Shown here piece after piece: positions 1 to 64,000 of a DNA stretch of 64,000 bases. Position 1 is the first letter of the stretch. Every line of letters starts with the position of its first letter. A program made the position numbers and the translations under genes. Source of the DNA: an uncultured Myxococcales bacterium (GTDB lineage: Bacteria > Myxococcota_A > UBA9042 > DTJE01); assembly GCA_903936705.1 (NCBI GenBank), contig CAIZWN010000008.1, forward strand, positions 62,001-126,000, written 5' to 3'. The notes under the pieces are model-generated. The model was not told the DNA's origin. It made no database searches and saw nothing but the letters and a program-made list of their open reading frames with translations.

Positions 1-43
1 CAAGGACTGCCGGCGGATCCACGCCTTCGTCTACGACTCATGA
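1..43 (+). CDS. C-terminal end of an upstream gene (partial)
   Basis: Reading from base 2, an open frame encodes KDCRRIHAFVYDS and stops at 41-43. The next gene begins 10 bases later behind a GAAGG ribosome-binding site, so this is probably the tail of the preceding injection-system gene. In Afp-like loci this place usually holds a tube or small adaptor protein, but thirteen residues are too few to name it. Confidence 0.4.
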   Translation, partial: KDCRRIHAFVYDS

Positions 44-53
44 AGGCCCGGGA

Positions 54-2180
54 ATGGATCCTCGGTGGATTCCGGGTATTCCTTTTGCACAAGCTGCCGG
101 AACCCACATCACGGCAAGCATGGGACCAGCGCTGGCTCGCCTTGTCGCGATTGCAGAAGGGCCTCTTGCCTCCGACGCCCGGTCAAGCACGTCAGCGCCG
201 GGCCCGCTGTCCGAAGCTGCCTTTCTCGACCTGTCGCCTGCCCACCCGCAAATCGATGTCTCGTCGGGCCTGACCTCGGGACGCCCACTTGTACCGACCA
301 TCGCCGGAAACCGAGGGCGGCCCTACGCGACCGATCGGTTCAGGGACGAAAGCGCAGGCCGGACCTCAGCAAGGCTGGCCTCGCAAGCGGATCCTGTAGG
401 CGCGGCACATCTTGACATTCGGCAGCACCCCCCACCCATGGCCCACGCCACGACGTATGGACCCGGGTCGGGTCGTGTCCCGGACCAGGCGTCCACGTTC
501 ACCGGCCTGACGGCCCAGCATGGCACCCCGATGAGTGCCGAGCGTACCTTTTTGGCCCCGTCCGGATTTCGTTCGTCAGGCCCGGCCGACCCGGGTGGGG
601 GGGTCAACCCGACCGATGACTTGGCCGGCGCCATCCTGGCTACGATGGGCAGGGGGCCTTCAAGGTTGCCCATGGCCGACGACTTCCTTCGGCCCATGGA
701 CACCTTCGGCACAGTGTCAGCCGCACATCCCCCGATCTTCACAGGGGGGAATTGGACTGCTGGCGAACAGTGGCAAACCTTCGTACAACTGAACGCCGCC
801 CCAGACGACCAAACGCTTTCAGCATCAGCAACAGGCGCCGCCAGCGATACGTTCAGAGGTCCACCTCGACAAGGTTCTGCCGCACGCGGAACGGCTGCCT
901 CCGCATCGTCCCGAACGCTCGCTGCCACACGCGGCAATAAACAACAAGAACGCTCCATCCGCAAACCTGCACAGGCGGGACCTGTGGCTGCCGGCAATCC
1001 GATCCTGCACACCGGGTGGGACATCCGGCTGGCACCCCAGCCACGCAGATCGGCCGCTGGGCAATCGCCACGCTTTGTCCCGACGGGAATACCCTTCGCC
1101 GGATTCATGTCAGCGAACGACATCCAGGAAAAGGTCGTTCTTCAGGCCAGGTCTTTTGAATCGACCAGCGCCAACCTCGACCGTTCGGCTGAAGATTCTT
1201 TTTCCGGATTGCAAAGGGACGCCATAAAGACCCGACAGACCATGGGCGAAATACCGCTGCCGGAAAGTTTCGATCTGGTCAACATGGCCTTGAATATCTT
1301 CCCTGCGACCCCGCGGTCCCTCGCGGGCAGTGCCGTCGGCAGCGTCGAAAGCCCCTTCTTTCTGCAGGGTCAACATCCCGCTGCAAAGGTTGCAGGAGGT
1401 CAGGCATCCGCACCAGGAATGCCGCCCATTGGCGGCGCCTCGCCCGAATCCTGGCCGCTGTCGCCTGGCCACTATTCGAAGGGAACCGACACCCTTTCCT
1501 TCCTGCAACGAACCCTAGTTCGCTCGCTTCGCGGACTGCCCCCTGAAGCCGCCGCGAAAACGGCGGGAAGTTCCAGCTCAGCCGCGGAAGCCACACGAGA
1601 CCTCGTCGAAGGAATCCTCCTCCAAGGTCGGAGCCAATCGTTGTCCTTTACCGGCCCCGTTGAAGACAGGTTCGTGACCAGTGGAGATCGGACATCGCGC
1701 GTTCTTTCGACCTCGACTTCCTTGCACCGGGACGCAGAAACCAGCCCCGAACGCACCCTGCTGGACACAAGCCACGAACAGAAGCGCGAACCGGTATGGC
1801 CAACCTCCCTTCCCTGGGTGCAGCCCGGAGCACCGACCGAAAGATCGGCCTCGTTGGTGAATGTCTCCACGTCCGGACGGTTGGCTGCGCATGCTGGCAG
1901 CTTGGCTTCGCCCCTGGGCAGCCTCGCTGGCATCCCCCAGACAGGGCAGGCTCTTCACGGGGGTTTCCCCCTGGTATCGACCGCCCTGTCAACCGTGGCA
2001 GCTACCGCCATGACCGCATCCAGGGACGACGAGCCGGCAACCCGCCCAGCCGCCGCCGGACCGGACCGGAACTCTGCTGCCGGAGCCTCAATAGACCTCG
2101 ACGGCCTCGCGGCCGAAATGTCCGAGCGGATCCTCAGGCGCTTCAAGCGCGACAAGGAACGGAGGGGTTTTTATGGCTAG
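54..2180 (+). CDS. Large disordered protein of a contractile injection system, C-terminal basic motif
   Basis: A 708-residue protein, rich in Pro, Ser, Ala, Gly and Thr with no evident fold, no signal peptide and no membrane segment. Only the last ~30 residues look constrained: an amphipathic helix ending LRRFKRDKERRGFYG, preceded by DLDGLAAEMSERI. Comparable basic 'RxxRERRG'-type tails occur in proteins of eCIS/phage-tail loci (recalled family knowledge). It lies directly upstream of the LysM tube-end and gpD-like genes, in the place Afp6-type genes occupy in Afp/PVC loci. The frame is open to the window edge, but ATG 54 has GAAGG at 42-46 and follows an upstream stop by 10 bases, so this start is preferred. 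Its job is unknown; a tail-assembly adaptor or an intrinsically disordered loading factor would fit. Confidence 0.7.
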   Translation: MDPRWIPGIPFAQAAGTHITASMGPALARLVAIAEGPLASDARSSTSAPGPLSEAAFLDLSPAHPQIDVSSGLTSGRPLVPTIAGNRGRPYATDRFRDESAGRTSARLASQADPVGAAHLDIRQHPPPMAHATTYGPGSGRVPDQASTFTGLTAQHGTPMSAERTFLAPSGFRSSGPADPGGGVNPTDDLAGAILATMGRGPSRLPMADDFLRPMDTFGTVSAAHPPIFTGGNWTAGEQWQTFVQLNAAPDDQTLSASATGAASDTFRGPPRQGSAARGTAASASSRTLAATRGNKQQERSIRKPAQAGPVAAGNPILHTGWDIRLAPQPRRSAAGQSPRFVPTGIPFAGFMSANDIQEKVVLQARSFESTSANLDRSAEDSFSGLQRDAIKTRQTMGEIPLPESFDLVNMALNIFPATPRSLAGSAVGSVESPFFLQGQHPAAKVAGGQASAPGMPPIGGASPESWPLSPGHYSKGTDTLSFLQRTLVRSLRGLPPEAAAKTAGSSSSAAEATRDLVEGILLQGRSQSLSFTGPVEDRFVTSGDRTSRVLSTSTSLHRDAETSPERTLLDTSHEQKREPVWPTSLPWVQPGAPTERSASLVNVSTSGRLAAHAGSLASPLGSLAGIPQTGQALHGGFPLVSTALSTVAATAMTASRDDEPATRPAAAGPDRNSAAGASIDLDGLAAEMSERILRRFKRDKERRGFYG

Positions 2181-2242
2181 TGCCAGCCCGACCGACCGTA
2201 GACGTGCCACCGCCGGCTTTCCCGGCAGGAGGTAGGGAAGAA

Positions 2243-2971
2243 ATGGCAACGATCCCCAGCCAGGCATCAAGCGTTCCCGCAAAGGCGTTCCTGCACGTCG
2301 TCGACCGGGATTCCGGGTCGATGAAACAAGTCCTGTCCTCGATGACAAGCGGATCCCAGGGCGGGGACTTCGTCTTCCACTACAACCCCGAAACGGTTTC
2401 AATCGAAAAACAGACCCAGTTCCAGGACCATCCCACCCAGGGGTCGGACTCGGGTGAAAAAGAGTGGACTCACGGCACCAGCCGCACCCTTCAGATCAGC
2501 GAACTGTACTTCGACACGTACGAGGAAAAGGCGAACGTCCGAACGAAGTACATCGATCACCTGGAAAAGCTGGCCCATTTCGACCCCGAACTGCACCGCC
2601 CCCCCAAGCTGCTGTTCCTGTGGGGCAAATTCATGGCCGAGAACGACGACTACAACTCGTGCCAGTGGTACCTTCAAAGCGTTAAAGTCTCGTACGTCAT
2701 GTTCCTGTCGGACGGCACGCCGGTGCGCGCAAAGGTCGAGATCAGCCTCGTCGAGGCCACCTCGGTCGAGCGCCAGCAACAGAAGGACCCGCAGTCCCCC
2801 GACCACGCAAAGGTCTACACCGTTACCAGGGGCGATACCCTCCAAAGCATCGCTTACCGCGAGTACGACAACCCGGCGGAATGGCGACGGATAGCCGAGG
2901 TCAACGCCATCGACGACCCCTTGAATATCCAGCCAGGGACGCGCCTTCTGGTGCCCCCAATCCTGAAGTAG
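2243..2971 (+). CDS. LysM-domain tube-end/baseplate protein of contractile injection system (Afp7-like)
   Basis: A 242-residue protein of the contractile-injection-system tube-protein family. The N-terminal ~180 residues form the tube/baseplate domain (FVFHYNPETVSIEKQ near the start, then the KLLFLWGKF and WYLQSVKVSYVMF strands). The C-terminal 50 residues form a LysM domain (VYTVTRGDTLQSIAYREY, then NPAEWRRIAEVNAIDDP and PGTRLLVPP). In Afp/PVC and T4-type tails such a protein joins the inner tube to the spike complex, with LysM thought to touch peptidoglycan. A perfect AGGAGG at 2227-2232 fixes ATG 2243; a longer reading of the frame (from 1796) overlaps the previous gene and has no such site. 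It is followed 23 bases later by the gpD-like gene. Confidence 0.88.
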   Translation: MATIPSQASSVPAKAFLHVVDRDSGSMKQVLSSMTSGSQGGDFVFHYNPETVSIEKQTQFQDHPTQGSDSGEKEWTHGTSRTLQISELYFDTYEEKANVRTKYIDHLEKLAHFDPELHRPPKLLFLWGKFMAENDDYNSCQWYLQSVKVSYVMFLSDGTPVRAKVEISLVEATSVERQQQKDPQSPDHAKVYTVTRGDTLQSIAYREYDNPAEWRRIAEVNAIDDPLNIQPGTRLLVPPILK

Positions 2972-2994
2972 GACTCTGACCGCGAGGGTTATTC

Positions 2995-4167
2995 ATGGCG
3001 CAGCAGACCCCGGAAGTTCGGTCTTGCATCATCAAGATCGACGGCCAAACCCATGTCGAATCGACCTCCGGGGGCGACACGCCTACGAACTTCGGCATCG
3101 CAGCGTTCCTCGAGTCCGTCCAGATCGACAAACGCCTGGACGCCCCCGACATGTTCACAATCGAACTGGACCTCAAGAGCGACGAAAAGTTGCAGTACGT
3201 TGACGACCTTCGGGAAGGGAAATCGGTCGAAGTCCTTCTGGGCCCAGTGGGACAGGAAAAGACCGTCTTCAAGGGCGAGATTCACTACATCGAGCCCCAC
3301 TACCGGCACGAAGGGGCCTCGACTGTCCTGGTGGGCGGCTATGACCATTCACACCGGCTAACTCGTGGCACATCGTCACGAACCTGGGGTGACTCGGTCG
3401 CGCAACAGGACCTTGTGCCAACCGCTGTACGCGACGTCATCACGCGGTCTGCCGAGGTGGGCGGCACACGCGACGGCCTCTCGGTCGGCAACATCGACGT
3501 CCCGCGCGCCCAGACCACCTACCTGCCTCAGTTCAACGTCTCGGACTACCACTTCATGAAATGGCTTGGCCAGGATGTGGATCGGTCGGTCAAGTCCGAC
3601 ACTGTGCAAGACGATTGCCAGATCGGGTTCCGCCCGCCGGACCTTACGAAAAGTCCTGTGAAGACGCTGGTCCGCGATGCCCCCCGAGGTACGGACGAAT
3701 GCCAGGTCAAGGACGCCAGGTTCAACCTGTCGACCGTCAGGCAGGTCGCCCGCGTCGAGGTCCGCGGCTGGGATCCCAAGAAAAAGAAGGCCATCGTGGG
3801 AGCCGCGACCGACTCGGCCTACCGCTTCGACGGCAAGGAAGGCTGGAAGGCCACTGGGAAGGGCCTTTACGGGTCCGAGTCGGCAGGCAAGGTCCTGACC
3901 ATCACGGATCGCCCCGTGGACAGCCAGCAGGAAGCCGACGCCGTCGCTAAGGCAATCTTTACGCAGCTTTCGATGGACTATCTGACGGCCGAAATCGATT
4001 TCACGGGTGACCCTGCCGTCAACCCGGGAGACATCCTGGCCGTCAGAGGCTTCGGCCAGCGTTTCGACGGAAAATACCTGGTCGTGTCTTGCATACACGA
4101 AATGGTCCCAAAAACAGTCGGCTACGTGACTCGGGTGAAGCTGGCGCGCAACTCCGCAGGCGAATAG
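2995..4167 (+). CDS. Phage late control gpD / VgrG-like spike hub protein of contractile injection system
   Basis: A 390-residue protein of the gpD/Afp8 family, the hub that trimerises to form the base of the puncturing spike. It begins with a beta-rich gp27-like region (SCIIKIDGQ, DKRLDAPDMFTIELDLKS, VEVLLGPVGQEKTVFKGEI). It continues through the middle hub (LPQFNVSDYHFMKWLGQDVD) and ends with a short OB-like part (AEIDFTGDPAVNPGDILAVRG, VSCIHEMVPKTVGYVTRVKL). Length is ordinary for gpD, without a long VgrG gp5 needle. It is the last gene of the operon on this strand: the convergent tlpA-like stop codon lies 3 bases away. PAAR-tip, gp25 and baseplate genes, which usually follow, are not downstream. 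Confidence 0.88.
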   Translation: MAQQTPEVRSCIIKIDGQTHVESTSGGDTPTNFGIAAFLESVQIDKRLDAPDMFTIELDLKSDEKLQYVDDLREGKSVEVLLGPVGQEKTVFKGEIHYIEPHYRHEGASTVLVGGYDHSHRLTRGTSSRTWGDSVAQQDLVPTAVRDVITRSAEVGGTRDGLSVGNIDVPRAQTTYLPQFNVSDYHFMKWLGQDVDRSVKSDTVQDDCQIGFRPPDLTKSPVKTLVRDAPRGTDECQVKDARFNLSTVRQVARVEVRGWDPKKKKAIVGAATDSAYRFDGKEGWKATGKGLYGSESAGKVLTITDRPVDSQQEADAVAKAIFTQLSMDYLTAEIDFTGDPAVNPGDILAVRGFGQRFDGKYLVVSCIHEMVPKTVGYVTRVKLARNSAGE

Positions 4168-4170
4168 ACG

Positions 4171-4884
4171 TCAGCGCGCAAAGCCGAAAGTCTGCGCCGC
4201 CTCATCCAATTCCTTCGTGGTGATGCTGCCAACCCGGACGCATCGAAGGCGTCCCTGGGGATCCAGCAGCGCCTGCACAGGAAGCGTGGGAGGATTCGAC
4301 ACTCCGATGCCGCTGTAGAACGAGGCCCGCTCGGCCTCCTCCTGCACCCAGAGGTAGTCTCCGGCTATGGCGGCACCTTCACCGGCCAGGAACTTGCGCA
4401 ATTGTCGCTCGTCGTCGTCCACGCTGAGGAAATTGACGCGCAGCGCCCCTTGGCCCTCGCGAACCTTCGCCGCCCAAGCGGCGATCTCGGGCATCTCGGC
4501 CTTGCAGGGCTTGCACCAGGCGGCCCAGACGTTCACCCAGGTCCATGACTTGCCGCCGGGCTGCGGGCCCGAACGAACCTTCTCGCCCTTGGGCATGACC
4601 ATCGGACGGGCATTCGACTCGCTCCACTGCCTGTCGCACAAGGGTCCGGACGGGGCTGCCTCGACGGCGGACGCGGCCTCCTTGGCAACCTCGGCCAAGG
4701 ACCCCTTCTCGGGCACCGGCACCCCGCCAGTACCCGTAGGCCCGGTGGCCTGTACTCGCTCCAGCACGGCCACCTTCGGAGGAAGTGCCCCGCCAGCGGG
4801 CTCGACAGGTTTGATAAGTGGCCAAACGAACAGGAACAGCACACCCAACGCGGCGCCAACCAGCAGGAAGCCGAAAATCCTCAC
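4171..4884 (-). CDS. TlpA/ResA-like membrane-anchored thioredoxin
   Basis: A 237-residue thiol-disulfide protein, anchored by one N-terminal membrane helix (residues ~4-24) and facing the periplasm. A Pro/Ala-rich linker leads to a thioredoxin-like fold with WCKPC at residues 123-127 (C124, C127), inside WVNVWAAWCKPCKAEMP, the TlpA/ResA signature. An extra Cys (C83) lies ahead of the fold. Family members reduce or isomerise periplasmic disulfides, for example during cytochrome c maturation; the exact substrate cannot be read here. It is the last gene of a minus-strand operon with a VKOR-DsbA fusion and an OmpA-like protein, which suggests a dedicated periplasmic redox pathway. Confidence 0.85.
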   Translation of the reverse strand: MRIFGFLLVGAALGVLFLFVWPLIKPVEPAGGALPPKVAVLERVQATGPTGTGGVPVPEKGSLAEVAKEAASAVEAAPSGPLCDRQWSESNARPMVMPKGEKVRSGPQPGGKSWTWVNVWAAWCKPCKAEMPEIAAWAAKVREGQGALRVNFLSVDDDERQLRKFLAGEGAAIAGDYLWVQEEAERASFYSGIGVSNPPTLPVQALLDPQGRLRCVRVGSITTKELDEAAQTFGFAR

Positions 4885-4918
4885 GAGACCTCCGCAGGCG
4901 GAATGGGGGGATTCGTCC

Positions 4919-5656
4919 CTACAGCCGGCAGTCGATCCACGAGATGATCGCGGAACGGTTCAGTTCCTTGGTCATCTGCACGTCCTCGGCCTTGGTGCGC
5001 ACTTCCTTCTGGCACTCGGCAACCGGCCGGTTCAGGTTCCAGTTGCAGAAGTTCTGGTCAAGCTGTGCGTATTCCTCGCCCAGCCACAGCAGGCCCAGCT
5101 TCTGATCCAGTTCCGGGTCCTTGAAGCGCTCCTGCAGGTAGAACAGTACCGAGTTCGCGCGCTTGTGCGAGTACATGCGGTTCTTTTCGGTGGTGTCGTC
5201 GGTTGACGCACGAGCCACCACGAAGAAGTACGACGCCCCCCGCTGGTCCGCCCACGCCTTCTCCAGCATGGCCTTGGCGCCCGCGTCCAGTTCGTCCTTT
5301 TCAGGGTCGAACAGAATGATGCCGGCACGCTTGTCCAGCGACTTGAACAGCGCGTTGAAGTCCGCATCGCTGATCTGGGCAACGTTACGCAACTCGTTCG
5401 GCTGGCAGCCGCGTCGGCCGCCACCAATGAGGCCGCAGTTCGTCAACACGCGGCGCAGGACCGACTTCAGCTCGTCGGTGCAGTACGCCACCTCGGCCTT
5501 GGACGCGATCAAGGGCGCCGGCTTCTTCTGGCCTTCCAGCGATTCCCCGGTCTCCAGGCGGTGGGCGGCCGCCTGAACCATCGAGCGCGTGCCCGAGCCC
5601 AGTGCGGCCAGCAGTACCACCATCACAACAGCATTGAGGATCCAGGCGATCTTCAT
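4919..5656 (-). CDS. Membrane-anchored OmpA-like domain protein with extra cysteines
   Basis: A 245-residue protein with an N-terminal membrane anchor (MKIAWILNAVVMVVLLAALG), then a periplasmic part. Residues ~110-190 resemble the OmpA C-terminal peptidoglycan-binding fold: a strand (GIILFDPEKDELD), a helix (AKAMLEKAWADQ), a strand (SYFFVVARASTDD), then NRMYSHKRANSVLFYL. The classic NxxLSxxRA motif is changed to KRANSVLFYL, so peptidoglycan binding is uncertain. Cysteines occur near both ends (YCTDEL, NCGLIGGGRRGCQ, FCNWN, AECQ, IDCRL), unusual for the family and matching its redox-gene neighbours on both sides (12 bases after the VKOR-DsbA gene, 34 before the TlpA-like gene). It could be a scaffold or a substrate of that operon. 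Confidence 0.7.
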   Translation of the reverse strand: MKIAWILNAVVMVVLLAALGSGTRSMVQAAAHRLETGESLEGQKKPAPLIASKAEVAYCTDELKSVLRRVLTNCGLIGGGRRGCQPNELRNVAQISDADFNALFKSLDKRAGIILFDPEKDELDAGAKAMLEKAWADQRGASYFFVVARASTDDTTEKNRMYSHKRANSVLFYLQERFKDPELDQKLGLLWLGEEYAQLDQNFCNWNLNRPVAECQKEVRTKAEDVQMTKELNRSAIISWIDCRL

Positions 5657-5668
5657 CGGAGACCTCCC

Positions 5669-6907
5669 CTATTTCGAGCCCAGGAGCCGGCTCATCGCAT
5701 AGTCCAGACCAAGGTCGGTATCCTCGTCGCACAGCCTCTGGCCGTTGACGTACAGCTGCGGCGTCAACACCGGCAAGCTCTGGTCAACCGCCCAGTTCAG
5801 CGACTTGTTCAACGCGATCTTCGTATCCGGCGAGTCCAGGCAGTCCTTGACCTGCGGCCAAGCCTTCAAGACAGCCTCACGGATCCGCGCCGAGGGATTG
5901 TCAGCCTTGTCCTTCGGCCGGAATTCCTTCTGGTTCGCGTACGAGAACTCGAGGATCTCGCCAGCCTTGTCCCGTGCGCAAATCATCGCTTTCGCCAGCA
6001 CGCAAGCACCCGGGTGCATCGAGTCGGTCATCATCCAGTTGCACTCGACATCCAGCGGCAGGATCGCCAACTTGAAGCTCATCTTCGAGGCAAAAGGCGC
6101 CTCCTGGATTCGCTTGTGGAACGCCGCACAGGCCGGGCACAACGGATCAACGACCAGGATCGATTCCGCCCCGGACGCCGCCCCAGCCTTCCCCAGCGGC
6201 AGCAGAACGTTGTTCTTGTCTTCGCGGCTCTTCAACGTGCCGCATTCGCTGATGTACTTGCCATAGTCAGGCACGGTGTTCACGAAGAGGGCCACCGGCA
6301 GGACGGAAGCCAGGCCCATCTCGACCAGCACCACCAGGATGGCAATGACGTTGGCCAAACCGGTCGTTTTTTCGCCGGCCTCGGACGCGCGCCGCCGGTC
6401 CCCGATCGACGACACGAAGACCAGGGCGGCACCCAGAACCAGGATGCCCGACGCGATGTACGTCCCCACGCAGGTCTTGCAGAACTCGTGGAGATGGCGA
6501 ACCGAGATGCTGAAGAACACCAGCGACGCCGCCACGGCAACCAGTGCCGCCAGCAGCAGGCCGATGTTCGGGGCCAGATGGTGCCCCTTCCGACTGGCCA
6601 GGCCCCAGACCGACACGGCCAGGGCAAAGCCGAACAGGCCCATGGCGAACAGCGACCAGGGCACGCCGCCCCAATAGCGATCCCGCCAGAACGACGAATA
6701 GGGCGAGAACATCGCCACCTTGCACCCTTCCGCCCCCTGATCCAGCATCGTCGTCTCGGTCAGGCCCGGCAGGAGCGAGCAGCTCACGGGGTGAAGCTGT
6801 CGATCCAGGTGGGCAACGAAGTCCGAGGTCGAAAAGCCGGAGTAGAAGAGTCCGAGGGCCGCCCCGATCAGGGCAATCGTGAAGAACAGGTAGGTCTTCT
6901 TGCTCAT
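5669..6907 (-). CDS. VKOR-DsbA fusion: vitamin K epoxide reductase family protein with thioredoxin-like domain
   Basis: A 412-residue membrane protein coupling quinone reduction to disulfide formation. The VKOR part has about five helices in residues 1-215. The quinone-side pair is C143-K-T-C146 in HEFCKTCVGTYIASG, and the shuttle cysteines are C43 and C62 in the first periplasmic loop (C62 in GCKVAMFSPYSSFW). After a linker, a DsbA/thioredoxin-like domain carries C257-P-A-C260 (VVDPLCPACAAFHKR). In known VKOR-Trx fusions the domain oxidises exported proteins and passes electrons through VKOR to quinone. ATG 6907 was chosen because GGGGGAGA precedes it; the frame could extend to 7021 but without a ribosome-binding site. 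It heads a three-gene operon and likely oxidises the many Cys-rich exported proteins of this organism (inference). Confidence 0.92.
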   Translation of the reverse strand: MSKKTYLFFTIALIGAALGLFYSGFSTSDFVAHLDRQLHPVSCSLLPGLTETTMLDQGAEGCKVAMFSPYSSFWRDRYWGGVPWSLFAMGLFGFALAVSVWGLASRKGHHLAPNIGLLLAALVAVAASLVFFSISVRHLHEFCKTCVGTYIASGILVLGAALVFVSSIGDRRRASEAGEKTTGLANVIAILVVLVEMGLASVLPVALFVNTVPDYGKYISECGTLKSREDKNNVLLPLGKAGAASGAESILVVDPLCPACAAFHKRIQEAPFASKMSFKLAILPLDVECNWMMTDSMHPGACVLAKAMICARDKAGEILEFSYANQKEFRPKDKADNPSARIREAVLKAWPQVKDCLDSPDTKIALNKSLNWAVDQSLPVLTPQLYVNGQRLCDEDTDLGLDYAMSRLLGSK

Positions 6908-7025
6908 GTCTCCCCCATCATCCGCCCAAGGGGGGCGGTGGTCCTTTCCGGCGCGATTGTACGTCCGATCCTTGCCGGGGGCGTAGTTTTCGACAACAGC
7001 TTTCTTGCAGAGCCCCCTCACCGCC

Positions 7026-7054
7026 TTGACGCGCCGGCCTGCTTGACCTACCGT
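7026..7054 (+). promoter_or_regulatory. Sigma70-like promoter for small membrane protein
   Basis: TTGACG (7026-7031), 17-base spacer, TACCGT (7049-7054). It lies 30 bases ahead of the AGGA site and ATG of the 82-residue ORF. Read from sequence only. Confidence 0.4.
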
Positions 7055-7084
7055 CGCGACGAACCTTCAGTCAGGAATCGTTGG

Positions 7085-7333
7085 ATGTTCGGGTCTGGCG
7101 TGTACGCAGGTTGGATCGTCGTCGATCTGCGCGCCCTGGCAGCAGTCTGCCTGCTGGCAGTAGGCCTAGCCTTGATGCTGCTGGGCCTCCTCGTCAGGCG
7201 CAGGGCGTGGCACGAATACATCACGATGTTCATTGCCCTGTCGTCGATCTTGCTGTTGGCCGGATTCGTGCTTTTGCAGACCGTGATGAATCATCCTGTT
7301 GTCGTGGAACGCGATTTTTTCCCCTTGCGATAG
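7085..7333 (+). CDS. Small two-helix membrane protein
   Basis: An 82-residue ORF with two clear hydrophobic helices: LAAVCLLAVGLALMLLGLLV, and after the RRRAWHEYI turn, MFIALSSILLLAGFVLLQTV. The Arg-rich cluster between them suggests a cytoplasmic loop with both ends outside. ATG 7085 follows CAGGA at 7071-7075, and a TTGACG/TACCGT promoter lies upstream. It overlaps the 3' end of the convergent lnt gene by 43 bases. I do not recognise the family. The hydrophobic pattern, RBS and promoter argue it is real, but it could be a chance ORF. Confidence 0.5.
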   Translation: MFGSGVYAGWIVVDLRALAAVCLLAVGLALMLLGLLVRRRAWHEYITMFIALSSILLLAGFVLLQTVMNHPVVVERDFFPLR

Positions 7334-8883
7334 TTCATGGCCGCCGCCAGCAAACTGCCGAAAGTCGCCAGCACGCATGCCCACGCAAACACCGGACCAT
7401 AGACCGCGAACGGAGTGCTGCCCATTGCCGGCACCGGAACCGTCACAACTTGGGCTGACCGCTGGTAGACGCCCGTTTCTGCCCATATGTCGCCGGATGG
7501 ACTGACCACGGCGCTGATGCCTGTCATGGTGGAACGCACCAGGGAACGACGCAACTCGACCGACCGCGGCACCTGCACCATCAGGTGCTGGGATGGAGCA
7601 CCCGAGGCTCCGAACCAGCCATCGTTGGTAAGATTGACTATCAAGTCGGCATTGGCATCCTGGACTGCCTCGCGGGTGAAATTCGCATGAACCGCCTCGT
7701 AGCAAATCGAAGGCGACGCGACGAATTCCCGGATCCGAAAAGCCCCGAAACTTTCGCCCTCCTTCATATTTCCAACTCCGGGGATGCTGCCTTTCAGGAA
7801 AGGGAACGTATCGGACAAAGGAAGATACTCGCCAAAGGCCAGCAATCGGCGCTTGTCGTACCTCCCTGCTTCCAGCCCGTCAGGCCCCAGCATGACCATC
7901 GAATTCCGCCGGCTGCCTTTCAGGCCAGTTATCGTCCCGAATACCAGAGGTTTGCCCATTTCCCGAACCGCATCCGAGATCCTGATCGCTGCTCTCGACG
8001 GGGCATCGGCAGCCCCCTTTACAATCGCGGACGGCCACTCGTATGGCGCAGCCCCCTCGGGCCATACGATCGCATCCACCGCTGTTAGATCCGCCCCCAA
8101 AGTCATCGACAACAAACGCCCCAGCATCCCGTCCCTGACTACCGGGTCCCGACTGCGCCGTTCATGCGGCCGGATATCAGGCTGTACCAGCAGCAACTTC
8201 AGGGTGGGCGCGGACGCCTCGAGTTCCCTCACCTGCGGCAGGCGAAACATCCCGTACCCCACCCATGTCGCGACCAGTATCAGGGACACGGCCAATGGCA
8301 CCAACGTCGGACGACGACGCTGCCACAAATCCCGCAAGGCAAGTGCCAACGCGGCGGACAAGGCCACAGTGACGAACGTCGCCCCCTCGATCCCGGTCCA
8401 CTCGGCCCCCTGCAAGAGTGTCGGATGACGCCAGAACGTGTTTCCCAGCGTGAACGGAAACAGGTGGGGCAATCCAAAATCCGTCGCCACAACGGCGGCA
8501 GCCACCAGAAGCATCCTGGCCCATGCCGCAACGCGCAGCAGGAGAACCTCCCTGCACACGAACGCCAGCACCGCGAAGTCGAGACCAAAAACAAGGGAGT
8601 ACGCGACCAGCACAAGGACCGCGCCCCAATCGGGGAAACCGGCCAGGTTGATCGCCGTGGGCACAAGCCAGTGGAAAATCACACCCAGCGACAACGCACC
8701 CGCCGTCCACCCGCCAAACCAGGCGCCACCGCGCCCAACGGAAGGCAGGACTGCCAACAGAGGCACCAGGGCCAGAGGCGCCAAAGGCCAGGCCCCTATA
8801 TCCGGATACGACAATGCGGTCATGACGCCGGTCAGGACACCGGCTGCAACAACAGGCAGGGCACGATAAACGCGGCTATTCAT
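7291..8883 (-). CDS. lnt: Apolipoprotein N-acyltransferase Lnt
   Basis: A 530-residue inner-membrane enzyme that adds the third acyl chain to the N-terminal Cys of lipoproteins, the last step of lipoprotein maturation. About six to eight N-terminal helices (residues 1-215) are followed by a periplasmic nitrilase-like domain. The catalytic triad is visible as Glu in WPEGAAPYEW, Lys in DKRRLLAFGEYLP and Cys in SICYEAVHANF; NLTNDGWFG is also a family hallmark. Length is typical. Its start overlaps the stop of the preceding TPR gene by 8 bases, so it is probably translationally coupled in the clpX-HIT-TPR-lnt operon. The enzyme is needed by the many lipobox proteins in the window. Confidence 0.96.
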   Translation of the reverse strand: MNSRVYRALPVVAAGVLTGVMTALSYPDIGAWPLAPLALVPLLAVLPSVGRGGAWFGGWTAGALSLGVIFHWLVPTAINLAGFPDWGAVLVLVAYSLVFGLDFAVLAFVCREVLLLRVAAWARMLLVAAAVVATDFGLPHLFPFTLGNTFWRHPTLLQGAEWTGIEGATFVTVALSAALALALRDLWQRRRPTLVPLAVSLILVATWVGYGMFRLPQVRELEASAPTLKLLLVQPDIRPHERRSRDPVVRDGMLGRLLSMTLGADLTAVDAIVWPEGAAPYEWPSAIVKGAADAPSRAAIRISDAVREMGKPLVFGTITGLKGSRRNSMVMLGPDGLEAGRYDKRRLLAFGEYLPLSDTFPFLKGSIPGVGNMKEGESFGAFRIREFVASPSICYEAVHANFTREAVQDANADLIVNLTNDGWFGASGAPSQHLMVQVPRSVELRRSLVRSTMTGISAVVSPSGDIWAETGVYQRSAQVVTVPVPAMGSTPFAVYGPVFAWACVLATFGSLLAAAMNYRKGKKSRSTTTG

Positions 8884-9619
8884 CCAGCTTGCGCAGGTGG
8901 CCGCACGCCTGCTTGATTCCGGCCTGGCACGCCTTCTTCAACTCGACCCGGGCAGCCTCCTTGTCACCCTTTTCCTTCAGTGCAAGTCCCAGCCCGAACT
9001 GGGCCTCGGTGTAATCCGGCTTGATTGCCAGCGCCTTGCGATAGTTCTCGACCGCTCCAGCGTATTCCTTCTGGCGCCACAGGATGTTGGCCGACTTGAA
9101 TGCGGCTTCCGAGGATTTCGGATTCACCTTCAGGGCGGTCTGGTACAGCTTCAGCGCCCCCGGAAGATCCTCTCGGTCAACAGCAATCGCGGCAAGCCCC
9201 ATATGCGACGAGAAGTCCTTCCTGTCTATTGCCAGCGCAGCCTTCAGTTCCTTTTCAGCCCGATCGTTGAACTTCAATCTCCGCAACACGTCGCCCAGGC
9301 CTCCATGGGCCTCCTTCGCCCGCGGACCAAGGGAGATCGCTGACTCGTAAGCCGCCTGCGCCTCGGGCAGCCGGTTCAGCCAGTCGTAGGCATAAGCCAT
9401 GTTCAACTGGTACTTGAAGACCTTGGGTTCCAGCGCCGCGGCTTTCTGGAACCTCGACAACGCCTCCGCCAACCTAGCATCGTCACCCGACTTGCGAGCC
9501 ACCTCGCCGATTTTGACCCCTTCCTTGTAGAACCCTTCGGACACGCCAGACTGGGCGCTGGCAGCAGGCGCTGCAAAGACGACCACGAACACCCATGCCC
9601 ACGTCATTCGACGAATCAT
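8876..9619 (-). CDS. Exported tetratricopeptide repeat (TPR) protein
   Basis: A 247-residue secreted protein with a signal peptide (RRMTWAWVFVVVFAAPAASA, cleavage after ASA). It then has about five to six TPR units covering nearly all the rest (for example AKEAHGGLGDVLRRLKFNDR, SEAAFKSANILWRQKEY, TEAQFGLGLALKEKGD). It ends with KKACQAGIKQACGHLRKLDE, whose two cysteines may form a disulfide. TPRs scaffold protein-protein contacts; the partner is unknown. GAGGAGGTG precedes ATG 9619, whereas the longer frame (to 10102) merely reads antisense to the HIT gene. It overlaps the HIT stop (ATGA) and lnt start, so all three are coupled. Confidence 0.88.
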   Translation of the reverse strand: MIRRMTWAWVFVVVFAAPAASAQSGVSEGFYKEGVKIGEVARKSGDDARLAEALSRFQKAAALEPKVFKYQLNMAYAYDWLNRLPEAQAAYESAISLGPRAKEAHGGLGDVLRRLKFNDRAEKELKAALAIDRKDFSSHMGLAAIAVDREDLPGALKLYQTALKVNPKSSEAAFKSANILWRQKEYAGAVENYRKALAIKPDYTEAQFGLGLALKEKGDKEAARVELKKACQAGIKQACGHLRKLDE

Positions 9620-10122
9620 CGTCGCACCTCCTCGCCAGCATCCTGTTTCACGAACGCCTCGACCAGACGCAGGTGGGTTACCTCCAGCGCCTCGGGAATG
9701 ACTCGCGTCTCGGCCAGCACCGGGACGAAATTGTTGTCGCCCGACCATCGCGGAACCACGTGCATGTGGCAGTGATCTTCGATTCCAGCGCCTGCGGCCC
9801 GACCGACGTTGATACCGACATTGAACCCTTGCGGATGATAGGTGGACTCCAGAGCCCGTATCGAGCGCTGGACCAGCTCGCCCATCTCGGCCCATTCCTC
9901 GGGCAGCAAATCCACGGGTGTTGCGACATGGCGGAAAGGCACCACCATCAGGTGGCCAGATGTGTACGGAAACCGGTTCAGCATGACGAAAGCCTGTCGG
10001 CCGACCAGCACAACCAGTGTCCGGTCCGAAACCCCCTGGGCCGGAAAATCGCAGAATATGCAGCCCACGACGGCCCCCTGACCCAGATAGGCCATGCGCC
10101 AAGGTGCGAAAATCGGCTTCAT
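9616..10122 (-). CDS. HIT-family nucleotide hydrolase/phosphorylase
   Basis: A 168-residue cytoplasmic protein of the histidine triad superfamily. The catalytic triad motif is HCHMHVVPRWSGD (HxHxHxx), with FCDF and FPYTSGHLMVVPFRH as the other family blocks. The length and the C-terminal extension resemble the Ap4A phosphorylase/Fhit-like branch more than the ~110-residue HinT branch, so dinucleoside polyphosphate or AMP-conjugate cleavage is likely but not proven. ATG 10122 is chosen because it begins the conserved block (MKPIFAPWRMAYLG); a TTG at 10152 is possible. It lies 45 bases after clpX and shares ATGA with the TPR gene. Confidence 0.9.
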   Translation of the reverse strand: MKPIFAPWRMAYLGQGAVVGCIFCDFPAQGVSDRTLVVLVGRQAFVMLNRFPYTSGHLMVVPFRHVATPVDLLPEEWAEMGELVQRSIRALESTYHPQGFNVGINVGRAAGAGIEDHCHMHVVPRWSGDNNFVPVLAETRVIPEALEVTHLRLVEAFVKQDAGEEVRR

Positions 10123-10167
10123 GGTCGCGCCTGTCTCAAGACTGGGATTCAATCGCCTCTCGATCCG

Positions 10168-11430
10168 TCAGGCGGACTTCGCGTCTTCCCCCAGCACCAC
10201 CAGCGGGCATGTGCCCTGCAGCACAGCCTCCTCGTTGACGACGACCTCCTTGATGTTCTCCTCGCCAGGGATCTCGAACATCACGTCCAGCATCACCCTT
10301 TCGAGAATGGAACGCAGGCCGCGAGCTCCAGAACCACGCTGGACGGCAAGGCGCGCAATGGCCCGCAGCGCGCCCTCGGTGAACTGCAAGTCCACGCCGT
10401 CCATATCCAGCATCCATTTATACTGGCGAGACAAGGCGTTGCGAGGTTCGGTCAAAATGCGGACCAGCGCGTCCTCGTCAAGTTCGGACAAGGGGGCCGC
10501 CACAGCAAACCGACCGACGAATTCAGGTATCAAACCGAAATGCACGAGGTCCTCGGGCTGCAAGTCCCGCAGGATCGTCCCGATGTCCCGCTTGCCCCCG
10601 GTTCGCGACGGCGTCGAGCCGAACCCGATGGACCCGCCGCGCATCCGACCCTCGACAACCTTGTCCAGGCCGACGAATGCGCCACCGCAGATGAACAGGA
10701 TGTCGGTCGTATCGACGGCGACGTACTCCTGCTGCGGGTGCTTCCTGCCACCCTTCGGCGGAACGTTTGCGACAGTGCCCTCGAGGATCTTCAGCAGTGC
10801 CTGCTGCACACCCTCGCCCGACACGTCACGGGTGATCGATGGGCTGTCCCCTTTCCTGGCAATCTTGTCGATCTCGTCGACGTAGATGATGCCTCGCTTG
10901 CAGGAATCGACATCCCAGTCCGCGTTCTGCAGCAGGGCAAGGACGATGTTCTCCACGTCCTCGCCGACGTATCCCGCCTCGGTCAACGATGTCGCGTCGA
11001 CCATCGCAAACGGCACCCTCAGGATGCGCGCCAGCGTCTGCGCCAGCAGCGTCTTTCCGGATCCGGTCGGCCCCAGCAGGAGGATGTTGCTCTTTTGCAA
11101 CTCGACGTCACCAGGACGACGCCTGGTCCGCGACTCGATGCGCTTGTAGTGGTTGTAGACCGCGACGGCAAGCACTCGCTTGGCGTAATCCTGCCCGATA
11201 ACGTATTCGTCCAGTACCCGAACTATATCCTTGGGCCTCGGAAGACCAGGCTGACGGACGGGTTTTCGATCGCGCTCGGTCTCGGCAGCCATGATGTCGT
11301 TGCACAAGGCAACGCACTCGTCGCAGATGTAGACGTTCGGACCCGCGATCAGTCTGCGTGATTGGCTCTTTGCCTTGGCGCAAAAGCTGCAAAACAGCGT
11401 GTCGCGTTGCTGGTCCTTCCGCTTGTCCAC
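10168..11430 (-). CDS. clpX: ATP-dependent Clp protease ATP-binding subunit ClpX
   Basis: A 420-residue AAA+ unfoldase that feeds substrates to ClpP. An N-terminal zinc-binding domain uses C14, C17, C36 and C39. Walker A is GPTGSGKT at 120-127, Walker B is IIYVDEID, and the GYVG pore loop lies in [12 protein letters not shown]. The ClpP-docking loop is intact (SIGFG), so this is a protease partner rather than a stand-alone unfoldase. The start codon is GTG (GTGGACAAGCGG) behind GGAGG. clpP and tig are not adjacent, unlike in many bacteria. It is the first gene of an operon read from the TTGCGC/TATAAT promoter at 11488-11516. Confidence 0.97.
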
Positions 11431-11487
11431 CAGTACACCCTCCGAACCTGCATGAACCGGGAAACAACCCGGACCCAGGGGACAGGC

Positions 11488-11516
11488 ATTATACTCCCTG
11501 ACAGCCCCAGGCGCAA
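11488..11516 (-). promoter_or_regulatory. Sigma70-type promoter of the clpX operon
   Basis: On the minus strand: TTGCGC, a 17-base spacer and a perfect TATAAT (-10 at 11488-11493). A short hairpin, CCGGG-AAACAA-CCCGG (11457-11472), sits in the 5' leader between this promoter and the GTG start of clpX. Confidence 0.7.
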
Positions 11517-11534
11517 AAGCCGATCACCTAACGG

Positions 11535-12017
11535 TCAGACTGCAGGAACCCGACCGAAGTGCAGGCAGAGATCGTTGCCCTCCCAGTAGAAATCGGGGAT
11601 ACGGATCGTCTCGGGATAACCGATCTTCGCGTAGAAAGCGCGAGTCTTGGAGTACTCAGGCAGGCCTGACGTCTCGATACGAACGATGCGCCCCGCCGCA
11701 GCCCGAATCCTGGCCTCCATCTCCCGCACCAGCATGGTACCAAGACCCGCCCGCTGGACATCCGGATCCACCGCCATCCAATACAGGTCATACGACCACT
11801 GCGTAAAGGGAGTCAAACCCCAAAGAATATAGGCAGACAGGCGGCCACTGGTGCGCGTTACCGCAATTCTGTACGTGGTAGTAGGCAGGGGATTCAGCGC
11901 CTCGTCGGCCAGCTCCCGAGCGATATCCACCTCCTCCTCCGTGAAAACACCGGTCCTTCGCAGCAATTCCACTATGGCGTCGAGATCCTGCGGACATCCG
12001 TCGTCAATCGTCGTCAT
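11535..12017 (-). CDS. GNAT-family N-acetyltransferase
   Basis: A 160-residue protein with the GNAT fold. The acetyl-CoA-binding motif A is VQRAGLGTMLVREMEARIRA (the Q/RxxGxG/A loop), followed by motif B (LPEYSKTRAFYAKIGYPETI) and a closing strand. The substrate is not evident. Its ATG overlaps the stop of the upstream D-Ala-D-Ala-ligase-like gene (ATGA at 12014-12017), so the two are made together; such pairs often act on the same amino acid, peptide or peptidoglycan-like product (inference). Its 3' end faces the clpX promoter region. Confidence 0.85.
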   Translation of the reverse strand: MTTIDDGCPQDLDAIVELLRRTGVFTEEEVDIARELADEALNPLPTTTYRIAVTRTSGRLSAYILWGLTPFTQWSYDLYWMAVDPDVQRAGLGTMLVREMEARIRAAAGRIVRIETSGLPEYSKTRAFYAKIGYPETIRIPDFYWEGNDLCLHFGRVPAV

Positions 12018-13120
12018 GAAGCCTCCATGTTCGACAGGCCATGCGGTCGGCCACAGGCTGCCAGCCTTTGCGACCGTGCTACCGCAAACCCGACAACCCT
12101 CGCCACCAGATCGGCGTGCTCGATACCCTGCCGCTCGGCCTGCCTGGAAACACCGGTGCCAGGAGCCAGATCCGAGTTTGGATTCACCTCGATTACACGA
12201 GGCTGTCCCCGCGAATCCAGCCTCAAATCAACTCGGCCGTAGTCCCGAACTCCCATCACCCTAAAGGCTGCCTTCGCAACCAGCAGGACCCTGCGCTCGA
12301 GAGCCGGCGCAAGATCCGCCCGCAGCGACACGGTGCCCGAAAATTCCGGCGAATCCTCGTCCCACTTCGCCCGGTAGGTAACAATCCTTGGCAGGCCCTC
12401 GGGAAATCCTGAAAAGTCGATCTCGGCAGGCCACAGCGGCTCAAGGCGTTCGTCCCCAAGAATAGCGACGTTGATCTCTCGACCAGGAAGGTATTCCTGC
12501 ACTAAAGCCTCGCCTCCAAACGTATCGCACAGGTGGTTTATCCTGGCAGCCAGGCCCTCCGGATCAAAAACCACCGAACCACCATCGATTCCCACGGATC
12601 CATCAGTGCGTCTTGGTTTGACGAATGCGGGAAACGGGAACTCAAGGAAAGCGCTGGCTCTGTCCCTTACTTCCGAACGCGGCACCGGAACGCCGTTTCT
12701 AGCCAACAATCGCATGCACAAGCCCTTGTCCAGGCAGGCACGCAGCACCGCCGCCGAAGAACCGGTAAAGGCCACCCCGTGGCGCTCCAACAATGCAGCC
12801 ACAGCCGGCTCCCATGCCTCCCGACCCCTCAGCGACTCGATCAGATTGAAAACCACATCCGGCCGATCCTCATCCAGCATCCTTCGGACATCGGAAATAT
12901 TCCTGGCTAGACATAGGCCTACCTCTGGATATCCACGGGATTGCAACCCGTTCCTGATGTCCTGCGCAGCCTCGATGACCTCCCTGACGTCGGGACGATC
13001 CCCTCCCAAGGCATCACGATCATCACTGGCCAGCACAATCACCCTTGTACCGGTCGGTTTCCTGTCGAAAACCCTGTCGGGTCGATTATCGATTTCATCA
13101 ACTCCGATCGTTTTCATCAT
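12014..13120 (-). CDS. D-alanine-D-alanine ligase-like ATP-grasp protein
   Basis: A 368-residue carboxylate-amine ligase with the ATP-grasp fold. The N-terminal third has DRPDVVFNLIESLRGRE (substrate-domain motif) and HGVAFTGSSAAVLRACLDKG. The ATP-binding part has FPAFVKPRRTDGSVGID, VQEYLPGREINVAILGDE and the metal-binding C-terminal block RVDLRLDSRGQPRVIEVNPN. The motifs match the Ddl superfamily, but the central part differs from cell-wall Ddl, and the GNAT partner suggests a peptide or amino-acid ligase of other purpose. A TTG immediately precedes ATG 13120; ATG is preferred. The upstream region is AT-rich and shared with a divergent gene. Confidence 0.8.
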   Translation of the reverse strand: MMKTIGVDEIDNRPDRVFDRKPTGTRVIVLASDDRDALGGDRPDVREVIEAAQDIRNGLQSRGYPEVGLCLARNISDVRRMLDEDRPDVVFNLIESLRGREAWEPAVAALLERHGVAFTGSSAAVLRACLDKGLCMRLLARNGVPVPRSEVRDRASAFLEFPFPAFVKPRRTDGSVGIDGGSVVFDPEGLAARINHLCDTFGGEALVQEYLPGREINVAILGDERLEPLWPAEIDFSGFPEGLPRIVTYRAKWDEDSPEFSGTVSLRADLAPALERRVLLVAKAAFRVMGVRDYGRVDLRLDSRGQPRVIEVNPNSDLAPGTGVSRQAERQGIEHADLVARVVGFAVARSQRLAACGRPHGLSNMEAS

Positions 13121-13386
13121 CAATCATCCGGCTTGAACACCATAAATAACCTGGATATCAACAGATCCATTACCTAAAATAGCCTTTATTAACAGACATT
13201 TAACTACATTTCAGACAATCAGACAGCACCCATTACCACCTGCTCCCATGAATGATCTCTCCAACCCCAATTGTCGAGAAACTCTAGCATGGAACCAAAG
13301 TGACATCGGAGAAGGGTTATGTTCCATCGGATTCATCGTAGAATCGACTCCGATCCTTTGGTCAAATTCACGAAAGAGAGTCGTTC
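13121..13386. promoter_or_regulatory. AT-rich divergent intergenic region
   Basis: This 266-base gap separates the ATP-grasp/GNAT operon (minus) from the 667-residue protein (plus). The part at about 13135-13215 is strikingly AT-rich for this genome and likely holds divergent promoters, though no single -35/-10 pair stands out. An inverted repeat, ATCGGAG (13305-13311) with CTCCGAT (13348-13354), lies just ahead of the plus-strand gene and could form a leader stem or an operator. Confidence 0.4.
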
Positions 13387-15390
13387 GTGTCAATTCAGGA
13401 ACCCACTGTCGGCCATCAACTGCCGGCGCTGCATCATCACCTGACTGATGGCAGCGTATTTTCCCTTGAAATGGGTCCCGATGGCGTACACCTGCGTCTT
13501 TGCGGCGTGGGACTGCAGGACTGGCTTCTGGTCAGTGATCTGGTTCTGTCTGTGCCTCATGTTCCCCGATCGTTTGACTACAGTGCCGGCCCCAGGTCGC
13601 TTCAATCAGAACTGACTCGGCTGGAAAGAGTCGTTATCGAGATAAAGGTTGATCGGTTGTTCGAGAGGCTTCGTGTCAGCCGTGGCATGGAAGTTTCCGG
13701 TATGCGGATTCTTGCTGACCAGATTGTCGTATCAGGGCAGACGGAAGGGTCACCGTTCACTCTCAGGTTGCATCCAAAGGCGCCGATGTCGGGTCAAGAT
13801 CAGGGCGATATCGAGGTTCAATTCGATGATCCACATGTTTTCGGCTGGGTCAGTCGGTCATGGGACCGGCTTGGCGAGATACTGTCATTGGCAATTCCGA
13901 ACGAGGTTCGTGCTTCGTCGAACAGGACTTCGGTTCGGTTGAATGTGCTGCGGCCGGTTCTGATGCCTTTGTTGTGTGGGATGGGCTGCAAGATTCCTGT
14001 CATGGAAGGGGTTGGAGTCTCGGCCATCAGGTTTGATTCGGGTCGACTTGTGCTGGAATTTGAGGCCGGAGTTGTATCCGAACGTTCGATTGTTCTTGAA
14101 TCAACCAAGAACTTGCCCGAGATTCCGGTTGATCCCGAGGGCGAGGCCAGGACCGCTCTCGCTGTTCTGGCTGGAAACGGCGATCCGATCGCAGCGGCCC
14201 GACTTTTGACGTGTGGCGTGGTAGTGCCACGCCTGTGGCCAGAGGTATTGATAGCCGCCCGTAATCTTGGTGAGGAACGGCCGGAATGGGTACTTCCGCA
14301 TCTGGTGGGGTTGCTTCTGGCAACCCGAATGCCAGAAATTGTTTCGTCAGCAGACATTGTTCAACTGGCTAGACGGCTTCTTGCAGCGGTCGAGAGTTCC
14401 GAGAGTTCTGCAGACTTGTTCCACGCAGGAAGATTGATAGCTACGGTTTCGTTCGATCTGTCTCCTGATGAAGCATTGTCGTTGATGGATGGCGTGCGAT
14501 CTCGCGGAGTATCAGAGCCTGTCGTTCTGGAAGCAGCGGCTCTGGCCTTGGACCGCTTGGGCCGTACTGCCGAGGCTCGTGCAGTCAGGGCTCGATTGCT
14601 GGCACTGGCTCCAACCGGACGAATCCCGGAGGTCCTCGGGGCGGTTGTGGATCGTCTGGACAGGGCCGGATTGAATGCCGTGGCCACAAGTTGGCTGGAC
14701 GACACGTTGGCGCGCAGCGAGGAAGGCCGATTCGGTTCCGAGGGTCCTGTAGTTCATCGTCTGGCCATGTTGCTGCGCGCAACTCGGGAGATTCTTGCCG
14801 GTGATCCGAACGGCAGGGTTCGTTTACAAAGCCTTTTGAGGCTGAACCCGTCTGATCGTGAGGCGCTGGATCTTCTTCTGCTGGCGGCCCGGTCGGACCG
14901 CGAGGTTGCCGAGGCCGTAGTCAGTTTCAGGGATGCTGCCGATTCAGTTTCGGGATCCGAACGGGCATCGTTGTTGCGTGATGCCGCACGTGCCACGTCA
15001 GACAGGTTGGGATTGAAGCGTCAATCGGTTTCCCTGCTGGAGGATGCACTGTCGGCAGACCCAAGGGACATGGAATCGGTCGATGCGCTTGATCGGCTGT
15101 GCACGGACCTCGGGATGAACGATCGTCGCCTGGTCCTGGCCAGGACTCGTCTTGCCATGGCCAGCGGTCTGGAGGCGCGTGCCCAGGCGCAGCTTCGTGT
15201 GGCTGGCCTGGCGGAGCTTGTCGGGGACATCAACGAAGCGGCTGCTTGTATTTCTGGGATTCTGGCCTGTGACCCGACCAATCGAGAGGCTCTTGAGGCC
15301 GGCATCCGGGTGTTCGCGGGTTGCGGGGATGATGCCTCCCTGCGCGGAGCCTGGGAGACTCTTCTGGATCTTGATGCGCGACATTCCTGA
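13387..15390 (+). CDS. Large helical-repeat (TPR-like) protein of unknown function
   Basis: A 667-residue cytoplasmic-looking protein, with neither signal peptide nor membrane segment. Residues 1-240 are beta-rich and unrecognised (for example GSVFSLEMGPDGVHLRLCGV). From about 245 to the end it is nearly all amphipathic helix pairs of TPR-like type (VVLEAAALALDRLGRTAEARA, RLQSLLRLNPSDREALDLLL, SLLEDALSADPRDMESVDAL). The start is GTG behind GAAAGAGAG (13372-13380). It is transcribed away from the ATP-grasp/GNAT pair. A scaffold role is plausible; no enzyme motif is visible. Confidence 0.75.
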   Translation: MSIQEPTVGHQLPALHHHLTDGSVFSLEMGPDGVHLRLCGVGLQDWLLVSDLVLSVPHVPRSFDYSAGPRSLQSELTRLERVVIEIKVDRLFERLRVSRGMEVSGMRILADQIVVSGQTEGSPFTLRLHPKAPMSGQDQGDIEVQFDDPHVFGWVSRSWDRLGEILSLAIPNEVRASSNRTSVRLNVLRPVLMPLLCGMGCKIPVMEGVGVSAIRFDSGRLVLEFEAGVVSERSIVLESTKNLPEIPVDPEGEARTALAVLAGNGDPIAAARLLTCGVVVPRLWPEVLIAARNLGEERPEWVLPHLVGLLLATRMPEIVSSADIVQLARRLLAAVESSESSADLFHAGRLIATVSFDLSPDEALSLMDGVRSRGVSEPVVLEAAALALDRLGRTAEARAVRARLLALAPTGRIPEVLGAVVDRLDRAGLNAVATSWLDDTLARSEEGRFGSEGPVVHRLAMLLRATREILAGDPNGRVRLQSLLRLNPSDREALDLLLLAARSDREVAEAVVSFRDAADSVSGSERASLLRDAARATSDRLGLKRQSVSLLEDALSADPRDMESVDALDRLCTDLGMNDRRLVLARTRLAMASGLEARAQAQLRVAGLAELVGDINEAAACISGILACDPTNREALEAGIRVFAGCGDDASLRGAWETLLDLDARHS

Positions 15391-15470
15391 GCGTCTGACG
15401 CCATCCTAGTACCTTGCCGAACAGAAAGCCTCGACGCATTTGGAAACGAACGAAAATCTTCAGCTAGGTC

Positions 15471-15496
15471 TATACTTCTCCCCCCCCATGCGGGGG
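15471..15496 (+). promoter_or_regulatory. -10 element with C/G hairpin at the likely transcript start
   Basis: TATACT (15471-15476) is a good -10; no convincing -35 lies 16-18 bases upstream. Directly after it comes a C-run, ATG and G-run (CCCCCCATGCGGGGG), which would form a strong hairpin at the 5' end of the mRNA of the PEGA-like gene. A similar hairpin follows the promoter of the Cys-rich lipoprotein at 24702. Confidence 0.4.
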
Positions 15497-15530
15497 CCAT
15501 GGCGTTGTTTCAGTTCAGGGAGGTTCCAGT

Positions 15531-16898
15531 ATGACCTCGAGCCGAATCGACCGAATTGCTGTCTGCATTGGCGGGATCCTGGTGATCACTGTCGGATTCC
15601 TTCCGGCAGCGGCGGCCGAGAAGGGCCTTTCGCCTGCAGTGCTGCTGCTGCACAAGGCTCCTGACAATCAGCAGATGGCCGAGGTGCAGATTCGCGTGGC
15701 TCGCAAGCGACTTCAGTCTGCCTGGCTCATCGAAGATGCTGCAGACGTGCCCGGCTTGGCCCGGCCAGACAAGGTGTGCAATCCGGAAAGCCGTGGCGCA
15801 AACGCGGTTCGGGTGATTGAAGGCCTGCGATCTGGAACTACCCTTTTTTTTGACAAGACGGACATGGAGGGTGCGTGGGGCGTGCTGCAGGGGGCGATCG
15901 ACAGCTTCCTGGACGCCCCGTGCGTTCTTGCCGGCGATCCTGCCGGTCGCTCCGAGGTCGCTTCCGGCGCGGTCCTGTTGGTGCGTCTGTACCTCCTGGC
16001 CGGAAGACCCGAGGCGGCGGCGGACCTTGGGAGGCGCCTGCTGCGAATTTTCGATGGCGACGAACTCGCCTCGGTGGATGTTCCCCCGGAGGTGACCAGG
16101 TTTTTGCAGCGCGTAAGCGAGGATACTGCCGCGGGCGCGGTACCTTTCGAAATTGCGTTGGATGGAAGCCAGCCGGGCTCGATGGTGCTGTTCGATGGCC
16201 GCTTATTGCCGGCATTCCCTGCCAAGCTTCGCGTGGCACGCGGTTCACACCAGTTGACCGTGATTACCGATGCCGCGGCCAGGACCCTGCGCGTGCAGGT
16301 CGAGGGTCCCGGCCGGATCCTGGTCGATCTTGGTCTTTCGTCGTCCGTGCGGCCCGGTCCCCTGGGGTCGATCGTCATTGAGGACCCGAACGTCAATCCG
16401 GGCGATCTGGAGCGCCGATTGTCGATGGTCACCGGGCGGACCATTCTCAGGCTGACCGGCGTGGGTGCTGCAGGACCCGTTGAGGCTTGGCTCGCCGTCC
16501 AGCCATCCCGTCAGGTTCCTGCTGAAAAAGTGTTGCGTCTGGAGGGGGTCGGGGTAGGCCCCGACGGGCCGGTCGTTGCGTTTGTCTCGGGTCCGCTCCT
16601 TAGGCGAAAGTCATGGCCCTGGCCCTTCGTGACCGGCGCAGTGGCCGCCGGGCTGCTGGCGGCGGGGATAGTCTTGAACGTACAGTCGAACCAGGCAGTT
16701 GATGACATCAATGCCGGCGTGAATCGGCTGGACGATTGGCGCAGCCGTCGCGCAGGTTCGATCGCGTGCTACTCGCTGGCTGCCCTGGCAGGTGCCGCCA
16801 CGATAACCCTGGCGATTCTGGGACGACCAGCTCCCGAACACGTGGTTTTGTCTCCGATTCCCGGTGGAGTTGCTGTTGGATACTATTCTTCCTTCTGA
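15531..16898 (+). CDS. Exported PEGA-like domain protein with C-terminal membrane helices
   Basis: A 455-residue envelope protein. A signal peptide (IAVCIGGILVITVGFLPAAAA) is followed by an alpha-helical region (residues ~45-200). A beta-rich PEGA-like segment comes next (GSMVLFDGRLLPAFPAKLRV, then RGSHQLTVI), the type of repeat found in myxobacterial surface proteins. Two hydrophobic helices sit near the C terminus (WPFVTGAVAAGLLAAGIVLNV and IACYSLAALAGAATITLAIL), so the bulk is probably periplasmic and anchored at its end. GGGAGG precedes ATG 15531. Its function is unknown. Confidence 0.75.
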   Translation: MTSSRIDRIAVCIGGILVITVGFLPAAAAEKGLSPAVLLLHKAPDNQQMAEVQIRVARKRLQSAWLIEDAADVPGLARPDKVCNPESRGANAVRVIEGLRSGTTLFFDKTDMEGAWGVLQGAIDSFLDAPCVLAGDPAGRSEVASGAVLLVRLYLLAGRPEAAADLGRRLLRIFDGDELASVDVPPEVTRFLQRVSEDTAAGAVPFEIALDGSQPGSMVLFDGRLLPAFPAKLRVARGSHQLTVITDAAARTLRVQVEGPGRILVDLGLSSSVRPGPLGSIVIEDPNVNPGDLERRLSMVTGRTILRLTGVGAAGPVEAWLAVQPSRQVPAEKVLRLEGVGVGPDGPVVAFVSGPLLRRKSWPWPFVTGAVAAGLLAAGIVLNVQSNQAVDDINAGVNRLDDWRSRRAGSIACYSLAALAGAATITLAILGRPAPEHVVLSPIPGGVAVGYYSSF

Positions 16899-16971
16899 TG
16901 CTTTTGCCTATCAGGAATTGCGGGACTTCAGCCGAATACATATAGTGGTTCTGACGAACGGTGGTCTGGCA

Positions 16972-17148
16972 ATGTTCGACGCGTACATAACTCATCTGAT
17001 TCGCGAAGAGGAGAAGCCGTCGCGCCAGCAGCGCATGCCCTTCCTGGAACTCCCCTTGCGGGACCGGGAACCATCGGAACTGAACGACATGCAGGAATCT
17101 CCCGTGTCCGGCAGGGGCGTGACTATCATCGAGCCGGACGAGGACTAG
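16972..17148 (+). CDS. Small acidic protein ending RGVTIIEPDED
   Basis: A 58-residue ORF beginning MFDAYITHLIREEEKPSRQQ, with a middle LELPLRDREP and the ending RGVTIIEPDED. From memory, small proteins with a short helix, a Pro-rich middle and a terminal RGV-I-I motif recur in deltaproteobacterial genomes, so a conserved small protein is plausible; no function is known to me. The frame is open further upstream (to 16864), but that part overlaps the PEGA-like gene. Confidence 0.45.
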   Translation: MFDAYITHLIREEEKPSRQQRMPFLELPLRDREPSELNDMQESPVSGRGVTIIEPDED

Positions 17149-17223
17149 CCGGAACACATTGTTCTTCGCCAACAGCAATCATTCCCAAGCAATTATTGTC
17201 AGGCTTGACCAGCGGGAGTCTTG

Positions 17224-17499
17224 TCATCGCTGGCAGGGGCCTCCGAAAAAGGACCAGACCAGGGAAGCCAACAGGATGGCGGCCATCAGCCAGCCCTTGG
17301 GTCCAGCGGACTCGCGGGGATCTTTTTGACCCTCGACATCCTTCCTGATACGGGCCAACTCCATCATCAGCACGGCCATCTCGGCAGCCGGCAGTGGCGC
17401 CTTGGTCTGGTCGGGAAGCGCCTCATCGTGGCTTGTGTCCGACGTCGACGGGTCGTCTTTCTTCATCTCCATGTCGGCTTCTCGCGGGCTGTCGTTCAT
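17224..17499 (-). CDS. Small tail-anchored membrane protein
   Basis: A 91-residue protein. Residues 1-40 are charged and disordered (MNDSPREADMEMKKDDPSTS), then comes a short helix (AAEMAVLMMELARIRKDVE). One C-terminal membrane helix follows (GWLMAAILLASLVWSFFG) and the protein ends with PCQR. The ATG at 17499 follows a perfect GGAGG six bases upstream, which fixes the start. It is divergent from the RodZ-like gene. Its function is unknown. Confidence 0.65.
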   Translation of the reverse strand: MNDSPREADMEMKKDDPSTSDTSHDEALPDQTKAPLPAAEMAVLMMELARIRKDVEGQKDPRESAGPKGWLMAAILLASLVWSFFGGPCQR

Positions 17500-17595
17500 T
17501 GGGCCTCCAACCACGATTCTGCGTGACGATGTGCCGGGTTGCAATCAACCTTTGGTTTGTAATCCGCATGCCGGTCATTCAAGTGTCCGACGGCG

Positions 17596-17624
17596 TTGAC
17601 AGGCTGGAACGGGGTTGTTACCCT
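17596..17624 (+). promoter_or_regulatory. Consensus sigma70 promoter for the RodZ-like gene
   Basis: A perfect TTGACA (17596-17601), a 17-base spacer and TACCCT (17619-17624). The predicted transcript would start near 17631. That lies downstream of the first in-frame TTG (17615) and so decides the start codon of the following gene in favour of GTG 17654. Confidence 0.65.
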
Positions 17625-17653
17625 CCGGTTCCGTTGAGATTGGACGGGCGCCT

Positions 17654-18124
17654 GTGGGAGAATTGGGGCGCTACCTGGTGGGTGGACGCGAAAAGGCCGG
17701 TCTGGGCCTTGACCATGTTGCGCGCATTACCTGCATCCCGATCCGTCTTCTGGTTGCCCTCGAGGCCGAACGCTACGAAGAACTGCCGCAGCAGGTATTC
17801 ATCCGGGGTTTCGTGACGGCTTACTGCCGAGCGGTTGCGCTGGACCCGTCGCGCGGACTTGACGCATTATCCCTGGGGCTGCGAGGGCAGGTCGAGAAGC
17901 CGCGCCGAGAACCGCTTCCAGTGCCTGTTGCGTCCGGTGGCATCCCGGTTGGCGCCCATCGTTCCGGGGCGATCAACTGGACCTACCTTGCGATCCTGCT
18001 GGTTTTCGTCGTGGGAATTGTGGTTGCTTTGCTGACCGTGGGTTCGGGCGGCCGAGGCGATTTGTCGAGGGCCGGCGGTACTCTTCCGGGATATCAGCGG
18101 ACAGGATCCGGCGAGGTGAACTGA
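17654..18124 (+). CDS. RodZ-like membrane protein with cytoplasmic helix-turn-helix
   Basis: A 156-residue protein. Residues 1-70 form the RodZ-type HTH (GELGRYLVGGREKAGLGLDH, then CIPIRLLVALEAERYEELPQ and VFIRGFVTAYCRAVALDPSR), which in RodZ binds MreB. A Pro-rich linker and one membrane helix (LAILLVFVVGIVVALLTV) follow. The periplasmic tail is only ~30 residues, far shorter than in E. coli RodZ, so it is a reduced form. The usual frame could begin at TTG 17615, but that codon would lie within the promoter; GTG 17654 starts exactly at the domain. recO follows 42 bases downstream. Confidence 0.75.
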   Translation: MGELGRYLVGGREKAGLGLDHVARITCIPIRLLVALEAERYEELPQQVFIRGFVTAYCRAVALDPSRGLDALSLGLRGQVEKPRREPLPVPVASGGIPVGAHRSGAINWTYLAILLVFVVGIVVALLTVGSGGRGDLSRAGGTLPGYQRTGSGEVN

Positions 18125-18166
18125 GGGCTTGCGATTTACAGCAACCCTTGAGAACGTGGCATCACG

Positions 18167-18877
18167 ATGGCGGCAACGGTCGAGACGACGGCCCTCCTGC
18201 TGGACCGGGTCCTTTACGGCGAGTCCGATTTAATCCTGCATCTCCTTACCAGCGATCATGGCATCGTTGCAGCGTTGGCGCGCGGCGCCCGTGGGAGCAA
18301 GCGCCGGTTTGCCGGGGCGCTGGACCTGTTCGTTGTTTCGTCGGTGCGGTTCAGGCCAGCGGGCGCGGGGTCGACTCTGGCGCTGTTGACCGAGGCCGAA
18401 CCGGCGCGCGCATTTCCCGGGCTTTATGACCACCTTGAACGCCTCGAGGCCGGGCAGGCTGTGCTGGCAATGGCTCGCGATCTGCTGCAGGACGCCCCGG
18501 CTGGCGAGGTTCAGTTCAACAGGATGGTGGATGCGCTGGCCTGGCTTGAGGTTCTGCCGGCCCAGCGTGTCCATCTGGGTGTATTCGCTCTGGCCATCGG
18601 CCTGCTTGGCGACCTGGGTCATCACCCGGCTCTTGAACCGTGTCCGGCGTGTGGCCGGGCGATCGGGGCTTTTGGCAGTGTTGCGATGTCCCCCGAGGGC
18701 ATGCTGTTGTGCGGTCCGTGCCTGCCTTCGACTGCCGCGGGCTTTCCTTCCTCGATGCTGAGCCTTGATCCCGGCTGGACCGGCACTTCGATCGGCAGGC
18801 CGGAAGTCCTGGCCTTGGTTACAGCGTTGGTTTCCAGTGTTCTTGGAAGGCGTTGGCGTCTGCGGCTGGAGTTGTAG
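18167..18877 (+). CDS. recO: DNA repair protein RecO
   Basis: A 236-residue protein of the RecFOR pathway, which loads RecA onto SSB-coated single-stranded DNA. The N-terminal OB fold is TTALLLDRVLYGESDLILHL, then SDHGIVAALARGARGSKRRF and LDLFVVSSVRFRP, followed by a helical domain. A zinc finger is intact (CPACGRAIGAFG, then MLLCGPC), supporting a bacterial RecO with four Cys ligands. Length is typical. It may share the promoter of the RodZ-like gene. Confidence 0.93.
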   Translation: MAATVETTALLLDRVLYGESDLILHLLTSDHGIVAALARGARGSKRRFAGALDLFVVSSVRFRPAGAGSTLALLTEAEPARAFPGLYDHLERLEAGQAVLAMARDLLQDAPAGEVQFNRMVDALAWLEVLPAQRVHLGVFALAIGLLGDLGHHPALEPCPACGRAIGAFGSVAMSPEGMLLCGPCLPSTAAGFPSSMLSLDPGWTGTSIGRPEVLALVTALVSSVLGRRWRLRLEL

Positions 18878-19019
18878 GTGTCTGGCTTCCTGGATGTCAG
18901 GCCTGGTTCAGGCGGCCCTTTTGCCAGGCAGCATCTCCCTGATTGTCATTGCGATATTGATTAGCTTGGCATAGCGTTCACCGCCAATCGGCTTTCACCT
19001 GCCCAAGCCCGCGTCCGCG

Positions 19020-20831
19020 TTGACATTGCGCGGGTTCCACCGTAGCATCCGGCGGTCCGCACGGGGCGTTCGGTTGCGACGAGGGTGTGTTCCAGTCCTG
19101 CTTGGGTCCGTTTTTTGTCTGGCCCTGGCAACGCCGGCGCTGGCCGAGACCGTTCCCGCGTCAGCATCGGATGTGGCCCCTGTTGCCGGCGAACCACCCA
19201 TCCAGCCGATTGAAAACTCGGACGCCGGTATCCAGATCCTTCCGCTGGTTACGATGACGAATTCGGGGGCCTTCCGTTTTCGCGTGAACTCCTTCTTCCG
19301 GCCTGATATGGGAGTTCCCTCCGATAGCACCGTCGATCCAAAGTGCGCTCCATCGACCAGTTCCGCGGCGGAAAGGGCCAAGTCGTACCTGAACCATCGG
19401 AAGACCGTGGTCTCCGCGAACATGCGCTTGCGGTGGGAACCGGCTTTGCGTATCGCGGAACTAGTCACCGTCAAGACGATCGTCGATGCGCTGGACAACG
19501 TTGTCATGGGCCAGGGGCCGTCCTTCGACCCGGATCTCCCGGATGCCCCGCTGTCGGTGTTCTCGAGGTCTCAACGCGTCCCAAGCCTGTTCACCACCCT
19601 CCGGGGTTCGGTCAGCGTCAAGGCTGCGTGGGCCGAACTGAACCTCTTTGATATCGTTCAGGTTGCGGGCGGTCGTCTGCCGGAACACTTCGGTCTGGGA
19701 ATCGTTCGCAGCGGTGGGCGCGACCCGGATTCCGATTATGGCGACTACGTCGATGGCGTCTTTGGCAAGATCAACCTGGGCATCACCTGGTTGCGCCTTG
19801 GCTTGGAGTTTCCGGGCGAGGGCGTTACTTCGGATGGACCATTCGGCTATTCGACCAGACCCTACGACCTCGACCATTCGGATGACATCTATCGCTGGGT
19901 TTTCGGTGTCGATACGACCCCGTCCCGCAAGGCTGAATTCGACAAGCGAGCGAAGACATTGGCGGCCGGCAGGCCGGTCTGGGACTGGGGATGGTACAAC
20001 GCGATCACCCAGCAGAAGATCTCGTCCGAACTGGTGGTTGGCGGTGATGAAGGGGCTGGCAAGCAGCCGGATCTGTCCAGCCTGAAGTATGACCAGTACA
20101 CGTTGGTGCCGCGCGGGGCGTTCTTCTGGACTCCAAGTCTGTGGGGCAAGGTCGTCTTGCGGCCCAGGGCCGGCATGACCCTGCGCGTCGAACTTGAAGC
20201 GGCTATGACCTATGGATACGTCGATCACGTCTCGAGCGCGAGCGAAGACTCGAAATCGCGCAAGGATTTCCTGTCGTTCGGTGGTGCCCTCGAAGCCCAA
20301 CTCGACTGGGATAAGAACCGCTTCAAGCTGTTTGCAGGGGCAGCATCGGGCGGCAATACGCTGGGTTCCTGGGGCATCCTGGATCAGCACATTCTGGCGG
20401 CTCCCGCATCCGGCTGCTTTAACCGGGAACATCCGACCCTTTACCGCACCCGGAATATCCACCACTTCGTTTTCAACCGCGACTACAGAATTGATTCCAT
20501 TTTGTTTCGCGAAGTCATCGGCTCGGTGACGAACGCCTTCTACTTCAAGCCGTCGTACGACCGTGTGTTCTATGCGTCGGGCGACTGGCAGGTGGGCGGC
20601 GGATTGTCACTGCTTGCGGCATTCGCCTCGATTCCCGAGGGCACTCCCGGTGGCAAGCGTGCCTTGGGCGTCGAGGCTGGGATGGATCTGTTCGTCAAGT
20701 GGAACAACCACGTTTCATTGAAGGCGGACGGTGCGGTCCTGTTCCCGCTGGCAGGCCTGGATCGGCCTGACGACAACGTGCATCCTCAGACCACCGGCGC
20801 CATCCGCGTGCAGGCAGTGGCCTCGTTCTAG
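19020..20831 (+). CDS. Outer-membrane beta-barrel-like protein, TIGR04551-type
   Basis: A 603-residue exported protein with signal peptide (VPVLLGSVFCLALATPALA). Beta-strand-rich sequence with frequent alternating aromatics follows to the final strand (IRVQAVASF, ending in Phe as OMPs do). LPEHFGLGIVRSGG and DPDSDYGDYVDGVFGKINLG resemble the myxobacterial TIGR04551 family as I remember it; this needs an HMM check. A porin-like or structural role in the outer membrane is inferred. The start is a TTG (19020) without a clear ribosome-binding site; a slightly later start is possible because the n-region is long and Arg-rich. Confidence 0.7.
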   Translation: MTLRGFHRSIRRSARGVRLRRGCVPVLLGSVFCLALATPALAETVPASASDVAPVAGEPPIQPIENSDAGIQILPLVTMTNSGAFRFRVNSFFRPDMGVPSDSTVDPKCAPSTSSAAERAKSYLNHRKTVVSANMRLRWEPALRIAELVTVKTIVDALDNVVMGQGPSFDPDLPDAPLSVFSRSQRVPSLFTTLRGSVSVKAAWAELNLFDIVQVAGGRLPEHFGLGIVRSGGRDPDSDYGDYVDGVFGKINLGITWLRLGLEFPGEGVTSDGPFGYSTRPYDLDHSDDIYRWVFGVDTTPSRKAEFDKRAKTLAAGRPVWDWGWYNAITQQKISSELVVGGDEGAGKQPDLSSLKYDQYTLVPRGAFFWTPSLWGKVVLRPRAGMTLRVELEAAMTYGYVDHVSSASEDSKSRKDFLSFGGALEAQLDWDKNRFKLFAGAASGGNTLGSWGILDQHILAAPASGCFNREHPTLYRTRNIHHFVFNRDYRIDSILFREVIGSVTNAFYFKPSYDRVFYASGDWQVGGGLSLLAAFASIPEGTPGGKRALGVEAGMDLFVKWNNHVSLKADGAVLFPLAGLDRPDDNVHPQTTGAIRVQAVASF

Positions 20832-20963
20832 GTCTGCCTTTCAATCAATTGTGGTAAAGCTTCTTTGCCAGTCACGCATACATTTGGTGCGCCCTGGTGA
20901 CAGCGCGCCTGGCGTTTCTTGCTTTCGCTCAGGACGCCCGGTGTTCTGAGGCGGACGTTAATC

Positions 20964-21031
20964 GATGGACGTTCTTTGCGATGGCCGTAGCTTAGGCGAT
21001 GGACAAGGTCTGGCGGATGGACAAAGCCTGG
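20964..21031 (+). repeat. Short tandem GATGGAC repeats
   Basis: GATGGACAAGGTCTGG (20998-21013) and GATGGACAAAGCCTGG (21016-21031) repeat with an 18-base period; a further GATGGAC lies at 20964-20970. The repeats sit in the 223-base gap between two convergent genes (beta-barrel and M23 peptidase), which otherwise shows no gene. Confidence 0.4.
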
Positions 21032-21054
21032 TATGACTTCAGATGGTCCTGGAA

Positions 21055-22392
21055 TCAGGATTGGCTGGGCTCGGTACCACGAACCGGTAGGGCCTTCAGA
21101 CGGCCCACCATGTTGCCGACACGTGCCTTGAAATCCTCGAGGCGGGGCTCGGCAAGGCGTGGTCCACGGGCTTCCTGAAGGGCTCGTGGGTGGACGAACT
21201 GGCCGTTGCGGGCAACTGCAAAGTGCAGATGCGGGCCGGTCGAGCGACCTGTAGATCCGACTGCCCCAATCAACACTCGCCTGGCCACTTTGTCGCCGAC
21301 CTTCAAACCCTTGGCGAACGAGGACAGGTGGGCGTAGTAGGTTTGAAGGCCGTTGTCGTGCTGCAAGACGACGGTGTTGCCTGCCGCGCCTCGCTTGCCG
21401 ATGGCGACCACCTTGCCATCTCCCACCGCGTAGACCGGCGTGCCGCGTGGCGCCGCGTAGTCCATTGCGCGGTGTGGGGTGTAGGCGTGGAGGATCGGAT
21501 GCAGGCGTCGCATCGTGAAATCCGAGGAAACCCTGGTGTACTTCAGTGGGCTGCGCAGGAAGATCCGATCCGCAGCGTTGCCGTCCGAGTCGAAGTACCT
21601 GGCAGTCCCGTCTGACTGGTCCAGCGCGAATGCCGATCCCGAAGCCATGCGGCCTTCGTAGGACATGCCCTGGACGCGCCCGTACCGCACGAACCGGCCG
21701 CCGGCAGTCTCGCGATCGACGATGACCCGAAGGATATCGCCGCGTCGGCTGTCCGTGAAGAAGTCCACCTGGGCGCCAAGCAGTTCGGCTGCCACCTGGG
21801 CAAGGCCCGGGTCCTGGCCGCACCGCTGGAGGCTTTCATACAATGATCCGCGGACCACGCAGGCGAATTCGATCGTCTCCTTGTCGGTCGCTATTTCCTG
21901 GCGACGAGCCTGGTAGCCGTCGTCGCCGCGAGTGGATTCCACATAGGAAGCTTCGTCCAGGGGAAGGGTCAGTGACTGGACGCCGCCGTCTGCCAGCAGA
22001 CCGGCCACCAGCTTCTGACCGGCCCTGAGGGAGCGCATGTCCAGGTGACGAGCTGCTGCATTTAGGGCAGCCTGCGCGCTGGCCGCGTTGGCACCCAGGC
22101 GGACCAGAGCCTGGGCAGGGGTCTCGCCCCGGGCCAGCGTGCCTTCGACAGTTCGGGAGGCCGGTGTCTCAAGCAGCGCGGCAGCAGCAGCCGGCATCTC
22201 CTGAGGCAGGATTTCGACAGGTCGGGCGAGGCGTTCTTCAAGCGAAGGTTCGGGATTCGGCTGGCTTCTGAAGAAGACCAGCCAATTCACGGCAACGATA
22301 GCCAGGATGAAACCGGCGGTCGCCAGCAGGCTGAACCCGCCGCGGCGAGGCGCTTGAACGCCCCGAAGATACAGGGGTCTCTGATAAGCCAC
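21055..22392 (-). CDS. M23-family metallopeptidase (LytM-like), membrane anchored
   Basis: A 445-residue murein endopeptidase-type protein. One N-terminal membrane helix (FSLLATAGFILAIVAVNWLVFF) anchors it to the inner membrane. The periplasmic middle resembles the OapA/LysM-like region of MepM-type enzymes (GETPAQALVRLGANAASAQ). The catalytic M23 domain is complete: HPILHAYTPHRAMDYAAPRG (zinc ligands H and D), THxH-like GPHLHFAVARNGQ, and HLSS. Cleavage of peptidoglycan cross-links during growth or division is the family role. No adjacent FtsEX or EnvC-type regulator is seen. Confidence 0.9.
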   Translation of the reverse strand: MAYQRPLYLRGVQAPRRGGFSLLATAGFILAIVAVNWLVFFRSQPNPEPSLEERLARPVEILPQEMPAAAAALLETPASRTVEGTLARGETPAQALVRLGANAASAQAALNAAARHLDMRSLRAGQKLVAGLLADGGVQSLTLPLDEASYVESTRGDDGYQARRQEIATDKETIEFACVVRGSLYESLQRCGQDPGLAQVAAELLGAQVDFFTDSRRGDILRVIVDRETAGGRFVRYGRVQGMSYEGRMASGSAFALDQSDGTARYFDSDGNAADRIFLRSPLKYTRVSSDFTMRRLHPILHAYTPHRAMDYAAPRGTPVYAVGDGKVVAIGKRGAAGNTVVLQHDNGLQTYYAHLSSFAKGLKVGDKVARRVLIGAVGSTGRSTGPHLHFAVARNGQFVHPRALQEARGPRLAEPRLEDFKARVGNMVGRLKALPVRGTEPSQS

Positions 22393-22831
22393 AGGCCCTC
22401 CGTGGTTCCTACCCGGGCTGCCAATTCAAGCCCGCCGCGGAACTCAGACGCCCTGTCCTGACCCTCCGTCGGACAGAGCTGGCGCGTATTGGTAACACCT
22501 GACCAGGATGGATGTCAACCCATCCCAGCGAACTGGGTGTAAGCCAAGGTGCGCAACAAACCGTCCTGGATAGGCCGATATTCCCGGTCCTGAATCCGAT
22601 GTTCGCTGCAGTTTCCGAGGGAGATTGAGGTAGGCGGTCCGGCCGAACACCATCGTCGATTTCTGACAGTTTGGATGGCTCCTCGGTACTGGACATGTCT
22701 CCCCGCCTCTGTCACGCTTCGGGCCGTGTCCTTGCGGCTTCTTGCAGTTTCTGTCGTGATGCCGGACTGCTGCAAGAGGTTCAAGCTGGCTGAGAAGCGA
22801 TTCTTGTCAACAACACAAGCGAAGTGACATT
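22393..22831. other. 439-base gene-free region ahead of the decarboxylase gene
   Basis: There is no convincing gene on either strand; the longest frames lack ribosome-binding sites and family features. Two stems are visible: CTGTCC (22453-22458) with GGACAG (22471-22476), and CTTGCAG (22741-22747) with CTGCAAG (22770-22776). The second lies about 55 bases before the decarboxylase start and might be part of its leader. No promoter could be picked with confidence. Confidence 0.35.
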
Positions 22832-24499
22832 GTGGTTGAGAATGATGGCCTGACATGTACGGTCTCCCGCTACCTGCTGCATCGTCTGCACGAGGTCGGT
22901 ATTCGCCATCTCTTCGGGGTGCCGGGCGACTATGTCCTGGATTTTCTGGACGAGGTGATTGCCAGTCCGATCCAGTGGGTTGGCACCTGCAATGAATTGA
23001 ATGCCGGCTACGCAGCCGACGGGTACGCTCGTCTGAATGGCGCCGGCGCCGCAGTGGTGACCTATTGCGTCGGTGGATTCAGCATCCTCAACGCCGTGGC
23101 CGGGGCCTATGCCGAACGGGTTCCATTGATCGTCATCAGCGGTGCCCCACCAGCCCGGCGCAGAGAGTCGGGAGCGCTGGTTCATCATCTGGTTTCCGAT
23201 TACTACCTGCAGTTGGACATATTCAAGAAGGTGACGATTGACGCGGCGATTCTGACCAATCCCGAAACCGCCCCCGATGAGATCGACCGGGTCATCAGCA
23301 ACGGCATACTTCATAAGCTACCGGTTTATCTGGAAATTCCAGTGGACATGGCGCACGCTGCGTGCCGTGAACCCTCCCCCATTGCACGCCCGGTGACGCT
23401 GCACTCCGATGACGAAAATCTGCAAAGTTGCCTCGCGGCGGCAGTCGAGTTGCTGGACAAGGCCTGCAATCCCATTGTGCTGGTGGGCGTCGAGACGCAG
23501 CGCTTCGGCCTGGGACGCAGTCTCCTTCAGTGTGTGGAAACGCTTGAACTTCCCTTTGCCACCATGCTCAGCAGCAAGTCAGTCCTCCCGGAACTTCATC
23601 CCCAGTTCATCGGCATCTACCAGGGGGGGTGGAGCCGGGCAACCGTCAGCCAGCAGGTCGAGGCTTCGGACTGCCTGCTTTCGCTGGGTGTCTGGAAGAC
23701 GGACATGGATACCGGCATGTTCAGCGACCATCTGGATCCGCGTCGAATGATCGTTGCCGGCAACGGCCAGGTGCGCATTGGCGATCGTGATTACCGCGAC
23801 GTGCAGTTGGGCGACTTCATCCGGGGGTTGATGACCGCGGCCCGTCCCCGTTCGTATCTGAACTCGCATCCTGCCGAACCTTATCACTTCATGGCGCCGT
23901 TCGTTCCCGAGGAGTCGAGGAAACTGACAGCCCTTCGCCTGTATGAACGGCTGGATGCGTTCCTTGATGATCGAATGATCCTGCTTGCCGAACCGGGTGA
24001 TGCCTTTTGCGCGGCCCTTGATTTCCACGTCGAGGAGGCCGAGAACTTCATCGTCCAGGCCTTCTATTCATCAATAGGTTACTGCACTCCGGCTGCGCTG
24101 GGGGTTGCGTGCGTTCGCCCTGGCAAGCGGCCCGTGGTCCTGACCGGTGATGGCGCGTTCCAGATGACCGCCCAGGAGCTGTCCACCCTGATCCGACTGC
24201 GTTGTCCTGCCATCATCCTGCTGATCAACAATGACGGTTACCTGGTTGAACGGATGCTGCACGAGGATGGGCCATACAATGACATCCAGATGTGGAACTA
24301 TGCGGCGCTGCCGGCGGCGTTGGGCGGGGGCGACCATGCAGTCGGCATCCGCGTGACTACCGAGGGAGAACTGGATCGGGCCCTGGCATCCGCGGCGGCC
24401 GGGCATGATCGGCTATTCCTGATCGAACTTTGTCTGCACAAGCTTGATTGCTCGGCAGGATTGAAACGGCTGGGCGATGGATTCAGGAATAAGGGATAG
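22832..24499 (+). CDS. Thiamine-diphosphate-dependent pyruvate/indolepyruvate decarboxylase family enzyme
   Basis: A 555-residue enzyme that decarboxylates a 2-keto acid to an aldehyde. The ThDP-activating Glu is E55 (CNELNAGYAADGYAR) and the decarboxylase-specific HH pair is H118-H119 (ALVHHLVSDYY), matching E50 and H113-H114 of Zymomonas PDC. The ThDP/Mg motif is GDG at 439-441 followed by INNDGYLVE. Whether the substrate is pyruvate, indolepyruvate or phenylpyruvate cannot be read safely. The start is GTG 22832 with only a weak ribosome-binding site. The gene stands alone; no alcohol dehydrogenase or aminotransferase is adjacent. This family is patchily distributed in bacteria. Confidence 0.87.
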   Translation: MVENDGLTCTVSRYLLHRLHEVGIRHLFGVPGDYVLDFLDEVIASPIQWVGTCNELNAGYAADGYARLNGAGAAVVTYCVGGFSILNAVAGAYAERVPLIVISGAPPARRRESGALVHHLVSDYYLQLDIFKKVTIDAAILTNPETAPDEIDRVISNGILHKLPVYLEIPVDMAHAACREPSPIARPVTLHSDDENLQSCLAAAVELLDKACNPIVLVGVETQRFGLGRSLLQCVETLELPFATMLSSKSVLPELHPQFIGIYQGGWSRATVSQQVEASDCLLSLGVWKTDMDTGMFSDHLDPRRMIVAGNGQVRIGDRDYRDVQLGDFIRGLMTAARPRSYLNSHPAEPYHFMAPFVPEESRKLTALRLYERLDAFLDDRMILLAEPGDAFCAALDFHVEEAENFIVQAFYSSIGYCTPAALGVACVRPGKRPVVLTGDGAFQMTAQELSTLIRLRCPAIILLINNDGYLVERMLHEDGPYNDIQMWNYAALPAALGGGDHAVGIRVTTEGELDRALASAAAGHDRLFLIELCLHKLDCSAGLKRLGDGFRNKG

Positions 24500-24625
24500 A
24501 AAGGGCGCGCAATCCGTGGAATGACGCGGGTTGCTGAAGCGTTTGCATGATTCAGCGCCCACCGTCGAATAGTCCTTGTGGCGAGCTCGGAATCCCGGGA
24601 AGTTCAAAAAAACCAGTGAATACAG

Positions 24626-24655
24626 TTGAAACCCCTTTGGCATTTCCTTTACAAT
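24626..24655 (+). promoter_or_regulatory. Sigma70-like promoter of Cys-rich lipoprotein gene
   Basis: TTGAAA (24626-24631), an 18-base spacer and TACAAT (24650-24655). Shortly downstream a small hairpin, CCCCG-TG-CGGGG, precedes the CAGGAG ribosome-binding site. Confidence 0.6.
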
Positions 24656-24701
24656 CCGCTCGGTCGTTTCCCCCGTGCGGGGAATTTACAGGAGTGGGAC
24701 C

Positions 24702-26429
24702 ATGAAGAATTCTTGGGTGTTTGCGGGTGCGTTGCTGGTTGCCGGTGTGTTCGCCGCGTGCAGCAGCAGCAGCGATTCGTGCGGGTCCAGTTCGGAATGC
24801 CAGCCGGGCAGCGTCTGTCGGGCCAGCAAGTGTCTGGAATATCCTTGCGTCGGCACGTCCGAGTGCAGCGAGGGTGAAATCTGCATCGCCGGCGACAAGG
24901 TCGGCAAGGATGCGACCAAGCAGTTCTGCACGGCTGGATGCAAGGTGGAAACCGACTGCAAGCCAGGCTTCACCTGCGACGCCGATGGCCTGTGCATCTT
25001 CGTAGTCACTGACGATGTGCTGGTTGACGATGCCCTGGTTACGGATCAGGAAGGCCGCGACGGGGTCGTTCAGACCGACAGCGTCGGGACTGACAACGTC
25101 GTTACGGATACGCCCGTTGTAGTCACCACCGGCGCGTGCAAGACCTGCACCGGCGATGGCGATTGCGACCAGGGCTCGAAGTGCCTGCCGGTAGGCGCGA
25201 CCAAGCATTGCCTGCCTTCGTGCACGACCGATGGCGATTGCCCTCCGTCCTACATGTGCTACGCCGCTTCGACCTCCAGCAAGTCCTGTCTGCCGGCGAC
25301 CTACGTCTGCCCGCCCTGCGCGGCCGATGAACCCTGCGAGGCAGGCAAGGTTTGCGACATGCTGGCTTCCGGTGGCGCCTGCAAGGTGGGAAATCCGGAA
25401 TGCGGTTCGTGCACGTACGATTTCGATTGCGCGGACGGCATGCGTTGCTACAAGAAGACCGGATCTCCCAGCGGCGTCTGCGTTGCCGGATGCTCGGACG
25501 CGAAGCCCTGCGCGGACACGGCGAAGTTCTCCTGCGAGGCAAACGAAAAAAGCGTCAAGATGTGCAAGCCGCTTACCGATGATGCCTGCAAGGCGTGCCC
25601 GCCCGAGAAGCCATTCCCATCCGATGACGGCCTGTCCTGCTGGGAGTGCCGGAACAACAGCCAGTGCACCGTTGCTGGCGAGACCTGCAACGCCCAGCAC
25701 GAGTGCGCTTCCGGTACCTGCACCAAGTTCACCTGCGACGACGGGAACTGCCACGATTGCTGCTCGGATTCCGATTGTCCGAACGACTCCGGTCCCTGCA
25801 CGAACTACAAGTGCGAGAACCAGATCGACAACTGCAACGGCACGTGCGCCCCGCCGTACACGGTTTGCGCCGAGATCAACGCCACCTGGCAGTGCGTGCA
25901 GTGCAGCGTTACAGCCGACTGCGCCGGCCAGGGTTCGGGTTCGTGCACGTGCACCGGCGACCCGACCTATTCATGCATGGAACCCGACGGCAACGTCTGC
26001 CAGAGCGCCACATGCGCCGCGGTTTGTCAGACCGAGGTCGATTGCCCCCCAGATTCGAACGGTGGTTCGCTGGCCTGCACGGGCGGCGCTGGCGGCATAT
26101 GCTACAACCCGACTGGCGCCTGCGACGGGGTTTCGTCCTGCTGCGCTGGCGGTTCGTCGTGCTACGACGTGTTGGGCTCTTTGTTTGGCGGGGGCGGCAT
26201 CGGCATTCCCGGTGGCGGAGGTACCATGCCGACCATTGCAGGCTATTGCTCTTGCACGGACGCAATGGCTTGCCTGGGTGGGAAGCCCTGTACGGCTACT
26301 GCCAGCATGTGCTCGTTCCCGCTTGTCGGCACAATGTTGTGTCCTGGCGGCGTGCCACCGGCCACCATGCCCGAGAAGCTGTGCGTGGACATAATGGAAA
26401 TTCTTACCGGCATACTGGGTGGAATCTGA
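24702..26429 (+). CDS. Cys-rich surface lipoprotein
   Basis: A 575-residue lipoprotein. The signal peptide MKNSWVFAGALLVAGVFAAC ends with the lipobox Cys at residue 20. A first Cys-rich block (residues ~20-103, CGSSSECQPGSVC type) is followed by an Asp/Val/Thr-rich linker (~104-142). A long chain of small Cys modules then runs to the end (CKTCTGDGDCDQGSKC, CPPSYMCYA, CDDGNCHDCCSDSDCP). The patterns resemble the disulfide-rich modules common in myxobacterial surface proteins; no enzyme domain is visible. CAGGAG lies just ahead of ATG 24702. It needs oxidative folding and triacylation, and both VKOR-DsbA and Lnt are encoded in the window. A structural or adhesive role is inferred. Confidence 0.85.
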   Translation: MKNSWVFAGALLVAGVFAACSSSSDSCGSSSECQPGSVCRASKCLEYPCVGTSECSEGEICIAGDKVGKDATKQFCTAGCKVETDCKPGFTCDADGLCIFVVTDDVLVDDALVTDQEGRDGVVQTDSVGTDNVVTDTPVVVTTGACKTCTGDGDCDQGSKCLPVGATKHCLPSCTTDGDCPPSYMCYAASTSSKSCLPATYVCPPCAADEPCEAGKVCDMLASGGACKVGNPECGSCTYDFDCADGMRCYKKTGSPSGVCVAGCSDAKPCADTAKFSCEANEKSVKMCKPLTDDACKACPPEKPFPSDDGLSCWECRNNSQCTVAGETCNAQHECASGTCTKFTCDDGNCHDCCSDSDCPNDSGPCTNYKCENQIDNCNGTCAPPYTVCAEINATWQCVQCSVTADCAGQGSGSCTCTGDPTYSCMEPDGNVCQSATCAAVCQTEVDCPPDSNGGSLACTGGAGGICYNPTGACDGVSSCCAGGSSCYDVLGSLFGGGGIGIPGGGGTMPTIAGYCSCTDAMACLGGKPCTATASMCSFPLVGTMLCPGGVPPATMPEKLCVDIMEILTGILGGI

Positions 26430-26576
26430 TCACTGCAGCCTGATTTCCTTGACTCGGCCGGCGGGCCTCCCCGTTTGGCCGGGTTTTCAAGAGCCTCTTC
26501 CCAGCTATTTTCCATCGTGTGGCAAGGAATACTGATTGATTGTGTTTGCCGGATTGATCCGACCAGTTTCGAAGGT

Positions 26577-27788
26577 CTACTTGCCCAGCAGGTGGCCCAT
26601 CCGCTGCTGCTTGGTCTCCTGGTACAGGCGGTCCTTCTCGTGGCGTGGTTCGATCACGATGGGCACGCGTTCGACAACCTCCAGGCCGTAGCCCGAGATG
26701 CCAACGATCTTCTTGGGGTTGTTGGTCAGCAGGCGCATCTTGCGCACCCCCACGTGCGCCAGGATCTGCGCCCCGATCCCATAGTCTCGCAGGTCCGCGT
26801 CGAACCCCAGGTGGGTGTTCGCCTCGACAGTATCCAGGCCCTGGTCCTGCAGGGCATAGGCGCGCACCTTGTTCAGGATGCCGATGCCCCGGCCTTCCTG
26901 TCGCAGGTATAACAGGACGCCGCCCTCCGCGGCGATACGCGCCTGGGCAGCCTGCAGCTGCGGCCCGCAATCGCACCGCTGCGAACGGAAGACGTCGCCT
27001 GTCAGGCACTCGCTGTGCACCCGCACCAGGATCGGCTGATCGGAAGTGATCTCACCGCGCACCATGGCGATATGGGCCATGCCTGTCAGCGTGTCCTCGT
27101 AGATCAGGCAGGCGAAGGGCCCATGAGCCGTCTGGACTACTACCCTGCCGACCTGGCGTACCAGCAATTCCTTGCGGTAGCGGTAAGCGACCAGGTCGGC
27201 CACGCGCAGGATCGGGATGCCCTGCGCCGCCCCCAGGGCCTGAAGCCCGTCCAGGTGGGCAGGCTCGCCGTCGTCGTCCAGCACCTGGCAGACAACGGCG
27301 GCCGGCTTCATGCCAGCCAGACGGGCCAGGTCCACGGCCGTCTCGGTGTGGCCGGTCCGCTTCAGCACGCCGCCCGGGACCGCCCGTAAAGGGAAGACGT
27401 GGCCGGGCACGACGAAATCGTCCAGCACGGCGTCGTCCTTCAGCAGGGCCTCGACCGTCCGTGCCCGGTCGAAGGCCGAAATCCCGGTGGAGGTCCCTAT
27501 CCTGGCATCAACCGACACGGTAAAGGCCGCGCCGAAATGAGCGGTATTGTGTCGGGCCATCATCGGAATGCCCAGTCGGTCCACAGTCTCGGGACTCATG
27601 GCCACGCAGACCAGGCCGCTGGCTATCTTGGTCATGCGGTTGATGGCATCCGGGGTAGCCATCTCGCCCGCCAGGGCCAGGTCGCCCTCGTTCTCGCGGT
27701 CCTCGTCATCGACCAGGATGACCATCCGGCCCAGCCGAAAGGCCTCGATGGCATCTTCTACGGTCGCGCTGTCCTTTTGTGATGCCAT
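26577..27788 (-). CDS. ribBA: Bifunctional 3,4-dihydroxy-2-butanone-4-phosphate synthase / GTP cyclohydrolase II
   Basis: A 403-residue riboflavin-biosynthesis enzyme. The N-terminal RibB domain has the acidic loop [11 protein letters not shown], then [18 protein letters not shown] and [10 protein letters not shown]. The C-terminal RibA domain has [20 protein letters not shown], whose C-x10-C-x-C binds zinc, and the catalytic LRQEGRGIG. Both active sites look intact. Other rib genes are not adjacent, and no FMN riboswitch motif was seen in the 240-base upstream gap shared with the divergent SurA/PpiD-like gene. Confidence 0.96.
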
Positions 27789-28030
27789 TCTACGTCCTCT
27801 CGGTGGATCAACTGGCGGGCGGGATTGTACACCTTTTCAAAGTTCCTTCACGTCGATGCCTGCGGCCAAGTGCGGGGCCGTAGCCTTGGCCATGATGACG
27901 ACGGCGAAGGGGAAGGGATGCGTTGGAACGCGGCATCCTTCATGGCGCCAAAGAGTGTCCTGAACAGTTGCCTTCGTATTGTCGTTGGAGTACCATCCCA
28001 CGGCCCGTTCGCCGGAGGAGCGCTGGCCCC

Positions 28031-29905
28031 ATGCTTGCAGACCTACGAAAACATTCACGTTCCGTGATCATATACGTCCTTTTCGGGATCATCATCGTCG
28101 TGTTCGTGTTTACCTTCAACATGGGTAGCGCGGATATAGGATGCCCGGGACAGGGCCAGAGGGTATCGGATTCGTCACTGGCTCACGTTGGCGAAACGGT
28201 CATCGACGGCTCGATGCTGGCGATGGGCATGGCGCTTACGGCAGAGGCACCCTCGCCGACGGCTGCGATGGACCCCAAGGCCTTCCAGGCCATGATGGTC
28301 TACCGTTCAACCCGTTTCGCGAGGCTTCGTGGAGACGCGAAGTACAGTCCGTACATTCCGGACCCGAGGGCGGTATCCGATCTGAAGGTTCGCAAGGTGG
28401 CGGACGATCTCACCGAAACCCTCATCGTGTCCGACGAAGCCGCAAGGCAGGGTCTGCGTGCGTCGCCTGACGAGATTCGTGCGCGCATCGTGGCCGACTT
28501 CACCGACTCGTCCAGCACGCAGTTCCGCAAGAAGACGTACGAGAACTACGTTCGATACGGCCTGAGGACTTCGCTGGCCCGGTTCGAGGAATTCGTGGGT
28601 CGCGAGATCCTGCGCGAGCGGATGATCGACATCGTGACCGCCGGCGTTACGGTTTCGGATCGCGAGGCGCGTCACGTGGCTTCGCAGCGAAAGGCTTCCC
28701 GTTCCTACGACTACCTTGAGGTTGATCCGCAGGTCCTGTCCGCTGCCCTGAAGCCGGCCGACAAGGAAGCTTCTGCCTGGGTGGCTTCGAACCTCGACGT
28801 CGCGAAGAAGTGGTTCGAGGACCACAAGGCTGAATACCAGCGGGAGGAGGCCTACGACTTCCATCTGATCCGCGTGTCCGCGCCTTCGCGTCGGGTGACC
28901 GCCACCATCGATGATCCCGAACAGCAGGCGACTTTCAAGCAGGTTCGTGTCGACGCCCGTAAACGCGCCGACGAGGCCGCTGCCGCCATCCAGGGCAAGT
29001 CGGGCGAGGCGCTGGTCGCCGCGTTCGTGGGTGCGGTTGATGCGTTTTCCGAGGATTCGATCACAAAGGACCGCGGCGGTCGCGTCGAGGCCCCTCTGCC
29101 GGCGCAGGCAGTTGCTTCCCTGACGGACCAGGCGGTCGCCGCAGCATTGCCGCGGTTGCAGCCGCGTACGGCTTCCGGGGTTATCGAGGGTGATTCCGGC
29201 TTCTTCCTCGTGCTGCTGCAGGGCATCCAGCCCAAGCAGGAGCGGACGTTCGAGGCGGTGCAGGCCGAGGTTGGGGCGACGATGATCGCTCGCGAGCGGG
29301 CAAAGACGCGCGTCAAGTCGCTGGCTGACGAGGTGCTTGCTCGCGTGCAGGCCAGCCCGGGCGCGTTGCTGGCCGACATCGCGGCCCAGGTCAATCAGCC
29401 GTTCGCCCCGGCGACCCCCGTGCAGATGGGCGAGACCGGTGCCGTTCCCGCGATGCCGGCTACGCTGTCCGGTCTTGCGGATTTCACGCCTGGGACTATT
29501 CCTGGTCTCGGCGAATCGCCGGAACTGGCGGCGGCCCTTGCGGCGCTGACCCCTGAACGACCGGCTGCATCCAAGGTTTTCACCCTGGGTGGTACGGATC
29601 GGTTGGTGGTGGTGCGTCTGAAGGCCGCGACCCAGGCCGAGGAAGCCACCGCCGACGAGATCGCCGCTGCCAAGGCCGAATTCCTTCCGCTGAAGAAGCA
29701 GGGCTATTGGCGCGAGTGGTACAACGTGCAGAAGGGCAAGGCCGCTGCCGCTGGCAAGTTGGTCGAGAACGAGTCCCTCCAGGCGATGATTCGCGATGAA
29801 GCCCGGGCCCGCGAGGAGGCCCTGATGCTGAAGCTGACCGGTGGCAAAGGCCTGAAGGGCGCCCGACCCTCGACCCCAGTCACCCCCGCGAACGACGGCG
29901 AATAG
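28031..29905 (+). CDS. SurA_N/PpiD-like membrane-anchored periplasmic chaperone
   Basis: A 624-residue protein resembling PpiD. The short N-terminal segment MLADLRKHSRSVIIYVLFGI leads into one membrane helix (to FVFTF). A SurA_N-like helical chaperone domain follows (VADDLTETLIVSDEAARQGL, ASPDEIRARIVADF). A parvulin-like region is poorly conserved (VEAPLPAQAVASLTDQAV, then FFLVLLQGIQPKQERTFE), so isomerase activity is doubtful. The C-terminal ~150 residues are Ala/Pro-rich. ATG 28031 follows GGAGGAG at 28014-28020; the longer frame to 27923 has no such site. PpiD-type proteins assist folding of exported proteins near the Sec translocon, which fits this secretome-rich region. Confidence 0.8.
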   Translation: MLADLRKHSRSVIIYVLFGIIIVVFVFTFNMGSADIGCPGQGQRVSDSSLAHVGETVIDGSMLAMGMALTAEAPSPTAAMDPKAFQAMMVYRSTRFARLRGDAKYSPYIPDPRAVSDLKVRKVADDLTETLIVSDEAARQGLRASPDEIRARIVADFTDSSSTQFRKKTYENYVRYGLRTSLARFEEFVGREILRERMIDIVTAGVTVSDREARHVASQRKASRSYDYLEVDPQVLSAALKPADKEASAWVASNLDVAKKWFEDHKAEYQREEAYDFHLIRVSAPSRRVTATIDDPEQQATFKQVRVDARKRADEAAAAIQGKSGEALVAAFVGAVDAFSEDSITKDRGGRVEAPLPAQAVASLTDQAVAAALPRLQPRTASGVIEGDSGFFLVLLQGIQPKQERTFEAVQAEVGATMIARERAKTRVKSLADEVLARVQASPGALLADIAAQVNQPFAPATPVQMGETGAVPAMPATLSGLADFTPGTIPGLGESPELAAALAALTPERPAASKVFTLGGTDRLVVVRLKAATQAEEATADEIAAAKAEFLPLKKQGYWREWYNVQKGKAAAAGKLVENESLQAMIRDEARAREEALMLKLTGGKGLKGARPSTPVTPANDGE

Positions 29906-30002
29906 CCTCTTACATCCTTGCATCCCCCGACAGTTTCAGACAGGATTCCGCCGAGCCGTTTCCCGTGGTGGCGGCGTCGGTAATGAATAGGCGGAGTCGA
30001 TC

Positions 30003-30872
30003 ATGTCAAAGGTGTTGATAAATGGTCCCATAGCTCCAGACGTTTTCAAAATGGTGGTGATGGCTCCGGACGTTGCCCGGCATCGCAAGGCCGGGCAGTT
30101 CGTGATGGTGCGGCCCTCGGCCGGCAGGGAAAGGATACCCCTGACCATTGCCGATGCTGACGCCACCGCCGGGACCGTCACGCTGATCTATCAGGTCGTG
30201 GGGCGTACCACGGCCGAGATGAGCCTGATCGAGCCCGGCGGCGAGATGGCCGACATTGCCGGGCCGCTGGGCCAGCCGACCCACATCGAGAAGGTCGGAA
30301 CCGTGGTGATGGTTGGCGGCGGCATCGGGGTGGCCCCGTCGCATCCCATAGCCCAGGCAATGAGGGCTGCGGGCAACAAGGTCATAACGATCATCGGTGC
30401 CAGGCGCAAGGATCTTGTCATCATGGAACCCGAGATGCGGGCTGCCAGTGACGAGGTCGTGCTGATGACCGATGACGGGTCCTATGGCGAGAAGGGTTTT
30501 GTGACCGACGCCCTGAAGCGATTGCTGGACGGTGGGGCGGGTGTAGATCTGGTGGTCGCAATCGGACCGCCAATCATGATGAAGATGGTTTCGCTGCTGA
30601 CGAAGGGTTACGGCGTCCACACTTTGGTCAGCCTGAACACCATCATGGTGGATGGCACCGGGATGTGCGGCGGTTGCCGTGTGACCGTCGGCGGCGAGTC
30701 GAAGTTCGTGTGCGTGGACGGGCCGGAGTTTGACGGGCACAAGGTGGACTTCGACGAGATGATGCGGCGCCAGCGGATGTACGTGACCTACGAGAAGGCG
30801 TCCTACGACGCCTTCCGGACGGGGCACGCATGCCGGCTGCAGGCTGCAGCGAAGGAGGCCCATCATGGGTGA
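30003..30872 (+). CDS. nfnA: NADH-dependent ferredoxin:NADP+ oxidoreductase small subunit (NfnA-like)
   Basis: A 289-residue FAD/NAD-binding protein of the NfnA/SudB (dihydroorotate dehydrogenase electron-transfer) family. The FAD-binding barrel (GQFVMVRPSAGRERIPLTIA) is followed by a Rossmann part (VVMVGGGIGVAPSHPIAQAM). A C-terminal [2Fe-2S] motif has GTGMCGGCRVTVGGESKFVC plus a later Cys. With NfnB it forms an enzyme that couples NADH, NADPH and ferredoxin by flavin-based electron bifurcation; if used for another purpose it would still be an electron-transfer subunit. Its last 8 bases overlap nfnB, a common arrangement. Confidence 0.9.
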   Translation: MSKVLINGPIAPDVFKMVVMAPDVARHRKAGQFVMVRPSAGRERIPLTIADADATAGTVTLIYQVVGRTTAEMSLIEPGGEMADIAGPLGQPTHIEKVGTVVMVGGGIGVAPSHPIAQAMRAAGNKVITIIGARRKDLVIMEPEMRAASDEVVLMTDDGSYGEKGFVTDALKRLLDGGAGVDLVVAIGPPIMMKMVSLLTKGYGVHTLVSLNTIMVDGTGMCGGCRVTVGGESKFVCVDGPEFDGHKVDFDEMMRRQRMYVTYEKASYDAFRTGHACRLQAAAKEAHHG

Positions 30873-32301
30873 ATTACTGACCAACAAGCAGCGTCTGCAG
30901 ATACCCCCGACTCCTATGGCCGAGCAGTCCGCATCCGAGCGTCGTCGCAACATCAGTGAGGTCCCGCTGGGATACTCGCCGGAACAGGCGATGGCCGAGG
31001 CGCAACGTTGCCTGATGTGCAAGAACGCGCCGTGCATCAAGGGCTGCCCGGTCTCGGTCGATATTCCCGGTTTCATCGCGCTGGTCGCCGAAGGGAAATT
31101 CCATCTGGCTGCGATGCGCATCAAGGACACCAACTGCCTGCCCGCCGTTTGCGGCCGCGTCTGTCCGCAGGAGGACCAGTGCCAGGTGGTGTGCATGGTG
31201 GCCAAGGCCCGCAAGGCCACTGCGTTGAGCGTGCAAATCGGCAAGCTCGAGCGCTTCGTTGCCGACTGGGACATGGCGAACCATCCCGAGGCGGAATTTC
31301 CGGTGGTGGCCAAGACCGGACGCAAGGTGGCCATAGTCGGCGCCGGCCCTGCCGGCCTGACCTGCGCTGGCGACCTGCTGGCAGACGGCCATGACGTGAC
31401 GATGTACGAGGCGCTGCACCGCGCGGGCGGCGTGCTGGTGTACGGGATTCCGGAGTTCAGGCTGCCGAAGGCGATCGTCGAACGCGAGGTCGAGACCCTC
31501 GTCCGGCGAGGCCTGAAACTGGAATGCAGCGTCGCTGTGGGCAAGTCCAAGGGCATACAGGACCTGTTCGACGAGGGATTCGAGGCAATCTTCGTCGCGA
31601 CCGGCGCCGGCCTGCCGATGTTCAAGAAGATCCCGGGCGAGAACCTGCTGGGCGTTTACTCGGCCAACGAATACCTGACGCGCGCGAACCTGATGGATGC
31701 GTACGGCTTTCCCGAGCGGTCGGATACGCCGATCCTGCGCGGCCGCAACGTCGTGGTGTTCGGCGGCGGAAACGTGGCGATGGACGCTGCCCGCACTGCG
31801 TTGCGGTTGGGCGCCGACACATCGACCATCCTTTATCGGCGGTCCGAGGTCGAGATGCCCGCCCGCGTCGAGGAAGTCCACCACGCCAAGGAAGAGGGCG
31901 TCGAGTTCCGCATGCTGCAGGATTCCATCGAGATTCTTGGCAACGAGGACTCCTGGGTTACGGGTGTGAAGTGCCTGCGAATGGAACTGGGCGAGCCCGA
32001 TGCCGGTGGCCGTCGCCGTCCTGTGCCCTTGGTGGGCAGCGAGTTCGTGATCCCTGCCGACGTGGTTGTGGTGTCGATCGGCAACGGTCCAAATCCACTG
32101 GTGCCTCGTTCTACCCCGCAGATCCTTACCAACAAGTGGGGCAACATCACGGCAGACAAGGATTCCGCGAAGACGACGATGCGGGGTGTCTGGGCGGGCG
32201 GCGATATCGTTCTTGGTGCGGCGACCGTCATCCTGGCCATGGGCGAAGGTCGCAAGGCCGCCAAGTCCATGCACGAATTTCTCCAGACCGGCGAGTGGTA
32301 G
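30865..32301 (+). CDS. nfnB: NfnB-like / glutamate-synthase-small-subunit-like oxidoreductase
   Basis: A 478-residue flavoprotein. The N-terminal iron-sulfur part has RCLMCKNAPCIKGCP and CGRVCPQEDQCQVVC. Two dinucleotide-binding folds follow (VAIVGAGPAGLTCAGDLLAD for FAD; VVVFGGGNVAMDAARTALRL for NADPH), and the protein ends with GGDIVLGAATVILAMGEGRK. This matches homotetrameric glutamate synthase/NfnB. The directly upstream, overlapping NfnA-like subunit favours NfnB over a glutamate synthase role. It would interconvert NADH, NADPH and reduced ferredoxin, a trait of anaerobic or facultative metabolism. Confidence 0.92.
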   Translation: MGELLTNKQRLQIPPTPMAEQSASERRRNISEVPLGYSPEQAMAEAQRCLMCKNAPCIKGCPVSVDIPGFIALVAEGKFHLAAMRIKDTNCLPAVCGRVCPQEDQCQVVCMVAKARKATALSVQIGKLERFVADWDMANHPEAEFPVVAKTGRKVAIVGAGPAGLTCAGDLLADGHDVTMYEALHRAGGVLVYGIPEFRLPKAIVEREVETLVRRGLKLECSVAVGKSKGIQDLFDEGFEAIFVATGAGLPMFKKIPGENLLGVYSANEYLTRANLMDAYGFPERSDTPILRGRNVVVFGGGNVAMDAARTALRLGADTSTILYRRSEVEMPARVEEVHHAKEEGVEFRMLQDSIEILGNEDSWVTGVKCLRMELGEPDAGGRRRPVPLVGSEFVIPADVVVVSIGNGPNPLVPRSTPQILTNKWGNITADKDSAKTTMRGVWAGGDIVLGAATVILAMGEGRKAAKSMHEFLQTGEW

Positions 32302-32333
32302 GCATGGGCTGAAAGTGGCCGCGGGGAGGGCAG

Positions 32334-33188
32334 TTGGAATTCCTGGTCGGCTTGTCGAGCTTCCTTGCTGCTGGAATTGCAGTCATTGTTGCCATCCGAC
32401 GCGGCAGTCTGTGGAGCCGTGTCCTGCTGTGGGTAGGGACCGCCTGCCAGGTGTGTGTCTTGGCAAGCCTTGGATTTGATTGGGGCTATTCCTGGGTAGA
32501 GAAGACCGCATTTTATCTGGTCGTCCAGGAGAATGCGTGGCTGGCCGTCCCACACGTGCTGGCATTGTTGTGTCTGGTGGGGCTTGCCAGATGGGGCTCG
32601 GGGTTTGCGCCTTGGGCCGTGATGCTGTCGGCCCTTCAAGCCTCCTTGTTCATCCCGGTTCTGCTTGCCGTCGAGCAGACCACATCGATGTCGTTCCTGG
32701 CTCCGGCGCCGATGACCTCCCTTTTTGCCGCGACACTGGCATCTCTTCTCTTTCTGCCGATGGCATGTCGTGCGCTCCCGGACCCGTCTTCCCGCTGGTA
32801 TCGGATCGCCTTCGGCCCTCGTCAGCAACTGATTTCGGCTGTGGCCGGCCTTCGTGAACTGGCATTTGTGGTGAATGCCCCTGCGTCGGTGCTGGAATCC
32901 GGTACGGCTGCTGGCCGTCTTGGCCATGTGGATGTCGAGGTGTCAACCGCACCCGCATTGTTTCCACCGGCCTACCGCTTGAATGTTCGACTTTGGCCAG
33001 CGGTTCCAGTTGCGCGCGATCAGCAACCGGGTTGTCCAGGATTTGCGCCCCGCGAGATCGTCAGGTTTTGTGATGGCGGGCTGGAATACGAGGGATGTTC
33101 CCCTGCGGCTTTCGCTGTTCTTCCCGAGGGACTGAGGGCGTTTGTTTGCCGAATGGCCGGCGCGGAAGGGCCCGGGTCAGATACCTGA
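32334..33188 (+). CDS. Membrane protein of unknown function, about four to five helices
   Basis: A 284-residue protein. The N-terminal half holds hydrophobic helices (FLVGLSSFLAAGIAVIVAI, VLLWVGTACQVCVLASLGF, VPHVLALLCLVGLARWG, AVMLSALQASLFIPVLLAV, SLFAATLASLLFLPMACRA). The C-terminal ~130 residues are soluble, with three Cys (PGCPGF, FCDGG, EGCSP). No family was recognised. The start is TTG 32334, supported by GGGGAGGG five bases upstream and by the 32-base gap after nfnB; cotranscription with nfnAB is likely. The 3' end faces the PqqD-like gene. Confidence 0.65.
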   Translation: MEFLVGLSSFLAAGIAVIVAIRRGSLWSRVLLWVGTACQVCVLASLGFDWGYSWVEKTAFYLVVQENAWLAVPHVLALLCLVGLARWGSGFAPWAVMLSALQASLFIPVLLAVEQTTSMSFLAPAPMTSLFAATLASLLFLPMACRALPDPSSRWYRIAFGPRQQLISAVAGLRELAFVVNAPASVLESGTAAGRLGHVDVEVSTAPALFPPAYRLNVRLWPAVPVARDQQPGCPGFAPREIVRFCDGGLEYEGCSPAAFAVLPEGLRAFVCRMAGAEGPGSDT

Positions 33189-33225
33189 ATTATCGACGAT
33201 CGGTCGGGTCGGGGTGCAGCGGTCA

Positions 33226-33615
33226 TCACTCCTCGCGCAGCGCGACAACATGTTTCTGGCGGGCAAGGGTCCGCAGAAACGGTCCAAGTCGCAGGCGCAA
33301 GTCGGTCTGATCCGGGAATACAAGGGCCAGTCCAGCGGCTATCTCCTCGCCTGTGCGAGTTCCGTCGCACAGTTCCCAGGCCGCAGAACCGGTCTGGTCA
33401 AGACGGATCCGGAAGTTCGGCTGGCGCAGGATGGGCGACAGAAATCGTCGCAGGATTGCCCCGTCGAATCGCGGCACAATCACAAGAATCTGTCCGTCCT
33501 CGCCACGCTCGCTGGCACGAAGAGTTCTGAACCGGCAGGCCAGCAGGTTCCCAACCCAGGCCGGCTCGGGGATGCCGGGAGTATCGTCTTTGGGGAACTT
33601 TTCTTCGTGCAACAT
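33226..33615 (-). CDS. PqqD-like protein (RiPP recognition element fold)
   Basis: A 129-residue protein. The core at residues ~68-126 (FRIRLDQTGSAAWELCDGTR, TGEEIAAGL, GPFLRTLARQKHVVAL) matches the PqqD superfamily, whose members bind leader peptides for radical-SAM or other modifying enzymes. The ~65-residue N-terminal extension (CRFRTLRASERGEDGQILVI, then VPRFDGAILRRFLSP) is like that of longer stand-alone PqqD proteins in other phyla, as I remember them. No precursor peptide or modifying enzyme is adjacent; a radical SAM/SPASM gene lies 23 kb away. GGGAGG precedes ATG 33615. Confidence 0.75.
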   Translation of the reverse strand: MLHEEKFPKDDTPGIPEPAWVGNLLACRFRTLRASERGEDGQILVIVPRFDGAILRRFLSPILRQPNFRIRLDQTGSAAWELCDGTRTGEEIAAGLALVFPDQTDLRLRLGPFLRTLARQKHVVALREE

Positions 33616-33733
33616 GCGCCAGCCTCCCAGTCACCTTCCCGTGTACCACCGACGCACCCGTGCGGTCCACCGCCAGCCTTGCAGGACCCAGTCGGCCCGT
33701 GGCATGATGCAGCCGTTCCCGCGAGGAAAGCTG

Positions 33734-35086
33734 ATGGCGGCCCGCAAGAAGGCATCCAGGGACCCCTCCCCGTTCGGCAGGGCGTCCTTGTGGATCGACA
33801 ACGCCAGGGATGAGGCAATCACCCTGCAGGCCGAACTGGTTCGGCGCAACGCGGTTGGTCCCCTCAGCGGTGGTCCCGGCGAACTTGAAAAGGCGGATTT
33901 CCTGGAGGCATGGATGGTTGCCCAGGGGTTTGCCCCTGTGCGCCGATTGACCTCCATGGACAACGGAATCCAGCGCCCCAACCTTGTGTCGGTGCTTCCA
34001 GGACGCGATAGGTCACGATGTCTTTGGTTGATGTCGCACATGGATGTGGTGCCGCCCGGAGACGTGTCCTCGTGGCGCAGCGAACCATTCGTTCTGCGTG
34101 TCGAGGGTGACAAGCTGGTTGGGCGCGGCGTCGAGGACAACCACCAGGGCATCGTTTCCTCTTTGCTGGCCGTGAAGGCCCTGATAGTCAACGGGGTTCA
34201 GCCAGAATGCGACGTCGGCCTGCTGTTCGTGTCCGACGAGGAGTCGGCTTCCCTGCACGGAATCCGCTGGTTGCTGGACCACCACCGCGACCTGTTCGGC
34301 CCCAACGATTCTTTTGTCGTCCCCGACGCTGGAAACGAGGATGGCTCCCAGATTGAGGTCGCCGAAAAGTCCATACTCTGGCTGCGCCTGAAGACGGTCG
34401 GCAAGCAGGTGCACGCCAGTACGCCGCATTTGGGTCGCAACGCCATGACTGCCGGCGCCCACCTTATTGTGCGTCTGGCCGATCTGTATTCCAGGTTCGA
34501 TGCGCGCGACCCCCTGTTCGATCCGCCCTCGTCAACGTTCGAGCCGACTCGACACGAAGCCAGCGTGCAGAACGTCAACACGATTCCGGGCGACGACGTC
34601 TTCTACCTTGACTGCCGGATATTGCCGTCGGTGTCTGTGGAGGCCGTGCAATTGGCGGTGCGAGAGATTGCTGCCGAGGTGGCCCGCCATAACCGGGTCG
34701 TCGTCAACGTGGATATTGTCCAGCGCGAGGACGCCGCCCCGTCGACACCTCCGTCTTGCGATCTTGTTCAGCGGGTGATCCGGTCGGTTCGCAAGGTCTA
34801 TAACGTGGATGCCCGTCCCCGCGGAATTGGCGGTGGAACGGTGGCCGCTTACCTGCGGCGACTTGGATGGCCGGTGGTTGTCTGGGCGCGTCAGGACGGT
34901 ACCGCGCACCGCCCCAACGAGTACGTCTGGATTCCGAACCTGCTGGGCGATGCCAAGGTATTTGCCAGCCTGACGATAGGCGAGGTCGCGCCGGAAACAT
35001 CCGTCATCGACGTCGATGCCAACGGGCCGCATGACACCACAGGGGGGGCCAATGGATCTTCAGCGACTTCAGGCAGCGGTGCGTGA
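33734..35086 (+). CDS. M20-family metallopeptidase (dipeptidase-like)
   Basis: A 450-residue cytoplasmic zinc peptidase. All metal ligands are visible: SHMDVVPPGD (His), RGVEDNHQG (bridging Asp), SDEESAS (catalytic and ligand Glu), VPDAGNEDG (Asp) and GTAHRPNEYVW (His). A dimerisation domain lies between. M20 enzymes of this type cleave dipeptides or trim N-acyl amino acids; the exact substrate is open. ATG 33734 has AGGAAAG upstream; MMQPF at 33704 is an alternative start. Its 3' end overlaps the start of the M24 peptidase gene by 35 bases, so the two likely form a peptide-catabolism pair. Confidence 0.9.
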   Translation: MAARKKASRDPSPFGRASLWIDNARDEAITLQAELVRRNAVGPLSGGPGELEKADFLEAWMVAQGFAPVRRLTSMDNGIQRPNLVSVLPGRDRSRCLWLMSHMDVVPPGDVSSWRSEPFVLRVEGDKLVGRGVEDNHQGIVSSLLAVKALIVNGVQPECDVGLLFVSDEESASLHGIRWLLDHHRDLFGPNDSFVVPDAGNEDGSQIEVAEKSILWLRLKTVGKQVHASTPHLGRNAMTAGAHLIVRLADLYSRFDARDPLFDPPSSTFEPTRHEASVQNVNTIPGDDVFYLDCRILPSVSVEAVQLAVREIAAEVARHNRVVVNVDIVQREDAAPSTPPSCDLVQRVIRSVRKVYNVDARPRGIGGGTVAAYLRRLGWPVVVWARQDGTAHRPNEYVWIPNLLGDAKVFASLTIGEVAPETSVIDVDANGPHDTTGGANGSSATSGSGA

Positions 35087-36227
35087 GGCCGGCTTTGACG
35101 GCTGGCTGTTCTGCGACTTCCACAACCGGGACGCCCTGGCCTATCGGATCCTGGGCATGGATCTGGGCAAGTTCACGTCTCGCCGATGGTTCTACCTGGT
35201 CCCGGCTTTGGGCGACCCGGTTCGCCTGGTCAGCAGGGTCGAGCCGTCGCGTCTGGACGATCTGCCAGGGGAAAAGCGCCTGTATCTGTCGTGGGGCGAT
35301 CTCCAGGCATCACTGACGGCATTGGTGAAAGGGCTGCGAATCGCGATGCAGTGGTCTCCCGACGATGCCATTCCCTACGTCAGCACGGTGGATGGCGGGA
35401 TGATCGACCTGGTGCGGTCCGCCGGTGCAACCGTGGTGTCGTCCGCCGATCTGGTGCAGGTCTTCGAGGCCGTCATCGACGAGTCGGGCTACCAGTCGCA
35501 CCTGGACGCTGGCCGGCGCGTGCATTCGATCAAGGACGAGGCATTCGCCTTGATTCACGAGGCCCTGGAATCAGGCCGCGACGTCAACGAGTTCGACGTG
35601 CAGCAGTTCATTGTGCGTCGATTCGATGAGGCAGGCATGACCTGCCATCGCGAATGGCCCATCGTCGGTGTCAACGACCATCCTGCCGATCCTCACTTCG
35701 AGCCGACCCCGCAGAACGCGCGTGTGATTCGTCGCGGCGACACGATCCTCATCGACCTTTGGGCATGCGACAAGGCGCCTGGCAGTATCTGGCACGACAT
35801 CACCTGGTGCGGGTACGCCGGAACGACGCCTCCTGCGAAGTACCTCGAAATCTTCAATGTCGTCCGTGACGCCCGTGACGCCGCCGTCGCGTTCGCCCAG
35901 GCCAGGTTTGCGTCGGGCCAGGGATGCGCCGGTTGGGAGGTGGATGATGCGTGTCGCGCGGTCGTGAAAGCTGCCGGTTATGGAGAATTCTTCATACATC
36001 GCACGGGTCATTCGATCGGTACGGCAGTGCACGGCAACGGCGTCAATATCGACAACCTCGAGACACGCGACTTGCGGCGCCTTGTTCCCGGTATCTGCTT
36101 TTCAGTGGAACCGGGCATTTATCTTCCGGGTCAGATGGCGGTCCGGTCCGAAGTCGACGTGTTCGTCCGTCATGATGGCGTGGTAGAAGTTACGGGTCCT
36201 GCCCAGATGGACCTAGTGCTTGTCTGA
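35052..36227 (+). CDS. M24-family Xaa-Pro aminopeptidase
   Basis: A 391-residue enzyme releasing the residue before Pro, or an Xaa-Pro dipeptidase. The creatinase-like N-terminal domain (DGWLFCDFHNRDALAYRILG) is followed by the pita-bread domain. All five metal ligands are present: IDLWACD and WHDITW (two Asp), FFIHRTGHSIG (His), CFSVEPGIYLPG (Glu) and VRSEVDVFV (Glu). ATG 35052 follows a G-rich ribosome-binding site (AGGGGGGG) inside the end of the M20 gene. The frame is open to 35016, but that is less likely. The 3' end overlaps the convergent glycosyltransferase gene by 15 bases. Confidence 0.92.
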   Translation: MDLQRLQAAVREAGFDGWLFCDFHNRDALAYRILGMDLGKFTSRRWFYLVPALGDPVRLVSRVEPSRLDDLPGEKRLYLSWGDLQASLTALVKGLRIAMQWSPDDAIPYVSTVDGGMIDLVRSAGATVVSSADLVQVFEAVIDESGYQSHLDAGRRVHSIKDEAFALIHEALESGRDVNEFDVQQFIVRRFDEAGMTCHREWPIVGVNDHPADPHFEPTPQNARVIRRGDTILIDLWACDKAPGSIWHDITWCGYAGTTPPAKYLEIFNVVRDARDAAVAFAQARFASGQGCAGWEVDDACRAVVKAAGYGEFFIHRTGHSIGTAVHGNGVNIDNLETRDLRRLVPGICFSVEPGIYLPGQMAVRSEVDVFVRHDGVVEVTGPAQMDLVLV

Positions 36228-36947
36228 CGCTTCCGGCACCTTTGTTCCAAATCGCAGTCGCCACGGCATCTTCAAGGACTCCCAGAAGATCCCGCTGCCA
36301 AGCTTGGATTCGCCGCGCGTCCTGTCCGGGAACGTGATGGGCGTCTCGATGATCCGGAAGCCAAGGCGGTGCGTTCGGTAGTTCATTTCCATCTGGAATG
36401 CGTAGCCCGCAGCACCCACGGCGTCCAGGTCGATAGCCAGCAGAGCCTCGCGTCGCCATGCCTTGAAACCGCCAGTCAGGTCGATGACAGGTACGCCAAG
36501 GATGGTGCGCGCGTAGAGGTTGCCGCCCATGCTGAGGATCTTGCGTTTCAGAGGCCAGCTCTCGGTCTCTCCGCCCTTCACGTATCGCGACCCGATGACC
36601 ATGTCGGCGCGCTCAAGGCACGTCAGCAGATCGGCAAGGTACCTTGGTGGATGACTGAAGTCGCAATCCATCTGAACAATCACGTCGTAACCGAGGGACA
36701 GGCAGTCCTTGAAGCCGGCGACGTAAGCCTTGCCCAGTCCCTGTTTGCCCTGGCGCGACAGCAGGTGGATCCGAGGGTCGGTGCCGGCCAGTCGTTTGAC
36801 GATCTCGCCCGTCCCGTCAGGAGACGAGTCATCGACGACCAGGATATCTGCCGCGGGGACCACGGCATGGATTTCCGGGATGATCAAGCCGATGTTCTCG
36901 GCTTCGTTGTAGGTCGGAATCACGATAACGACGCGGCGATCCCCCAT
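36213..36947 (-). CDS. Polyprenol-phosphate mannose synthase-like GT2 glycosyltransferase
   Basis: A 244-residue GT-A-fold enzyme. Motifs are IPTYNEAENI, VVDDSSPDGTGEIVKRL, MDCDFSHPPRYLADLL (DxD-like), VIGSRYVKGG and NLYARTILGVPVIDLTGGFK, all matching the DPM1/polyprenol monophosphomannose synthase group. There are no membrane helices, as in the soluble DPM1 type. It would transfer mannose (or a related sugar) from GDP-sugar to polyprenyl phosphate for export. No partner flippase or mannosyltransferase is adjacent. AAGAGGA precedes the start. Confidence 0.9.
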   Translation of the reverse strand: MGDRRVVIVIPTYNEAENIGLIIPEIHAVVPAADILVVDDSSPDGTGEIVKRLAGTDPRIHLLSRQGKQGLGKAYVAGFKDCLSLGYDVIVQMDCDFSHPPRYLADLLTCLERADMVIGSRYVKGGETESWPLKRKILSMGGNLYARTILGVPVIDLTGGFKAWRREALLAIDLDAVGAAGYAFQMEMNYRTHRLGFRIIETPITFPDRTRGESKLGSGIFWESLKMPWRLRFGTKVPEASDKH

Positions 36948-37053
36948 CGGGTCCTCTTTTGGCTAGGTCGGCCCTATCCTGCCACGACGCACCGGGAGGG
37001 TCCAGTGATGTTCCGTGTACCGCAGCCTGCAGTTGGGCAGCCAAGGCCGTTTC

Positions 37054-37082
37054 TTGACACACCCGGCACCCGGGCTTAACGT
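37054..37082 (+). promoter_or_regulatory. Sigma70-like promoter of the 308-aa beta-barrel gene
   Basis: A perfect TTGACA (37054-37059), a 17-base spacer and TAACGT (37077-37082). It lies just ahead of the GGAGG site of the following gene, giving a short leader. Confidence 0.6.
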
Positions 37083-37104
37083 TCCTTCAGTCTGGAGGTC
37101 ATGG

Positions 37105-38031
37105 ATGCAGTTCGTGCGTGCGGTTGGCATCGCCGGGATCGTCGTTGCAACCGTGCTTGCGTCGCCCGTTGTTCCGGCCCGCGAGAACGGTGCGCCGGCA
37201 CGCGCGCTTGGCATGGCTGATGCCGTTCGGGCGATGAGCATGGGCACATCCGGCCTCTACTTCAACCCGGCCGGCATGGCCCAGGTGATGAGCTACGCCA
37301 TCGACGTCGGATACGGCTACAAGGCATGGGTTGCCGGGCACAACATCCACCTGTCGTTCGTTGATTCGAAGACCAATCCCGACGTTGCTGGTGGCGCCGG
37401 CTACACCTATTCGTACGCAAACAAGAACGGTATCAAGACCCAAACCCATGACCTGCGTTTCGCAATAGGATCCCAGTTCCGCCGGGGCAGCATCCAGTTC
37501 TGCTATGGTGGCGGCTTTCGGTACATGAAAGTCCAGCAGGACGCGACCGGCAATAACTATGATCTCAGCAAGTGGGCGCCGACGATGGACCTTGGCGTGC
37601 TGCTGGGCTTCAACGACCTGTTCTACATCGGCATCGCCTCCCAGAACATCATTTCCATGCCGACGGCAAAGGGTCCCAAGCCCCAGGACCGCTACCGCTT
37701 CGCCCCCAGGTCAGTCGGCGTCGGGGTCGGACTCTCATACTCGGTCCTGCACCTGGGGGTCGATATGGACATCGACCTTGAGTCCAAGGGGAAGAACAAG
37801 GCAACCATCAGCCCGATGGTTGGCCTGGAGATTACGCTTGCCCAGACTATCGCAATCCGGGCGGGTTACATCTTCGACCGGGTCGGCAATCTCTACCATA
37901 CGCAGCATCGCATCTCGGCCGGTCTTGGCTACGTTTCGAAGTACGTGGGCATTGACCTGGGCTATTCGCATGACGTAACCCACGTGACGGACTGGATGAT
38001 TGAGTCGTCGATCAGGGTGTTCTTGCCCTGA
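37105..38031 (+). CDS. Outer-membrane beta-barrel protein (PorV/FadL-like architecture)
   Basis: A 308-residue exported protein with signal peptide (FVRAVGIAGIVVATVLASPV, then VPAREN). The block ALGMADAVRAMSMGTSGLYF followed by NPAGMAQ is the signature seen in PorV/UPF0164/FadL-type barrels. Amphipathic strands follow to the last one (IESSIRVFLP). Passive transport or a secretion-associated role is possible. ATG 37105 has GGAGG six bases upstream. Its stop is 55 bases before the Kazal-lipoprotein start, so the two may be cotranscribed. Confidence 0.75.
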   Translation: MQFVRAVGIAGIVVATVLASPVVPARENGAPARALGMADAVRAMSMGTSGLYFNPAGMAQVMSYAIDVGYGYKAWVAGHNIHLSFVDSKTNPDVAGGAGYTYSYANKNGIKTQTHDLRFAIGSQFRRGSIQFCYGGGFRYMKVQQDATGNNYDLSKWAPTMDLGVLLGFNDLFYIGIASQNIISMPTAKGPKPQDRYRFAPRSVGVGVGLSYSVLHLGVDMDIDLESKGKNKATISPMVGLEITLAQTIAIRAGYIFDRVGNLYHTQHRISAGLGYVSKYVGIDLGYSHDVTHVTDWMIESSIRVFLP

Positions 38032-38086
38032 GACATTGTGTTATCCTACACTACGGCGGGTTCGACTCTTGTCGCGGGAGGTTGTC

Positions 38087-39535
38087 ATGATTGTCCGTCC
38101 GACCCTGCGTGTGCTGTCTTTGATCCCAGTCCTGTCTCTTGCGCTGGCTTGTGGTGGCGGAGGTGGGGGGCCGGATGCGTTCGTGCCGGAGGATCTTGTT
38201 GACGACGATGCTGTTGGCGAGGATTCCGGAAATGACGTGAAGGATGTCGTACAGCTTGACGATGGGGTGGTCATCAAGGATGACAACAGTGGCGACGTCA
38301 AGCCAGGCGACGGCGTGGTCGAAGATCGGATCGAGCCTGACACCCAGCAGGTGGACACTGGCAGCGAGACCACCGAGGTGAATTTGTGCCCATGTCCGGT
38401 GCCTGTTGCAGGGCAGCCGGCCACCGACGTGTGCTTGATTACAGACCTGCCTAAGCATCTGAAGGTCGAGTACACCTCGGATATCTGCGCAAAGTGTGCT
38501 CAATGCGCGAATGGTCCCGAGTGCAAGGGATGCACCGGCACCAGGACCGATTGCGTTGACCTGCCTGCCCCCAATTACGTCTCATGGAAGGGCAAGTGCG
38601 ACAACTGCGATTGGTGCGCGACCGAGACCGAATGTCTTGAACAGGATTACAAGGTCTGCGGGAAAGTCTGCGCAAGCAAGGGAGGGGTTGCGACCGAGTA
38701 CGCCGATCTCTGCAAGATGAAAGGCGACTTTGGCTGCTTCCCGGATTACTACGGCAGCATCGACAACTTCGGCGCGTGTCCTGCGGCGTCTTGCGATGCG
38801 TGCATCCTCGAACCTTCCAACCCCGTTTGTGGCAAGGACGGCAAGACATACCGCAACGATTGTTCGCGGATTCAGTGTTCAGGGTCCCCGGCTGTAGAGC
38901 GCGATTACCTGGGGGCGTGCCTGGGCGTGAATTTCTGCTCGACATGCAAGGATGCCGGCCACTCTGCGGTCTGCGGTAGCGACGGTATTACTTACGCCAA
39001 CGAATGCGCGGCGACGACCTGCGCCATTGGCGACAAGACTGTAGCCCATGTCGGGCCGTGTTGTCCCGAGTGCGGCAATCTGGGACCCGAAGAGTGCGCG
39101 GCTGACGGCAAGGTCTACAAGAACGTGTGTGCGGCAGCATGTGCCAAGGTGGCACCCTGCGGCTCGGGCGGGCCTGTCGTCTGCGGCAAGGACGGCCAGG
39201 ACCAGCCGAATGCCTGCTGGGCGAACTGCAAGTCTGGCGGTACCTTGCATGAAGGCGAATGCGTCGGCGTTTGCGAGCAGTGCGACAAGACCTACGCTCC
39301 GATCTGCGGTGTGGGCTCGAACGGACTGCCGAGGTCCTTCCAGAACACGTGCTTCCGGGATTGCCTCGGTGGAACTGGCAGTACACCTGGTCTTTGCACC
39401 AAGTGCACCACTGACTGCCAGAACGCCACCCCCGCAACCGTTTGCGGTGACGATGGCATCACCTATCCGAACAGTTGCATCCCCAGGAGCTGCATGATGC
39501 TGCCGAATCCCACTGCCGGAGCCTGCCCCCTCTAG
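38087..39535 (+). CDS. Lipoprotein with tandem Kazal-like domains
   Basis: A 482-residue lipoprotein. The lipobox ends at LALAC (MIVRPTLRVLSLIPVLSLAL leading into it). An Asp/Val/Glu-rich linker (residues ~28-98) precedes a Cys-rich block (~100-230) and then about five Kazal-like protease-inhibitor modules. Examples are CGKDGKTYRNDCSRIQC, CGSDGITYANECAATTC, CAADGKVYKNVCAAAC and CGDDGITYPNSC, each keeping the C-x-x-DGxTYxNxC core. Kazal domains inhibit serine proteases; surface display could protect against host, prey or competitor proteases (inference). GGGAGG precedes ATG 38087. Confidence 0.87.
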   Translation: MIVRPTLRVLSLIPVLSLALACGGGGGGPDAFVPEDLVDDDAVGEDSGNDVKDVVQLDDGVVIKDDNSGDVKPGDGVVEDRIEPDTQQVDTGSETTEVNLCPCPVPVAGQPATDVCLITDLPKHLKVEYTSDICAKCAQCANGPECKGCTGTRTDCVDLPAPNYVSWKGKCDNCDWCATETECLEQDYKVCGKVCASKGGVATEYADLCKMKGDFGCFPDYYGSIDNFGACPAASCDACILEPSNPVCGKDGKTYRNDCSRIQCSGSPAVERDYLGACLGVNFCSTCKDAGHSAVCGSDGITYANECAATTCAIGDKTVAHVGPCCPECGNLGPEECAADGKVYKNVCAAACAKVAPCGSGGPVVCGKDGQDQPNACWANCKSGGTLHEGECVGVCEQCDKTYAPICGVGSNGLPRSFQNTCFRDCLGGTGSTPGLCTKCTTDCQNATPATVCGDDGITYPNSCIPRSCMMLPNPTAGACPL

Positions 39536-39594
39536 CCGCAATCAAGCTCCGCATCGCGCCTCAGCCGCCTTGACTTCCCCTAATGGCCATGCGA

Positions 39595-39850
39595 ACGTCC
39601 GTGCCGTGAACCTGCTCGCGTGTGGACGGGGAGGCCCCCGTCCAAGAGGGAAGCGGGTGTAAATCCCGCGCGGTCCCGCCACTGTGAGGAGGCAGGCCGG
39701 AAGTCTTCCTGTAAGGGAAGATCCGGACCGGCCGGATCCCGTTCCGAGGCCACCGGGGGTGATTCTCCGGGAAGGCGAACGGGATTCGGGGGCGCCCGAT
39801 CGGGCGGACCCCGGTCTCCAAGCCAGGAAACCTGCTCGCGAGACGGCCCG
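39595..39850 (+). promoter_or_regulatory. Cobalamin (adenosylcobalamin-type) riboswitch
   Basis: The core at 39645-39686 reads AGAGGGAAGCGGGTGTAAAT then CCCGCGCGGTCCCGCCACTG, which contains the B12-box-like consensus GGTCCCGCCACTGTG. A preceding stem GGACGGG (39624-39630)/CCCGTCC (39637-39643), GGAAGTC at 39699-39705 and the distal AGCCAGGAAACCTGC (39821-39835) complete the pattern. It sits ahead of btuB and the other B12-uptake genes, as expected. The exact ends are approximate. B12 binding would repress expression of the uptake operon. Confidence 0.93.
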
Positions 39851-39893
39851 GGTGCGCGGCGGATAACGCGACTTCGGGCGGCCGGGACCGAGG

Positions 39894-39913
39894 CTTGCGA
39901 TGATTATCGCAAG
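39894..39913 (+). promoter_or_regulatory. Perfect hairpin between riboswitch and btuB
   Basis: CTTGCGAT-GATT-ATCGCAAG gives an 8-bp stem with a 4-base loop. It is not followed by a T-run, so it is not a classic terminator; it may be part of the expression platform of the riboswitch. It lies about 80 bases before the btuB start. Confidence 0.45.
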
Positions 39914-39991
39914 TTCCGCCTGGTTCCTTGCCCCCCCGAGTCTTTTCCCACGCCCCGGACGACCTCTTCGAGGACAAGAGGCGCCCTGCTG

Positions 39992-41884
39992 ATGTTGCCG
40001 GCCATCGTCAAATCGTGTCCTGTCTGCCTGTCCGTGGTGGTGTTCTGCATCCTCGTCCTGCCGGCTGCGGAAGGTGTTCTTGCCGATGAAGTTGTCACGG
40101 TGCCAGCGGTGGAGGTCGAGGCCTCGGCCGATCGGTCGTCGTTGACGGTGGCTCGCGACAGCATCTCGTCCGGGGCAGCCCTTGAAGCGCCAGGCGGTCC
40201 GGCTGACCAGCTTGATCGCGCCCCGGCAGCACACGTGCGTCAGGCCGGTGGCCCAGGCCAGGCTGCGACCCTTTCGATTCGTGGAGTGGATCCCCAGGGG
40301 ACATCCACTTTGCTGGAGGGGGTTCCTCTGAACTCGCCATTCCTGGGAGGATCGGATCTGTCCACTTTGTCGCTGTTGCCCCTGGACAGCCTGGTTGTCG
40401 AACGGGGTGGGGCTTCGGCCAGACAAGGGTCCGACGCCGTCGGTGGCGTGTTGCGCGCGATTCTGCCGGATCCGCTGGACGGGCCTTTCCTCAGGGCCTC
40501 GCTGCTCTACGGTTCCTTTGGTACCTGTCGTCTGAAGGCGGCTGCCGGTGGTGTCACTGGTCCTGTAGGCGGGATGGTGTCGGCCGGAATCCTGACTTCC
40601 GCGGGTGATTTTTCTTTCAGGGACGTGAACGGGGTTGCGCGACAGCGCGAAAACAATGCCTCCCTTGCAGTCGAGGGACTGGTTCGTGCGGGGTACGAAC
40701 CCAAGTCAGGTCATCGCCTGGGAATCCTGGTCGAGGGACTGCTGCAGGACCGGCAGATTCCGGGACTGGAACAGTATCCTTCGACAACTGCGAAACAGCA
40801 GAACGATCGGTTCGTGGCCCGTCTTTCGTACGATGGGCCCGGGCTTTTCGGGCGGTCTGGGACGTCGTCGATTCGGGTTTGGACTCGCAGGCTGGGGTTT
40901 GCCTTCGCGGACACAGCTCCCCCGCTGGGGCCAAGGGTCGATACGCGCCTGGTATCCTGGAGTGCCGGCGGCGAGGCCGAGGCCGAGGTAGTGGCGCTGG
41001 ATCTCCTCGCAGTCTCGGCCGGGGTCAATGCCACGTTCGATCATGGGGAGGTTCGCCGCCTGACCCAGGCCTCGTACGCGCCGATACGAACTGCTGCCGC
41101 TGGTCGGGTCGGGGTGCGCGCCGGCCGCAAGGGTGGGCGCTGGGGGATCGATACCGACCTGAGGGTAGAGTGGGATCGCGGTTTCGGATTCATTGCCGTT
41201 CCTCGTGCGGGGGCCTTTGTTCGCCCATGGGGCCCCTTCCGGTTCACGGCGAACGTCGGGCGGGCTTTCAGGCTGCCAACGCTGGAAGAACTGTACTTCG
41301 ACGCGGGCTTTGTTACGGGCAACCCGAACCTGCGGCCCGAGGACGCCCTGACCTGGGACGTCGGGGTCGAAGCGACCGGAGTCGGTTGGGGCGTCCGGGC
41401 GGCCTGGTTCGAGAACCGCGCCCGGAACCTGGTGGTGTTCCTGCCACGGTCGGCGTACCTGGTGAGGGCCGAGAATTCCGGCGGTGCGATCATGCGCGGT
41501 GTCGAGTCGTCGGCCGACGGGCACTGGCGATGGTTTTTTGCAAAGGTTGCATACACTTGGATGACGACCAGGATGAACGATACAGGGAAGGCACTTCCAG
41601 GGAGGCCAGATCATCGGGTCGCCGGTGAGGTCGCTGCCGAGATTGGGCCGATTCGGATTGCCGTGATGCCGTCGTGGCAGTCGGGGTTCTTCCTGGACGG
41701 CCACGGCGCTCTTTCCGAGGACGGTCGATTTCGCCTGGACGCCCGTGTTGAATTGCGGCCCGCGAGAGGCGTCACTCTGGCGCTGGAAGGAATGAATCTG
41801 ACCAATGATCGTGATGCTGTGGACTATCTTCAGTCGCCCTTGCCCGGCTGGTCGATGTTCGGTTCCATACGGCTGGATTTGTAG
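39992..41884 (+). CDS. btuB: TonB-dependent vitamin B12 receptor (BtuB-like)
   Basis: A 630-residue outer-membrane receptor. The signal peptide (SCPVCLSVVVFCILVLPAAE) is followed by a TonB-box-like start (DEVVTVPAVEVEA). The plug domain includes ATLSIRGVDPQGTSTLLEGV, PLNSPFLGGSDLSTL and ERGGASARQGSDAVGGVLRA, and the 22-strand-type barrel ends in SMFGSIRLDL. Length is near E. coli BtuB. Assignment to B12 rests on the riboswitch directly upstream and the btuF, btuC and btuD genes downstream. The start ATG 39992 is chosen for the signal peptide; the frame is open through the riboswitch and does not begin there. Confidence 0.9.
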   Translation: MLPAIVKSCPVCLSVVVFCILVLPAAEGVLADEVVTVPAVEVEASADRSSLTVARDSISSGAALEAPGGPADQLDRAPAAHVRQAGGPGQAATLSIRGVDPQGTSTLLEGVPLNSPFLGGSDLSTLSLLPLDSLVVERGGASARQGSDAVGGVLRAILPDPLDGPFLRASLLYGSFGTCRLKAAAGGVTGPVGGMVSAGILTSAGDFSFRDVNGVARQRENNASLAVEGLVRAGYEPKSGHRLGILVEGLLQDRQIPGLEQYPSTTAKQQNDRFVARLSYDGPGLFGRSGTSSIRVWTRRLGFAFADTAPPLGPRVDTRLVSWSAGGEAEAEVVALDLLAVSAGVNATFDHGEVRRLTQASYAPIRTAAAGRVGVRAGRKGGRWGIDTDLRVEWDRGFGFIAVPRAGAFVRPWGPFRFTANVGRAFRLPTLEELYFDAGFVTGNPNLRPEDALTWDVGVEATGVGWGVRAAWFENRARNLVVFLPRSAYLVRAENSGGAIMRGVESSADGHWRWFFAKVAYTWMTTRMNDTGKALPGRPDHRVAGEVAAEIGPIRIAVMPSWQSGFFLDGHGALSEDGRFRLDARVELRPARGVTLALEGMNLTNDRDAVDYLQSPLPGWSMFGSIRLDL

Positions 41885-41906
41885 GGTCGTGCGGGAGGAT
41901 TGCCTG

Positions 41907-43097
41907 ATGGGGTGCCGCAGGAGATTGTGCTGGTTGTGGCTGGCCCTGGCCTTGACCGGATGCGAGTCGTTGCCGGACGCCGGTACTTCAGGCGAACCGG
42001 ATGGTCTGGTCCAGGACTCGGGCGACGAACTGCCCTCCGGATCCTTTGCCGGCCCGCAGGGGGTTGCTGTGGCCCGGGGCTTGGCTTTTGTTGCGAATCC
42101 AAACTACCGGTACTCCGGCCAGTCACTGGTTTACGGCAAGGGCTTCGTGACGATTGTGCGACTGGCCGATGGAACGGTCATCGATCGGGTGCCGACAGGC
42201 GCCAGGAATCCTCAGGCCGTGGTGGCATCAGGCGATCGCGTCGTGGTTTTGTGCTCGGGCGCCACGTTCTTTGACGGGAGCGTTGTGTTGCCACAGGGGG
42301 ATGGTTCGGTCCTGGTGCTTGATGCCGCCGAGGCCGATGCCGGAAGACCGTCCCTGGTTCGCGAGATCCCCCTGCCGAGGTCTTTGGTGCATCCCATGGT
42401 CGGATACCCCTCATCAATCACGCTGGTCTTGGGGGCCTCGCGAGCATGGTTAGGCAGCGGTACTTCCCCTGTCCTCTTTCTGGTGGATCTGGATGGAGGG
42501 CAGGTTCTTCGTGGGGCCGACGACCCGGTTGTTCTGGGTGACACCGGTGTTCAAGACACGATTGTCGTCAGGTCGGGTGCTGAACAAATCCTTATGGTAG
42601 GTCGTTTCGAGAGCGACGAGGTGCTGCTGCTGGATGCTGTGACCGGGGCCCCAGTTCAATCGCACCTCCAGCCGTTTGGTGTCGGCAGTCCTGGTCAAAT
42701 GGACGGGGTATTGGACATCGTTGAGCGTCCAGGAGGCTCGCCCGATATTTTTGCTCTCCTGGGGCTGGCGTCTTCAGTCGCGGCGATCGACTCAACGCGA
42801 GGTCTTGCTGGTGTTCACAACGGTTTTGCCGGCACCGGGTTGTCGCCCAATCGGATTGTCCTGGATCGTGATCGACTTCTTGTCGTGAATTCGGGAGACA
42901 ACAACATTACGGCCATCGACGCCACCGCGGGCACTTCGCTTGGCAAGGTCGCCATCCTTCCGGTAGGGACAAACCCCTATGATATTGCGTTGTTTGTTGA
43001 GGGCTCTCGCCGGCTTGCCGTGATTACCGGGCAGAAATCCCAGTCTCTGTATGTCGTGGACCTGGATGATGGCGTCGTTGTTCGGGAGGTGAGGTAG
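41907..43097 (+). CDS. Beta-propeller lipoprotein in B12 operon (BtuG-like candidate)
   Basis: A 396-residue lipoprotein. The lipobox is LALALTGC within RRLCWLWLALALTGC. The rest reads as YncE/NHL-like beta-propeller blades: QGVAVARGLAFVANPNYRYS, VTIVRLADGTVIDRVPTGAR, LLVVNSGDNNITAIDATAG and SLYVVDLDDGVVVREVR. In Bacteroides the B12 receptor has a surface beta-propeller partner, BtuG, that captures B12. The same placement between btuB and btuF, 22 bases after btuB, suggests an analogous role here (inference, not shown by sequence). GGGAGGA precedes ATG 41907; the stop overlaps the next start by one base. Confidence 0.78.
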   Translation: MGCRRRLCWLWLALALTGCESLPDAGTSGEPDGLVQDSGDELPSGSFAGPQGVAVARGLAFVANPNYRYSGQSLVYGKGFVTIVRLADGTVIDRVPTGARNPQAVVASGDRVVVLCSGATFFDGSVVLPQGDGSVLVLDAAEADAGRPSLVREIPLPRSLVHPMVGYPSSITLVLGASRAWLGSGTSPVLFLVDLDGGQVLRGADDPVVLGDTGVQDTIVVRSGAEQILMVGRFESDEVLLLDAVTGAPVQSHLQPFGVGSPGQMDGVLDIVERPGGSPDIFALLGLASSVAAIDSTRGLAGVHNGFAGTGLSPNRIVLDRDRLLVVNSGDNNITAIDATAGTSLGKVAILPVGTNPYDIALFVEGSRRLAVITGQKSQSLYVVDLDDGVVVREVR

Positions 43098-44068
43098 TGA
43101 AGGGACCAGCCTTCCTTCCGACCCCGACTTGTCTGACGAGTTGGCCGCCGCAATCGCGTGCATCGGTTGTTCCTGCCGGGTACATGATCGTCTGCGGGCG
43201 TTGGCTTCAAAGTGTCTTGCTGGCCCTGGCCCTGGTTGCATGCAAGGGTGCGGCGCCGTCCCAGACCTCGAACGATGTTTTACGCGTGGTCTCGATGCTT
43301 CCGAATGCCACGGAGATCCTGTTCGCGTTGGGAGCCGGTCCGATGGTCGTTGGAGCCACCCGCTATTGCGACCGTCCCGATGCAGCTCGCCTCGTTCCCC
43401 GCGTCGGCGGAATCCTGGACATATCGTCGGAGGCCGTTCTGGCGGCGCATCCGGATGTTGTGGTGGGTTCCCCGGTCGTCCTCAGGGGGCAACTGGCCAA
43501 ACTCCTGGAAGCCTCAGGAGTGCGCATTTTACCTCTGGTTTTCGAGACGGCCTCGGACGTCGAGCCAGGCATTCGTGCGTTGGGAATTGCAGTGAATCGC
43601 TTGCCCCAGGCGGATGCGCTGGCCTTGTCATACAGGAATGACCTGTCTGCGTTGACGAATCGCGCCCTCCGTGAGCCTCGGGTCAAGGTGCTGCTGGTAG
43701 TGGGGCGCAATCCCCTCGTGGTGGCATCGCGGTCCTCCTATCTGGGAGATCTTCTGGTGCGCATGGGGGTGGAAAACGTAGCCGCGTCGATGGCGACTTC
43801 CTACCCAACCTGGTCCCTGGAACAGGTGATCCAGGCCGCTCCTGACGTGATTATTGATGGAGCGGTCGAGGCTGGCGACCTCGTTTCCTTGATGGAGGAT
43901 GCCGGCATGCAGGCCGCCCGTGAGGGGCGTATGTTGCGGATTGAGGATCCGGCCCTTCTGCGCCCTGGTCCGTCAACTGGAGGCGCCGCCCTGGCCCTGG
44001 CTGACAGAATCCTTGGTGTTGTCGCGGCCGGGCCCACAAGGATTCACCGGTTGCAGACTGATGAGTAG
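43097..44068 (+). CDS. btuF: Cobalamin ABC transporter substrate-binding protein (BtuF-like)
   Basis: A 323-residue helical-backbone-type periplasmic binding protein. RVVSMLPNATEILFALGAGP, VVGATRYCDRP, VPRVGGILDISSEAVLAAHP and LVVGRNPLVVASRSSYLGDL match BtuF/FecB. A lipobox (LLALALVAC) lies within MIVCGRWLQSVLLALALVAC. GTG 43097 has GGGAGGTGAGG upstream and overlaps the previous stop, but gives a 29-residue extension before the signal; ATG 43184 gives a normal signal peptide and may be the true start. It delivers B12 to BtuCD. Confidence 0.9.
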   Translation: MKGPAFLPTPTCLTSWPPQSRASVVPAGYMIVCGRWLQSVLLALALVACKGAAPSQTSNDVLRVVSMLPNATEILFALGAGPMVVGATRYCDRPDAARLVPRVGGILDISSEAVLAAHPDVVVGSPVVLRGQLAKLLEASGVRILPLVFETASDVEPGIRALGIAVNRLPQADALALSYRNDLSALTNRALREPRVKVLLVVGRNPLVVASRSSYLGDLLVRMGVENVAASMATSYPTWSLEQVIQAAPDVIIDGAVEAGDLVSLMEDAGMQAAREGRMLRIEDPALLRPGPSTGGAALALADRILGVVAAGPTRIHRLQTDE

Positions 44069-44249
44069 GTACCATTGTTGTCGGCTGTCGAATCAGGGTG
44101 GGAATGACAGCACAGCACTTGGCCGATGCCGCTTGGCGGTGCTGCCATGGGCGCCGTCTTGACGTCTATGGTCCCTGGGGCTAGCGTGCGGTCCCCGGTT
44201 GGACACGGCATGCCAGCCAGCTGCATTCCGGCCTGGGACGGGGGTTTTC

Positions 44250-45263
44250 ATGCGCCTGGTGTCGCGATCAAGAGTTCCTCTTTTCCTTGCCGGTCTTGTC
44301 GGCCTCCTGCTGGTGGCCGGGTTCCTTTCCATAGGATTTGGCGCCACCTCATTGGACCTGTGGGGAGCGTTTGACGGTACTGCTGCGGTCGATCGCCTGG
44401 TCCTTCTGCACGAGCGCTTGCCGCGCACGGTGCTTGCTGCCCTGGTCGGAGCCGCGCTGTCCGTAGCTGGCCTGGTGTTTCAGGCCGTGCTTGCAAATCC
44501 ACTTGCCGATCCTTACGTGATCGGGGTTGCCGGCGGAGCGGCGCTGGGTGGCTCGCTGGCTATGGTCTTGCCGGGTATGGTTTTGCTGGGGCATGCCGGC
44601 GTGTCTGTCGCCGCTTTCCTGGGGGGGCTTGGTGCGGTGGCGCTGACCTGGCGCTTGTCGCGCGACCGACGTGGGAGGATGCGGGCCTACGAGGTGCTCC
44701 TGGTCGGCGTTGTCTTCAACACCTTTGCGTCGGCGGCCATCATGTTTCTCAAGTCAGTAGTGAGGGCCGAGAAGGCACAGGAAATGCTTCTGTGGCTGAT
44801 GGGCACGTTGTCTTCCGACGTCCGAGGTCCGGGCGCCCTGCTTGTCACCTTGGCCATAGTTGTTTTTGCCCTGGGACTCCTGTTCGTGTCGGCTCCTTCC
44901 CTGAATGCTCTTGCTCTGGGCGATGAGGACGCAGCCTCTGTTGGCGTCGACCCCGCGCGAACAACGCGCCGGGCCTTTCTGGCAGGTTCCTTGTTGGTCG
45001 CTGCGGCTGTCTCGGTTGCCGGAATGATCGGGTTCGTAGGCCTGATTGTTCCACATGCTGTCAGGTCCCTTGTCGGTTCAGACCACCGAGTCACGATCCC
45101 GGCCAGTGCCCTTCTTGGGGCAGTCTTCCTGGTCCTGGCCGACCTGTTGACGAGGCTGTTGTTTCCCGTTTTCGAGACCGAGGCACCTGTTGGCGTGCTG
45201 ACCGCGTTGGTTGGAGGTCCGGCCTTCATCTGGCTTCTCAAGCGTGGAGGTGACCGCGCGTGA
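44250..45263 (+). CDS. btuC: Cobalamin ABC transporter permease (BtuC-like, FecCD family)
   Basis: A 337-residue inner-membrane permease with about ten helices. Family blocks are LPRTVLAALVGAALSVAGLV, FQAVLANPLADPYVIGVAGG, LGDEDAASVGVDPARTTRRA and GFVGLIVPHAVRSLVGSDHR. ATG 44250 is preceded by a G-rich site. A 181-base gap separates it from btuF; that gap contains a CAGCAC (44113-44118)/GTGCTG (44139-44144) stem but no gene and no second riboswitch that I can see. Its last 4 bases overlap btuD. Confidence 0.92.
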   Translation: MRLVSRSRVPLFLAGLVGLLLVAGFLSIGFGATSLDLWGAFDGTAAVDRLVLLHERLPRTVLAALVGAALSVAGLVFQAVLANPLADPYVIGVAGGAALGGSLAMVLPGMVLLGHAGVSVAAFLGGLGAVALTWRLSRDRRGRMRAYEVLLVGVVFNTFASAAIMFLKSVVRAEKAQEMLLWLMGTLSSDVRGPGALLVTLAIVVFALGLLFVSAPSLNALALGDEDAASVGVDPARTTRRAFLAGSLLVAAAVSVAGMIGFVGLIVPHAVRSLVGSDHRVTIPASALLGAVFLVLADLLTRLLFPVFETEAPVGVLTALVGGPAFIWLLKRGGDRA

Positions 45264-46117
45264 TCCCAAGCCAGAACAAAGTCGCGCCTCTGGTGATGGA
45301 GGGGGTGTCTTTCTCATATCCAGCCTCCGGGTCCCCGGCTGTTGGCCTGGTTGATCTCGAGGTTGCCCCGGGCGAGTTCGTGGGTCTTATCGGCCCGAAC
45401 GGTGCCGGAAAATCCACGCTCCTGCGTCTGGCGGCCGGACTCCTGGCGCCTGACTCCGGAACGATTCGCACCGCAGGTTTCGACCCGGCCAAGGCCCCCA
45501 GGCGAAAGGTTGCCCGTACCGTTGCGCTGGTTCCCGCCTCTCTGGCCGTCGGTTTTCCACTGAACGTACTGGACTTCGTCGCCCTGGGTCGCACTTCCAG
45601 GCTTGAAGGGTTGTTCGAGACCGCCTCCGACCGGAAGGCTGTCCAGCGGGCACTGGCTATTGCCGAGGCCGACCAGTTCGTCGATCGCAATTACCAGGAA
45701 TTGTCGGCCGGCGAGCAGCGTCGGGTTCTAGTGGCACGCGCGTTGGCGCAGGAGCCAAGCCTCCTGCTGCTGGACGAACCCACGGCGAATCTGGACGTCT
45801 CCCATGCCGTCTCGCTGGTTCACCGAGTCGCCGACCTTGCACGTTCGCAGGGAGTGGCTGTGGTCGCGGCCATACATGACCTGAACGTAGCTCTTCTGGC
45901 GTGCGACCGGATTGTCCTGCTGCGCGGTGGATGCATCCGTGCCGCTGGCCCTGCCGAGGACGTGATGCAGTGGTCGTCGCTGCGCGATACTTTCGGATGC
46001 GAGCTTTACATCGGCCGTAACGAGGTCAACGGAAGGCTGTTCGTCGTCCCCATGGGGCGGGAAATCAGTCAGGGCGTCACGGACACTTCTTCCCCACCTC
46101 GTGCGCAATCTTCGTGA
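45260..46117 (+). CDS. btuD: Cobalamin ABC transporter ATP-binding protein (BtuD-like)
   Basis: A 285-residue ATPase. Walker A is GPNGAGKST, the signature is ELSAGEQRRV (LSAGE instead of LSGGE), Walker B is LLLLDEPTANLDVSH, and the switch His is in AAIHDLNVA. The GTG start overlaps the btuC stop (GTGA), indicating translational coupling. Together with BtuC and BtuF it forms the inner-membrane step of B12 import. The 3' end overlaps the convergent lipoprotein gene by 41 bases. Confidence 0.93.
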   Translation: MIPSQNKVAPLVMEGVSFSYPASGSPAVGLVDLEVAPGEFVGLIGPNGAGKSTLLRLAAGLLAPDSGTIRTAGFDPAKAPRRKVARTVALVPASLAVGFPLNVLDFVALGRTSRLEGLFETASDRKAVQRALAIAEADQFVDRNYQELSAGEQRRVLVARALAQEPSLLLLDEPTANLDVSHAVSLVHRVADLARSQGVAVVAAIHDLNVALLACDRIVLLRGGCIRAAGPAEDVMQWSSLRDTFGCELYIGRNEVNGRLFVVPMGREISQGVTDTSSPPRAQSS

Positions 46118-46529
46118 CCCAGTCCGTATCCTTTGATGCCTCAATCCAGGTCTTCGTGAATGCCTGTGGAGTGTCGAACCCGTACTCCTTGTATATACCC
46201 AGGATCTTGTCCATCTCCCCCTTCTTCTGGGCGCAATAGACCGCCTGGTATGCCTTCGTCAATTTTTCCTTGTCGATGGCCGGGGTTGCATCTTCCGCGG
46301 GTCGTGCGGCCTGGGAATCGCCTTCACCTGCCTGTTTCGGAACTCCAGTTGCAGAAGGGGGCGCAACAGCTGCAGCTGGCCTCGCCACTTCGGACGGCGC
46401 CTGCGCGACGGCCGTGGCCGGCTCAACCTTTGCCGGCTCGGCCTTCCTCGGAGCTTCCGTCTTGCCGCAGCCGACAACAAGTGCAGCGGACAGCGCCGCA
46501 CCAACAATCAATGAGTTCCCATGGAACAT
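46077..46529 (-). CDS. Small lipoprotein with Ala/Pro-rich linker
   Basis: A 150-residue lipoprotein. The signal peptide is MFHGNSLIVGAALSAALVVG with lipobox VVGC. A long Ala/Pro/Glu linker (residues ~25-85) is followed by a small helical domain with two Cys (YQAVYCAQKKGEMDKIL, then WVTKIAHEVGKKCP). A Cys at each end suggests a single disulfide. The fold is unknown. AGGAGG precedes ATG 46529. It is convergent with, and overlaps, btuD, and is unlikely to be part of B12 uptake. Confidence 0.75.
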   Translation of the reverse strand: MFHGNSLIVGAALSAALVVGCGKTEAPRKAEPAKVEPATAVAQAPSEVARPAAAVAPPSATGVPKQAGEGDSQAARPAEDATPAIDKEKLTKAYQAVYCAQKKGEMDKILGIYKEYGFDTPQAFTKTWIEASKDTDWVTKIAHEVGKKCP

Positions 46530-46878
46530 GATTCCTCCTGGTCGCAAGGCGACGCGCGGATTCTAACACAGGCTGAATCCACGCCAAGCCGCGTGGCTGA
46601 CAGTTTCCGGGAGGCAGGCCTTCACGCCTTGAATTCACCATCGATGATTTCGCATTCTGTTTGGACTGCAATTAAGACGTTGGATGATGACCCCAAATTC
46701 TGGCACGGAAGGTGCTTGTTACGCCTTTGGCGGATTCGTGTCCACCGCGAAACTGGCGATGGAGCCGACGCAATCTTCCGGAGTTACCGGGGGATTGTGT
46801 GGAAGTGCGCAGGGTTCCGCCCTTATGGGGTGTGCAATGTTTGCGAGTTCAAGTGTCACCAGCAGTCAAGGAGGCCCC
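46530..46878. other. 349-base leader region of the giant lipoprotein gene
   Basis: There is no convincing gene. TTGAAT (46629-46634) with CATTCT 18 bases on is a weak possible promoter. The stretch 46741-46820 has GACGCAA and a distal GCGCAGGGTTCCG, faintly like pieces of c-di-GMP (GEMM-I) riboswitches, but the conserved AAAGC after GACGC is missing. The AAGGAGG ribosome-binding site is at 46868-46874. Confidence 0.3.
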
Positions 46879-49800
46879 ATGAAGCTCCGCAGTGGTTGTC
46901 ACGCGATGCTGGCCTTTGTTTTTGCGGGCTTCATGCTTGCATCGGGGTGTACCAGCTACCCCGAGAACCAGGGTGACGGTGTCGAATCGGCAAGTGCCGA
47001 CCCGTCGTCCGCAGGCCAGCCTGCCGAGCCTTCGGCCAGGGTTTCGTCCGCAGCGGAATTACCATGCGCTGCCCCAACCCAAATCGGGATGTCTCAGAAG
47101 TTGATCATCAACGAAATGATGATCGACCCTGTGGCTGTCGCCGATGATGTTGGCGAGTGGATCGAGTTCTACAACCCGACCGCGGCGGCCGTGGACCTCC
47201 TGGACTGGCGCGTGCAGTTCGGAAGTGGCGGAACCGAACAGATCGGTTCGTCCATCGTGGTGCCAAAGGGTGGTTATGTTGTATTTTGCAACAACATCCT
47301 TCAGTTCGGGGACAGCTACCCGGGCGTAACGTGTGCTCACGAGTTCCCGGCGGGTCCGACGTACCAGTTGTACAACGGTGGCTCCTCGTTCACTCTTCTG
47401 GAGCCAGATGGTTCCACTATTTCCGACAGGGTCACCTTTTCAAATCCCGCCCCGACTGGGGCTTCGATGGCTCTGCGCAACCCCTACCTTGCTCACCTGA
47501 CTGTTGCGTGTCCGAATTCGCCTAATACTCCTGGCGCATGGGTCGATGGCAACGGCGCTCTCCTGCCCTTCCGCGTGTCAACGGCCGGCGCCGTTGGTGT
47601 GGACAAGGGAACTCCAGGGGCCTCGAATGACGATGTGTTTATCGTGAACCCCGCGGAACAGTGTTCAGCGCAGGACGTTTGCAATCCCAGGCGTTGCGTA
47701 GCCGAAGTATGCAAGCCCTTCTTTACCACGGGATGCTGCATCACCAACGCGAATTGCAATGATGCTGACGGCTGCACCAAGGACTTGTGCGACGCCAATG
47801 TTTGTCAGCACACTCCCGTCCCGAATTGCTGCAAGCTCGACAATGAATGCAATGATGGCAATCCTTGCAATATAGACATCTGCTTCCTGGTTCAGGGGCA
47901 GTCCTATGGATTCTGCAGTGCCTCCCCGCGTATTGATCCGAACTGCTGCTGGGCGGACTCGAGTCTGGATCCCCGTACCGGCAGCCCGTGGGTTGTAACG
48001 GTCCCGCTCGAAGAGCGCGCTGCGGTTCTTCAGACGGCGTCTGATCGGCAGTGCGACGACAAGAATATTTGCACCGAAAACAAGTGTGACCAGGCCGACA
48101 GCAGTTGCTACTACCCGCGGGATATTGCCAAGCCGAATTGCTGTGTACAGCCGACCGAATGCGCCGAGTCTCCGGTTGATAATCCCTGTACCTACAATAT
48201 CTGTGCCCAGAATACCTGCTCGAATCCCGCAATCCCCCGGTGTTGCCGACTGGATCCCGAGTGCGGGGACGAGAACAACTGCACTACCGACAGGTGCGTT
48301 CTCAACCAGTGTCGGAACCTTTGGGATGTCGAGGGCTGCTGCCGTGTCGATGGCGATTGTCCCGATGACGGCAACCTATGTACCAGTGAGAGATGTGTTT
48401 TTGATGATATAACAAAGAAGTTCGGTTGCGTTCATCCTCCCAAGCCCGACTGCACCCTCGAAATTCCTTACGTTCAGAAGTTCGAGGATACCACCAACAT
48501 CACCGACCTACAGAAGATTGCAAAGGCCGGCTGGAAGATCATTGACAAGAAATCATCGACGGTCAGCCCCAACAACCATTGGCGGTTCACGAATACCGGC
48601 GTCCTGGGCCATGCCCACGATGTAAGTAACCTCGAGGATCCGCCCAGCGAGCAGTCGTTCCTGTTCACGTACACTCCGAATACTTATCTGGTGAAGAGTG
48701 TTGCAGTAACTCCTACGTTGGATGCATCAAGTTCGCTGACCGCGATTGGCAACTCGTTCAAGGAGACAACGCTTCAGTGGCGAATGGCGTACAAGGATTC
48801 CAACGCAAGTGACCTCCCGGTGACCTTGCGCGTGGTGGCTTCCGCCACTGGCGATTTCACGGGAAGTGGAGCCTTGACGCTTGTGCCGACGGTCAATGGC
48901 ACCCCTTATTCCTTGGATAATCTCAACGCGGATATCGAATACACGCTGTTCACGGCGGTAGTTCAATCGGAGGAGCTAAAGGCGTCGAAGACCCTCAAAA
49001 TCGGCTTCCTGATCGATACCGATCAAACGTTCAATATGGATGCCTGGGAAATCGATGATGTAATTCTTGCTGCCGGTCGGCCCAGCAAGCTTATGAAGTC
49101 CTTCCTCTTGAAGTGCCCGTCGAATCCGACTGCCTCGTGTTATCCCGGCAATGCCGGGGTTACCACGATCGGCGAACGTGGACCTGGCGAATCTGTTGTA
49201 CCGGCGGTCGGAGGCGTAGGCGACCGTTTCAGGGTCCTCCTGTGCATGCACGACGGCGACGCCGGCCCAGCTACTTGGCAGAGGTACGGTTTCCCAAGGG
49301 CCACGCTGGATTCGGATCCGATGGATCGTCCCGAATTCATGACGATTCCTGCTGATATTGGCCAGGGGGGACAGGGCTGCAACACCTTCCAGGACGCAGT
49401 ACAGGCGATTTGCGACGTACCTGCGATGTCGGTTGCCGGTTATTTCTATTGCGGTATCGATGTAAACGGTTTGGGCAATCCGGATTTCGCGGGCCCCTAT
49501 CACACGGCACTCGTGGTTCTGGACGAGTCTTCGACCCTTTACAAGCCGCATAGCCCGTTCGAGAACCAGGTCAAGTTCGATGTTGAGTTGGTGCTTGAGG
49601 AGGGGTACGTGGTCTGGTCGCCGAACGGTCGCGACGATGCGGCTGCGGTCGCGATTCGCGATGCCATCAGGGATCAGCCGTCCAAGCCCATGGTCCAGAT
49701 CATTCAGAATCTGGCCTCCCTTAGTAACCTCGGTAAGTACAAGGGAATTTTCGCGGTCCTGGGTATCAAGGGCACCGAATACATTCCAAGTGCGATCGAG

Positions 49801-52800
49801 GACGCCCGGCTGAAACAGTACCTGGAGCAGGGTGGGTACAATGGCAATGGCTATACGGGGGAGCCCACTGGCGGCATTTATCTTGAGGGCGGCCAGTATT
49901 TCTCGGGCCAGTCGAACTCGCTGCTTGCCCCACTGTTCAGGATTGATGCGACGAGTACGGACCTTGGCTCGATCGATTCCGGCTTGACCGGGCGGAACTT
50001 CCTGTACCAGTACGATTTCCAGTATCCCAGGGATCCCCATACCAACTACGCGAATGACCTTCTTGCGCACACCCCCAAACTGGGTGGACGCGAGATCTTC
50101 CGGACGGCGGCGGCCCCGGTTTTTGCAACCACGGTTTCGTTCGAAGGTGTCGCTCCGGCCAAGGCCAGGGCATACCGGACCATAGGGTCTTCCGTGCTCT
50201 TCAGCGGCATTGCTGAGGACGGAGGGAAGACGGCCATCGAACTCATGGGCAAATACCTTGAGTTCCTGGAGTCCGGCTATCCGCCCTGCACCATGGTTTC
50301 GCAGTGCCAGGATGACGACGTCTGCACTGCCGACAGTTGCGGCGCATGCACGACCGATTCGTGCGTGGGAGTGTCCGAGTGCGTGAACGACGAACGCACC
50401 ATCAGTGGTGGCCAGTGCTTCGCATGCTCGGACGATCGGCAATGCCCGGACAACTGGGCCTGCCTTACCGATCCGACCAAGGGTTACTGTGACATCATTG
50501 ATTTCCTTGGGCGGTACGATGTTCCGTCCGGAAATTGTGGCGTTATTCCAACGATATCCGGCAATTCGACCGTCGCCTGCCCGATCGCGGTTGCAACGCC
50601 AGCCACCGTCACCGATCTGCAGGTGCAGGTGCGAATGAGTCATTCCAAGCGTGGTGATTTGAAGCTTACCCTGGTCAGTCCCGGTGGCGTCCGGCGCATT
50701 CTGAAGCAGTCGGATCCGCTGGATACGAACACCAACGGCATCTACTTCACATACGACATGGGCAAGCCTTCACTGGAGGCTCTCGACGGATTCAACGGTT
50801 CTCGCCTGAATGGCGACTGGACTTTGATTGCCGAAGACGCCGATGTTCTGCTCAACAACGGATTTTTCCAGGATTGGTCTTTGTTCGCGAAGTACGAGCC
50901 ACTTGACTGCTCGGTGATCCCCTGCCCGGATACGGATCCATGCGCTCCGAATCCGCAGTGTGTAAACAACGAGTGCGTCTACACGTCCCTGTGCGATGAC
51001 AATCTGGCGTGTACTGTCGATTACTGCGACCCGGCTACTCATGCCTGTCGCCATGATTCGATCGCCGGTACCGGTTGTCCTTGCGAGAACCATGACCAGT
51101 GCGACGGGGAGGCCTGCCTGGAATCGACCAAGACACGTACGTGCAACCCGGACCTTGATCTGGGTTGCGCATGTGCGGTGATTCCTGGCGACGTGTTCGA
51201 GTTCGGCGGACTTCCAGATGGCATTCCGGACTTCAATGCCGGTATCGAGCTTTCAAAGAGCCTTGTCGTTAATTCCACCAAGCGCATCCAGGACATCAGG
51301 GTTCGCGTCAAGACCAGTCACCCGGCGGTGGGTAATCTGCGCGTTCGGTTGACCCATGGGACGTCGACGGTAACGCTGCGCAATTTGAGTGGCGGGTCGG
51401 TCCAGGGATTCCATGATATCTACGATTACGACGTTGTCGCAGGGCCCGGGTCCCTCTCGGACTTCACCGGGTTGCCAGCGGGTGGCCTCTGGACTTTGAC
51501 GGTGGCCGACCGTGTTTCGCTGAACGAGGGCGTACTGGAGCGGGTCACCCTTTACATTGAAAACGCCGAGTGCGTTTTGAACGCGGATTGCGACGATGGT
51601 ATTGGTTGCACGGCCGATGTGTGTTCGGCGTCGGTTCCTGGTGGAAAGTGCACGAATCTGCCGGTCGTTTGCGGTGTCAGTGCAAATCCCTGCGAGGCCT
51701 TTGAATGCGATGCCGCCGATGGTATGTGCAAGGCGGTCGATTTGGCTGATGGGCTTGCTTGTGAGGACTCTGTCTATTGCACCGTGGGAGACACCTGCCT
51801 GGCGGGTGTCTGCACTGGCGGGACGATCCGGGATTGCAGCGAACTGAACGGAATTTGCGTTGTCGGTGTTTGCAACGCCCAGAGCGAGATTGTTCGTTCC
51901 TGTCTGACAAGCTTCACCAACGGTGCGGATTGTTCGGATGGCGAGCTTTGCACTGTCGGTGACAAGTGCAACGCGGTTGGCCAGTGTGTTCCCGGGCTGT
52001 CGAGTGGGTGCCTGTGTCCTGGCGGGCTTGATTCCGAGTGCGTCGACGACGGCAACAAGTGCAACGGTGTTGATTGGAAGTGCGATATTGCCACTTTCCG
52101 CTGCCAGCTGCAGGACCCCCTTGGTGTCGAATGTGGCGCGGCTTCGGGTCAATGTTCGATCCAGGTGTGCGAGTCGGATACCGGTCTTTGCCGCGAGCAG
52201 ATCAAGCCGAACAACACCCCTTGCGATGATGGCCTGTGGTGCACGATCGGCGATCGTTGCACAAACGGTTTCTGTGTCTTCGATGGGGCGCGCGATTGCT
52301 CGACACTCGATGTGTGCAAGACCAGTACCTGCAGCGATACCTCGGATACATGCGAGGTTGCGAACAAGGACGATACGACGCCGTGCATGGTCGATGGGGG
52401 CGGTTGTGGTGTCTACACCTGTATCGCCGGCGGATGCACCCTGGACCGGCCGTTGGATTGTGCGGTCGAGGATCCATCGACCCAGGACGATTGCAATGAC
52501 CCCTTGTGCACGCCCGTTGGGTTTGGTGGTCACACGTGCTCAAAGGTGGCGAAGGGCCTGGACAGCTTGGGCGAGCCCTATCCCTGCATGACCGACGGCG
52601 ATGATTGCACGAGCGATATCTGCGATGCCGGTCGGTGCGTGCATCTGCGTAAGGTGAACTGTTGGGGCGGGTCGTGCGGTGGGGCACATCAGTTCGATGA
52701 AGGCGACCTGCACTGCGGTGACGAGGATTACTGTTCGAATGGTATCAATTTGGATCCGAACGGGCTGTGCTTCCCGTTGCCCGACTGCATCGCGCCCGGC

Positions 52801-55800
52801 TGTGTGCAGCTGCGCAGTTCACCGGATCTACCGATTGATGACCAAATTCTGCCTGATGGGTGTGTCGAGGATTCGATCGAGATTAACAATGTCGGTTTTG
52901 AATATGTCAGTTCCGTAGTTGCGAAGATACAGCTGAATCACAGTTCACTGATGGACCTTAGGATATTCGTGGTCGACCCGCAGGGCTACGAGCACGTGTT
53001 GTGGAATCATCTTGGTGATGATAAAGACAATTTCTCGAATACGTTCGGTATCGATACGGTTGGCGAGCTTGCTTTCCCGATTCCGTATGCAGGCATGCCA
53101 AACTCCGGGCAGCCCCTTTGCAGTCTGAGAGGCGAGAGGGCCAAGGATGGCAACGTCCTTAAGCCGTTGGTGGGAACCTGGAAGCTTCGTGTTTGCGATA
53201 CCATCTTTGGGCAAGGCGGGGCGCTGATTGATTGGCGGCTGTTCGTTCGCGGCAGCAATAATGCAAACCTGAATCCTGGTCATCGTTGCGAGGACGCAGT
53301 TTCCTTGACGCTGCCTGCGGAAGGTGTGGTTGCGCCATTTACCGGTTCGACAGCATGCGGCATGAACGTCATCGAGGATGTCGATTGCGGATGGATGCGT
53401 GGTCCGGAGCGTTGGTACAAGTTCCAGATTACGGATGACCTTAATCCGGCGACCGAGGACCGACGTCGTGTAACGGTGCGGCTGGGCCAGGGGTCTGATA
53501 ACGTTGATCAGGTCGTATTCCTGAAGGAAGGTGCCGAATTTACATGTGGTGGCATCAACAGGGGTTGCAGCCAGTATTCGGCCACGCCGGAGGGCGATGC
53601 CAAGGGCATGCTGGACAGGGTTCTGGAGCCCGGCTGGTACTACCTTGGGATTGATACAGTCGGGGCTGACGAGGATGTTGCCAGGTTCAAGACCAGCAAC
53701 TACTCGTTTACCGTGGAAGTGAAGACACCTTCGCCGGATGGCACGTATTGCCTGGTCGAGCGTAATCCTGGTGGGCTCCTGCCTGATCATCTGATTTGTG
53801 CGGGCAGCCGTTGCGCCAATGGCCATTGTTGCAGCGCCGGTGACTGCTGCCCCGAGGTGGGCAATCTGGCGCTGGCCGATACCTGGTGCCCGGTGGATCC
53901 GCCGTTCATTGGCGGCCAGCCATACCGGATGCCAGCGTTGTGCGACGACCCGACGGGATGCCAGGGGCACCGCGAGGATGCCGATTGCGATGCCACCTTC
54001 AAGTGCACTCGACGGGTGATGGACGACGATTCGACGTGCGATGTTGGTACCAGGGCCTTGGTGTGCGATCCATACGTTGACTACATGTGCAACCAGGCCA
54101 AGACCCACCCGCCATCCAGTAATCAGCCGGTGGCGGCGTGCCCGGATTCCTGTACGTTGGATGCCGACTGCGTTGCCGCGGCCCATTGTGATCCTGCCGA
54201 CGCGACGGTAGGCGACACCTCGCCTGGTGCCCAGTTGAAGTGTCGTTCAGATCTGGCCAACGGGGGCGCCTGCAACGAAAATTCCGATTGTGACATAGGA
54301 AATTGCAACAATGGATTCTGTTGCGCGAGCGGTGTTTGCTGCCCGTCGGGCGATGCCGACGGTTGGCAGCATTGTCCGAACGCGGCGCCGTACGTCAGGG
54401 CTGCAACCTGCAGCAACCAGGAGTCTTGTACCGGCACCAGAAAGGACCGTGTCTGCACCGCATCCAGTCAGTGCGACGATGACCCAGCTCATGTCGTTGA
54501 TGACGATTGCGCGTGCGGCGGCGAGCCTATTGTTCTTGGTTGCGGCGCAACCGGCGAGCTTAACAAGCCTTACCTTTACCAGCCTCCGTTATGCCCGTTG
54601 CCCGATGGAGCGGCTGATGCTGCCGCGGCGTGCAAGATGACTGGGGTCGAAGGTGAGGGTGTGGATTTCCATCCGGAGAATCATCTGGTGGCCTGGAATA
54701 ATTCGGGCGCGCCCACGTGCGTCTTGAATTGCACGAATTTCCACGATCAGCTTGGTGATCCAAAGACTCCATTGACCGCGGCGGGTGAGATCATCGACTG
54801 CTCTGATTTGGCCACCAAACCCGCTTGCCGGTTGACCCCAAGCTGTGTGATCGGTGCGGCTGGCGGCTGCTGTCCGCCCGATAATCCGACCTGCTGCTGC
54901 GAGGACGAAGGTCGCTGCCGAGAGCCCGCACGTTGCGAGCCGTTCGGGACGACCGAGACTTTCAGCCCCGATCCTGCGGATGAGACAAAGTGGGACTCGA
55001 AGATCTGCCTTGGGCCCATCATCAATGGTTATCCGTGCAACGAGAATTCGGACTGCAACAACAAGTACCCGTCCGATCACACGCCCATACCTGGCAACAG
55101 TGCCAATGGCGGCGCAGGCTGGTGCAACAACAACATTTGCTGTGCAGGCGAGAATGGATTTGACGAATGTTGCGCTGGAAATGCCGAGTGCGCGATTCCT
55201 CCGGATTCCGCCTGTGATGCCGCGACTTGCCAGGGACATTCGCATATCCGGACCTGTGACATGGGCCTCTATGCCTGCGGGTTGGCGGGTCAGGTTGAAG
55301 ACGACTCGTTCTGTGCCGGACAGAAGTCCTCCGAATGCGGAGACTTCAGCGACTACTATTGCACGGCTGCCAGTGACCAGCCTGCGAGCGATCCTTTGGT
55401 CGATCCTGCGCGTTGCCCGGATTCGTGCCGTTCCAGCGACCCACTGTGTGCCGTTGATCAGGTTCCATTCTGCCTCGACTGCCCGGTGGACAAGCCTGAC
55501 TGCTGCTGCGAGCTTGACTCCCTTTGCGATGGCGGCGCGCATTGTGACCCCCAGCGAGGGACACTGGGAAGCAAGGGCGACCAGACAAAACTGGAGTGCT
55601 TCCCGGATGGTGTTCAGGACTCGTTCTGCGACGAGAGCACTGACTGCGGTGGCGTGCTGGTATGCCAGATGCATTACTGCTGCGCCATTGGAGGTTGTTG
55701 TGACGGTTGCAAGGTTGGCGCGGTGGACTTGATGTTCGCTGCCGGCGGCACCGGGATCCAGGCGCCGTTGGGCCTTGACTTGAACTTTGGCGCAATTATC

Positions 55801-56064
55801 GGCGGGAGCACGCCAATGGACCGCGCAACTGCGGCAGGCGCTGGGACCCCGTCGGTGAAGTACATCGACACGGGCTTCCTGAATGCAACCACGGTTCGCG
55901 AGTCGTGCTACAACCAGCGTTGGGACGCGAACGAAACCGACGAGGATTGCGGCGGCGCGTACTGCCCGCAGTGTGCTGGTGGCAAGCATTGCGCCAGGGA
56001 CAGCGACTGCTTGTTGGGTACCTGCAATACGTCCGGAGCTTCCTCGGGTCTGTGCGCGCTGTAA
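46879..56064 (+). CDS. Giant multidomain Cys-rich surface lipoprotein (3061 aa)
   Basis: A lipoprotein signal (FVFAGFMLASGC lipobox) leads the chain. Approximate domains are: lamin-tail-like (LTD) at 75-250 (LIINEMMIDPVAVADDVGEW); Cys modules 260-530; a jelly-roll/MAM-like sandwich 530-740; a ThuA/flavodoxin-like region ~905-1134 (GYVVWSPNGRDDAAAVAIRD); P-domain 1 at ~1205-1344; P-domain 2 ~1438-1564; Cys modules to ~1985; P-domain 3 ~1995-2128; a PPC-like beta-domain ~2135-2288; then three long Cys-rich modules (2290-2955). It ends WDANETDEDCGGAYCPQC then CARDSDCLLGTC. No protease domain accompanies the P-domains. Codon choice seems less GC-biased than in its neighbours. The start is decided by AAGGAGG at 46868-46874. 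A role in adhesion, predation or surface layers is inferred. Confidence 0.88.
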   Translation: MKLRSGCHAMLAFVFAGFMLASGCTSYPENQGDGVESASADPSSAGQPAEPSARVSSAAELPCAAPTQIGMSQKLIINEMMIDPVAVADDVGEWIEFYNPTAAAVDLLDWRVQFGSGGTEQIGSSIVVPKGGYVVFCNNILQFGDSYPGVTCAHEFPAGPTYQLYNGGSSFTLLEPDGSTISDRVTFSNPAPTGASMALRNPYLAHLTVACPNSPNTPGAWVDGNGALLPFRVSTAGAVGVDKGTPGASNDDVFIVNPAEQCSAQDVCNPRRCVAEVCKPFFTTGCCITNANCNDADGCTKDLCDANVCQHTPVPNCCKLDNECNDGNPCNIDICFLVQGQSYGFCSASPRIDPNCCWADSSLDPRTGSPWVVTVPLEERAAVLQTASDRQCDDKNICTENKCDQADSSCYYPRDIAKPNCCVQPTECAESPVDNPCTYNICAQNTCSNPAIPRCCRLDPECGDENNCTTDRCVLNQCRNLWDVEGCCRVDGDCPDDGNLCTSERCVFDDITKKFGCVHPPKPDCTLEIPYVQKFEDTTNITDLQKIAKAGWKIIDKKSSTVSPNNHWRFTNTGVLGHAHDVSNLEDPPSEQSFLFTYTPNTYLVKSVAVTPTLDASSSLTAIGNSFKETTLQWRMAYKDSNASDLPVTLRVVASATGDFTGSGALTLVPTVNGTPYSLDNLNADIEYTLFTAVVQSEELKASKTLKIGFLIDTDQTFNMDAWEIDDVILAAGRPSKLMKSFLLKCPSNPTASCYPGNAGVTTIGERGPGESVVPAVGGVGDRFRVLLCMHDGDAGPATWQRYGFPRATLDSDPMDRPEFMTIPADIGQGGQGCNTFQDAVQAICDVPAMSVAGYFYCGIDVNGLGNPDFAGPYHTALVVLDESSTLYKPHSPFENQVKFDVELVLEEGYVVWSPNGRDDAAAVAIRDAIRDQPSKPMVQIIQNLASLSNLGKYKGIFAVLGIKGTEYIPSAIEDARLKQYLEQGGYNGNGYTGEPTGGIYLEGGQYFSGQSNSLLAPLFRIDATSTDLGSIDSGLTGRNFLYQYDFQYPRDPHTNYANDLLAHTPKLGGREIFRTAAAPVFATTVSFEGVAPAKARAYRTIGSSVLFSGIAEDGGKTAIELMGKYLEFLESGYPPCTMVSQCQDDDVCTADSCGACTTDSCVGVSECVNDERTISGGQCFACSDDRQCPDNWACLTDPTKGYCDIIDFLGRYDVPSGNCGVIPTISGNSTVACPIAVATPATVTDLQVQVRMSHSKRGDLKLTLVSPGGVRRILKQSDPLDTNTNGIYFTYDMGKPSLEALDGFNGSRLNGDWTLIAEDADVLLNNGFFQDWSLFAKYEPLDCSVIPCPDTDPCAPNPQCVNNECVYTSLCDDNLACTVDYCDPATHACRHDSIAGTGCPCENHDQCDGEACLESTKTRTCNPDLDLGCACAVIPGDVFEFGGLPDGIPDFNAGIELSKSLVVNSTKRIQDIRVRVKTSHPAVGNLRVRLTHGTSTVTLRNLSGGSVQGFHDIYDYDVVAGPGSLSDFTGLPAGGLWTLTVADRVSLNEGVLERVTLYIENAECVLNADCDDGIGCTADVCSASVPGGKCTNLPVVCGVSANPCEAFECDAADGMCKAVDLADGLACEDSVYCTVGDTCLAGVCTGGTIRDCSELNGICVVGVCNAQSEIVRSCLTSFTNGADCSDGELCTVGDKCNAVGQCVPGLSSGCLCPGGLDSECVDDGNKCNGVDWKCDIATFRCQLQDPLGVECGAASGQCSIQVCESDTGLCREQIKPNNTPCDDGLWCTIGDRCTNGFCVFDGARDCSTLDVCKTSTCSDTSDTCEVANKDDTTPCMVDGGGCGVYTCIAGGCTLDRPLDCAVEDPSTQDDCNDPLCTPVGFGGHTCSKVAKGLDSLGEPYPCMTDGDDCTSDICDAGRCVHLRKVNCWGGSCGGAHQFDEGDLHCGDEDYCSNGINLDPNGLCFPLPDCIAPGCVQLRSSPDLPIDDQILPDGCVEDSIEINNVGFEYVSSVVAKIQLNHSSLMDLRIFVVDPQGYEHVLWNHLGDDKDNFSNTFGIDTVGELAFPIPYAGMPNSGQPLCSLRGERAKDGNVLKPLVGTWKLRVCDTIFGQGGALIDWRLFVRGSNNANLNPGHRCEDAVSLTLPAEGVVAPFTGSTACGMNVIEDVDCGWMRGPERWYKFQITDDLNPATEDRRRVTVRLGQGSDNVDQVVFLKEGAEFTCGGINRGCSQYSATPEGDAKGMLDRVLEPGWYYLGIDTVGADEDVARFKTSNYSFTVEVKTPSPDGTYCLVERNPGGLLPDHLICAGSRCANGHCCSAGDCCPEVGNLALADTWCPVDPPFIGGQPYRMPALCDDPTGCQGHREDADCDATFKCTRRVMDDDSTCDVGTRALVCDPYVDYMCNQAKTHPPSSNQPVAACPDSCTLDADCVAAAHCDPADATVGDTSPGAQLKCRSDLANGGACNENSDCDIGNCNNGFCCASGVCCPSGDADGWQHCPNAAPYVRAATCSNQESCTGTRKDRVCTASSQCDDDPAHVVDDDCACGGEPIVLGCGATGELNKPYLYQPPLCPLPDGAADAAAACKMTGVEGEGVDFHPENHLVAWNNSGAPTCVLNCTNFHDQLGDPKTPLTAAGEIIDCSDLATKPACRLTPSCVIGAAGGCCPPDNPTCCCEDEGRCREPARCEPFGTTETFSPDPADETKWDSKICLGPIINGYPCNENSDCNNKYPSDHTPIPGNSANGGAGWCNNNICCAGENGFDECCAGNAECAIPPDSACDAATCQGHSHIRTCDMGLYACGLAGQVEDDSFCAGQKSSECGDFSDYYCTAASDQPASDPLVDPARCPDSCRSSDPLCAVDQVPFCLDCPVDKPDCCCELDSLCDGGAHCDPQRGTLGSKGDQTKLECFPDGVQDSFCDESTDCGGVLVCQMHYCCAIGGCCDGCKVGAVDLMFAAGGTGIQAPLGLDLNFGAIIGGSTPMDRATAAGAGTPSVKYIDTGFLNATTVRESCYNQRWDANETDEDCGGAYCPQCAGGKHCARDSDCLLGTCNTSGASSGLCAL

Positions 56065-56229
56065 CCGCCTAGGTATCTTCCCACCGAAATTTGTGCAGGA
56101 CAGACCCATCAGGAGGATTCCACTATCTGCGTCTTTGGGATGGGGCTGGGGTTCGTGCCAAGTTCCTGGTTGGCCCCGTAGCGGTGAAGTATCTGTGAAG
56201 TTCCAGGTAGTTGCGGGATCTGAGGTTTC

Positions 56230-57339
56230 CTAGTGGACCGGCTGAGGATCGGTAGGGGCGGAATTGTTGCGCATGCGTAACGGTACGTAATTGCAGAAGG
56301 GTTCCTCGTCCAGGACGTCGCCGGTCATCGCGTAGGCTCGTGCTCGGCAACCGCCACAAACGCGCTTGAATTCGCAGGCCCCGCAGCGGCCGTGATAACC
56401 GTCGAAATCCCGCATGGACTTCAGCAGGGGAGATTCCTCCCAGATTGTCCTGAAGGGCTGTTCGAAGACATTTCCGGCCACCTGTTCCATGTACGAGCAT
56501 GGGCGGACATTTCCGAAGGCATCGATCAAGCAGATTGTCTGGCCGGCAACGCAGCCCTTTCCGGCGCCTGTCGAGAATGTCAGGTCACGGCGCTTGAAGC
56601 GGGATCCGTCGCGTGCCGAAAGCTGAGGCACTACACGGTAGTAATGCGGCGCACACGTGGGGCGCATCAGGATGTCTTTTTCGCGCTTCTCCTGCTCGTA
56701 GTGCCATTCCAGGATCATGTCGTAGTGTTCGGGGTCGATGAGCTCTTCGAATAGTTCCTTGCCACGACCCGTAGGCACGATCATGAACATGTACCAGGCC
56801 GTTGCGCCAAGGTCCTTCGCAACGCGAAATGTGTCACCGATGTACGGCTGGTTGCGCCGCGTAAACGATGAGTTGAACAGGAACGGGATGTCGTGGTCCT
56901 TGAACATGTGGGCGGCCCGGACGGTTCCGTCGAAAGCACCAGGCATTCGACGGAAGTCGTCGTGGATCGCCGCGTTCGGGCCGTCCAGTGACAGGGACAC
57001 CATTCGGATGCCCGAGTCCTTCATCTTTTTGCACACGTCGTCGGTGACCAGCGAGCCGTTGGTAGCCATGCACATCCGGAAGCCCTTTGACGTTCCGTAC
57101 GAGGCCAGCTCGAAGATGTCTTTTCGCATCAGGGGCTCACCGCCCGATAGCACCATGACCGGCTGCACGAAGGTGGCAATGTCGTCGATCAGGGCGACTG
57201 CCTTTTCGGTCGTGAACAAGCCCTCCGGGGAGGATTCGTCCGACGAGCAGCGGCAGTGGATGCAATTCAAATTGCAGCGTCGTGTCGTCTCCCAGGCGAT
57301 CCATTTCGGCAGGAACGGGCCGTCGGATGTCAGTGCCAT
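56230..57339 (-). CDS. Radical SAM/SPASM protein, AhbD (heme synthase)-like
   Basis: A 369-residue enzyme. The radical SAM cluster motif is C22-NLN-C26-IH-C29 ([17 protein letters not shown]), then [11 protein letters not shown] and [16 protein letters not shown]. The SPASM part has [40 protein letters not shown] and FCNYVP, blocks much like AhbD/AhbC of the alternative siroheme-to-heme pathway (recalled). Other ahb genes are absent here, so a different peptide- or porphyrin-modifying job is possible. AGGAGG precedes ATG 57339; the frame to 57492 is not used. A promoter lies at 57361-57389. Confidence 0.85.
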
Positions 57340-57360
57340 GCGAAAAACCTCCTGGCAGGG

Positions 57361-57389
57361 ATTGTGTTCGTCGGAGTGCAACTGGTCAA
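57361..57389 (-). promoter_or_regulatory. Sigma70-like promoter of radical SAM gene
   Basis: On the minus strand: TTGACC, a 17-base spacer and CACAAT. It lies 22 bases ahead of the radical SAM start codon, with AGGAGG between. Confidence 0.5.
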
Positions 57390-57462
57390 GCTGACGCAGT
57401 GAATCTCGCGGGGCCAATGCACGCGCGCTCGAATCGGGTGGTGGCCTTGGTGGGTCTGGTGG

Positions 57463-57492
57463 TTGACTGTGGCAAGGCGAATCGTGTACCAA
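57463..57492 (+). promoter_or_regulatory. Possible promoter of ferritin-like gene
   Basis: TTGACT (57463-57468), an 18-base spacer and TACCAA (57487-57492), with GGAGG at 57507-57511 and ATG at 57518. The -10 is weak. Confidence 0.4.
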
Positions 57493-57517
57493 TGGTTCGA
57501 ATCACTGGAGGATTTCG

Positions 57518-57979
57518 ATGGGGAGCAGCCCGACACCAAAGGAGATCCTGGAGCATGCGATCCGGATGGAACAGCGTGGGCGGGAGTTCTACGTCCAGGC
57601 GGCGCAAATTGTAACCATGCCAGGGGCTAGGGAATTGCTTGAGGAACTTGGGCGGGACGAAATCGAGCATGAGGCAATGTTCAACGATTTGCAGGCAAGG
57701 GGGGATTTCGAGTCCCTGGCAATCGGGGAGTTGCCTCCGGATCTGAGATTGTCCGATTTTCTCGTGACGGCGCCGATCGGTCCCGAAAGCACCCCTCAGG
57801 ACGTTCTGATCCACGCGATCCGCATGGAACAGAATGCCATCGATCTTTATTCGGCCTGGGTTCTGCTGTACCGGGGGTCCGAGATCGAACCGTTGATTGA
57901 AGGACTGGTCGTGGAGGAGAGACGGCACAAGGCGCGCCTGGAAGCAGTGTATTCCGATCAGTTTCTGGAGGACTGGTAG
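57518..57979 (+). CDS. Rubrerythrin/ferritin-like diiron protein
   Basis: A 153-residue four-helix-bundle protein. Diiron ligands fall in two repeats: E18 (AIRMEQRGREFY) with E48-x-x-H51 (DEIEHE), and E104 (AIRMEQNAIDLY) with E134-x-x-H137 (VVEERRHK). The C-terminal rubredoxin domain of rubrerythrin is absent. Members reduce peroxide or bind iron; the role here is unknown. It is divergent from the AhbD-like gene across a 178-base gap with opposed promoters, and is followed after 41 bases by a FAD oxidase gene. Confidence 0.85.
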   Translation: MGSSPTPKEILEHAIRMEQRGREFYVQAAQIVTMPGARELLEELGRDEIEHEAMFNDLQARGDFESLAIGELPPDLRLSDFLVTAPIGPESTPQDVLIHAIRMEQNAIDLYSAWVLLYRGSEIEPLIEGLVVEERRHKARLEAVYSDQFLEDW

Positions 57980-58020
57980 CACCTCGTGCAGCGGCCCACC
58001 GATTCTTGCCAGGGTTTTGA

Positions 58021-59157
58021 ATGTTGACGGGATTGGATCTCCCTGATCGTGTGGACATTGTGGTTGTCGGGGGGGGCTTCGCTGGCGCCTCTACAGCTTG
58101 TCATCTTGCGAAACTTGGTGTCACGGACGTGTTGCTGCTGGAGGCCTCCGAGTCTTTCGGGGCTGCTGCCAGCGGCCAGAATGCCTCGATGATTCGTCAG
58201 GTCGCGACAGATCCATGTACAGGGGCGATGTTGCGGTCCTCGGTGGCCGCGATCAAGGACGATGACTGGGGATTCCCGGTAGACGTGCAGTGGAGTGGGT
58301 CCCTGCTTCTGGTTCATGGGGAGCGTGGTATCCCGGTAGTCGAGGCTGCAAGGGCGGCGGCCATGGAGGGTCTGGACTGCGCTGTCGTGCCGCCAATGGA
58401 CGCCAGGAAGCGCGTTTCGATTCTTGACGCCGTCAGGTTCGATCAAGCGATCTGGACCCCTGGCGATGGCATAGCGGACGTTTCGGCCCTGCTTTGGAGG
58501 TATCTGAACGAGGCCAGGATTCGAGGTGTGAGGCTGAAGACCGGGTGCAAGGTGACGGGCATCGAGGTCGATGGCGGCAAAGTGGCGGCCGTGAGGACGA
58601 CATCGGGGCGAACGGCGTGCCGGTTTGTGGTTGATGCTGCCGGGGCCTGGGCGGGGGATGTTGCCATGACCGCAGGGCTAGGGCCGCTGCCTATTGCGGC
58701 ATATCGCAGGCATCTGGTGGTGACTCCGCCCTTGCCGTTCGTGGACCCGGCGTGGCCCCTGGTCTGGCACCTTACCGACGACTGGTATTTTCGGCCGGAG
58801 GTCGGCGGACTGATGCTTTCGGCATGCGATCAGGACCTCTGGCCGGCCGGACCTGTTCCGCGGGACCCGGCGATTCTGGAACGTCTGGCCGAACTTCTGG
58901 CGGCGCGATGCCCGCCGTTGGCGGATCTTCCCGTGAAGAACTGGTGGGCTGGTCTGAGGACGATGGCGTCGGACGGCCGGTTCGTGATTGGTCCCGACCC
59001 GCGTCTGCAAGGCTTTTTCTGGGTTGCTGGCCTTGGCGGACACGGTATGACCGGCAGCGCGTCAGTGGGCAGATTGGCCGCTCTGCTGTTGACCGGAGGA
59101 TTGACGGACCCGGCGGCAGTCAAGGCCATGGGACCGCAGCGTTTTCTGCCAGGGTGA
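58021..59157 (+). CDS. FAD-dependent oxidoreductase of the DAO/glycine-oxidase family
   Basis: A 378-residue flavoenzyme. The dinucleotide motif VVVGGGFAGASTACHLAKLG is followed by LLLEASESFGAAASGQNASM. The FAD-closing block is GFFWVAGLGGHGMTGSASVG near the C terminus. The family oxidises amino acids or methylated amines and may yield peroxide, which the preceding ferritin-like protein could remove (inference). The substrate is not readable. ATG 58021 has only a weak ribosome-binding site, and transcription probably continues from the upstream gene. Confidence 0.85.
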   Translation: MLTGLDLPDRVDIVVVGGGFAGASTACHLAKLGVTDVLLLEASESFGAAASGQNASMIRQVATDPCTGAMLRSSVAAIKDDDWGFPVDVQWSGSLLLVHGERGIPVVEAARAAAMEGLDCAVVPPMDARKRVSILDAVRFDQAIWTPGDGIADVSALLWRYLNEARIRGVRLKTGCKVTGIEVDGGKVAAVRTTSGRTACRFVVDAAGAWAGDVAMTAGLGPLPIAAYRRHLVVTPPLPFVDPAWPLVWHLTDDWYFRPEVGGLMLSACDQDLWPAGPVPRDPAILERLAELLAARCPPLADLPVKNWWAGLRTMASDGRFVIGPDPRLQGFFWVAGLGGHGMTGSASVGRLAALLLTGGLTDPAAVKAMGPQRFLPG

Positions 59158-59171
59158 TCCTGGCTTGTGAA

Positions 59172-59579
59172 TCAAGCCTTCTTTTTGCGCGTGCGCCGGG
59201 CTTTTGATGTGGCTGGTTCCGCAGGTTTTTCGGCCTTGGCGGTTTCGGCTTCTGCCTGGGCCATCTCCTTCTTCAGGTCGGCGATGGACTCTCTGACGCC
59301 TTGAGCCTCGTTCTGCAGCTCGTCGAGGTACCACTCGAGGGCCTTCAGGGTTTCGGCCTTGCTTACAAAGCGTCTTTCAAAGCCGAAATCGTTCTCGTCC
59401 ACGTCCTCGTCATCGCAGTCGCAGTCCAATTCCTCCAGGGGTTCGGCTCGCTCGGCCCTGCAGCAGCAATTACGGTCGAAATCGCGGTCCGGACGGTCGT
59501 CCCATTCGCGATAATGCGGGCGATCCCAGTGAGGATGGCGCGAAGGACCGAACCCGCGTTCGCGGTGATCTTGGCACAT
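59172..59579 (-). CDS. Small acidic Cys/His-rich protein with coiled-coil tail
   Basis: A 135-residue protein. The N-terminal ~60 residues carry MCQDHRERG, HPHWDRPHYREW, RNCCCRAER and LDCDCDDEDVDE, with Cys/His that could bind metal. The middle and C terminus form a coiled coil (LKALEWYLDELQNEAQGV, then SIADLKKEMAQAEAE) and the end is Lys/Arg-rich (RRTRKKKA). The build recalls short DUF5320-type proteins but is not a clear match. AAGGGGGA precedes ATG 59579. It is convergent with the FAD oxidase gene. Confidence 0.65.
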   Translation of the reverse strand: MCQDHRERGFGPSRHPHWDRPHYREWDDRPDRDFDRNCCCRAERAEPLEELDCDCDDEDVDENDFGFERRFVSKAETLKALEWYLDELQNEAQGVRESIADLKKEMAQAEAETAKAEKPAEPATSKARRTRKKKA

Positions 59580-59685
59580 GGTATCCCCCTTTGTTGAAAT
59601 GACCGAGACAAGAATAGTGCGGTCCTGACGTGTAGTCAAAGCGTTCAGATATTTGGTTTTTACGCAGGCCGATTCAGCCCATGAT

Positions 59686-60996
59686 TCAAGGGAACCAGGT
59701 GACCCTGTCACCATCGACGCTTCCGCGATGTCCGCAACGACAGAATGGGACGAAGCTGGCAATGTCGTCACGGCCACGAATTTGCAGCTGCCGCGAAACT
59801 GAAACTCCGTCAACGAGAATCAGGTCGTCCTCGTCGCGACGGGCATTGGTTCCCGGGATCAGGCGGGAACCAGGTGTCACGGTGGGCAAGCGATCCAGTG
59901 TTATTACTCCCGAAGTCTGGTCGGTTCCGACCGTCGCCCAGACCGAGGCGCCGAAAAGGCCCAGGCGCCGGACCGATTCAGGATTGGGCCCGCCTTCATC
60001 GGTGACCAGTCTGGTCAGCTGGCCGCCCAGAACTTCCAAGGCGGCGGACTCCCCTGCCCCACGCGACAGCATGGACAAGCCCTGGTGCAGCAGGCTCGGA
60101 TTTTCACCTCGCAGTGATGCGCCCAGCGCCCAGCGCGCAAGGCGTCCATGGGGTCCGCGACCGTTTTCGATCGCTTGGACCGCATGTTGCAGCAGGGAGG
60201 CGGCGAGTGTCGTTGGAAGGACAGCTATCGTGGGGCGCGTTCGCTGGACCACCTCCAGCGGATTTTCGATATCATCTGTCATGATCAGCATTCCACCGGA
60301 TAGCCAGGCTGCCGCGGCGCCGGCTGTCCGGGGGAAGGCCGTAAGCCAGGGGCCCGGAACCAACCAGGAGTCATCCTCGCCGGCACCCAGTTCCAAAGCC
60401 ACCGCCTCGCCGATCCCGAGGAGGTTTTGCTGGACCAGGACACATCCGCGAGACAGATCTGGTTGACCCGGCGGCAGGATGGCTATCGCAGGCGTATCGG
60501 GCCCTTGAGCTGACAGCCTTTCCTCCAGCCTGGGATCGTCCGAAAACGGGTCAAGCCCGTAGTCGGTCCCGGGCAAACCCGGGTGTGCCTGGGGCAGTTG
60601 GTGCATCGCAAGGCATGGTGCACTGATGGCGATGGAATCAAGAGTACCGGTGCCCACACCGAAGGAGACCAGGTTTCGAGCCCCGACTGAATCGGCAACA
60701 CCGGCCACGCTGGCTGGATCCGTCAGAAGTGGCAGACGAACGGCGTATCCTCCTGCAGCCTGGATTCCCACCTCGGCGAACAGGGATTCAGGCAGGTCGT
60801 CCGCCCACAGCAACACCGGTTCGTGAGTGTCGAGTCCCCGGTCAAGCAGGACGAGGGCGAGGGTGTGGGCATGGCTCCAGATGTCGGCCCAGGTCCAGAC
60901 GACGTCGGTCCCGCCTGCGCACCACATCAGTGCCGGTTTTGGTCCCATCCGGCGGGAGTTGCTGCGCACCAGGGTAGGAATCGATCGGTGTTTCAT
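59686..60996 (-). CDS. Degenerate adenylate-forming (AMP-binding) protein
   Basis: A 436-residue protein with the N-terminal fold of acyl-CoA synthetases: NSRRMGPKPALMW, WTWADIWSHAHTLALVLLDR, then AAGGYAVRLPLLTDP. The P-loop-like A3 motif (SGTTGxPKG) is replaced by LPPGQPDLSRGC, and the A5 motif and the C-terminal catalytic lid are missing or unrecognisable. The protein ends CRCGHRGSVDGDRVTWFP. It is therefore probably inactive as a ligase or does something else. The start is ATG 60996 with GAGGTG upstream. It lies 233 bases from tRNA-Lys, in the opposite direction. Confidence 0.6.
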   Translation of the reverse strand: MKHRSIPTLVRSNSRRMGPKPALMWCAGGTDVVWTWADIWSHAHTLALVLLDRGLDTHEPVLLWADDLPESLFAEVGIQAAGGYAVRLPLLTDPASVAGVADSVGARNLVSFGVGTGTLDSIAISAPCLAMHQLPQAHPGLPGTDYGLDPFSDDPRLEERLSAQGPDTPAIAILPPGQPDLSRGCVLVQQNLLGIGEAVALELGAGEDDSWLVPGPWLTAFPRTAGAAAAWLSGGMLIMTDDIENPLEVVQRTRPTIAVLPTTLAASLLQHAVQAIENGRGPHGRLARWALGASLRGENPSLLHQGLSMLSRGAGESAALEVLGGQLTRLVTDEGGPNPESVRRLGLFGASVWATVGTDQTSGVITLDRLPTVTPGSRLIPGTNARRDEDDLILVDGVSVSRQLQIRGRDDIASFVPFCRCGHRGSVDGDRVTWFP

Positions 60997-61181
60997 GCTG
61001 CACCTCATGGCCCAACGCGGGACGGCCGTCAGGTGTAGGCCAGGCAGAACCCGCAAGTTCTCTTGGGCCAAGGCTCGCCACCCATGGCTCTGATGTCAAG
61101 TGCCGACGTTTCGCCATGCAAACGTTCGAAAGGCGAAAACGCTGGGTGTTCATTGTGTTAATCGCAAAAGGCACAATGAGC

Positions 61182-61210
61182 TGGACAATCGGAGCGACTT
61201 GCCCTAGACT
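61182..61210 (+). promoter_or_regulatory. Promoter of tRNA-Lys
   Basis: TGGACA (61182-61187), a 17-base spacer and TAGACT (61205-61210), 20 bases ahead of the mature tRNA. Confidence 0.65.
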
Positions 61211-61229
61211 CCTGCTGCCTTGCGGCACG

Positions 61230-61302
61230 GGGCCCATAGCTCAATTGGTAGAGCAGCGGACTCTTAATCCGGAGGTTGAAGGTTCGATTCCTTCTGGGCT
61301 CA
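61230..61302 (+). tRNA. tRNA-Lys (anticodon CTT)
   Basis: A 73-base cloverleaf. The acceptor GGGCCCA pairs with TGGGCTC (one G-T), the D-arm is GCTC-AATTGGTA-GAGC, the anticodon loop is CTCTTAA (anticodon CTT), and the T-arm is GAAGG-TTCGATT-CCTTC with discriminator A. CCA is not encoded. The top anticodon-stem pair is G-G, slightly unusual. The 3' half from the anticodon loop is part of a 100-bp direct repeat whose second copy lies at 63521. Confidence 0.97.
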
Positions 61303-61358
61303 CTGACTCGAACGCAAGCACATCAAGGGCAGCCGCGAGGTTGCCCTTTTTGTTTGTG
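61259..61358 (+). repeat. Left attachment-site repeat (attL-like) covering tRNA 3' half and terminator
   Basis: The stretch runs from the anticodon loop of tRNA-Lys through the terminator, to TTTTTGTTTGTG. It matches 63521-63620 over 100 bases with three mismatches (A/G in CTTAATCC, C/T in CTGACTCG, A/G in CGCAAGCAC). Direct repeats ending in a tRNA gene are the usual mark of site-specific integration. Confidence 0.9.
61325..61357 (+). terminator. Rho-independent terminator of tRNA-Lys
   Basis: AAGGGCA-GCCGCGAGGT-TGCCCTT followed by TTTGTTTG. It lies within the att-like repeat and is duplicated at 63587. Confidence 0.85.
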
Positions 61359-61422
61359 GTTGAACCCAACAACGCAATTCTGGCTGAATAGGGTTGATTT
61401 CTGCCCATAAAGCCACCCAAAG

Positions 61423-61534
61423 GGTAGCAGATCGGGTAGCAGCTTTCGGAAGCGTTGCCTCGCATGCCACCGCGAACTTCTTGCCGTTCCAGGATCGGGT
61501 TGCTACCTCGTTGCTACCCCCGCCGGGGTAGCAG
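61423..61534. repeat. Iterated GGTAGCAG sites, left end of element
   Basis: GGTAGCAG occurs at 61423-61430, 61435-61442 and 61527-61534. Its complement-side form TTGCTACC is at 61500-61507 and 61511-61518. The spacing and both orientations resemble arm-type binding sites for a tyrosine integrase, or a remnant of coding sequence; the sequence alone cannot decide. Confidence 0.5.
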
Positions 61535-61717
61535 TTGCACCCGAGGGGGGAGTCTGGCCTCGCCATTGCCCGTTCTAGGTCCATGCCGGACGGCGGGTGG
61601 ACTTGGTTTTCGGCCAGAGGCGAGGCCGGCGCCTTCCCAGGCCTGTTAGGGGCCTTCCACGCGAATTCCTTGTCAGGGCTAAACGTGCGGGGGTGTTTTC
61701 ACTTCCGGTTACGCGGT

Positions 61718-63181
61718 TCACGCCCAGTAGGGCACGTACTCGGCGAACTTCCTGCCCATGCTCTGGTCCTTCCGCTTGATCCGACCAGCCTCCACCGCGT
61801 CGGCGATGACGTTGCTGACCTGGGTCCGTTGCCGCTCGTTGACCTTCAACCTTTCCCGCAGGGTCGTGTTCGTCATCGTACTGTTGGCCAGGTATCGCAG
61901 GACGGCATGCTGGTAGCAGGCCTCGATGCGATCAGCAGGAGACATGTCGGAAAAGCCCAGCGGCGCACGAAGGACCACCGTGAACGCGTTGTGCTCGGCG
62001 TGGAAGGCGATAGGTGGCAGCCCGAACAACTCAATAGCGGTCACGACTTTCTGGAACCCGGAACCACGCTCTTCGCAGATACGGTATCGACGGAAGGCGG
62101 AGGCCAGCAACTCGTTGCGGGACTCCGGGGTCGTTCCGATCAGGCGATCCACCACCTTTCCGGGCAGCAGTCCACCCGGGTTTGTGAACTCGATTCGGTC
62201 GTCGAAGATCTCGATCATTGGCCCTGCGCCCGAGATGGAGAAGTCCTGGTGGATGAAGGCGTTTGCTGCCAACTCGCGAATGGCGATCTCGGGGTACACC
62301 GAGGTCTGCACCCGCAGTGCTTCGCGGATGACCTCGCTATGGGGCAGGATGGCTTTAAGGTGGTGGATGAGTCCCTCGAAGCCGATGGCGTAGCCCTTCT
62401 GACCGACCACCTCGTCGGTCGTCAGAACCTTGTTCGGTCCGGTGTATCGGACGACCCTGATACATTTTCGTTTCAGTCCTTCGTAGGGCCGGAGGTCTCG
62501 GGCGGCCGCGATAACGCCGAAGCGCGTCAGGTAGCCTCCGTCCCCATCCGATTCCACCATCGTCTCGTCGGCAAGCCAGTTCATGGCTTCCTGCGGTTCC
62601 GTCGGTTCCGGTCGCCCCAGCAGCCTGCAGACGGCCGGGACGTCCAGTGCGGCCAATGCCTCCTTGGTCGTCATCCGAGGTGAGGCCCGCAGTTCCTCCC
62701 AGCAAGGGACGCGGCTGTTCATCAGCATCGCGCCGATCTCCTGGCGTGACGCGCGGCGAGTTGAACCTCCGGATCGGACCCAAGCCTCCTCGATGGACTT
62801 GCCCCGTTTGTGGACGGGTTTGACCGCTTGTTCGGGAATCCGGATCAGCAGCAGGAGTGCGCCTCGATACTCCACAACGGCATTGTCGATGGAAATCGGC
62901 GGCTCCAACGTATCGCGCCCCAGGTTCGCGAGTTGGTTCACGATCCGTTCTACGTCTATCGAGGGGATCCCTTGTGGTGTCCCCGTGACCTGGTCAATAC
63001 CGTACACCACGAATCCGCCGCCATTCAGGTTGGCAAAGGCTGACAGGTGCTCCGTCAAGCGATCCCGATTGGGCGACAGCCCACTCTTCCAGTCCATTTC
63101 GTTGGGTTCCACGGGGATGAGGGAAAGGCTGCTCTCAAGGATGGTGAAGGCCTGTCGAACCCACGTCTTCGGCTCGTCCAT
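61718..63181 (-). CDS. AlbA_2 (Schlafen-type) / HATPase_c_4 protein, COG2865-like
   Basis: A 487-residue protein. The N-terminal AlbA_2/Schlafen-like domain (residues ~20-150) has EMDWKSGLSPNRDRL, then AFANLNGGGFVVYGIDQVTG. A middle region leads to a GHKL-ATPase-like C-terminal domain (IAIRELAANAFIHQDFSISG, FDDRIEFTNPGGLLPGKV, ERGSGFQKV). A winged-helix-like end follows (NTTLRERLKVNERQRTQVSN). COG2865 proteins are called predicted transcriptional regulators; Schlafen-like domains are also found in nucleases and in defence genes. It is the only gene of the integrated element. A weak TTTCAT/TAGAAT promoter lies at 63211-63239. A defence or regulatory role is possible. Confidence 0.88.
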   Translation of the reverse strand: MDEPKTWVRQAFTILESSLSLIPVEPNEMDWKSGLSPNRDRLTEHLSAFANLNGGGFVVYGIDQVTGTPQGIPSIDVERIVNQLANLGRDTLEPPISIDNAVVEYRGALLLLIRIPEQAVKPVHKRGKSIEEAWVRSGGSTRRASRQEIGAMLMNSRVPCWEELRASPRMTTKEALAALDVPAVCRLLGRPEPTEPQEAMNWLADETMVESDGDGGYLTRFGVIAAARDLRPYEGLKRKCIRVVRYTGPNKVLTTDEVVGQKGYAIGFEGLIHHLKAILPHSEVIREALRVQTSVYPEIAIRELAANAFIHQDFSISGAGPMIEIFDDRIEFTNPGGLLPGKVVDRLIGTTPESRNELLASAFRRYRICEERGSGFQKVVTAIELFGLPPIAFHAEHNAFTVVLRAPLGFSDMSPADRIEACYQHAVLRYLANSTMTNTTLRERLKVNERQRTQVSNVIADAVEAGRIKRKDQSMGRKFAEYVPYWA

Positions 63182-63520
63182 GAAATGAAAACCTCCCGAT
63201 ACAACGGGCGATTCTAGTCCTGTTCGTTTTCGGATGAAATAAAGACTCTCTACGTCTCTGTCTCGCAGCTGCCCCCTGGCCGCCGTTCTGGGAACTGGGA
63301 ACCAATGCCCCGACCCGGGCGTTTTTCGACTACCTTCCAGGGGCGAATTAAGGGGCGGGCGCTGGAAAGACAGGGCTTTGCAGGGTCAGCAATCCGGAAG
63401 GTCCAGCCGCTATCGGACTTTGTAGCGCAAACGGGCGAAGGGTAGCAAATCGGGGAGCAGTCACTATTGGCGCATGGCGCTGGAGTAGATATGACGCCAG
63501 AAATCAGACATTGTAACCAT
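63182..63520. other. Right gene-free flank of the integrated element
   Basis: A 339-base stretch between the AlbA_2 gene and the right repeat. It contains the AlbA_2 promoter region and, at 63441-63463, AGGGTAGCAAATCGGGGAGC, a near copy of the left-end AGGGTAGCAGATCGGGTAGC (61421-61440). No gene is supported. Confidence 0.45.
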
Positions 63521-63620
63521 GACTCTTAGTCCGGAGGTTGAAGGTTCGATTCCTTCTGGGCTCACTGATTCGAACGCAGGCACATCAAGGGCAGCCGCGA
63601 GGTTGCCCTTTTTGTTTGTG
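63521..63620 (+). repeat. Right attachment-site repeat (attR-like), partial tRNA-Lys copy
   Basis: A copy of 61259-61358 with three mismatches. It contains only the 3' half of tRNA-Lys (from the anticodon loop) and the terminator, so it is not a functional tRNA. It would be the displaced original 3' end after insertion. Confidence 0.9.
63587..63618 (+). terminator. Second copy of the tRNA-Lys terminator
   Basis: AAGGGCA / TGCCCTT stem with TTTGTTTG tail, in the right repeat. It insulates the element from the next gene. Confidence 0.8.
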
Positions 63621-63650
63621 TGAGGGTTCATCGATGTCTCGTAGGTCATC

Positions 63651-64000
63651 TCAATTGGCATCGTTCAAATAGCTGACCAGGGTTGCCAGGCCGTCAAGGT
63701 CGCGCACTTCGCCACGCATCATTGGAATTGCCGCGACCGTAATTGGCGAAAGGGCCGTACGGATCTCCTGCAGGCAGAGGGCGTCGGCCGTTGCCTGCTT
63801 CCGGTATTCCCTGGACATGGTTTGAACCTGTGCCGCAAGTCTTACCAGTGACTCGCGATCCTCAAGCTGCAGGGCCGGTTCTGCCAGCAGAGTATCCCGC
63901 AGGGCATGGTCATCGATGATGGCAGCGGATGGTATCGAACAACCTGGAGGCGGCCAGGAATGCACCTTGTTCACCAGTACGACAGAAGGTTCAAGACCGC
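63651..64000 (-). CDS. ArsA/GET3-like P-loop ATPase, C-terminal part (partial)
   Basis: The frame runs off the right edge; 116 residues are visible. PSVVLVNKVHSWPPPG and VAAIPMMRGEVRDLDGLATL, then VSYLNDAN, resemble the last part of anion-transporting ArsA/GET3-family ATPases, where VNRVHP and a terminal xVxDLxGL block occur (recalled). The nucleotide-binding Walker A lies outside the window. Its 3' end faces the element end. Confidence 0.55.
   Translation of the reverse strand, partial: GLEPSVVLVNKVHSWPPPGCSIPSAAIIDDHALRDTLLAEPALQLEDRESLVRLAAQVQTMSREYRKQATADALCLQEIRTALSPITVAAIPMMRGEVRDLDGLATLVSYLNDAN

Follow-up and report, generated by a model that had tools for sequence, protein, structure and literature searches.

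Among the described mobile elements, cis-mobilizable elements (CIMEs; a term of Pavlovic 2004, as defined in PMC5704250) are one close parallel to the 2.3-kb element of this study, which likewise keeps attL and attR, lacks genes for integration and transfer, and resides at a tRNA gene also used by full elements. It differs from them in that it appears to descend from small satellite-like islands, or to parasitise them, instead of ICEs or IMEs, comprises a single gene, and has kept arm-type sites; furthermore, no co-resident full element was found. A second point of comparison is given by PICMIs and related minimal phage satellites (PMC10803314), for which defence cargo is typical. Of the components that characterise PICMIs (integrase, AlpA, primase, and Fis), all are missing from the element. 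Pseudo-SCC elements are hitchers that borrow a recombinase in trans. MITEs and CALINs (PMC11389934) resemble the element in being non-autonomous, in keeping their recognition sites, and in needing a recombinase in trans; the element differs from all three in that the tyrosine integrase it would use in trans is specific for a tRNA gene and recognises arm sites. The literature on integrase-less tRNA islands and tycheposons provided general parallels only. The best reading of the locus, as judged from its sequence, is that of a putative cargo-only, CIME-like derivative of small PICMI-like tRNA islands.

The window analyzed (64,000 nucleotides; G000:C8:62001-126000) originates from a 4.85-Mb draft genome, G000, which consists of 84 contigs and is 96%-complete. 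A tRNA-Lys gene (CTT; 61230..61303, + strand) represents the integration target, and its 3′ half forms part of a direct repeat of 100 nt, the two copies of which (attL, 61259..61358, and attR, 63521..63620, both + strand) are 97% identical and lie 2262 nt apart. In agreement with the original prediction, the repeat contains three mismatches and starts in the anticodon stem-loop; it reaches past the 3′ end of the tRNA into the hairpin terminator, attL being composed of the tRNA 3′ half and 55 bp holding this terminator. Hairpins were located by a consensus scan in the left (61325..61348, +) as well as the right copy (63587..63610, +). Within the whole genome, these two were the only strong copies of the repeat, and the tRNA was the sole match in an Rfam scan. 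Attachment sites are thus kept at both ends as 100-bp repeats, in addition to arm sites. A foreign base composition was considered for the element and found to be unsupported, its G+C content (57–63%) being the same as that of the flanks.

Between the repeats, the element (approximately 2.3 kb) features a single convincing gene. Neither open reading frames nor a domain search revealed an integrase, primase, or helicase in it, and a tblastn search with all proteins of the sister islands described below yielded no remnant (best E 0.07). Seven tyrosine-recombinase matches were detected genome-wide in G000; a cognate integrase was not among them in the draft, the best match to the integrase of the related genome G005 being a generic recombinase (31% identity, E 9e-12). 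Since an integrase is absent from the element and a cognate one from the draft, the element is non-autonomous and no helper is seen in the genome, but a helper integrase could be encoded in a gap of the 96%-complete assembly.

Comparison of the tRNA-Lys locus in related genomes revealed both empty sites and other cargo. In G001 and G002, belonging to the same genus, the left flank is syntenic with the window up to tRNA-Lys and is followed by a convergent guaA gene approximately 100–550 bp past the tRNA, without repeat, island, or Schlafen gene. G011, representing another genus of the same family, features the same tRNA-Lys–guaA junction, again without repeat or island. In G005, guaA comes after a full island of 6.9 kb, which is bounded by tRNA-Lys on one side and a repeated tRNA 3′ half on the other. 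The empty sites and the G005 island splitting the junction indicate that elements integrate at tRNA-Lys in this family. The cargo gene was missing from the locus in all relatives compared, and the sequences identify the window element as an insertion rather than a local duplication. At the right flank, an ArsA-type ATPase gene abuts attR (window 63620-63651; L138). This gene belongs to the core DNA and is conserved in the relatives searched, but lies away from tRNA-Lys in the congeners, whereas guaA of G000 is located on contig C4. These positions point to a rearrangement at the attR edge of the element, an assembly misjoin being less likely, and they render the native empty site unreadable in the G000 strain background.

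As originally described, the element has GGTAGCAG arms; inside its two ends, they form one exact and one 1-mismatch pair. The left pair, GGGTAGCAGATCGGGTAGCA (61422..61441, +), is the exact match and is located at +193/205 from the tRNA start, while the right pair, GGGTAGCAAATCGGGGAGCA (63440..63459, +), contains one mismatch and lies 80/68 bp ahead of the attR repeat. Dinucleotide shuffling of the element gave an arm pair with at most one mismatch in 0 of 400 cases. In addition, inner arms (61501..61533), consisting of inverted TGCTACC at 61501 and 61512 and direct GGTAGCA at 61527, resemble the inner inverted pair of tRNA-Arg islands in relatives.

The G005 island carries tandem GGGTAGCAnnnnGGGTAGCA arms within both ends, like the window element. 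In total, the exact arm pattern had nine matches in 5 out of the 52 genomes of the class, all of them in this family, compared to one match for a reversed-pattern control. The other matches were located at tRNA-Arg in islands of G001 and G011, and at tRNA-Phe in an island of G009 and a locus of G001, and every relative of the G005 integrase with at least 59% identity has arms beside it. The search for arms near integrases, proposed together with the original prediction, accordingly found them flanking integrases elsewhere, including at the same tRNA-Lys gene. In the integrase-bearing islands, the left pair is positioned at +170/182 from the tRNA start (171/183 at tRNA-Phe), and in three of them the right pair lies 79/67 bp ahead of the tRNA half copy, the geometry being constant across tRNA-Lys, tRNA-Arg, and tRNA-Phe. 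What characterises a site of the G005-type integrase, namely an anticodon-loop core and tandem GGGTAGCA arms at conserved spacing, was found at both ends of the window element. Its second right repeat is degenerate and its left pair is placed 23 bp further out than usual; given these two features, the arm sites may be decaying. The shift matches extra terminator sequence in the window repeat. As this sequence does not resemble the congeners' terminators, the attP half seems to have been made in the G000 lineage.

Sister islands with integrases being 59–77% identical to that of G005 are present in G001, G009, and G011. Common to these and the G005 island are the integrase, an HTH_17 protein resembling AlpA, a primase-like protein, and a helicase, which in G005 is of the DUF3631 type. 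Pfam scans recognised no conjugation genes in them; an ICE or IME origin of the window element is therefore not indicated. Similar to PICMIs (PMC10803314), they feature int, a gene overlapping it (by 4 nt in the G005 and G001 islands), the HTH_17/AlpA-like protein, and a primase, and no capsid genes were seen. However, the PICMI model requires Fis and a primase of the DUF3987/DUF5906 type, and since neither was found, the sister islands were not filed as PICMIs. Close relatives of their integrase were not detected in IMG/VR, and, as far as the searches reached, the islands represent a previously uncharacterised tRNA satellite-like family. In G009 (L135, C47; approximately 1900-2132), a second, degenerate left end with arms follows the attR of the integrase-bearing tRNA-Phe island, resulting in a tandem array. 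A unit of 1.77 kb between two copies of the tRNA-Arg 3′ half was observed in tandem with the 7.4-kb integrase island of G001 (L134, C89; 4213-6034); it lacks arms as well as a clear gene and was set aside.

Taken together, the 2.3-kb stretch is probably an integrated, non-autonomous CIME-like element that carries a single predicted Schlafen-type defence effector as cargo and would depend on an integrase supplied in trans. The minimal cargo-island layout proposed originally gained support from the empty sites in relatives and from arms flanking integrases elsewhere. A G005-type integrase would have recombined the element at the anticodon-loop core, supplied either by a full island in trans or, prior to the deletion, by the ancestral form of the element itself. 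At present, the element would be stranded, excision or movement occurring only when such an island enters the cell, and the best reading is that it may move solely with an integrase supplied in trans. Its single gene would represent fitness cargo.

An alternative that deserves serious attention, even if we would not put it at even chances, is that the element is a pure relic: an island of about 7 kb would have lost integrase, primase, and helicase in one internal deletion, the remainder being immobile and kept for its cargo. CIMEs usually arise in this way (PMC5704250). The retention of attachment sites and arms, with the right arm pair and attR being partly degenerate, and the failure to find a helper in G000 are consistent with this course of events. 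On the other hand, the element contains neither a scar nor a remnant of island genes, the arm spacing at its right end is still intact, and further units with arms but without an integrase are present in the family, which suggests more than one accident.

Two further loci of this kind were found at tRNA-Phe genes. In G001 (L133, G001:C152:38000-51205), a ParE-like toxin region and an XamI-type restriction enzyme with a C5 cytosine methylase (genes at 9558-12016) come after the tRNA (13068-13141, −) and arms (12941-12959), without an integrase. In G000 itself (L170, G000:C35:36000-50000; tRNA at 10260-10335, −), arm pairs at +162/173 and +1349/1361 are 1.2 kb apart and enclose an uncharacterised 226-aa protein, a ParE toxin being encoded past the second pair. 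The tRNA-Phe locus of G002 contains neither arms nor ParE cargo. Neither alignment nor genome search revealed an attR for the two arm-bearing loci, which for this reason are not counted as proven elements; together with the window element, their sequences suggest a recurrent class.

Integrase-less units with cognate arms could be a regular type of transferable hitchhiker, using integrases that small tRNA satellites encode, a possibility that we regard as rather doubtful. It would account for three arm-bearing, integrase-less loci in two genomes with defence or toxin cargo (Schlafen in the window; ParE, XamI restriction enzyme, and C5 methylase in G001; ParE at tRNA-Phe of G000), as well as for the tandem arrangement next to the full G009 island and for the repeat terminator differing from that of the congeners, which implies that attP was made in this lineage. 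Weighing against regular hitchhiking, both ends are present in the window element only, and there is no same-species genome in which movement could be seen. More speculative still, and unlikely at present, is the proposal that such single-module tRNA cassettes (Schlafen; XamI restriction-modification with ParE; ParE) form a recurring class moved in trans by PICMI-like satellite integrases, as second-order hitchhikers or satellites of satellites. If the arms are functional, a one-gene unit of 2.3 kb would be deliverable to a tRNA gene by the integrase of another element. This would illustrate a route by which single defence genes lacking mobility genes of their own are spread, and genes classified as 'isolated' or 'chromosomal' may then be mobile; the arm signature offers a concrete handle for finding such units.

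The cargo gene (61718..63181, − strand) encodes 487 aa, is intact, and is preceded by a strong ribosome-binding site, GGGAGG (63192..63197, −), 10 nt ahead of the ATG. The description of a lone gene with AlbA_2 and GHKL-ATPase domains held: SLFN_AlbA_2 (aa 25-144, E 2e-15) and HATPase_c_4 (aa 318-404, E 4e-25) exceeded the Pfam cut-offs, followed by a wHTH-like C-terminus (aa ~415-487). An AlphaFold2 model based on 12 sequences (mean pLDDT 70) features a C-terminal helix/wing unit with pLDDT values of about 73–88, and its comparison with the PDB returned 3LMM, Schlafen cores, and GHKL kinases. The combination of AlbA_2, HATPase_c_4, and a C-terminal winged helix, the last deduced from the model, places the protein in the Schlafen–GHKL–wHTH family. 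No PADLOC or NCBIfam family was meaningfully matched, pAgo-related PADLOC matches being dismissed as weak, partial, and fringe. Alignment located a Schlafen-like motif, E25-xxxx-D30-W31-K32 (codons at 63086..63109, −), that is invariant in the ten full-length homologues aligned. In this ExxxxDhK motif, D30 occupies the position of the second glutamate in canonical ExxxxExK, a motif that is essential in SLFN14; the exchange is compatible with the D-(D/E)hK pattern of restriction enzymes (PMC12215978).

The gene family itself is already known and not new. Proteins composed of Schlafen, minimal histidine kinase, and wHTH domains have been catalogued with BREX and were proposed to cleave tRNA in abortive infection (PMC12839542, citing a preprint by Taboada et al. 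2025). The window gene shares with them the AlbA_2/Schlafen domain, the GHKL ATPase, the C-terminal wHTH, and homologues in type I restriction-modification (R-M) loci; it differs in standing alone on a tRNA element, without R-M or BREX neighbours, and represents a compact stand-alone Schlafen candidate. Close homologues (55–69% identity) were found in Betaproteobacteria, with examples residing between HsdM/HsdS and HsdR (L146), after HsdR/HsdS (L142), or adjoining HsdR (L085); another (L139) has a DNA methylase and a nucleotidyltransferase (MNT)/HepT pair as neighbours. Distant homologues (30–38% identity, near full length) occur in Streptococcus satellite phages and a Burkholderia phage, and further ones in 107 plasmid records. 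In the Streptococcus satellite phage Javan114 (L203; 2983-4449), a full-length homologue located at the satellite end is the immediate neighbour of the integrase. The family occurs in type I/III R-M and BREX loci, satellite phages, and plasmids, consistent with the defence contexts originally noted for AlbA_2/Schlafen-type proteins.

As deduced from the intact ExxxxDhK motif, the product is likely an abortive RNase, and a role as defence RNase is its likeliest predicted function. It would act as a metal-dependent Schlafen-type RNase of AlbA_2 fold, gated by the GHKL ATPase and wHTH domains, either in abortive phage defence or as a backup effector to restriction. The main rival, in which the product regulates transcription or serves as a recombination/regulatory helper, appears unlikely: the wHTH domain, the historical annotations of homologues ('transcriptional regulator' and 'RecG-like helicase'), and the occurrence of some homologues alone in core DNA or plasmid backbones would fit it, but the conserved acidic motif, the Schlafen-fold matches, and the R-M/BREX linkage argue for the defence RNase.

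Finally, it is highly improbable that the locus arose without site-specific recombination, be it through a simple local duplication of the tRNA 3′ end or because the gene is ancestral: the repeat does run 55 bp past the tRNA, compared to repeats of about 45–50 bp in all in other islands, and the flanks are alike in composition, but the empty sites of G001, G002, and G011, the absence of the gene from the locus in all relatives, and a sister island that occupies this tRNA and shares the arms at conserved spacing contradict both versions, which were named in the original prediction as capable of overturning it. A second, different tRNA-Lys island, encoding an integrase with 42% identity and featuring TTGTGCA-type arms, was observed within the family in G004 (L079/L080; C75, C111).
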